Positions 1-33,998 of a stretch of DNA of 33,998 bases are shown one piece after another. The number at the start of each line of letters is the position of its first letter. Within the stretch, counting starts at the first letter, position 1. The notes below the pieces were generated by a model that was not told the origin of the DNA, searched no databases, and worked only from the letters and a program-made list of their open reading frames with translations. Source of the DNA: Prevotella sp. (lineage in GTDB: Bacteria > Bacteroidota > Bacteroidia > Bacteroidales > Bacteroidaceae); contig JAFPEE010000230.1 in assembly GCA_017389705.1 (NCBI GenBank), positions 1-33,998 of the forward strand. Reading direction: 5' to 3'. Made by a program: the position numbers and the translations under genes.

Positions 1-26
1 CTGTTTTTCTTCTTCCGTGGGAACAT
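1..26 (-). CDS. Possible 5' end of a gene leaving the left edge
   Basis: On the minus strand an ATG at 26-24 opens a frame (M F P R K K K N) that is still open at the window edge. A good TACCTTTG box lies only four bases upstream, which is the main reason to suspect a real start. Only eight codons are visible, so neither the product nor even the reality of the gene can be judged. Confidence 0.25.
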
Positions 27-30
27 GGCG

Positions 31-61
31 CAAAGGTAAGCAAAAATCCTGAGTCACCCAA
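31..61 (-). promoter_or_regulatory. Bacteroidota-type promoter, leftward
   Basis: Read on the minus strand, TACCTTTG occupies 38-31 (consensus TAnnTTTG, the -7 element) and TTG occupies 61-59 as a -33 element, with a 20-base spacer. The expected transcription start falls at or beside the ATG at 26, so the transcript may be nearly leaderless. A 12-base direct repeat (38-49 and 68-79, period 30) overlaps the element. Confidence 0.5.
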
Positions 62-404
62 GTCACCAAGCAAAAATCCCTGTTTATCGGGGGTTCAGGC
101 GGGTTGTTGCTTCGGAAATGTTAAAACCGCCGAAGTCAGGACGCATCGCAGTCTCTGAGCACCCCGCAACGCTGCTGCGTTTTTTTCGGGAAAATATACG
201 CCAGATTGGAATAAATTGAGTAATTTTGCCCCATAAAAGGCAAGCGGCAAAGCCGAGCGCATTGAGCAATTTGTAGCAGAACGTGGAATTGAGTACGGTC
301 TCCAAATCGTCGCTCGGCCCATAGGGACGCTTGCAAGGCAAGAACCTTGTTTTTCCTCAAATTCCCAAACTACCTTTATTTAAAGAAATCCTGCGAATTC
401 TCAC
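39..404. other. Non-coding or degenerate intergenic stretch
   Basis: No gene is supported here. Overlapping minus-strand reading frames of 74-85 codons exist between 84 and 360. They lack a signal peptide, a recognisable domain or a promoter, and they overlap each other in different frames as random open stretches do. A short hairpin (AACGC, loop TGCT, GCGTT, positions 168-181) followed by a T run to 186 could be a weak plus-strand terminator, but no plus-strand gene is seen before it. The stretch may be a decayed gene or dispersed repeat material. Confidence 0.4.
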
Positions 405-557
405 AAAGTTACGAAAAAACGAGAGAAATGCCAAATTTATTTGAGCGTTTCCGAGTGCTAAGTAAGTTCGGCGAAGCCAAAGTTACGAAAATACGAGAGA
501 AATGCCAAATTTATTTGAGTGTTTCCGAGTGCTAAGTAAGTTCGGCGAAGCCAAAGT
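405..557 (+). repeat. Two tandem copies of a 74-bp element
   Basis: Positions 405-478 are repeated at 479-552 with only a few differences (for example GAGCG against GAGTG), and the next five bases (553-557) begin a third copy. Each unit runs from AAAGTTACGA through GAGAGAAATGCCAAATTT to TTCGGCGAAGCC. Inside the unit are a CAAAT-TT-ATTTG inverted repeat and the near-palindrome TTCGGCGAA. Each copy contains an ATG that opens a short frame (MPNLFERFRVLSKF), but the frame runs on through the next copy out of register, which argues against a real peptide. It looks like a dispersed intergenic repeat. Confidence 0.8.
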
Positions 558-601
558 CCAACCATCCGAATGTGAGCGGCAGACTAGCGGCCAGGATGAC
601 T

Positions 602-1357
602 CTATTTCAGTCTGTAAAATACGCCGATGGTGCCGTAGATGGGGTAGAGTGTCTGCTCTACGGTCTTGTAGTCACCGGGGAAGACGCCCGTCAGACCCCA
701 ATTCAGGTCGGCCGAAATACCCAGTCCCTTGTACACCTGCCAGTCGACGCCCATACCGATTCCAAACTGCACGCTGCGCATGTCGTCGGTCAGATTGTAG
801 GTAGCCCACTCGCCTTCCACGCTACCCATCAGGATTTTCGCACCCGTCGGGGTATCCTTTCGCAGATAACCATCGGAGGCAATGCCGCTGAACTCCTTGC
901 TCAGCAGAAACGACACGTAGGGCCCTCCCTTCAGCATGAGCCGTCGGCTCAGCGTCAGCGTGGCCTGCACAGGCACGGTGAGCATCCACTGCTTCACCTT
1001 CTGGTCGACGCGTCCGGTGAAGAGTCCGGCCATCTGCTGGTCGCCCTTCGTCACTTCCATGTAGTAGGCTTTGGTGGTCACCGTAGCCTTCATGCCTTTG
1101 TTCTCGTAACGCAGTCCAGTCATGATGCCCCACTTCTGGGTGATGGGCAGCATGGCGTCGAAACCCACCATCAGCGACGGTGTCAGCCTATAGCGCTTGA
1201 TGCCACGAACGGTCTCGGGCAACGGCAGCGGTGTCGTGCCACCGATGCTATAGCCCACACGGGCCTTCACCTGCAAACTGTCAAGCACGGCGTTGCCTGC
1301 AGCAGCTGGAGTCACTGCCAGCATGCACACTACTGCAATATATAATAAGCTTTTCAT
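602..1357 (-). CDS. Small outer-membrane beta-barrel protein
   Basis: A 251-residue exported protein. The start is placed at the second ATG of an ATG-ATG pair (1360/1357), which begins MKSLLYIAVVCMLAV and ends its signal peptide near PAAAG. An earlier ATG at 1378 overlaps the stop of the upstream gene and would add seven unlikely residues. The rest is alternating hydrophobic and aromatic short strands rich in G, Y and W (KWGIMTGLRYENKG, LMLKGGPYVSFLLSKEF, SVQFGIGMGVDW, GLGISADLNWGL). It ends in the aromatic strand TIGVFYRLK. This matches the outer-membrane-barrel (PorT/OMP_b-brl) superfamily of Bacteroidota. It follows the PCMD lipoprotein gene after 17 bases and is probably co-transcribed. 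Function beyond an envelope location is unknown. Confidence 0.75.
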   Translation of the reverse strand: MKSLLYIAVVCMLAVTPAAAGNAVLDSLQVKARVGYSIGGTTPLPLPETVRGIKRYRLTPSLMVGFDAMLPITQKWGIMTGLRYENKGMKATVTTKAYYMEVTKGDQQMAGLFTGRVDQKVKQWMLTVPVQATLTLSRRLMLKGGPYVSFLLSKEFSGIASDGYLRKDTPTGAKILMGSVEGEWATYNLTDDMRSVQFGIGMGVDWQVYKGLGISADLNWGLTGVFPGDYKTVEQTLYPIYGTIGVFYRLK

Positions 1358-1378
1358 CATTCCACACTCTACATTCAT
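1358..1378 (-). repeat. Three degenerate heptamers at a gene junction
   Basis: Between the start of the barrel gene and the stop of the PCMD gene, the plus strand reads CATTCCA, CACTCTA, CATTCAT in exact 7-bp register. Three imperfect units alone would be weak evidence. They are noted because four stronger 7-bp tracts occur elsewhere in the window. Confidence 0.35.
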
Positions 1379-2550
1379 TTCTTGTAAGACACTTCCACCT
1401 CGTCAACATACAGCGTGCTGCCGACGGCACCTTCGAACCGTGCTCCGTTCTTGCTCGACGAGAACACCAGAGCCAGGTTACAGCCCATGGCTTTGACGAT
1501 GTCGTCCGGTGCGTCCCTGCCCTCGAAAAACATCTCCCACTGCGTCCAGGTGTTAGTGGCAGGCAGCGACTTCACTTGGGCTACCTTATACACCAGCGGG
1601 TTGTCTAGCAGTCTGTCGAGGTCTTCTAAAGCATGACCGTCAAGGACATAGCTGTTTTCCTCGTCGTCGGTGTTGCGGTAGAACACAGCATAGATGCTGG
1701 CCTCGTCCACACGGCCTTCGATGACCTTCATCTTGACGTCGGTGAACTGCTTGCCAGGCTGGTATTTATACCATCCCGTGATGCGCACGGGTTCCTTGCC
1801 GTTGGGCACACCAAACAAGGTGGACTTCAGGGCGTCCGATAGCACATAGTCGATTAGGAATTTTCCTAAGAACAGGCTTCCTGCGGCAATGGGTTTGTTG
1901 AACATGACTCCCAGCGTACCTGACGATTGGGTGTTCAGGCAAACGCCCTTGCCCATATAGCCGTCAGGTGTGGAATAGGTGGGGAAATCCTCGGGCTTGC
2001 TGTTTTTCATCAACAGCGCAGCACCGGGGTTGCCTGTGGCCCAGCAGTATTTCTTGGCATTCTGTTCGGACGATGATATCTGCTCGTAGAACACGTGCAT
2101 CTTGTTCGTTCCGCTCAGCAGCGTGTCGGTCTGAGTCTCCACATGTTCAAAACTGAACTTCTCGGCAGGCAGCGTAGCCTCTTGGAATATCACGTTATAG
2201 GTGCGCTCCCATGCTCCATCCTGCGACTTCACCGTGTACACCACCGGTCCCTTCGTAAAGTCCTGCGGCGAACCACTGGCTGGGTTTACGGTAGCGCCGT
2301 CGGTAATCTTCAACTGTAACGGAATCTCCTTGGACAGAGAAATGAGCGAACGCACCGTGAACATGATGTTGGTCTCCGTCGAGCCGACTTCTTGCTTCAT
2401 CTCTGTCGTCTGGTAGAAATACTGCTCGTACTCCGTCCCTTCTACCCACGCACTCTCAATATCGCACTCCTTGCCCAAGGCCTCGTCCTTGATGCACGAA
2501 GTCAGGCACCAGCAGCACAGTGCGAGAATCCACAAATGATTCCTATTCAT
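1375..2550 (-). CDS. PCMD-domain lipoprotein
   Basis: A 391-residue lipoprotein. The start is the ATG at 2550, because the protein then begins MNRNHLWILALCCWC and carries the lipobox LTSC with the acylated cysteine at residue 19. An in-frame ATG at 2562 is also possible. A longer frame reaching 2754 only translates a repeat array and is rejected. After the lipobox comes a cadherin-like sandwich ending in YTVKSQDGAWERTYNV. A C-terminal domain of about 260 residues follows, with KFSFEHVE, GVCLNTQSSGTLGVMFNKP, ITGWYKYQPG and LYVDEVEVSY, which fits PCMD (putative carbohydrate metabolism domain, PF13201). Such proteins are surface lipoproteins thought to bind glycans. The gene is transcribed from a promoter at 2589-2621 and leads into the barrel gene. 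Confidence 0.85.
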   Translation of the reverse strand: MNRNHLWILALCCWCLTSCIKDEALGKECDIESAWVEGTEYEQYFYQTTEMKQEVGSTETNIMFTVRSLISLSKEIPLQLKITDGATVNPASGSPQDFTKGPVVYTVKSQDGAWERTYNVIFQEATLPAEKFSFEHVETQTDTLLSGTNKMHVFYEQISSSEQNAKKYCWATGNPGAALLMKNSKPEDFPTYSTPDGYMGKGVCLNTQSSGTLGVMFNKPIAAGSLFLGKFLIDYVLSDALKSTLFGVPNGKEPVRITGWYKYQPGKQFTDVKMKVIEGRVDEASIYAVFYRNTDDEENSYVLDGHALEDLDRLLDNPLVYKVAQVKSLPATNTWTQWEMFFEGRDAPDDIVKAMGCNLALVFSSSKNGARFEGAVGSTLYVDEVEVSYKK

Positions 2551-2588
2551 ATCAATTGTCATTTTTCCCTTCTGATGTTTTCCGTGTG

Positions 2589-2621
2589 CAAAGGTACATA
2601 AAAAAATTGGATTATCACAAA
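2589..2621 (-). promoter_or_regulatory. Promoter of the PCMD/barrel pair
   Basis: On the minus strand TTTG (2621-2618), a 21-base spacer and TACCTTTG (2596-2589) match the Bacteroidota -33/-7 promoter. The start codon at 2550 lies 38 bases downstream of the -7 box and the alternative ATG at 2562 lies 26 bases downstream, so a normal short leader is expected. Confidence 0.7.
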
Positions 2622-2696
2622 AAGTCTGCTGTCGTTCTCTGCAAGGTAGTAACTTACCGTAGCCCCAGAGCTTGAGTTGTTGTTCTTGAAGGGGGT

Positions 2697-2784
2697 TTTG
2701 AGCCGGCCTCTGCCATACTTTGCCCGGCTCAATGCCAATCTTTGCCCGGCTCAATGCCAGTCTTTACCCGGCTCACTTTCTGCC
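2697..2784 (+). repeat. Array A: four 22-bp GC-rich units
   Basis: Four consecutive 22-bp units (2697-2718, 2719-2740, 2741-2762, 2763-2784). The two middle units differ at one base and begin TTTGCCCGGCTCAATGCC. The outer two are diverged but keep the register. The array is preceded by GAAGGGGGTT. The same four-unit array with the same flank occurs, inverted, at 27043-27130. It lies between the divergent genes at 2550 (minus) and 2909 (plus). The 22-bp spacing is close to two helical turns, which would suit a row of protein-binding sites; that is inference. Confidence 0.85.
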
Positions 2785-2813
2785 TTTGCCCTGACGGCGA
2801 TTGCAACACCACT

Positions 2814-2833
2814 CTCTGGCCTTTAGGTCAGAG
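2814..2833 (+). other. Hairpin upstream of the glycosidase operon
   Basis: CTCTGGCC, loop TTTA, GGTCAGAG forms an eight-pair stem with one G-U pair. It is followed by a purine-rich sequence and no T run, so it is not an obvious terminator. It lies between the 22-bp array and the gene at 2909. No TAnnTTTG box was found between the hairpin and that gene, so the operon promoter remains unassigned. Confidence 0.4.
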
Positions 2834-2908
2834 AAGAACTAAGCGCGTATGATGACAAAATGACGGAAAGCAAGTCTTTTATATATAATACGTAACAAAT
2901 CAGAAGAC

Positions 2909-5560
2909 ATGAGAAAAATCACCGTTTTTAGCATCTTGTTATGCATGACGCTGACCATGATGGCCCAGCGGGTCAGTATTGTGACTAGTAAGAAAGCCAC
3001 CAACCGTGAGCAATATGCCAAGGAATACCTCCAAAAGAAGCTCACAGCAATGGGCTACGAGGTAACGCCTAAGAAAGGTCTGCGCATCTCGCTCACTAAT
3101 GCTGCTACAGGTACTGCAGAGGGATATGCCATCACGAAAGACAAACAAGGATTCGTGGTATCGGGCAATGATGCTACGGGTGTGATTTACGGTTGTGTGG
3201 AACTGGCTGACCGCATCCGTCAGAAGGGTTCGCTGGATATAGAACCTGTGCAGGAAACACCAGGAATGGTGATGCGTGGCACGTGTATCGGACTGCAGAA
3301 GACGGTGTATCTGCCTGGCCATGCGGTCTATGAGTATCCCTATACGCCAGAGAACTTCCCTTGGTTCTACGACAAGGAGGAGTGGGTGAAGTATCTCGAT
3401 ATGATGGTGGACAACAAGATGAACTCGCTCTACCTCTGGAACGGACATCCCTTCGCCTCGCTGGTGAAGTTGAAGGACTATCCTTTTGCCCTTGAGGTTG
3501 ACGAGGAGACCTTTAAGAAGAATGTCGATATGTTCTCGTTCCTGACCCATGAGGCCGACAAGCGAGGTATCTGGGTCATTCAGATGTTCTATAACATCAT
3601 CTTGAGCAAGCCCTTTGCCGACCATTACGGACTGAAGACACAGGATCGTCATCGTCCTATCACCCCATTGATTTCAGACTATACCCGCAAGTCGATTGCC
3701 GCCTTCATCGAGAACTATCCCAACGTAGGCTTGCTGGTATGTCTGGGCGAAGCAATGGCTACCATCGAGGATGACGTGACGTGGATGAAGGAGACCATCA
3801 TTCCTGGCATCAAGGACGGACTGAAGAACGTTCAACGTTCAACGTTCAACGTTCAACGTTTACCCCCCATCGTGCTTCGCGCCCACGATACCGACGGGCC
3901 GCTGGTACTGAAAGAGTCGCTGCCCCTCTACCCCAACATCTACACCATGTCGAAGTATACGGGTGAGTCGCTGACCACCTACCAGCCTGGAGGACCTTGG
4001 GGTGAGACACATCGTCAGCTGGCTGAGGCTGCTCCTGTGCATATCGATAATGTACATATCCTAGCCAACCTGGAACCTTGGCGTTGGTCGTCACCTGCCT
4101 TTATCGAGAAGACGGTACAGGCTATGCACCGCGTACATCACTCGAAGGGCTTGCACCTCTATCCGCAGGCTTCGTATTGGGACTGGCCCTATACGGCAGA
4201 CAAGTTGCCAAATGGTGAACGTCAGAAGCAGTTGGATCGCGACTGGATGTGGTATCAGGCTTGGGGACGCTACGCCTGGAACGACCAGCGTGGCAGCGAT
4301 AAATCCTATTGGAAACGTGAATTGGCCGAATACTACGGTATTGACACCATCGCTGCAGGTCATCTGTTGAATGCTTACGATGAGGCGGGCGAGATTGCTC
4401 CCAAACTACTCCGTCGTTTCGGTATCACGGAGGGCAATCGTCAGACGCTGCTCCTCGGTATGACGATGGGACAGCTGGTGAATCCCTATAAGTACACTAT
4501 TTATCCTGGATTCTACGAGAGCTGCGGTCCTGAGGGCGAGAAGCTCATCGAGTATATCGAGAAAGAATATAACGGACAGGCGCACAAGGGTGAGTTGCCT
4601 TTCGACATCGTAGACCAGTGTGTGAATCATGGCGACCGTGCCCTCGTCGAGATGGCTGCGATTAGTGCTAAGCCCACCCGTCATGCAGACGAATACCAGC
4701 GCGTGTGGAACGACTTCCGCTGCTATGCCCTCTTTGCCAAAGCCTTCCAGTTAAAGGTACGTGCTGCCGCTGAGGTGCTACGCTACAAGTGGACGAAGGA
4801 CATCGCCCATCTGGAGTCGGCTGTCATGTGGCTGGAACAGAGCAACAGCACTTGGAGCGAGCTATGCCAGTTGACCGACAAGACCTACCTCTATGCCAAC
4901 TCCATGCAGACAGCACAGCGTCGTATTCCCGTAGGTGGCGATGGTGGCAAGATGAAGACATGGAGCGAGCTGGCTGTGGTCTATCAAGCAGAGCTCGATG
5001 CCTTCAAGGAGAACATCGAAAAGCTGAAGCATCCTGTTGCTCAGGCAGATGTCAAGATTCAGCCTCTCCACCCCGCCAACGTGAAATACAAGGGGGCTAC
5101 GGTTACGCTGCAGAAGGGCGCCATCCTCTTTGAGAAACGCCCTGATACCGCCGTCGATTCCATCGCTCCAGAACTCGCTGGTCTGCAAGCCTTCGTGCTG
5201 AACCGCGACACTACCCGTCTCGTAGGAACCACCATCGAGTACGAGAGCGACAAGCCCGTCAAGCTGCTTGTAGGACTCTTCAAGGACGACGACCGCAAGT
5301 TTGCCAAGGCTCCCAAGTTGGAGATCGATGCTACGGGCAATGAGTACGGTCAGGCAGAACCCGTCCTGACCAATGCCATCAGCATCGTTCAGATGCCTAA
5401 GGTCAACATCCACCAATACGCGCTACCTGCAGGTCGTAATTCCATCCGCTTGCCGAAGGGTATCCTCATGGTGGCTGGTTTTACTGATAGCACCATCAAT
5501 CCTCGCGACTGCGGACTGAACGGTCCTTCGGGCGAAGTGGACTGGCTGTTCCAAAGGTAA
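2909..5560 (+). CDS. Exported glycosidase-like protein, family not recognised
   Basis: 883 residues with a signal peptide (MRKITVFSILLCMTLTMMA, cut before Q20). Residues 21-115 resemble the small alpha/beta domain that precedes the barrel in GH20 and GH67 enzymes (AKEYLQKKLTAMGYEV, GNDATGVIYGCVELADRI). Residues 120-430 look like a TIM barrel (WVKYLDMMVDNKMNSLYLW, GIWVIQMFYNI, VGLLVCLGEAM, HILANLEPWRW, LHLYPQASYWDWPY). E281 in LGEAM and E389 in NLEPW are candidate catalytic acids, by inference. A helical region and a beta-rich C-terminus (about 700-883) follow. It heads an operon with GH67, GH2 and a regulator, which suggests a xylan side-chain enzyme, but I cannot name the family or substrate. 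Residues 307-317 (NVQRSTFNVQR) come from a 7-bp tandem repeat and look inserted. Confidence 0.75.
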   Translation: MRKITVFSILLCMTLTMMAQRVSIVTSKKATNREQYAKEYLQKKLTAMGYEVTPKKGLRISLTNAATGTAEGYAITKDKQGFVVSGNDATGVIYGCVELADRIRQKGSLDIEPVQETPGMVMRGTCIGLQKTVYLPGHAVYEYPYTPENFPWFYDKEEWVKYLDMMVDNKMNSLYLWNGHPFASLVKLKDYPFALEVDEETFKKNVDMFSFLTHEADKRGIWVIQMFYNIILSKPFADHYGLKTQDRHRPITPLISDYTRKSIAAFIENYPNVGLLVCLGEAMATIEDDVTWMKETIIPGIKDGLKNVQRSTFNVQRLPPIVLRAHDTDGPLVLKESLPLYPNIYTMSKYTGESLTTYQPGGPWGETHRQLAEAAPVHIDNVHILANLEPWRWSSPAFIEKTVQAMHRVHHSKGLHLYPQASYWDWPYTADKLPNGERQKQLDRDWMWYQAWGRYAWNDQRGSDKSYWKRELAEYYGIDTIAAGHLLNAYDEAGEIAPKLLRRFGITEGNRQTLLLGMTMGQLVNPYKYTIYPGFYESCGPEGEKLIEYIEKEYNGQAHKGELPFDIVDQCVNHGDRALVEMAAISAKPTRHADEYQRVWNDFRCYALFAKAFQLKVRAAAEVLRYKWTKDIAHLESAVMWLEQSNSTWSELCQLTDKTYLYANSMQTAQRRIPVGGDGGKMKTWSELAVVYQAELDAFKENIEKLKHPVAQADVKIQPLHPANVKYKGATVTLQKGAILFEKRPDTAVDSIAPELAGLQAFVLNRDTTRLVGTTIEYESDKPVKLLVGLFKDDDRKFAKAPKLEIDATGNEYGQAEPVLTNAISIVQMPKVNIHQYALPAGRNSIRLPKGILMVAGFTDSTINPRDCGLNGPSGEVDWLFQR
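3827..3861 (+). repeat. Heptanucleotide tract (AACGTTC)5 inside a CDS
   Basis: Five contiguous 7-bp units: AACGTTC four times, then AACGTTT. The unit contains the palindrome AACGTT. It encodes NVQRSTFNVQR within the TIM-barrel domain of the 2909 gene, between the strand-forming regions around LKN and PPIVLRAHDTD. Because 7 is not a multiple of 3, gain or loss of one unit would shift the frame. Confidence 0.9.
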
Positions 5561-5564
5561 TGAA

Positions 5565-5683
5565 CAATGCACAATGCACAATTCACAATTCACAATGCAC
5601 AATGCACAATGCATAATTCACAATTCACAATGCACAATGCACAATGCATAATTCACAATTCACAATGCATAATGCATAATACA
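5565..5683 (+). repeat. 17-copy heptanucleotide array
   Basis: The intergenic gap between two operon genes is almost entirely made of 17 consecutive 7-bp units of consensus YAATKCA: CAATGCA, CAATTCA, TAATTCA and TAATGCA, with a last unit TAATACA. A higher-order 35-bp block (three CAATGCA, TAATTCA, CAATTCA) is repeated exactly at 5593-5627 and 5628-5662. The array begins four bases after the stop at 5560 and ends eleven bases before the next start. Its reverse complement occurs inside that next gene at 5731-5758, so RNA could fold into a long hairpin covering the start codon. Confidence 0.95.
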
Positions 5684-5694
5684 AATTATCAATA

Positions 5695-8600
5695 ATGATG
5701 AAACGATTATCTCTTACTGCCCTTTTATTGTGCATTGTGCATTATGCATTGTGCATTGAAAAAGATGTCATGCAGCGCATCTATGACGAGGTGCGCACAC
5801 CTTATAAATATGGTATGGTGGTGGCACCTACGGACAACTACCACAAGATTGATTGTCCTACCGTCTTCCAGCAAGATGGCAAATGGTATATGACCTATGT
5901 CGTCTATAATGGCAAGGAGGGACTCGACGGACGCGGCTATGAGACGTGGCTGGCTGAGAGCGACGACCTGTTGCGCTGGACTACCCAAGGACGCATCCTG
6001 TCGTATAAAGACGAGGGTTGGGACATGAACCAGCGAGGCGGATTCCCTGCTCTCATCGACTGGACATGGGGTGGCAGCTATGGCATCGCGAAATACAAGA
6101 AGAACTACTGGATGACCTATATCGGTGGGCATGGCACAGGTTATGAGGCCGTTCGCGAGCCCCTAAACATCGGACTGGCTTGGACCAGCGGTGACATCAC
6201 CCAGGCTCATGAATGGCAGTCGGACGACAAGCCACTTATCAGCATTAGTGACAAAGATGCCCAGTGGTGGGAGAAGTTGACGGAGTATAAAAGTACTATC
6301 TATAGCCTCACCCCCAGCCCCTCTCCAAAGGGCGAGGGGAGTGGTTTGTCCAAGGATCTGTGCAAATATCGCTTCATCATGTTCTACAACGCCGGCGGTG
6401 TCAACCCCACGAACAACTTGAAGGCTGAGCGCATCGGCATCGCTCTCTCCAACGACCTGAAGAAGTGGAAGCGCTATGATGGTAACCCCGTTTTCGCCAA
6501 CGAGGTAGGCGGCATCATTACGGGTGATGCACAGATTGCCAAGATGGGCGACCACTATGTGATGTTCTATTTCAAAGCCTACGACCCATCGCGCAAGTAT
6601 AATGCTTTCAACACCTTTGCCGTCAGTCGCGACCTCATCCATTGGCAGCGTTGGGAAGGCGAAGACCTCATCTGGCCTACCAAACCATACGACGAGATGT
6701 TTGCCCATAAGAGCTGTGTGGTGAAACACGACGGTGTGGTCTATCATTTCTACTGTGCCGTCAACAACGACCAGCAGCGAGGTATTGCTGTTGCCACCAG
6801 CGTGCCTATGGGACGCTCGGAGGTTCGTTTCCCAGAACCTGAGCGCAAAGGGCGTCGCGCGATTACCTCGCTGAACGAAGGTTGGAAGGCACATTGTTCT
6901 GCAGGGCGTGATACTATCGCTACTGACGTCACCATTCCCCATAACTTCGACGACTATTACGGCTACCGTCAGCTGCGTCATGGCAATCTGCATGGAAAGG
7001 CTACCTATCATAAGACTTTCACTACCAAGAAGCAAGAAGGCAAACGCTATTTCCTCCAGTTCGAAGGTGTAGGTACCTATGCCACCGTTACCCTTAACGG
7101 TCATCCATATCCTGAAGAGCTGGTGGGTCGTACCGTCTGGACACTTGACATTACCGACCGCATGAAGGATGGCGACAACGACCTACGCGTTGACGTAGAC
7201 CATCCAGCCATGCAGACAGCCTCGCCATGGGTGTGTGGTGGCTGTTCGTCAGAATGGGGTTTCTCAGAAGGTAGCCAGCCTTTCGGCATCTTCCGTCCCG
7301 TGAGTCTTATCGAGACGGATGCCGTGCGCATCGAGCCTTTTGGCGTCCATATCTGGAATAACGTTGCCTGTGACTCTGTCTTCATTGAGACTGAGGTCAG
7401 AAATTATACCAACCAACCTCAGACCATCGAGTTGGTCAACAAGTTTACGCTTGCCTCTGGTAAGCAAGTGTTCCGTCATGCCAAGCCTGTCGTCCTCAAG
7501 GCTGGTGAAACCAAGACACTTCGTGATGCTGAACACATAGAGAAGGTCCATCGCTGGTCTCTGCAAGACCCCTATCTCTATACGCTGACCACGATGATTA
7601 AACGTGACGCCAAGACTACTGACGAGGTGCGCACACCCTTTGGTATCCGCAACATCTCATGGCCAGTTAAGCGCAACGACGGCGATAACCGTTTCTATCT
7701 GAATGGCACGCCCGTCTTCATCAACGGCACCTGCGAGTATGAGCATATCTTAGGTGGCAGTCATGCCTTTACCCCGGAACAGATCCGTTCGCGCATGAAA
7801 CAGATTACCAATGCAGGCTTCAATGCGCTGCGCGAGGCCCACCAACCCCATAACCTGCTCTACCAACAGTTGTGCGATGAACAGGGCATCCTCTTCTGGA
7901 GTCAGTTCTCTGCCCATATCTGGTATGACACGCCTCTGTTCCGAGAGAACTTCAAGCGTCTGCTCGTTCGTTGGATCAAGGAGCGTTGGAATAGCCCCTC
8001 TATCATCTTGTGGGGCCTGCAGAACGAGAGTGTGTTGCCGAAGGACTTTGCAGAGGAATGCAGTAACATCATCCGCTCGCTCGACCCCACCTGCCAAGAG
8101 CAACGTGCCATCACCACCTGCAATGGTGGCGAAGGAACAGACTGGAACGTTATCCAGAACTGGAGTGGTACATACGGAGGCTCGGCCGAGAACTACGACA
8201 ATGAGCTGAAACGTCCTGATCAGTTGCTCAATGGTGAGTATGGCGCGTGGCGCACGATCGATATGCATGGCGATGCGAAATACAGCGAGGAGTCGTTTAC
8301 CAAATTGCTGGAGACCAAGGCTCGTCTGGCTGAGAGTGCCAAGGACAGCGTCTGCGGCCATTTCCAATGGATCTTCAATTCGCACGACAATCCTGGACGC
8401 GTACAACCCGATGGTGCCTATCGTCGCATTGACAAGATAGGTCCCATCAACTACAAGGGGCTCGTCACCGCGTGGGAGGAACCTACCCCCGCCTACTACA
8501 TGTACCGTCAGCGCTATGCAGCCACTGTGCCCGACGGTTTTCCGTCGGGTGTTCTCCCCACCGCTGCAGACAGGAACATCGACCTCCTGAAGGGCGCTGA

Positions 8601-9570
8601 GGGCTATCACTATCTCTATCGCATCAACTGCGGTGGCGATGCCTTCGTAGACGAGTTCGGCCAGCAGTGGATAGCTGATGACACGCTCTATAGCCATTCT
8701 TGGGGACAGGACTTCTTAGACCCGAGGTCTAAGTGTGGCGTTGCGAACAAGGGTATCCATGCCCTTCAGGCCTCACAGCGCCATATCACTACCGACATCC
8801 GAGGCACCAAGAGCGACGAGCTGTTCCAGTTCTTCCGTTTCGGTCGTCATCGTCTGTGGTACGACCTGCCCGTGGCCGATGGCGACTACCGTGTGGAGCT
8901 CTATTTCGTAGAGCCCTGGCACGGACGTGATGCAGCAGAGCGAGCCGACTATGAAGGACTGCGCATCTTCGATGTGGCCATCAATGGGCAAACCCTCATC
9001 AACGACCTCGACCCGTGGGCTGAGGCAGGCTATTGCGGAGCGCTGAAGCGCGTCGTCACCGCCAAAGCCAAGAACGGCCGTCTGCACATCAGCTTCCCGG
9101 AGGTCAAGGCTGGGCAGGCCATTATCTGCGGCATTGCCGTAGCGGCTGTTCAGCCTATCGCTGTGCCACAGCGACAGACAACAGTCTCCTGGCTCTCCCT
9201 CGACACCGACACTATAGCCAAACTGCCAAAGGAAGAACTTCCTCAAGACACCGAGGCACGCCCGGCCTCCGTCTACCAGCCAATGGCTAAAAAGCCAACA
9301 GCCACCACCTTTATCATTACGCCTGGACTGGGACAGGAATATGCCCTACGCTTCCGATACAAGAACACTACGGGCCAGCCTGTCAGTGCTCGCATGACGA
9401 TAACCGATTCGAAGAAGACGGTATTGGTGGACCGCGCTGTCACATTCCCGCCCACACCCAACAAGTTCAAGATGCTCAGCACCACCACAGGCACTCAGAT
9501 CAATGCTGGTACCTATACCCTGCGCGTCGAGGCTGGTGATATAGAATTCAAAGAACTGGAAATACAATAA
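5695..9570 (+). CDS. Propeller glycosidase-GH2-malectin fusion
   Basis: 1291 residues, starting at ATG-ATG (5695/5698), with a signal peptide partly made of repeat sequence. Residues about 25-375 form a five-bladed-propeller glycosidase-like domain of the GH43/GH32/GH117 kind (DCPTVFQQDGKWYMTYV, GGFPALIDW, GIALSNDLKKWKRY, GIITGDAQIAKMGDHYVMFY). Residues about 385-960 are a GH2 enzyme: jelly-roll (ATVTLNG, GGCSSEWGF), immunoglobulin domain, then TIM barrel. E778 in LQNES is the expected acid/base and E848 in NGEYG the expected nucleophile. Residues about 985-1155 resemble malectin (RFGRHRLWYDLPV, YRVELYFVEPWHG). A beta domain ends the protein. Two glycosidase modules suggest removal of adjacent side-chain sugars; substrates are unknown. 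In-frame repeat inserts lie at residues 13-22, about 205-216, 946-952 and 1008-1013. Confidence 0.8.
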   Translation: MMKRLSLTALLLCIVHYALCIEKDVMQRIYDEVRTPYKYGMVVAPTDNYHKIDCPTVFQQDGKWYMTYVVYNGKEGLDGRGYETWLAESDDLLRWTTQGRILSYKDEGWDMNQRGGFPALIDWTWGGSYGIAKYKKNYWMTYIGGHGTGYEAVREPLNIGLAWTSGDITQAHEWQSDDKPLISISDKDAQWWEKLTEYKSTIYSLTPSPSPKGEGSGLSKDLCKYRFIMFYNAGGVNPTNNLKAERIGIALSNDLKKWKRYDGNPVFANEVGGIITGDAQIAKMGDHYVMFYFKAYDPSRKYNAFNTFAVSRDLIHWQRWEGEDLIWPTKPYDEMFAHKSCVVKHDGVVYHFYCAVNNDQQRGIAVATSVPMGRSEVRFPEPERKGRRAITSLNEGWKAHCSAGRDTIATDVTIPHNFDDYYGYRQLRHGNLHGKATYHKTFTTKKQEGKRYFLQFEGVGTYATVTLNGHPYPEELVGRTVWTLDITDRMKDGDNDLRVDVDHPAMQTASPWVCGGCSSEWGFSEGSQPFGIFRPVSLIETDAVRIEPFGVHIWNNVACDSVFIETEVRNYTNQPQTIELVNKFTLASGKQVFRHAKPVVLKAGETKTLRDAEHIEKVHRWSLQDPYLYTLTTMIKRDAKTTDEVRTPFGIRNISWPVKRNDGDNRFYLNGTPVFINGTCEYEHILGGSHAFTPEQIRSRMKQITNAGFNALREAHQPHNLLYQQLCDEQGILFWSQFSAHIWYDTPLFRENFKRLLVRWIKERWNSPSIILWGLQNESVLPKDFAEECSNIIRSLDPTCQEQRAITTCNGGEGTDWNVIQNWSGTYGGSAENYDNELKRPDQLLNGEYGAWRTIDMHGDAKYSEESFTKLLETKARLAESAKDSVCGHFQWIFNSHDNPGRVQPDGAYRRIDKIGPINYKGLVTAWEEPTPAYYMYRQRYAATVPDGFPSGVLPTAADRNIDLLKGAEGYHYLYRINCGGDAFVDEFGQQWIADDTLYSHSWGQDFLDPRSKCGVANKGIHALQASQRHITTDIRGTKSDELFQFFRFGRHRLWYDLPVADGDYRVELYFVEPWHGRDAAERADYEGLRIFDVAINGQTLINDLDPWAEAGYCGALKRVVTAKAKNGRLHISFPEVKAGQAIICGIAVAAVQPIAVPQRQTTVSWLSLDTDTIAKLPKEELPQDTEARPASVYQPMAKKPTATTFIITPGLGQEYALRFRYKNTTGQPVSARMTITDSKKTVLVDRAVTFPPTPNKFKMLSTTTGTQINAGTYTLRVEAGDIEFKELEIQ
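5731..5758 (+). repeat. Heptamer tract inside a signal peptide
   Basis: Four 7-bp units (TGCATTG, TGCATTA, TGCATTG, TGCATTG) are the reverse complement of the intergenic array 5565-5683. They encode residues 13-22 (CIVHYALCIE) of the 5695 protein, roughly the second half of its signal peptide. The histidine and tyrosine are unusual for a hydrophobic core. Twenty-eight bases is not a whole number of codons, so copy-number change would alter the frame right after the start. Confidence 0.9.
6307..6341 (+). repeat. GC-rich palindromic repeat inserted in frame
   Basis: CTCACCCCCAGCCCCTCTCC followed by AAAGGGCGAGGGGAG forms a C-rich/G-rich stem-loop (CCCCTC against GAGGGG). It reads in frame as LTPSPSPKGEGS in the propeller domain of the 5695 protein, between KSTIYS and YRFIMFYNAGG. 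It has the composition and peptide reading of a GC-rich dispersed repeat found in many bacterial genomes, including Bacteroidota, and looks like an insertion into a surface loop. Confidence 0.75.
8530..8549 (+). repeat. Perfect hairpin within the fusion gene (1)
   Basis: CCCGACGG, loop TTTT, CCGTCGGG: an eight-base perfect stem inside coding sequence, giving PDGFPSG at the boundary between the GH2 barrel and the malectin region of the 5695 protein. It has the shape of a terminator hairpin but no T run follows. Confidence 0.7.
8715..8733 (+). repeat. Perfect hairpin within the fusion gene (2)
   Basis: CTTAGACC, loop CGA, GGTCTAAG: another eight-base perfect stem, 165 bases after the first, encoding LDPRSK just before the malectin core. 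The residues from LDPRSK to about IHALQ look like extra sequence compared with what I would expect before the QRHITTDIRG segment. Confidence 0.7.
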
Positions 9571-9581
9571 AAGATATAGCT

Positions 9582-12949
<3,368 letters not shown>

Positions 12950-12950
12950 A

Positions 12951-15900
12951 TTGGAAAGAGTAAGAAAACTGTTTTTACTGGTGTTTTGCGTACTTTCAGG
13001 GGTACTGGCAAAGGCCGAGACAGGACACCTTTATACGTCCGACAAACTGTCGAGCGGATTGATTACCTGTATCTGCCAGGATCGCTACGGATTCATATGG
13101 GTGGGTACTGAATACGGACTGAATAAGTTTGACGGCTATCGCTTTACTTCCTATTTCCATAGTCGTAATGACTCGACGACGATTAACGACAACGAAATCT
13201 CGTCACTGTTTGTCGATCAGCAGGGACGTCTGTGGGTAGGATGCTCACGAGGTTTGGTAAGCTACGACTACGAGCACGACAACTTCCATCGCTACACCTT
13301 TCCAGAACAGCTGACACCCCGCATCAACTCGCTGACAAACGACACTTCAGGGAAACTGCTGATAGGTACTGCAGGCTATGGCCTTTACTCGTTTGGTAAC
13401 TCTGGACACATAGATTACGAAAGTCCGTTCAACCGCCGTCAGAGCGACCATTTCTATAGTCGTATCCATATAGACCGTCAGGGTAATCTATGGCGCAGCA
13501 GCCATTTGACATTATTTACCAAGTTCACCGTCAAGAATGGTCAGCCAACGACATTGCGAGACTATGAGTCTACATGCGGACAACCTGTTCGCTATATAGA
13601 ATACGACAAGCAGCTGCTCATCATTTGCATGTATGGTATTCTGAGCTATGACTACCAGACCGGTGACATTCGTCAACTGGAATTAGTAGATGCGTCGGGT
13701 AAGGCAGGATGGACAGAGCATAATGTGAGCTTCGAAGATGCCACTCTGGATAAGGCGGGAAACATCTATATAGCCACTGCAGGCAATGGACTGATGAAGC
13801 TGGCACGTGGCACCCGACAGCTGACCCGTGTGGCTAACGGCAATGGACGCATAGACCTGAATACAGCCAACGTGGTGGACCTGATGGAAGACAAGAACCA
13901 GAACCTATGGGTGGCTTGCTACAACAAGGGACTCTTGATGCTCTCCCAACAGCAGTCTGCCTTCGAAACATGGAGTCTCTCTGATCAACACTATGTGACT
14001 GGTGGTGGTGTGTCGTCCATCACTGCCGGCGAAGGTGACGATACCTGGTGTACTGTACAGAACAGCGGTGTCTTCAAGCTGGATGCTGACGGACGAGTGA
14101 CAGCCCATCCGCAGTCGCCTATCGGCACCCGACTCATCTTCCGCAGCAAGACAGGCCAATATTGGTTGACTACGGAGAATGTGCTCTACCGATATGACCC
14201 TTATACTGGAAAGGCCGTCCCTGAGGTGACGCTGAATGGACGCGGACTGAACTGCATGGTTGAGGACGAACAAGGCAGGCTTTATATCTGCTCTTTCGGT
14301 ATGGGACTTTATGTCTATAATCCCACGACCAAACAAGGCGAGCTGCTTAACATGCAACAGACTCAGCGTAAGGGTGGCTACCTATGCAACGACTGGATCA
14401 AGGGACTGATGTTCGACTCGCATGGTCAGCTGTGGATCAGTACCACTAGTGGCACCTCTATGATGCAACCTGATGGCTTTGTTTTCAACAGTCGCGGATG
14501 GAATGTGTTGTTAGACGGCAAGCAGTGCTATACTACCTGTGAGACAGCCGACGGCCATATACTTATCAGCACAGAGAGCGGCCTCTACTGCTACAACCAG
14601 AAGACGAACAAGGTGGCTGAGGTACCTGAAACGGAACCTCTGCACGACAAGATGATATGCGGAATGGTGCGCGACCAGCAAGGCGACATCTGGATCTCTA
14701 CTACCATGGGTATCTGGCAGTTCTGCATGGCTAACGGGAAAGGCACCAAGAGCAGGCTGGTAGGGCATATCGCCGGCAACGGACTGACAACCAATGAGTA
14801 TGTCTTAGGCACGATGGTGCATCGCAAGGACGACCGTATCAGCTTTGGCACAGCAGACGGGCTAGTGACCTTCCTGCCTCGTGATGTCAGTGCGCTGACA
14901 CAAACCTTGGGAAAGACCTTCCTGACACGTTTCAACGCTGCAGGAAAGGCCCTGAATCCCCTGGAAGACCATTTCGAGCTGGCTTATGCTGACAACTCGT
15001 TCACGATGGAGTTCTCGCTGCTGGACTTTAAGAATGCCGAGAACGTATCCTTCCAATACCGAATGAATGGTGGCGACAATTGGATGCAGACCAATGAGGG
15101 CAACAACCAGCTGACCTTTCACCAGCTGCAGCCTGGAGTCTATACCATCGAGGTAAGGGCATCAGCTGACGGCATCGTATCGGATGAAGTGACCACGCTG
15201 ACGGTAACCATCCAGAAGCCTTGGTATAAGACGACATGGGCCTATCTGCTGTATAGCCTGATAGTAGCAGGATTCATCGGTCTATTGCTCTTCAACTGGG
15301 AGCGTCAGCGTCGTCGCGATCTGGAGGAGTCGAAGATGCAGTTCCTCATCAATGCCACCCATGACATACGCTCACCGCTGACACTCATCATGGGGCCGCT
15401 GAAAAAGCTGAAGGAGCGTCTCCAGGATTCTGAGAGCAAGGCAGACCTGGACACCATCGACAAGAATGCCCAAAGGCTGTTGCTGCTGGTCAACCAGATA
15501 CTCGACGAGCGAAAGATTGATAAGCAACAGATGAAGCTCTCGTGTCAGGAGACTGACCTGACGGCTTTCTGCTATGGCATCTACAAGCTTTACGAATACA
15601 ACGCCCTGCAACAGCACATCCACTATGCCTTCATACACCCTGAGAACAGCATCAAGGTCTGGATAGACCGTACACAGTTTGACAAGGTGATCAGTAATCT
15701 GCTGTCAAATGCCTTCAAGTATACCAAGGACGAGATTATCGTTCGTCTTTCGCTGACAGACACTGCCAACATTGAGGTGATGGACAACGGCAACGGCTTT
15801 GAGGATGACAAGACAGACCGGTTCTTTGAACGCTTCTACCAAGGCAAGAATTCGAAGGACATTCACGTGGACGGAACTGGCATTGGCCTGAACCTCTGCA

Positions 15901-16853
15901 GGGCGCTGACGGAGATGCACGGAGGCAAGGTGACAGCGCAAAACCGCAAGGAGGACGGAAAGACAACGGGGGCTATCCTAAAAGTCAGCCTGCCCCTGGG
16001 CAAGGAGCACCTGAAGCCGGAGATGATAGAAGAGCTGCAGACCACCTCGCAGGCTACGAATCCAGATGCGGCATCGTCCAAGCCTCAGGCCAGCCGTAAT
16101 CTGCGTGTGCTGATAGTGGACGACGATATTGAGATAGCCAACTATATCAAGACCGAGCTGGACAGCTGGTATAAGTTCAGCTATGCCCCCAATGGTCGCG
16201 AGGCCTTGAAGCTGCTGCTGACCAAGCCTTTTGACTTGGTGGTGAGCGACGTCATGATGCCCGAGATGGATGGTATCACGCTGCTACGCAGCATCAAGTC
16301 AAACTCGAATATCTCGGACATTCCCGTCATCCTGCTGACCTCCAAGAGTGAGGTGCAATACCGTCTGGAGGGCTTGAAGCGTGGTGCCGATGCCTTCCTG
16401 GCCAAGCCTTTCGCGATGGAGGAGCTGCATGTCACGATAGACAATCTGGTGGACAATGTCCGTCGCCTGCGTGGAAAGTTCAGTGGAGCCCAAGAGCAAG
16501 AAGATAAGGTCGAACACGTGAAGGTCAAGGGCAACAACGACACCCTGATGGAGAAAATCATGAAGTGTGTCAATGAGAACCTGTCGAATCCTGACTTCGA
16601 CGTAGAGATGATGACGAAGGAGGTGGGCATCAGCCGTGCCCAGCTGCATCGCAAGATGAAGGAGATGACAGGCATCTCTACCAGCGAGTTTATTCGTAAC
16701 CTGCGACTGGAGCAAGCTGCCCGCCTGATTCGCGAAAAGAAGATTAACATCACACAGGTGGCCTACTCGGTGGGCTTCAACAACCAGGCCCACTTCTCGA
16801 CAGTCTTCAAGAAGCACTTCGGGGTGACACCAACGGAATATGCAGAACATTAA
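12951..16853 (+). CDS. Hybrid two-component system regulator (HTCS)
   Basis: 1300 residues, all two-component modules in one chain. The start is a TTG at 12951, one base after the preceding stop. It gives MERVRKLFLLVFCVLSGVLAKAE, a good signal peptide, and no ATG nearby does so. Residues about 25-660 are periplasmic two-bladed propeller repeats (DRYGFIWVGTEYGLNKFDGY, QGRLWVGCSRGL, NQNLWVACYNKGLL). A Y_Y_Y domain spans about 690-750 and one membrane helix lies near 763-785. The histidine kinase has H804 in NATHDIRSPL and ATP-binding motifs ISNLLSNAFKY and DGTGIGLNL. The receiver domain has D1100 in SDVMMPEMDG, and an AraC-type helix-turn-helix occupies about 1195-1300. It should sense an oligosaccharide and activate this cluster. 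Lying within the operon, it implies autoregulation. Confidence 0.95.
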   Translation: MERVRKLFLLVFCVLSGVLAKAETGHLYTSDKLSSGLITCICQDRYGFIWVGTEYGLNKFDGYRFTSYFHSRNDSTTINDNEISSLFVDQQGRLWVGCSRGLVSYDYEHDNFHRYTFPEQLTPRINSLTNDTSGKLLIGTAGYGLYSFGNSGHIDYESPFNRRQSDHFYSRIHIDRQGNLWRSSHLTLFTKFTVKNGQPTTLRDYESTCGQPVRYIEYDKQLLIICMYGILSYDYQTGDIRQLELVDASGKAGWTEHNVSFEDATLDKAGNIYIATAGNGLMKLARGTRQLTRVANGNGRIDLNTANVVDLMEDKNQNLWVACYNKGLLMLSQQQSAFETWSLSDQHYVTGGGVSSITAGEGDDTWCTVQNSGVFKLDADGRVTAHPQSPIGTRLIFRSKTGQYWLTTENVLYRYDPYTGKAVPEVTLNGRGLNCMVEDEQGRLYICSFGMGLYVYNPTTKQGELLNMQQTQRKGGYLCNDWIKGLMFDSHGQLWISTTSGTSMMQPDGFVFNSRGWNVLLDGKQCYTTCETADGHILISTESGLYCYNQKTNKVAEVPETEPLHDKMICGMVRDQQGDIWISTTMGIWQFCMANGKGTKSRLVGHIAGNGLTTNEYVLGTMVHRKDDRISFGTADGLVTFLPRDVSALTQTLGKTFLTRFNAAGKALNPLEDHFELAYADNSFTMEFSLLDFKNAENVSFQYRMNGGDNWMQTNEGNNQLTFHQLQPGVYTIEVRASADGIVSDEVTTLTVTIQKPWYKTTWAYLLYSLIVAGFIGLLLFNWERQRRRDLEESKMQFLINATHDIRSPLTLIMGPLKKLKERLQDSESKADLDTIDKNAQRLLLLVNQILDERKIDKQQMKLSCQETDLTAFCYGIYKLYEYNALQQHIHYAFIHPENSIKVWIDRTQFDKVISNLLSNAFKYTKDEIIVRLSLTDTANIEVMDNGNGFEDDKTDRFFERFYQGKNSKDIHVDGTGIGLNLCRALTEMHGGKVTAQNRKEDGKTTGAILKVSLPLGKEHLKPEMIEELQTTSQATNPDAASSKPQASRNLRVLIVDDDIEIANYIKTELDSWYKFSYAPNGREALKLLLTKPFDLVVSDVMMPEMDGITLLRSIKSNSNISDIPVILLTSKSEVQYRLEGLKRGADAFLAKPFAMEELHVTIDNLVDNVRRLRGKFSGAQEQEDKVEHVKVKGNNDTLMEKIMKCVNENLSNPDFDVEMMTKEVGISRAQLHRKMKEMTGISTSEFIRNLRLEQAARLIREKKINITQVAYSVGFNNQAHFSTVFKKHFGVTPTEYAEH

Positions 16854-16866
16854 AACAATAAGAACT

Positions 16867-18726
16867 ATGAAAAGACTATTATTATCAGTATTCAACGTCG
16901 TGCTGGCACTGACAGCCTGTGCCGAGGACGGACACCAATTGTGGCTGAGGTATCAGCCCGTGAACAAGAGTCAGGTAACGACAACAGGAAAGCTGTCGCC
17001 TGCTATCGAGATTGCCAAACAGGAGTTGGAAACGTACTACAACGGAGCAAACGTGACGCTGAGGCTCGACGCCACCATGCCCGACGACGACGGCTACAGC
17101 ATCAAAGGCACCACCATCACAGCACGTCGCGACATCGGGTTGCTCTATGGAGCCTATGCCTTGCTGCGAGGTGAGCAAGAGGAGTCGCACCCAGCCTTTT
17201 CGCTGCGCCTGCTGAACCACTGGGACAATCTGGATGGCACGATAGAGCGCGGCTATGCCGGAGAGAGCATCTTCGAGTGGTTTCATCTGGACGAGCAACT
17301 CATTCGCGAGTATGCACGTGCCAATGCCTCGATAGGTATCAATAGCTCTGTGCTGAACAACGTCAACGCCTCGCCTAAGATTCTGACCAAGCCTTATCTG
17401 AAGGAGATACAGCACATTGCCGACATCCTGCGTCCATACGGCATCAAGGTCTATCTCTCCATCAACTTTGCCTCTCCGATGGCTTTGGGCGACACCAAGA
17501 CTGCCGATCCGCTGGACAAATCAGTAGCTCGCTGGTGGAAGCGTAAGGCCAAGGAGATATACAAGCTGATACCCGACTTCGGAGGCTTCCTCGTCAAGGC
17601 TAACAGCGAAGGACAGCCTGGCCCTGGCGACTACCACCGCACCCATGCCGAAGGTGCCAACATGCTGGCCTCAGCCCTCAAACCCTTTGGAGGCATTGTC
17701 ATGTGGCGCTGCTTTGTCTATGGTGCCAACCACAAGGGCGAAGATCGTGTCAAGCAGGCCGTATCGGAGTTCAAACCCCTCGATGGCCAGTTCCACGACA
17801 ACGTCATCCTGCAGACCAAGAACGGTCCCCTCGACTTCCAGCCCCGCGAGCCCTACAGTCCCATCTTCGACCAGATCAAGCAGACGCCCAACATGGTTGA
17901 GCTGCAGATTACCCAGGAGTATCTGGGCCAGTCGCGCCACCTTGTCTACCTCGCCCCCATGTGGCAGGAGTTCTTCGCCTTTGTGCCTGCCCAACAGCTG
18001 AAAGGCATCGCCGGTGTCGCCAACATAGGCAAAGACCGCAATTGGTGCGGCCACCACTTCTCGCAAGCCAACTGGTATGCCTTCGGCCGGATGGCGTGGA
18101 ATCCGCAGCTGTTGTCATTAGATATCGCCAAAGAGTGGCTCAGTCAGACCTTCAGCACCGATAAGAAATTCGTCGACGACATGGCCGTCTGGATGGAAAC
18201 CAGCCGCGAAGCCTGCGTCAACTACATGATGCCGCTGGGTCTGCACCACATCTTCAAGTTCGACCACCACTACGGTCCTGAGCCCGACGGCTTCAAGGCC
18301 GACTATCCCCTGGAGTGGTGCCCCGTCTATTATCATCAGGCTACGAAGGACAGCATAGGCTTCAATCGCAGCAGTACGGGAACCGACGCCGTGAGTCAGT
18401 ATAAGAGTCACATCGCGAACACCTATAACGATATAGAGACCTGCCCCGAGGAACTGCTGCTGTGGTTCCACCGCGTGCCTTGGACGCACCGCATGAAGGA
18501 CGGCTCTACGCTGTGGGAGTCGTTGCAGTACCACTACAACAGCGGTGTTATCTGGACGGAGTCACTGCAGAACGACTGGCGCTACAAGATGCGCCACTAC
18601 GTCGACGAACAGCGGTGGCGCGAGGTAGACCTCCGACTGGAAGAGCAACTGCAGAATGCCCGCGAGTGGCGTGACGTCTGCCTCAGCTACTTTGCAAATA
18701 TCATGAAACAAACAAAAAATCAATAA
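16867..18726 (+). CDS. aguA: GH67 alpha-glucuronidase
   Basis: 619 residues from the ATG at 16867, which begins the signal peptide MKRLLLSVFNVVLALTAC. An ATG at 16840 overlaps the regulator gene and is less likely. The enzyme removes (4-O-methyl-)glucuronic acid from the non-reducing end of xylo-oligosaccharides. The N-terminal domain (GLLYGAYALLRG) is followed by the barrel with NHWDNLDGTIERGYAG. Family catalytic residues are visible: general acid E248 in KANSEGQPGP, and the paired base residues D323 in PLDFQPREP and E351 in ITQEYLGQ. Their spacing (75 and 28) is close to that in characterised GH67 enzymes. The length is somewhat shorter than many family members of about 680-730. It starts 13 bases after the regulator and is followed one base later by a protease gene. 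Expected location is the periplasm. Confidence 0.95.
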   Translation: MKRLLLSVFNVVLALTACAEDGHQLWLRYQPVNKSQVTTTGKLSPAIEIAKQELETYYNGANVTLRLDATMPDDDGYSIKGTTITARRDIGLLYGAYALLRGEQEESHPAFSLRLLNHWDNLDGTIERGYAGESIFEWFHLDEQLIREYARANASIGINSSVLNNVNASPKILTKPYLKEIQHIADILRPYGIKVYLSINFASPMALGDTKTADPLDKSVARWWKRKAKEIYKLIPDFGGFLVKANSEGQPGPGDYHRTHAEGANMLASALKPFGGIVMWRCFVYGANHKGEDRVKQAVSEFKPLDGQFHDNVILQTKNGPLDFQPREPYSPIFDQIKQTPNMVELQITQEYLGQSRHLVYLAPMWQEFFAFVPAQQLKGIAGVANIGKDRNWCGHHFSQANWYAFGRMAWNPQLLSLDIAKEWLSQTFSTDKKFVDDMAVWMETSREACVNYMMPLGLHHIFKFDHHYGPEPDGFKADYPLEWCPVYYHQATKDSIGFNRSSTGTDAVSQYKSHIANTYNDIETCPEELLLWFHRVPWTHRMKDGSTLWESLQYHYNSGVIWTESLQNDWRYKMRHYVDEQRWREVDLRLEEQLQNAREWRDVCLSYFANIMKQTKNQ

Positions 18727-18727
18727 T

Positions 18728-19852
18728 ATGAGAACAATAGCGTTATGGATGGCTGTGCTGCTGTCGGTGGGACTGATGGCACAGGAGGAGAAGAAGGACT
18801 TCACCATTGTGAAGCAGAATGCGATAACCAGCATCAAGAACCAGCATCGCAGCGGTACGTGCTGGGACTTTGCCACGCTGGGCTACCTGGAGAGTGAGAT
18901 CCTGAGGAAGACAGGCAAGACGTATGACCTCTGCGAGATGTTTGTAGTGAACAAAGACTATATGGACTGTGCCACTCACTATGTCCGCATGCATGGCTTC
19001 AGTCAGATATCAGAGGGTGGCTCGTGCGACGATGTGGTGGATGTGATTCGCCGGTATGGCATCTGTCCGGAGGAGGCGATGCCTGCACCAGGTTCGCTGA
19101 CAGGCGATTCGCTGGCCAACTTCAAGGTGTTCTTCCCTGAGCTGGACCGCAAGGTGCGTAGCGTCATTATGGCCAATGCCGACCTGAACCGCTTTACCGA
19201 GGGTGAGCAAACACAGGCCAAGGCCAAAGAGCCGATGCCACACTGGCAGGACAGTGTGCAGGCTGTCATTGAGAAATATGTGGGACGCTGTCCGGAGACT
19301 TTTGTTTACGAGGGCAAGGAGTACACACCCAAGACTTTTGCCCAGAGCCTGGGGCTGAACCTCGACGAATATGTCAGTCTGACGAGCTTCACCCACCATC
19401 CCTTTGGCAAGTGGTTCGTCATAGAGGCTCCCTACAAGTGGCGCCTGAAACCCAGCTATAACATGCCCATAGACGAGCTGATGGCTGTGCTCGACAAGGC
19501 TTTGGACGAAGGCTATACCGTAGCATGGGGTGGCGATGTGTCGGGTGACTTCTCACGCAACGGCCTGGCTGACCTGCCCGAGGGTGTGGTGCCTACGCAG
19601 CAGATGCGCCAGGAGCAGTTCGACGACTGGCGCTTTACCTACGACCACGTGATGGTCATCTACGGCAAGGCCCTTGACAAGAACGGCAAGCCTTTCTATA
19701 TGGTCAAGAACTCATGGGGCGACCGTGGCTATTATAAAGGCACGTGGTATATGTCTCGCGACTATATCAAGCTGAACACCACCTACCTCTTCCTGAACCG
19801 TCAGGCACTGCCAGAGGCGCTTCAGACGTCGATGGATAGGAGCGGATTTTAG
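18728..19852 (+). CDS. Papain-fold (C1B/PepC-like) secreted protease
   Basis: 374 residues with a signal peptide (MRTIALWMAVLLSVGLMAQ). The papain triad of the bleomycin hydrolase/aminopeptidase C branch is present: Q39 and C45 in KNQHRSGTCWDFAT, H307 in YDHVMVIYG and N328 in KNSWGD. A mid-region of about 150 residues (FPELDRKV to TPKTFAQSLG) fits the BleH-type insertion. Cytoplasmic PepC enzymes are longer, near 440-470, and unexported; exported shorter versions are known in Bacteroidota. It begins two bases after the GH67 stop (TAATATG), so it belongs to the glycosidase operon, where a peptidase is unexpected. It may process exported enzymes or digest cell-wall glycoprotein; that is inference. 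No clear terminator follows. Confidence 0.85.
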   Translation: MRTIALWMAVLLSVGLMAQEEKKDFTIVKQNAITSIKNQHRSGTCWDFATLGYLESEILRKTGKTYDLCEMFVVNKDYMDCATHYVRMHGFSQISEGGSCDDVVDVIRRYGICPEEAMPAPGSLTGDSLANFKVFFPELDRKVRSVIMANADLNRFTEGEQTQAKAKEPMPHWQDSVQAVIEKYVGRCPETFVYEGKEYTPKTFAQSLGLNLDEYVSLTSFTHHPFGKWFVIEAPYKWRLKPSYNMPIDELMAVLDKALDEGYTVAWGGDVSGDFSRNGLADLPEGVVPTQQMRQEQFDDWRFTYDHVMVIYGKALDKNGKPFYMVKNSWGDRGYYKGTWYMSRDYIKLNTTYLFLNRQALPEALQTSMDRSGF

Positions 19853-19894
19853 CTTTGGCAACATTTAGAAAGGTATTTGATACACATACAAAGG

Positions 19895-19922
19895 TTGGTT
19901 AGGGATGTTTTCTGTACCTTTG
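19895..19922 (+). promoter_or_regulatory. Promoter of the GH115 gene
   Basis: TTG at 19895-19897, a 17-base spacer and TACCTTTG at 19915-19922 match the Bacteroidota promoter, with the start codon 27 bases further on. GH115 can therefore be transcribed separately from the operon that ends at 19852. The spacer is slightly shorter than usual. Confidence 0.65.
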
Positions 19923-19949
19923 CACAGAAATCTTTAACCAACATTTTGT

Positions 19950-22424
19950 ATGAAGAGAACATTGTGTATAGTGCTGTGTGCATGTTGTCTTTCTGTGGCC
20001 AAGGCTGCAGAGCGTTTTGTCGTATACCAACCCGAGCAGGATTGTCTGTCGCTGAAGGATGCCACGATAGGCTACGACAGCAAGGAACACGCGTGTGTAC
20101 AGCGTGCAGCGGCCAGTCTGCTGGCCGACATGGAGCGTGTGACGGGCAAACGCCCCGCAAACAGTGCTGAGCCTACCATCCTGATAGGCACCGTGGGCTG
20201 CAACAGACAGATAGACCAGTGGGTGAGGCAGGGCGTGCTCAGCGACCTGAAGGGCAAGACGGAGAAGTATATCATCAAGACCATAGGCCAGCAGCTGGTC
20301 ATAGCAGGCAGCGACAAGCGTGGTACCGTGTTTGGCATCTACGAGCTGTCGCAGCAGCTGGGTGTGTCGCCCTGGTACTGGTGGGCAGACGTGCCTGTAG
20401 CGAAACACGAGACGGTCTATATTAAGAAAGGAGCCTTTACCGATGGCGAGCCTCGTGTACGCTATCGTGGCTTGTTCCTCAACGACGAGGCTCCCTGTCT
20501 GACGTCGTGGGTGGAGAATACCTTTGGAACCAAGTACGGCAACCATCGCTTCTACGAGAAAGTGTTTGAGCTCATCCTGCGCCTGAAGGGTAACTTCCTG
20601 TGGCCTGCCATGTGGGGCTGGGCTTTCTATGCCGACGACGCGCAAAACTCGAAAACGGCCGACGAGATGGGTATCATCATTGGCACGTCACACCACGAGC
20701 CTATGGCCCGCAACCATCAGGAGTATGCCCGCCATCGTCAGGAGTGGGGTCCCTGGAACTACCAGAAGAACCAGCAGAAGCTCGACGAGTTTTTCCGTGA
20801 GGGCATCGAGCGCATGAAGGGTACCGACGACATCGTGACCATCGGCATGCGTGGCGATGGCGACGAGGCCATGAGCGAGGATGCCGACACCAAGCTGCTG
20901 CAACGCATTGTGGAGAACCAGCGTAAGATCATCCGTAAGGTGACAGGTCGTCCTGCCAAAGAGACGCCACAGGTGTGGGCGCTCTATAAAGAGGTGCTCG
21001 ACTATTATGATAAAGGTATGCGCGTGCCCGACGACGTGCTCATCCTGCTATGCGACGACAACTGGGGCAACATCCGTCGTGTACCTACCGCCAAAGAGCG
21101 ACAGCATCCCGGTGGCTGGGGACTCTACTACCATGTAGACTATGTGGGAGCGCCCCGCAACTCGAAGTGGATAAACGTGACACCTTCGCAGCATATGTGG
21201 GAACAGTTGACGCTGGCTGCTGACAACGGCCTGGACCGCATGTGGATACTGAACGTAGGCGACCTGAAGCCCATGGAGTACCCCATCACGCTGTTTATGG
21301 ATATGGCGTGGAACCCCGGCTCCGTCAGTCGCGACGTCATCGCCACACACACGCTGCCCTTCTGCCGCCAGACCTTCGGACCGGAGCAGGCTGAGGAGGC
21401 AGCCCGCATCCTGAACCTCTGCTGCAAGTATAACGGACGCTCTACTGCTGAGATGCTGGATGCCACGACCTACAACGTGGAGACTGGCGAGTGGCGACAG
21501 GTGGCCGACGACTATATGCGCCTGGAAGCCGAGGCCCTGCGCCAGTACCTGACGCTGCGCCCCGAACAGCGCGACGCCTACCAGCAACTCATCCTCTTCC
21601 CCGTTCAGGCCATGTCGAACCTGCACCAGCTCTACTATGCCGTGGCCATGAACCACTACCTGGCGCAGCATGGCGACCCTGCCGCCAACCAGTGGACTGA
21701 GCAGGCACGGAAGGCTTTCCAGCGCGACTCGCTGCTCTGCGCCGCCTACAACCACGACATCAGCGGAGGCAAGTGGAACGGCATGATGACGCAGAAGCAC
21801 ATAGGCTACACCTCTTGGAACGACGACTTCCCCTGCGACCGCATGCCTGAAGTCAAGACGGTAGCTGAGGGCGCGGGAGGCTATACCTTTACGATGAAGG
21901 ACGGCTATGTGGCCATGGAGGCTGAGCACTACTATGCTGCAACACCGGCGGCCGGTGCCCGGTGGACGGTGCTGCCCTATGTGGGACGCACCCTGAGTGG
22001 CATGACGCTGATGCCCTATACCGCACCCGTCGACGGTGCCTCGCTGAGCTATCTGTTTAGCACCGACAGCCAGGTCGACAGCGTCACCATACACATCGTC
22101 GTGAAGTCTACCCTCGACTACCTGAACAAAGGTGGGCTGACCTATACCGTCAGCCTGGATGGCAGTACGCCTCAGCGCGTCAACTTCAACTATAACCTGA
22201 ACGAGCAGAAGGAGAACATCTACGACGTGTTCTACCCCACGGTAGCCCGTCGTGTGGTGGAGTCGGTGGTCACCCTGCCTGTTGACAAAGCAAAGGCAGA
22301 GCACCTGCTGACGCTCTGCCCTGAAGATCCTGCTATTGTGTTCGAGAAGGTTGTCGTCGATGCCGGTGGCTACCAGCCCTCGTTCCTCTTTAGCGACGAG
22401 TCAGCTCATAAACGCCGCCCTTGA
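19950..22424 (+). CDS. GH115 alpha-glucuronidase
   Basis: 824 residues with a signal peptide ([19 protein letters not shown]). GH115 enzymes remove (4-O-methyl-)glucuronic acid from internal as well as terminal xylose units of xylan. Family segments in order: an N-terminal domain with [21 protein letters not shown], then a barrel with [60 protein letters not shown] and [16 protein letters not shown] helical region with [11 protein letters not shown] follows, then a C-terminal beta domain containing [10 protein letters not shown]. Length and order fit the family. It has its own promoter after a 97-base gap from the operon, and its end overlaps the convergent GH95 gene by 35 bases. With GH67 it gives the cell both known routes of glucuronate removal. 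Confidence 0.93.
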
Positions 22425-24789
22425 CCGTCGACAACTCGTAAACACCACGCTCCTTGCTCCTCTTGAGGCCTTTGCCCTTCAGGGGAGTCAGCGAGCGCAG
22501 ACGACACTTGCCGCCGTTACGGGCGTGGATGACAGCCTTCGTCAGCTGCCCTGCCTTCCATTCCAGGTCTATCTCATAGCCGCCACGGGCCACCAGTCCC
22601 TTGACGCTTCCCTCCTGCCATACTGCAGGCAGAGCTGGCAGCAGATAGATGAAGCCGTCGTGGCTCTGCATCAGCATCTCGGCAATGCCTGCCGCACAAC
22701 CGAAGTTGCCGTCAATCTGGAAGGGCGGATGGGCGTCGAACAGGTTCGGATAGGTGCCGCCACGCTGCTTCACCGTACCAAAGATGAGGAACGTGTCGGC
22801 AGTCAGCGTCAGCTGGTCCTTGATGAGCTTATAGGCATGCTCGCCATCCAGCAGTCGAGCCCACGAGCAAACCTTCCACCCCATCGACCAGCCTGTCGAC
22901 ACATCGCCACGAGCCTCTAAAGAGGTGCGTGCCGCTTTCCACAGGTCTGGTGTACGGAAGGGCGTTATCTGGTTGCTGGGATACAGGCCGTAGAGGTGCG
23001 AGAAGTGACGGTGGTTGTCCTTGGGGTCGTCCAGGTCGTCGAGCCACTCCTGCAGCTGTCCCCAACGACCTATCTGCATCGGTGGCAACTGCTTCAGCTG
23101 GTCGGCAATGGTAGTGAGCAGGGCATCGTCGTCGCCCAATATCTTGGCAGCCGCCAGCACATTGGTATAGAGCTCGGTGATAATCTGGTTGTCCATCGTG
23201 ACACCGGCATCCATCGGTGTGGGACGTCCCTTGCCACCATGTTCCGGCGACTCACCGGGGCAGACCACCAGCCAGCCCTTCGTAGGATGCTTGACTAAGG
23301 TCTGCGTATAGAAGCGGGCAGCTTCGAGCATGATGGGATAGTACTGGCGCAGGAAGTCCTTGTCGCCCGTATAGAGGTAGTGCTCCCACAGATGACGGCA
23401 TATCCAGCCCGAACCCGTAGGCCACAAGCCCGTCTGTGCACGGTCTACAGGACCCGTGATGCGCCACTGGTCCGTATTGTGGTGCAACACCCAGCCCTCG
23501 GCGCCATACATGTCGCGAGCCGTCTCCCTACCCGTCTGGCTGATTTCGCGGATGAGCCTGAACAGAGGCTCGTTCAGCTCCGTCAGGTTCGTCACCTCTG
23601 CAGGCCAGTAGTTCATCTCAAGGTTGATGTTGGTGGTGTATTTCGAGTCCCACGAGGGGTACATCTTGTCGTTCCAGATGCCCTGCAGGTTGGCAGGGTT
23701 CATATTGTCGGGCTGCGACGACGAGATGAGCAGATAGCGCCCAAACTGGAAGTAGGTGGCCACGAGGTGGTTGTCCGTACGACTGCTAAACAGCTCTATG
23801 CGCTTGTTCATGGGCTCTTTCTCGTATGCATCTTTGCCCAGGTCGAGCGTCACGCGGTCATAGTATTTCTTGTAGGTCTGCTCGTGCTGGCGTTCCAGGG
23901 CCTCATAGCCCGTCTGCATCGCAGCCAGCAGGCGCTCCTTCGACTGAGCCGCCTCGTCGCCGGTAATGTCGTTGTAGCTCTTCACGTTGGTACCCACCGT
24001 CAGGTAGATGGTAGCCTCGTCAGCATCCACTACGCTGATGATTCCATTCGAGCCGCTGACCTTTCCGCCCTTGGCATCCACGGCCAGCCGTCCCATGAAG
24101 CGCACCTTGCCCTTCAGACCTTCATGCTTCGCCGACACGCCCAGGAGCGTAGCCTCAAGGCCATCCATACCCACAAGTGGATTCTCGTGCGGTGTCGTCA
24201 TGTTGGCGGTAAACGTTATCTTGCCTTTCTCGCTGGCTGTCAGGCGCATGGCAATGACCTGATGTCCACCCAACGGGGCTATCGTCTCGCGCTCATACTG
24301 CACACCGTCTACCTTGTAGCGCACCACGCTTTTGGCTTCGTCCAAGTCCAGCCAGCGCTCATAGTCAGTATAGCGGGTATGACCAGGCATAGCGATATAC
24401 AGGTCGCCAAAGGGCTGGTAGGGCATGCCCATGTTCTGACCTGCAGCCACCGGCATCACCTTCTCGTTGGCCAAGTCCTGGGCCTCTTTATACTTGCCTT
24501 CGAAGATGAGCTGTCGCACCTTAGGCAGGTACTCCTTGGCATGAGGATTCACCACCTGGTTGGGTTGTCCTGCCCAGATGGTTTCCTCGTTCACCTGGAT
24601 GCGCTCCAGGGCTGGCGTTCCAAACACCATGCCACCCATCACACCGTTGCCAATAGGCAGCGCCTGCGTCCATGTCATGGCGGGCTGGTCATACCATAGT
24701 TTATTTGCTGACCTCTGCGTTGCAATCTCGTGAGCAGTCACAGCAATGACGCTCACGACGCTTATCAAAAAGCATATTAGTCTTTTCAT
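22390..24789 (-). CDS. GH95 alpha-L-fucosidase or alpha-L-galactosidase
   Basis: 799 residues with a signal peptide ([19 protein letters not shown]). The GH95 layout is complete: N-terminal beta-sandwich ([23 protein letters not shown]), then an (alpha/alpha)6 barrel with [20 protein letters not shown] (N387 and N389), E516 in GESPEHG and D693 in FQIDGNFG. These correspond to the substrate/water-holding asparagines, the general acid and the aspartate of characterised family members. The C-terminal domain ends [11 protein letters not shown]95 enzymes cleave terminal alpha-L-fucose or, in some xylan-degrading Bacteroides, alpha-L-galactose. The xylan context makes L-galactose plausible but does not prove it. 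Its 3' end overlaps GH115 by 35 bases. A terminator separates it from the LRR gene upstream, and no consensus promoter is visible in the short gap. Confidence 0.93.
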
Positions 24790-24813
24790 CGTGTAGTTTT
24801 AGTAGATTATTTA

Positions 24814-24850
24814 TAAAAAAGACTGACGAAAGGCTTAATTGTCGTCAGTC
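24814..24850 (-). terminator. Rho-independent terminator after the LRR gene
   Basis: On the minus strand a nine-base perfect stem (GACTGACGA at 24850-24842, TCGTCAGTC at 24829-24821) with a 12-base loop is followed by six T residues and ATAAA. It lies 28-64 bases after the LRR stop codon and ends transcription before the GH95 gene. Confidence 0.85.
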
Positions 24851-24877
24851 TGTCCAACTATTTCTTCTGCTCTCAGC

Positions 24878-26941
24878 TTAATGCTCCCTATATAGCTTCG
24901 TCATCTTTTGCTCCCCATTGGCATAGCGAGTGATTTTCAGCACCATACCCTTCACATCAGACTTGACGGGACGCCCCAGCAGGTCTGTATAGGTTTCGCT
25001 GACAATCTGACTGTCATCCTTTATCTTGTTCTCGTCTATTCCTGCAACGTCAGTCTCAACGATATGCAGGAAGTCCTTGAAGGCAGCGTGACTACGATAT
25101 AATTGTGCTGATTCATAGGGAACATACAGGATACACTTCTCCTTGTCGACAAGGCTGAATGTACTTTCGTCTGCTTCCGTCGGAGGAATCTCATTGAGAC
25201 AAGTCACCGACTGCAACCCCCCGCATCCGTTGAAAGCACTCCTCCCTAAAGTGGCGAGTGCCTTGGGCAGCCGTATGCTAGTCAGGGCGCGACAATTGGA
25301 GAAGGCATCGTATTGTATCTCTGTAATGCTGGCAGGCAGCTCTATCTGTTGCAGTCGGATGCAGCTGTGGAAGGTGTTAGAGGCTATCGTTGTCAGGCTG
25401 GAGGGGATGTTGATGCGTTGCAGATGACGGCAGGTGGAGAAGGCACTGCGTGACAGCGTCTCCAGCGACTCAGGCAGGACAACCTCTTCCAAATACTCAC
25501 AATCGCCAAAGGCTCCATCACCGATGAAGCGTACTTCTCCAGGAATCGTGATACTCTTCAAGCCACCACAACTATGGAATGCGTAATTACCTATGCTCGT
25601 CAGATGGTCGGGCAGGCTGATTTCCTTCAAACCTGCACCGGCAAAGGCATGATGCTCCACTGTCTGCACGCTTTGGGGAATGTCTATGTGCTTCAAACTG
25701 TCACAGCCATAAAACATGTTGCCTGTGATAGCAGTTATGTTGTCTGGCAGATGTACCTCTTTTAGATAGCGGCAATTGGCGAACAGGTTATCCTGATAAG
25801 TCTGTACCGACGACGGAATGGCTATCGTCCTCAACCCTGACGAACGGAAAGCTCCATTCTCTATGCGCTTCACCGTGGTGGGTATTTCTATCGTCTTCAA
25901 GCTGTCGCACATGGAAAACATAAGCTGTGGAATGGTTTCCATGGAAGCCGGTATGTTGACGTTCCGCAGCTTACTGCACTCATCGAAGGTTTGAGACCCC
26001 ATCGTCTGAATGCCATCAGGCAGGGTGATGTCCGTAAACGAGCTGCATCGCAGAAAAGCATGACTTCCTATCGTGCGGGTAGACTGTGGCAAATGGATGG
26101 TCTTTAAGGCACGGCAGTGAGAAAAGGCCTCAAAGGCTATCGAGTCAATCCCTTCGTGCAGAATAACGCTTTCCAGCTTCTCATCATATTGGAAAGCTCC
26201 TGCCCCGATGACGCGCACCCCTGCCGGAATCTCTACCTCGCGTAACTCCGGACAGGAGTTCAGTAGGCCAGGACTCACCTCCTTCAGCGACGCAGGCAGA
26301 TGAATGGTCTGCAGACTATCGCACAACATGAAGGCGATATCCATCTCCGTAATACCGTCGGGCAGATTGACATGCTTCAGACTGTTGCAATGGTTAAAGG
26401 CGCGGAAGCCGATGCTCCGCATAGCCTGCGGCAACTCCAGCTCCTGCAGGGATGTGCAACTATGGAATGCCGACATGCCGATAGCCTGCAGCGTCTCAGG
26501 GAACTTGACATACCTAAGATTCATGCACGCATTAAACGCAAAATCGTCTATCCTCGTTACGTTCGATGGCAGAGCGATATACATCAGTCCATAGCACCAA
26601 TAGAACATCGACTCGCCAATCACATCCTTCTCCGTTTTGGTGTAGGGGTAGAAGTACACATCGCCACCTTCCACTATCCGTGCATCCTCCAAGTCAAGGA
26701 TGCGCAGGTTGCAGTCTATCAGCTGGCCCTCATTGTTTATACCCAGCATCTCTCTGAGCACAAGGACATCCGTTCCGTTGATGGGACCAGAGATTTTCAG
26801 CGCCGCCACAGAATCTTTGTACACGCCCAGCTCCTCTGCCAGCGTCCCAGCACGCAGCAGCTGCACATGTACTGACAGCAACTCCGCACAAGCAGTTACC
26901 GACAGCAACAGGAAGATTATCAATAGTATACCTTTTCTCAT
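24878..26941 (-). CDS. BspA-like leucine-rich-repeat surface protein
   Basis: 687 residues from the ATG at 26941, giving signal peptide MRKGILLIIFLLLSVTACA. A GTG nine bases upstream is less likely. From about residue 110 to 600 there are about 20 LRR_5/BspA-type repeats of 22-24 residues with the pattern I-x-x-x-A-F-x-x-C-x-x-L-x-x-I-x-L-P (for example IGMSAFHSCTSLQELELP). The repeat run ends with the usual cap CILYVPYESAQLYRSH. The last 35 residues (LLGRPVKSDVKGMVLKITRY) resemble the short secretion tails of Prevotella exported proteins. BspA-like proteins are surface-exposed and bind host or extracellular matrix proteins or other cells. A strong terminator follows. Array B and a possible promoter precede it. 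Confidence 0.9.
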   Translation of the reverse strand: MRKGILLIIFLLLSVTACAELLSVHVQLLRAGTLAEELGVYKDSVAALKISGPINGTDVLVLREMLGINNEGQLIDCNLRILDLEDARIVEGGDVYFYPYTKTEKDVIGESMFYWCYGLMYIALPSNVTRIDDFAFNACMNLRYVKFPETLQAIGMSAFHSCTSLQELELPQAMRSIGFRAFNHCNSLKHVNLPDGITEMDIAFMLCDSLQTIHLPASLKEVSPGLLNSCPELREVEIPAGVRVIGAGAFQYDEKLESVILHEGIDSIAFEAFSHCRALKTIHLPQSTRTIGSHAFLRCSSFTDITLPDGIQTMGSQTFDECSKLRNVNIPASMETIPQLMFSMCDSLKTIEIPTTVKRIENGAFRSSGLRTIAIPSSVQTYQDNLFANCRYLKEVHLPDNITAITGNMFYGCDSLKHIDIPQSVQTVEHHAFAGAGLKEISLPDHLTSIGNYAFHSCGGLKSITIPGEVRFIGDGAFGDCEYLEEVVLPESLETLSRSAFSTCRHLQRINIPSSLTTIASNTFHSCIRLQQIELPASITEIQYDAFSNCRALTSIRLPKALATLGRSAFNGCGGLQSVTCLNEIPPTEADESTFSLVDKEKCILYVPYESAQLYRSHAAFKDFLHIVETDVAGIDENKIKDDSQIVSETYTDLLGRPVKSDVKGMVLKITRYANGEQKMTKLYREH

Positions 26942-26949
26942 AGCGAGCA

Positions 26950-26957
26950 CAAAATTA
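26950..26957 (-). promoter_or_regulatory. Possible -7 box of the LRR gene
   Basis: TAATTTTG on the minus strand matches TAnnTTTG and ends eight bases before the ATG at 26941, so a transcript would be nearly leaderless. A TTG at 26975-26973 is the only -33 candidate, with a short 15-base spacer, so the call is tentative. Confidence 0.4.
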
Positions 26958-27042
26958 AACCGAACATTAATTCAATCGTGTTCCACGTTTTTGGGTCTTC
27001 CAACGCATCTTGCCATGACCGTCCAGACGTGGGCGGAGCAGA

Positions 27043-27130
27043 GACTAGCAGTGAGCCGGGCAAAGACTGGCATTGAGCCGGGCAAAGACTGGCATCGAGC
27101 CGGGCAAAGTTTGGCAGCGCCCGGCTCAAA
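27043..27130 (-). repeat. Array B: four 22-bp units, inverted copy of array A
   Basis: Read on the minus strand, four 22-bp units (27130-27109, 27108-27087, 27086-27065, 27064-27043) match the four units of array A in order. The flank TGAAGGGGGTT before the first unit is the same. The two middle units begin TTTGCCCGGCTC and differ by one base. It sits between the end of the serine peptidase gene (27180) and the LRR start (26941), about 100 bases upstream of the LRR gene and pointing towards it, as array A points towards the gene at 2909. Confidence 0.85.
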
Positions 27131-27152
27131 ACCCCCTTCAGGACAGCCCAAA

Positions 27153-27168
27153 GGGACCACAGTGTCCC
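27153..27168 (-). terminator. Weak hairpin after the serine peptidase gene
   Basis: GGGAC, six-base loop, GTCCC on the minus strand, 12 bases beyond the stop of the 27180 gene and followed only by TTT. It could be a weak terminator. The short stem and lack of a proper T run keep confidence low. Confidence 0.3.
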
Positions 27169-27179
27169 ATTGAATGTCA

Positions 27180-28853
27180 CTAATCTGTCTCTACACCTGT
27201 AAGGGTGTATTTCTTGTTGTTGCGTAGAATGTAAATCTTTCCGCCCTGCATCACCTTGCGACAGTCGGCCTTCGCCTTGTCGGCAACGGTAGAGATGCTG
27301 ATGTCGGTAGGCGGAGTGCCTAATGTCTGGTCCAGGAACTGGAGAATCTGCTTGCACTTGTCAGCGTCGGTGCCGCTGGTGTAGCTGACCAAGTGGTTCT
27401 GGTCGGGCAGGATGACCTTGCGTACGTTGGTGCCGTTGACGAATTGGTCCTTTATGGCAGCTCCCGTCCACGCATCGTCCTCACCGTAGATGAGTATGAT
27501 GGGCTTGGTGGTGTTCTTAGTAGCCTCCATGGTGCGGTCGTAGAGTGCACGACTGTAGGTCAGCTTGCTGAAGAAAGGAGTATAGACGTCGCGTATGCAA
27601 CTGTACTTGTCGCTCCAGAACTTCTGCCACTCCTCGGCAGTCTTCGGGTCGTCGAAGAGCAGGTCGAAAGAGGCGTCGAAGTAGCCCAGCTCGCACTTCG
27701 ACTGGTATTCGTAGCCCTGGCCAGTGGAGTCTGTGGTGTCGAACCACTGTGCCTCCTTGATGCCGAACGGGCGGACATGATGGCGGCGGACAGCCATTTT
27801 CGGCATTTCGGCCCTGGATTCGGGGTACTTGCGAAGCGTGTCGATCCACTGTGGCAGACTGTCGAGCGAGAAAGCATCCTTCATCAGCATGAAGGCATAG
27901 ACGGTATCGCCATACGCGAGACCTTTCTTCTTCATAATCTCCAGGTTCTTCGCCATCTGCCTACGAATAGTCGTGGTGTCGTTGTAGGCATGGTCGGTAT
28001 ATCCATACTGGCTGATGCCAGCCAGGTAGAGTCCGTAGAGGGTGTCACGCTTGGCCTGCGTTTTGTCGCCGCCACCCATCTTCTCGTAGATGGGGAAGAT
28101 GGTATTCAGACGCTGTATTCCATGCTGGCGCACAGCCATGTACATATCGCGGAACTCCTTGCTCCAGCCGTTGTTGTACCAGTACTTCTGCATATTGCGG
28201 TCGCGGTCGGAGTCGAAGAAGGGTGCAGCGTAAGGCACAAAGATATCCATGTCGGCGGGGTAGAACGTGTGATGCAGCAGGGTGGTGATGCCGCCTTTGC
28301 TGACACCGCTCATCACCCACTTACCCTTGAACACCTTCTTCAGGGCCTCGAACAGGGCATGGAAGTCCTGTGCTGCCTCCTCGGCTCGGCAGTCGTCCAA
28401 CTGTTCCCAACATTTGTCGGGCGAGGAGTAGCGGAAATAACGGTGCTCTATCTGTATGAAGTTGGCATTGTAGCGGTGGGCTATCTCGGTAGCATCGTCC
28501 CATGTAAACCTAAAGGTAGAGTCGGGCCTTTCAAGATATTGGTCCATGATGTTGTAGCCCGAGCAGAAGACGTGGTTGACGGCCGTCTGGTAGTCTACGT
28601 TCTTGTTGACGGTCACCAAGGCACGCATGTGGAACCGCGGACTGCCAGGAACGGCGTGCTGCAGCGGCTGGTTGTAGTAGACTACGCAGGTGGTATAGTC
28701 TGGCGCCTTCGGGTCGGAGTGATAGGCGGCGATGGAGTCAATCAGTCCCGCGTTCTTGTTCAACAGGTCCATAGCCCACTGCGGTGTGCCGTCGGCCTTA
28801 GCATTCATTCCTGCCAGACACAGCAGGCAGAGCATCATTAATAGCTTTCTCAT
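27180..28853 (-). CDS. Secreted S28/S37-type serine aminopeptidase
   Basis: 557 residues with a signal peptide (MRKLLMMLCLLCLAGMNAKA). An alpha/beta-hydrolase fold is indicated by the nucleophile S185 in MSGVSKGGIT, D460 in YGEDDAWTG and H487 in PDQNHLVSY. Upstream landmarks FIQIEHRYFRYSSP and DCRAEEAAQDFHALF match the prolyl-type tripeptidyl aminopeptidases (S37/PS-10, related to S28) that release short N-terminal peptides. The last residues (MQGGKIYILRNNKKYTLTG) form a tail common on Prevotella secreted proteins, probably for type IX or related surface export. It is transcribed divergently from the C10 protease gene, which suggests joint use in extracellular protein digestion. Confidence 0.85.
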   Translation of the reverse strand: MRKLLMMLCLLCLAGMNAKADGTPQWAMDLLNKNAGLIDSIAAYHSDPKAPDYTTCVVYYNQPLQHAVPGSPRFHMRALVTVNKNVDYQTAVNHVFCSGYNIMDQYLERPDSTFRFTWDDATEIAHRYNANFIQIEHRYFRYSSPDKCWEQLDDCRAEEAAQDFHALFEALKKVFKGKWVMSGVSKGGITTLLHHTFYPADMDIFVPYAAPFFDSDRDRNMQKYWYNNGWSKEFRDMYMAVRQHGIQRLNTIFPIYEKMGGGDKTQAKRDTLYGLYLAGISQYGYTDHAYNDTTTIRRQMAKNLEIMKKKGLAYGDTVYAFMLMKDAFSLDSLPQWIDTLRKYPESRAEMPKMAVRRHHVRPFGIKEAQWFDTTDSTGQGYEYQSKCELGYFDASFDLLFDDPKTAEEWQKFWSDKYSCIRDVYTPFFSKLTYSRALYDRTMEATKNTTKPIILIYGEDDAWTGAAIKDQFVNGTNVRKVILPDQNHLVSYTSGTDADKCKQILQFLDQTLGTPPTDISISTVADKAKADCRKVMQGGKIYILRNNKKYTLTGVETD

Positions 28854-28886
28854 TGTTGTTTCTTTTTAGATATTTGTTTCCGGCTG

Positions 28887-28921
28887 CAAAGGTAACACAT
28901 TTTTTAAATATTTTCTCAAAA
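28887..28921 (-). promoter_or_regulatory. Promoter of the serine peptidase gene
   Basis: On the minus strand TTTTG (28921-28917), a 22-base spacer and TACCTTTG (28894-28887) match the Bacteroidota promoter. The start codon at 28853 lies 33 bases downstream. Confidence 0.65.
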
Positions 28922-28946
28922 CGAACGGCAATTGGCGGTTTTTTAG

Positions 28947-28954
28947 TACCTTTG
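28947..28954 (+). promoter_or_regulatory. -7 box of the C10 protease gene
   Basis: TACCTTTG on the plus strand, 30 bases upstream of the start at 28985. No -33 TTG at the usual spacing is obvious; the nearest TTG at 28932 is too close. With the minus-strand promoter it makes a compact divergent control region of about 130 bases. Confidence 0.6.
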
Positions 28955-28984
28955 CGCGGTTATAAGCAAACACGACAGGTTAAA

Positions 28985-30946
28985 ATGATGAAAAAATGGA
29001 TCTTATTAGTGCTTTCACTCGCAGCGACAATAGCAGTGGAAGCAGAGGAGGTGAGCCAGCAAGAGGCTCAGGAGAAGGCTCGTTCCTTCATGATGGAACA
29101 GCATATATCGGATGGTGGCGTACGGCGCGCAGCACAGGGTGGAGAACTGACGTTGGCGGAGACCGACTTAAAGCATCTCTATGCATTTAATATAGAGGGT
29201 GGCGGATTTGTCATCGTGTCGGGCGACGACCGTACGATTCCCGTGTTGGGCTACAGCACAACGGGAACGTTTGACTGGGACCGCATGCCAGAAAGCATGA
29301 AAGGATGGTTGCAGGGCTATGCTAAGGGCATTGCCTCGCTGGGCGACCTGAAGGCAAAAGACGGTAACCCTATAGGCTGGAGCGGCAACAGCAGGAGGGC
29401 CGCCAAGGCTGACCTCGAGACGCTGATGACCACGAAATGGAATCAGACGGAGCCTTATTATAATATGTGTCCCCTCATCAAAGGAGAGCGTTGTGTGACG
29501 GGTTGTACCTGTACCGCAACAGCGCAGGTGATGGCCTATCACAAATGGCCTAAAGAGGCTTGTAAGGAAATTCCCGGCTACAATTTATATGTTTCTGACA
29601 AGGATCCTGATCAGCCGTTAGAGAAGTTGGACCCCGTTGTTTTCCAGTGGGACAAGATGCTGGACGATTATTCGGTGACCCCTGGCACCGCAGAACAACA
29701 GCAAGCCGTAGCCCAGCTGATGCGCTATGCAGGACAAGGTATGAAGATGGGGTATTCACCTTCCTCTTCAGGTTCTGACTCTTATTTGGCTGCTGATGCC
29801 TTGAAACATTATTTCGGTTACGACCAGAGCCTGGTCAGTGTGCCCCGTTGCCTATATAATATCGACGAGTGGGAGAACCTGATTTATACAGAAATTGCAA
29901 ACCGCCGCCCTGTAGTCTATGAGGGTGGAATGCATACGTTTGTCGTTGACGGATATAAGAATGGACTGTTCCACGTCAACTGGGGATGGGGAGGCTATTT
30001 GGACAACTACTTCTCACTGTCGTTGCTCAATCCCGGCAGTTGGGATGGTACGGGAGCAGGAACAGAGGGCATGGATTATTCGACGCCACAGAATGCCATT
30101 ATTGGCGTAAAGCCTGCTAAGGAGGCACAGACCTACGTGACGAATCATCCCAGGGTGTCGTTGGGTACCATGACTATTGATGCAACGGATGCCACCTCTT
30201 TGTCGGTGAGTTACAGTATTGTTGGCCTGAAGTCTGTTTTCAATGTCAAGCTTGCGATGGCTTATAAGACTGCCGATGGAAAACTGACGCCGCTGGCCAG
30301 TCAGGATGCAAAAGGCAGAAATACGCTGCTGGAGACGGTTTACTTTGACGGTAACACGGGCTTTAGCAGTCTGACAGCCCCGACGAAACTGTATCCCGTC
30401 ATCAGCGTGGAAGGCTTTAACGAGTGGAAGATGCTGCTCAGGGAGGATGTCTACGTGACAGCCACCCCGGCAGGCGATGGTAAGGTGACCTTCAGCAAGG
30501 AGGAACTGAAGCTCGAGGTAAAAGAAATCAACTTTCCAGAACCATTGAAGCTGAATGAGGTCAACATGGTTTATATCACCATCCAGAACAATGGCCCCGA
30601 GTACCGAGGCGTCTTCTTGCTGAACCCCACCTATGGCAGTGACACTAAGCCGACGACTGACGACCAAGGCGTACAAGGTGTTTTCCTGCCTGCAGGACAG
30701 CAGACGAAACTCACTTGTATGGTAAAGCCCCAAAAGCTGGGAAAGGTGGTGTATAATGTCGTTACGGAGGACGAACTATTCGTTACCTATTTCAATGCCG
30801 AGGTGGTGCAGTCGACGGGCATCAGCAACATGGCGAACGATGGGCAGGCAGCTTCAGACAAGTATTACAACCTGAATGGTCAGGAAGTGGAGCATCCGTC
30901 AAAGGGCGTCTATATTCACCAAGGCAGAAAGGTGATTGTAGAATAG
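28985..30946 (+). CDS. C10 (streptopain-like) cysteine protease
   Basis: 653 residues from the first ATG of a pair at 28985/28988, giving signal peptide MMKKWILLVLSLAATIAVEA. A longer in-frame start at 28853 would read through the promoter. Residues 20-125 are a Spi-type inhibitory prodomain (VSQQEAQEKARSF, LYAFNIEGGGFVIVSGDD, IPVLGYS). The mature C10 domain has the catalytic C174 in TGCTCTATAQVMAYHKWP, H317 in GGMHTFVVDGY, and NWGWGG. A C-terminal half of about 300 residues has immunoglobulin-like character. The last segment (YYNLNGQEVEHPSKGVYI) resembles a type IX secretion sorting tail. The enzyme would be secreted as a zymogen and degrade extracellular protein. It converges with the MG2-like gene across only 21 bases with no terminator seen. 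Confidence 0.93.
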   Translation: MMKKWILLVLSLAATIAVEAEEVSQQEAQEKARSFMMEQHISDGGVRRAAQGGELTLAETDLKHLYAFNIEGGGFVIVSGDDRTIPVLGYSTTGTFDWDRMPESMKGWLQGYAKGIASLGDLKAKDGNPIGWSGNSRRAAKADLETLMTTKWNQTEPYYNMCPLIKGERCVTGCTCTATAQVMAYHKWPKEACKEIPGYNLYVSDKDPDQPLEKLDPVVFQWDKMLDDYSVTPGTAEQQQAVAQLMRYAGQGMKMGYSPSSSGSDSYLAADALKHYFGYDQSLVSVPRCLYNIDEWENLIYTEIANRRPVVYEGGMHTFVVDGYKNGLFHVNWGWGGYLDNYFSLSLLNPGSWDGTGAGTEGMDYSTPQNAIIGVKPAKEAQTYVTNHPRVSLGTMTIDATDATSLSVSYSIVGLKSVFNVKLAMAYKTADGKLTPLASQDAKGRNTLLETVYFDGNTGFSSLTAPTKLYPVISVEGFNEWKMLLREDVYVTATPAGDGKVTFSKEELKLEVKEINFPEPLKLNEVNMVYITIQNNGPEYRGVFLLNPTYGSDTKPTTDDQGVQGVFLPAGQQTKLTCMVKPQKLGKVVYNVVTEDELFVTYFNAEVVQSTGISNMANDGQAASDKYYNLNGQEVEHPSKGVYIHQGRKVIVE

Positions 30947-30967
30947 CCGTTTCGTGCTGGTTGCGGT

Positions 30968-32686
30968 TTATTCGATGACCTGTTGATGATGCACCACGGT
31001 GCCGTCGTCGCTGACGCCTTCCAATGTCACGAGGTAGCGCCTGGAGACGTCGGAGGCGTAGAAGCGGACGGTGGCCTTACCGTTGGCATCGGTCTCGACC
31101 TTCGGATTCCAATAGAGTGTGGTGCGATGGTCAGGGCGCGTATCAGCGCGCTTGTCCGTGTATTGTGGCGAGTAGAACTCGACGGGCCAGCGGTAGCCTA
31201 ACTGTCGCACACTGGCAAAGGAGAGACGATCCTTCGCCCTTGCCCTGACAATTTCCGAGCCGTCTTTCAAGAAGATAAACAGCACGCCAGGCACCTTTCC
31301 CGAATAGGATACGGGACGCACACCAAAGAGTCCGTTGATGGCATTATTAGGCGTAAAATACTCAATAGAGCGAATATCGGTAGGAGGGAGACTTAGTATA
31401 TAGCTATGTTCTTCTGTAGACTCCACAAAGTTGTCTAAATACACCTTCACTCCTGCACGGTCAGGAGTCGTGATATACTGATCGCCAACGCCATTAGTTT
31501 TGATACGCATGCCTAGCGATGTCAGCAGTTGCTGCATAGTAGCTGCTCGCTCGATGCGCGGGTCGCCCTCTTGGAAACCTCGTGGCGCCTCTATGCTCAT
31601 GAAGTTGCTCTTGAGTGGCTTCTGCATTTTACCGATCTTCAGCACTTCAGGCAACTCGATGTAGCTTTCGCGGTTGTACATCTGCTGTGTCTGGGCCTGC
31701 GTGCGGAAGGCAGCGAGGTCTGGACTATCGGTCAGCTGATAGTGAGGCAGCGTCACCTTAGGGAATGTCAGCGAGTCGATCTTCAACTCTACGAACGATG
31801 TCTTTCCGCTGCGCCTTGTTCCCTCCATTTGGAACGTGGTGCCTTCAGGGTTGTCTACCGCTACAGCGAAACGAATACTATCGCCCAGCTCGAACTCCCA
31901 TTGCTGTCCCGTACGGCCATTGACCACTAACAGGTGGGGCTTCTTGATGCGCTGACCGAGACTGCCCTTCACACGCCCTGTGATGAGCTGCTCTTCCTGA
32001 TAGGGGAAGGTGATGCTGGTGATGGTGTCTGGCAGGTTGCTGAGCTGCTGGCGCAACAGGTTTTGGCGGATGTCGCCAAACAGGCTGTCGGGCTTCACCA
32101 CGTCGTAGTCGGTCACAGAGAGGGCATAGATGCCATGAAGCGGATTCCCATCCTTGTCACGAACATCAATGTCGAGCGTCATGGGAGCTCTGTCGGTAGC
32201 CGCTTCCCCGCTAATGGTTGCTCTGCCACCATATTGAGAGAGCAATTCTGCAGCTATGCGATGTCCCCGTGCTCGTCCTCCACCCACCACTGTCAATGGC
32301 TGATAGCAGAACCGCTCTACAGGGAAGTTGCGCATCCATTGGGTGTAGGCCACTAAGGTATAGACACCTCCTTTGATTTCTTTGGGCAACAATAGGGCAT
32401 TGGCAAAGATGCCATCCTCGTCCGAACGTATCATCATACGCTGCATCAGCGTATAGGCCTCTTGGTTGTGCAGTTCGACATAGACAAAGCGCGACCTACT
32501 GACAGGCTCGTTTGTCGCAGCGTCCAACAGGTGGGCTCGCAGCCACACCGTGTCGCCAGCGGCATAGTACGGCTTGTCGGTCTGCAGGTAGATGCGCTCC
32601 TGAGGCACTGCGTCGCGGGCGATAGTCTGTGCTCCCGCTGGCAGCAGCGTAAGAACAAATACAATAAGGTATAACAGTCGTTTCAT
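30968..32686 (-). CDS. MG2-domain envelope protein (paralogue 1)
   Basis: 572 residues with a signal peptide (MKRLLYLIVFVLTLLPAGA). Residues about 25-130 are an alpha-2-macroglobulin MG2-like domain (ERIYLQTDKPYYAAGDTVWL, GVYTLVAYTQWMRNF). Further immunoglobulin-like modules follow (APMTLDIDVRDKDGNPLHG). A region near 430-490 resembles a TonB-receptor plug (VYLDNFVES, IRSIEYFTPNNAINGLFG). The C-terminal domain reads YWNPKVETDANGKATVRF. Large exported proteins of this type are common in Bacteroidota; their role is not established. The C-terminal 60 residues are almost identical to the neighbouring paralogue. The start codon lies five bases after a TACCTTTG box and 20 bases after the upstream gene. 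Confidence 0.75.
   Translation of the reverse strand: MKRLLYLIVFVLTLLPAGAQTIARDAVPQERIYLQTDKPYYAAGDTVWLRAHLLDAATNEPVSRSRFVYVELHNQEAYTLMQRMMIRSDEDGIFANALLLPKEIKGGVYTLVAYTQWMRNFPVERFCYQPLTVVGGGRARGHRIAAELLSQYGGRATISGEAATDRAPMTLDIDVRDKDGNPLHGIYALSVTDYDVVKPDSLFGDIRQNLLRQQLSNLPDTITSITFPYQEEQLITGRVKGSLGQRIKKPHLLVVNGRTGQQWEFELGDSIRFAVAVDNPEGTTFQMEGTRRSGKTSFVELKIDSLTFPKVTLPHYQLTDSPDLAAFRTQAQTQQMYNRESYIELPEVLKIGKMQKPLKSNFMSIEAPRGFQEGDPRIERAATMQQLLTSLGMRIKTNGVGDQYITTPDRAGVKVYLDNFVESTEEHSYILSLPPTDIRSIEYFTPNNAINGLFGVRPVSYSGKVPGVLFIFLKDGSEIVRARAKDRLSFASVRQLGYRWPVEFYSPQYTDKRADTRPDHRTTLYWNPKVETDANGKATVRFYASDVSRRYLVTLEGVSDDGTVVHHQQVIE
31004..31175 (-). repeat. Near-identical paralogue block, copy 1
   Basis: About 170 bases encoding the C-terminal strand-rich end of paralogue 1 match 32743-32914 at the 3' end of paralogue 2, offset by 1739 bases. 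The first 130 bases differ at only about five positions, whereas the rest of the two genes is much more diverged. The contrast suggests gene conversion or very strong constraint. Confidence 0.8.
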
Positions 32687-32691
32687 TGTTG

Positions 32692-32699
32692 CAAAGGTA
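32692..32699 (-). promoter_or_regulatory. -7 box directly before paralogue 1
   Basis: TACCTTTG on the minus strand ends five bases before the ATG at 32686. It lies in the 20-base gap after the paralogue 2 stop. If used, the transcript would be essentially leaderless. A consensus -33 at the normal distance is not clear. Confidence 0.5.
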
Positions 32700-32706
32700 A
32701 TAAGAA

Positions 32707-33998
32707 TTATTCAATAATCGTTTGTTTGTGGATAATAATTCCGTCGTCGCTGACGCCTTCCAGTGTCACGAGGTAGCGCTTGGAGACGTCGGAGGCGTAG
32801 AAGCGGACGGTGGCCTTACCGTTGGCATCGGTCTCGACCTTCGGATTCCAATAGAGCGTGGTGCGGTGGTCGGGGCGTGTCTTCTGACTCTTGTCCGTGT
32901 ATTGCGGAGAATAGAAGTCAACGTTTGGTTTCCATCCTTGTTGCTGTACGGTAGCCATTGACAGGGGGCGGAATATCCTACCGTGTAGCCCCGGCTTCTG
33001 ACGAACAAGCAGCAAACCGCTGGTAGAGACGTTCCAGCCGTAGATGGTCATGTGGGCGGCTCCGACATGGTCGAACCATTCGATGGACTCAATGGCCTGG
33101 GGCTGAAGCATCAGTAATTCCTCCACGTTGCTACGAAACTCGTCGATGAAAATGACTGGACCTTGCATCGCTCGCGTAACTGTGCCTGAGCGGTATCTGA
33201 TTTGTAACTCGCCATTGGCATCACGATAGACGGGAATACCTAAGGTGCTGAGCAGAATCTCCATCGAGTAGAAATTGTTGAGCAAGGGGTCGTCATCATA
33301 AAAAGCACGGAAGGGAGGAACGCCCATCAGATTCGTAGGCTTGTGCTGGCGCTTCTTCTCCTTGACCACCTCTGGCAGTTCTATCTCTCGGTCTATGCTG
33401 CCGTACATCACCTGCTCCTTGGCTTGCTTATTAAACCCGTCGGGAATATCAAGCTTTTGGATGGACCACTGAGGAACATGCAGCTGAGGATAGGATATTG
33501 TATCGATATTCAGTTGTACAAGGCTGGTGCTGCCCGTCCGACGCATACCTTCTAACACATACGTCGTGCCGTCAGGGAAGTCGAGGCCGTTGATAGTAAA
33601 TCGGCTGCTGTCGCCCAGCTCAAAGGTGGTGCGGAAACCCGTATCAGGACGGAAGAGCATCAGTTTCGGATGCTTTACCTTTTTAAAGATGGTACCGCGA
33701 ATGGAGCCGGAGATGGTCTGTGAGGTCTGGAAGCCATAGTCAATTTCGGGAAACCTCCCGCTGAGCATGTTGGCCAGCGAATAGTCAGCAGGCTGCTGAG
33801 AGAGAGACTTGTCAATCGCAGGTTGTAAGGTATCGGGCTGCACCACGTCGTAGTCAGTGACGGAGAACGAGAAATTGCCGTAGAGCGGAGTGCCGTCAGC
33901 ATCAGCAACGTCAATGTTCAGCTCCATCGGGTCGTTATTGCTTTGTGCCTTGCCACTGATGGTGACTTGTGCGTCCTTGCCCTCGACGTTCGTCTGGC
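32707..33998 (-). CDS. MG2-like envelope protein (paralogue 2), 5' cut
   Basis: The frame is open to the right window edge, giving at least 430 residues. The first visible ones (VTISGKAQSNNDPMELNIDV) align with ATISGEAATDRAPMTLDIDV of paralogue 1, so the true start and the MG2 domain lie beyond the window. The internal ATG at 33927 is not the start. A plug-like segment is seen (VIFIDEFRSN, AIESIEWFDHVGAAHMTIYG), and the C-terminal domain is shared with paralogue 1. It is 20 bases upstream of paralogue 1 on the same strand, so the two are probably co-transcribed tandem duplicates. Confidence 0.75.
   Translation of the reverse strand, partial: QTNVEGKDAQVTISGKAQSNNDPMELNIDVADADGTPLYGNFSFSVTDYDVVQPDTLQPAIDKSLSQQPADYSLANMLSGRFPEIDYGFQTSQTISGSIRGTIFKKVKHPKLMLFRPDTGFRTTFELGDSSRFTINGLDFPDGTTYVLEGMRRTGSTSLVQLNIDTISYPQLHVPQWSIQKLDIPDGFNKQAKEQVMYGSIDREIELPEVVKEKKRQHKPTNLMGVPPFRAFYDDDPLLNNFYSMEILLSTLGIPVYRDANGELQIRYRSGTVTRAMQGPVIFIDEFRSNVEELLMLQPQAIESIEWFDHVGAAHMTIYGWNVSTSGLLLVRQKPGLHGRIFRPLSMATVQQQGWKPNVDFYSPQYTDKSQKTRPDHRTTLYWNPKVETDANGKATVRFYASDVSKRYLVTLEGVSDDGIIIHKQTIIE
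32743..32914 (-). repeat. Near-identical paralogue block, copy 2
   Basis: The counterpart of 31004-31175, at the 3' end of paralogue 2. Both encode TRPDHRTTLYWNPKVETDAN and the following strand region with nearly the same codons. Confidence 0.8.

Follow-up and report, generated by a model that had tools for sequence, protein, structure and literature searches.

Why should a short tandem repeat that fills the gap in front of a gene return, in opposite orientation, among the codons of that gene's signal peptide (SP)? The question is raised by a stretch of 33,998 nucleotides from Prevotella sp. (contig JAFPEE010000230.1), here called the window, in which two period-7 arrays flank a start codon. 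The left array occupies positions 5565-5683 of the forward strand and has a 35-bp higher-order period. It is made of YAATKCA heptamers, of which 16 are exact (5565-5676, or 5566-5677 when the unit is scanned as AATKCAY). Tandem Repeats Finder assigns to it 17.4 copies at 5559-5680 or, alternatively, five units of 35 bp extending to 5687. The earlier note had counted 17 units; the array is real, and the seventeenth unit (5677-5683) is imperfect. The copy number is itself uncertain, because the genome comes from a fragmented assembly (265 contigs, 85.8% complete). Directly before the array is the stop codon of a co-directional gene (2909-5560, forward strand), which encodes 883 aa with a GH20b domain match.

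The array is followed at 5684-5726 by a loop, which includes an A-rich leader, the start codon (ATGATG at 5695) and the SP n-region MMKRLSLTAL, and measures 49 nt when counted between the exact units of the doublet. The reverse arm comes next, on the same strand at 5727-5758. It is a stop-free 32-bp tract of structure ATT(RTGCATT)4G, with four exact RTGMATT units at 5730-5757, and Tandem Repeats Finder reads it as a second period-7 array of 4.6 copies in opposite orientation. The arm is in frame within the ORF 5695-9570 (forward strand), a secreted glycosidase of 1291 aa featuring a weak GH32-N-like N-terminal match, GH2 domains and a malectin domain. It encodes the SP core LLCIVHYALCI, located in the N-terminal stretch MMKRLSLTALLLCIVHYALCIEKD of the protein. 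The array's opposite strand thus provides the SP core of the next gene, as the earlier note had claimed; the inverted units, placed by it at codons 13-22, do lie in the SP, and the encoded span is slightly wider, about residues 11-21. No Rfam family matched the window at the gathering threshold.

Other repeats are found in the same DNA. Residues 204-220 of the 1291-aa protein (6304-6354) correspond to an in-frame SLTPSPSPKGEGSGLSK tract with a G/C palindrome-like repeat, absent or shorter in at least seven of the nine homologues compared. A heptamer array of 4.9 AACGTTC copies (3827-3860) belongs to the coding part of the upstream gene and reads NVQRSTF-type. A 22-bp unit of the TGCCAGTCTTTGCCCGGCTCAA type is arrayed twice on opposite strands in intergenic DNA (2711-2791 and 27038-27116), and a 74-bp direct repeat (2.1 copies, 97% matches) spans 404-557.

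The heptamer is not confined to this gap. In the same genome a three-unit pattern matched 33 times in forward and 27 times in reverse orientation, over 11 contigs, and never when read backwards as a control; the array is therefore not a chance product. The 4.5-unit form is hosted by 22 of 60 genomes of the same genus and the stop-free form by 33 of 299, the control again giving zero. Beyond the genus, the matches listed include Muribaculaceae, Paludibacteraceae, Bacteroidaceae, Clostridia, Ruminococcus, Kiritimatiellae and others, nearly all of them metagenome assemblies. The typical dispersed arm is a mostly intergenic 33-bp sequence, AATT(RTGMATT)4R. Arms of exactly 33 bp make up 48 of 126 measured arrays, 84 of 126 start in the AATT phase, and many are bordered by a GC-rich inner flank such as GCGCAGCC. 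Among 287 arms, neighbours less than 200 bp apart are arranged as +- in 34 instances, as -+ in none, as ++ in 13 and as -- in 14, so that inverted doublets have one fixed polarity (34 versus 0), in the manner of REPINs. Single arms are found between co-directional genes in 83 of 131 cases and inside an ORF in 18; the same repeat hence occurs both in intergenic DNA and in frame within genes, as do the RPE and YPAL elements discussed below. A role of the doublets as terminators was considered and discarded, as in genus loci 21 of 26 are located between co-directional genes and 2 between convergent genes.

This organization recalls mobile DNA, and the doublet may be a MITE or a REPIN-like inverted-repeat element that inserts whole at gene seams, the SP being a by-product. 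The single polarity and the modal 33-bp arm speak for such an element, as do the GC-rich inner flanks, the similar spacing of doublets unrelated to SPs and a clean 13-residue insertion in a lipoprotein family described below. On inspection by eye, the interiors are not conserved and no clear target-site duplication is evident. An element of 100-200 bp with terminal inverted repeats and a conserved interior was not found among these loci, in which arms are inverted and single arms are common. That unrelated repeat units have the same architecture also speaks against such an element. A RAYT/Y1 transposase was rejected as the mover of the repeat: PF01797 genes are present in 12 of 20 genomes regardless of arrays, and none of the 20 PF01797 loci has an array of at least two exact units. 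On balance we hold this reading unlikely as a full account, and it is compatible, as a route of capture, with the explanation preferred below.

Some arms have peculiar settings. In two genomes (G022 and G027; loci L131, L132, L134, L136 and L138) 33-bp arms lie between outward-facing TACCTTTGC-like sequences, in the order GCAAAGGTACGAAAT-arm-TTTGTATCTTTGCA; these flanks resemble Bacteroidetes promoters. In G000, G001 and G053 (L018, L089 and L106) arms occupy seemingly corresponding gaps, judged by eye, of a similar ABC-transporter-like operon. In G016 (L129, 649-1006; L124, 992-1151) partial arms recur at a regular 66-bp period, resembling a larger tandem array.

How can such a repeat serve as a signal peptide? 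When C is found at every M, the RTGMATT strand contains no stop codon and, by the genetic code, reads L-C-I-(V/M)-H-(Y/C)-A in any frame. A U in the second codon position specifies a hydrophobic residue and, since the unit length is not a multiple of three, a T-rich stop-free strand is hydrophobic in every frame. Of 65 stop-free arrays in the genus loci, many lead into a long ORF whose start is SP-like. An automatic filter, run over the fetched loci with their 373 distinct arms, retained 34 rows. Eight were removed by eye (L018 minus strand, L099, L210, L216, L223, L236, L246 and L255), leaving 26 arms in 25 genes as accepted SP cores, called by hydrophobicity only; 26 of 373 is not a rate, many loci having been fetched with the stop-free all-C pattern, which favours coding arms. 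The genes encode GH97 and GH127 enzymes, SusD-like proteins and putative lipoproteins. Domain searches confirm GH97 (L151), GH127 (L149), and SusD and DUF4979 plus Big_2 (both L009), while others are lipoprotein-like by eye. All three reading frames are used, by 22, 2 and 2 arms, respectively. SPs such as MKTKLILLLCIMHCALCINLSA are encoded in the Paludibacteraceae record JAFTSS. The peptides encoded by the arrays would, by their hydrophobicity, work as signal peptides. Two consecutive arms, MRKNHWTWRSPLCIMHYALCIKHFPWRSQLCIMHYALCI, are found in the N-terminus of one lipoprotein-like gene in L169, and also in L022.

The heptamer is not the only repeat used in this way. GH97 and other loci feature SPs built from TTTTTACC 8-mers and from other T-rich heptamers. 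The 8-mer GGTAAAAA, which encodes VLPFYLFTFLP, forms doublets of the type GTAAAAAGGTAA...TTACCTTTTTAC in 28 of 200 genomes (77 matches, some of them overlapping registers); the doublet of opposite polarity was found in one of 200 genomes, at one place. When the first locus of each genome is taken, 18 of 28 loops include the ATG that opens an ORF of 200 or more codons, whose N-terminus is SP-like and reads like VLPFYLFTFLP; the other 10 do not. SP-like genes number 219 in 805,905 sampled bases, a density that predicts about 0.4 such loops in 28. The 8-mer doublets are a second case of repeat-made SP cores, independent of the 7-mer. Several of their loops hold GC palindromes.

The finding of several different T-rich units in SPs may also be taken to mean that T-rich SP codons expand in place by slippage, each gene on its own and with no dispersed element involved. 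Such convergence we judge improbable, as SP arms equal the intergenic arms of the same genomes in sequence, in length and in GC-rich flank.

Repeat-derived SPs are an uncommon, minority feature genome-wide. At the homologue loci, 13 of 140 SP genes have a repeat of period 7 or 8 within their first 100 nt; the adjoining 100 nt contain none (0 of 140), and non-SP genes have none either (0 of 65; Fisher p 1.8e-4). Of the 13 hits, 11 belong to two families picked for arrays already known. In random samples the figures are 1 of 127 SP genes in the window genome, the one being the window gene itself, 0 of 105 in G016, and 5 of 126 in G121, where the adjoining 100 nt gave 1 of 126 (p 0.12); two of the five are weak, one being a plain T-rich stretch and the other falling in the n-region. 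Doublets spanning a start codon are rare. When the 250 nt preceding each SP gene were compared with its first 100 nt, a reverse-complement match of 13 nt or more was found for 1 of 119 genes in the window genome (again the window), 0 of 100 in G016, 1 of 126 in G121 and 3 of 85 at the homologue loci, where one hit (L064) is probably due to a false start. The control stretch gave 0 of 119, 0 of 100, 0 of 126 and 0 of 85. Among non-SP genes of G016, 1 of 206 had a match at the start and 2 of 206 in the control stretch, and direct matches were found for 1 of 144 non-SP genes of the window genome.

These signal peptides were also compared among homologues. Besides the window, 22 loci matching the window protein were examined, and 19 have a readable N-terminus; L062 and L070, which begin inside the gene, and L071, too divergent, were left out. 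The array and its peptide are absent from all 19; this comparison of homologous SPs, suggested in the earlier note, also counts against the switch considered below. A homologue 82% identical has the ordinary SP MRKGILFLWILLTSAAYGQ. By eye, the residues preceding MQRIY are about 24 in the window and 24-28 in four homologues, and therefore the arm would have replaced the core rather than lengthened the SP.

Turnover is best seen in GH97 enzymes. Among 50 orthologues not chosen for arrays, repeat-derived SPs were recognized in 12 by eye and in 8 by strict criteria. On a tree of 55 rows, five of them added for carrying arrays, SP type needs at least 15 changes, repeat versus plain 11, and the starred branches force at least five for the 7-mer. 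The number of independent captures is uncertain, because SP labels are hardly clustered (15 changes versus a shuffled mean of 16.1, equally low in 46 of 200 shuffles) and the tree has many weak branches, with 24 of its 52 inner ones open. The six intact 7-mer SPs all have an upstream arm, partial in two. In four decayed 7-mer SPs the hydrophobic residues are kept; by eye, the upstream arm is absent in three (L329, L333 and L334) and reduced to a remnant in one. In a lipoprotein family, 40 residues precede the conserved CSPxxF motif in L184, L180 and L485 (the same gene as L153) versus 27 in L468, L469, L471, L472 and L473, and the difference looks like the insertion of one arm of 13 residues. 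Inspection by eye found other T-rich heptamers in the orthologues L467, L475 and L476 and a G/C palindrome in L470 and L474.

The earlier note had proposed that the array folds onto the SP codons, burying the start codon, and acts as an expression switch. The pairing is indeed predicted: the RNA spanning 5556-5790 folds at -63.7 kcal/mol (z -3.57; 2 of 200 shuffles equally good), with array units paired to SP codons. The start codon is outside the array helix, loop-side in a weak local hairpin. A switch might operate by slippage of units within the SP, making translation phase-variable, or by the pairing itself. A frame shift arising upstream would leave the core hydrophobic and put the mature protein out of frame. 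The 7-bp unit is frame-sensitive, the predicted hairpin is strong, and the noncoding arm of the window is clearly expanded, with its 17 units. Within 200 nt upstream of the start, a complementary array of at least two exact units accompanies 13 of the 26 SP arms. Partners are, on the other hand, partial for 3 arms and missing for 10, and pairing positions are not kept. The earlier note had named the same residues lacking an array as evidence against its proposal, and these ten are cases of that kind. The coding arms are moreover nearly constant in length, 25 of 26 measuring 31-36 bp and one 26 bp, in a set of 373 arms ranging from 21 to 165 bp, one genome per species being compared. The partner arm has gone in the three decayed GH97 genes named above, and no complementary array was found in the 75 nt upstream of the lipoprotein-family repeat SPs of L467, L475 and L476. 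The two arms of a doublet agree slightly more than shuffled partners do (R, 0.68 versus 0.57; M, 0.64 versus 0.58). A paired function would predict as much; the excess is small, and compensatory pairing between arms was rejected on this ground. The switch is thus weakly supported. We regard control by slippage or hairpin as very improbable, and switching presumably does not occur.

The observations comprise the anatomy of the locus, its recurrence, the readability of the arm in all frames and the use of all three, several repeat types and repeated turnover among orthologues. The reading we prefer, and consider probable, is that a dispersed short tandem repeat was captured and that a copy of it now forms the hydrophobic core of the SP. 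In this genus AT-rich short arrays, such as the 7-mer, the 8-mer and others, occupy many predominantly intergenic sites, and they often form inverted doublets in which the A-rich strand precedes the T-rich one. An arm might reach the start of an exported gene by insertion or by copying, and could there serve at once as an SP core whatever its phase, because the stop-free T-rich strand is hydrophobic in every frame. The captured arm would be retained for its hydrophobicity and then decay by point mutation under selection for this property, the noncoding partner being free to decay. Capture may have involved either the insertion of an arm or doublet, or hairpin-templated copying. Single polarity and fixed arm length favour the element route; copying, or selection for an A-rich leader and a T-rich core, is favoured because unrelated units share the architecture and interiors are unconserved. 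More tentatively, and with chances that we place slightly below even, Prevotella and its relatives may renew signal peptides by capturing stop-free T-rich 7- and 8-bp arrays of unrelated families, repeatedly rewriting their export signals, often with a complementary A-rich array before the start that forms a hairpin and maybe tunes the translation of exported enzymes.

Signal peptides are degenerate in sequence, and the origin of new ones is rarely visible. Here the source is still readable, and a single step can turn noncoding repeat DNA into an export signal, since a stop-free T-rich array whose unit is not a triplet encodes hydrophobic residues whichever frame is read. The orthologue series of GH97 and of the lipoprotein family make it possible to date the birth, replacement and decay of signal peptides; polysaccharide-degrading enzymes and SusD-like proteins are among the cases. 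Annotators should be aware that the start sites and SPs of such genes are embedded in repeats, which may be collapsed in assemblies.

In the open PMC literature, to which most subscription journals do not belong, no paper on array-made SPs in Bacteroidota was found, and searches there for the array DNA strings and for the peptides LCIMHYALC, LCIVHYALC, FYLFTFLP and LPFYLFTF gave no match. Several known systems are similar in part. REP and REPIN sequences, associated with RAYT transposases, are short elements found as singlets and as inverted doublets of one polarity. The present arms are likewise short and similarly arranged, but they are AT-rich tandem arrays, and none lies beside any of the 20 Y1 transposase loci. 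In the opa genes of Neisseria, the CTCTT repeat forms the hydrophobic core of the leader. The opa coding repeats lie in leader-peptide codons, vary in copy number and are phase-variable (PMC3960869). The likeness to opa consists in a tandem repeat, of unit length not a multiple of three, placed inside the codons of a leader, here a predicted SP; the two differ in that opa copy number varies (PMC3960869), whereas SP arms are near-constant in length and are copies of a dispersed intergenic repeat.

MacGregor (2015, PMC4679880) described direct repeats of the heptamer TAACTGA in Beggiatoaceae, Cyanobacteria and some Bacteroidetes. As set out in the portion of that paper drawn on here, they are intergenic heptamer arrays near starts, with stops in all frames of the forward strand and a readable reverse strand (LSVISYQ). 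A few are found at ORF ends, long arrays and other heptamers occur in Bacteroidetes, and relatives have shorter, repeat-free gaps (PMC4679880). The present repeat is mostly intergenic (18 of 131 single arms are inside an ORF) and its forward strand contains TAA where Y is T; the unit differs, and SP use, inverted doublets and orthologue turnover are not described in that portion of the paper (PMC4679880). Protein-coding palindromic elements, namely the RPE of Rickettsia and the YPAL and RU-2 of Yersinia, are dispersed repeats fused in frame to genes, and a MITE forms part of the YPO1552 SP, the one published repeat-made SP in the section of the review consulted (PMC2229807). RPE and YPAL elements are 100-200 bp long and, as far as that section goes, provide a single SP case (PMC2229807), whereas the SPs described here derive from short tandem arrays, readable in all frames, in many genes and from several unrelated units.
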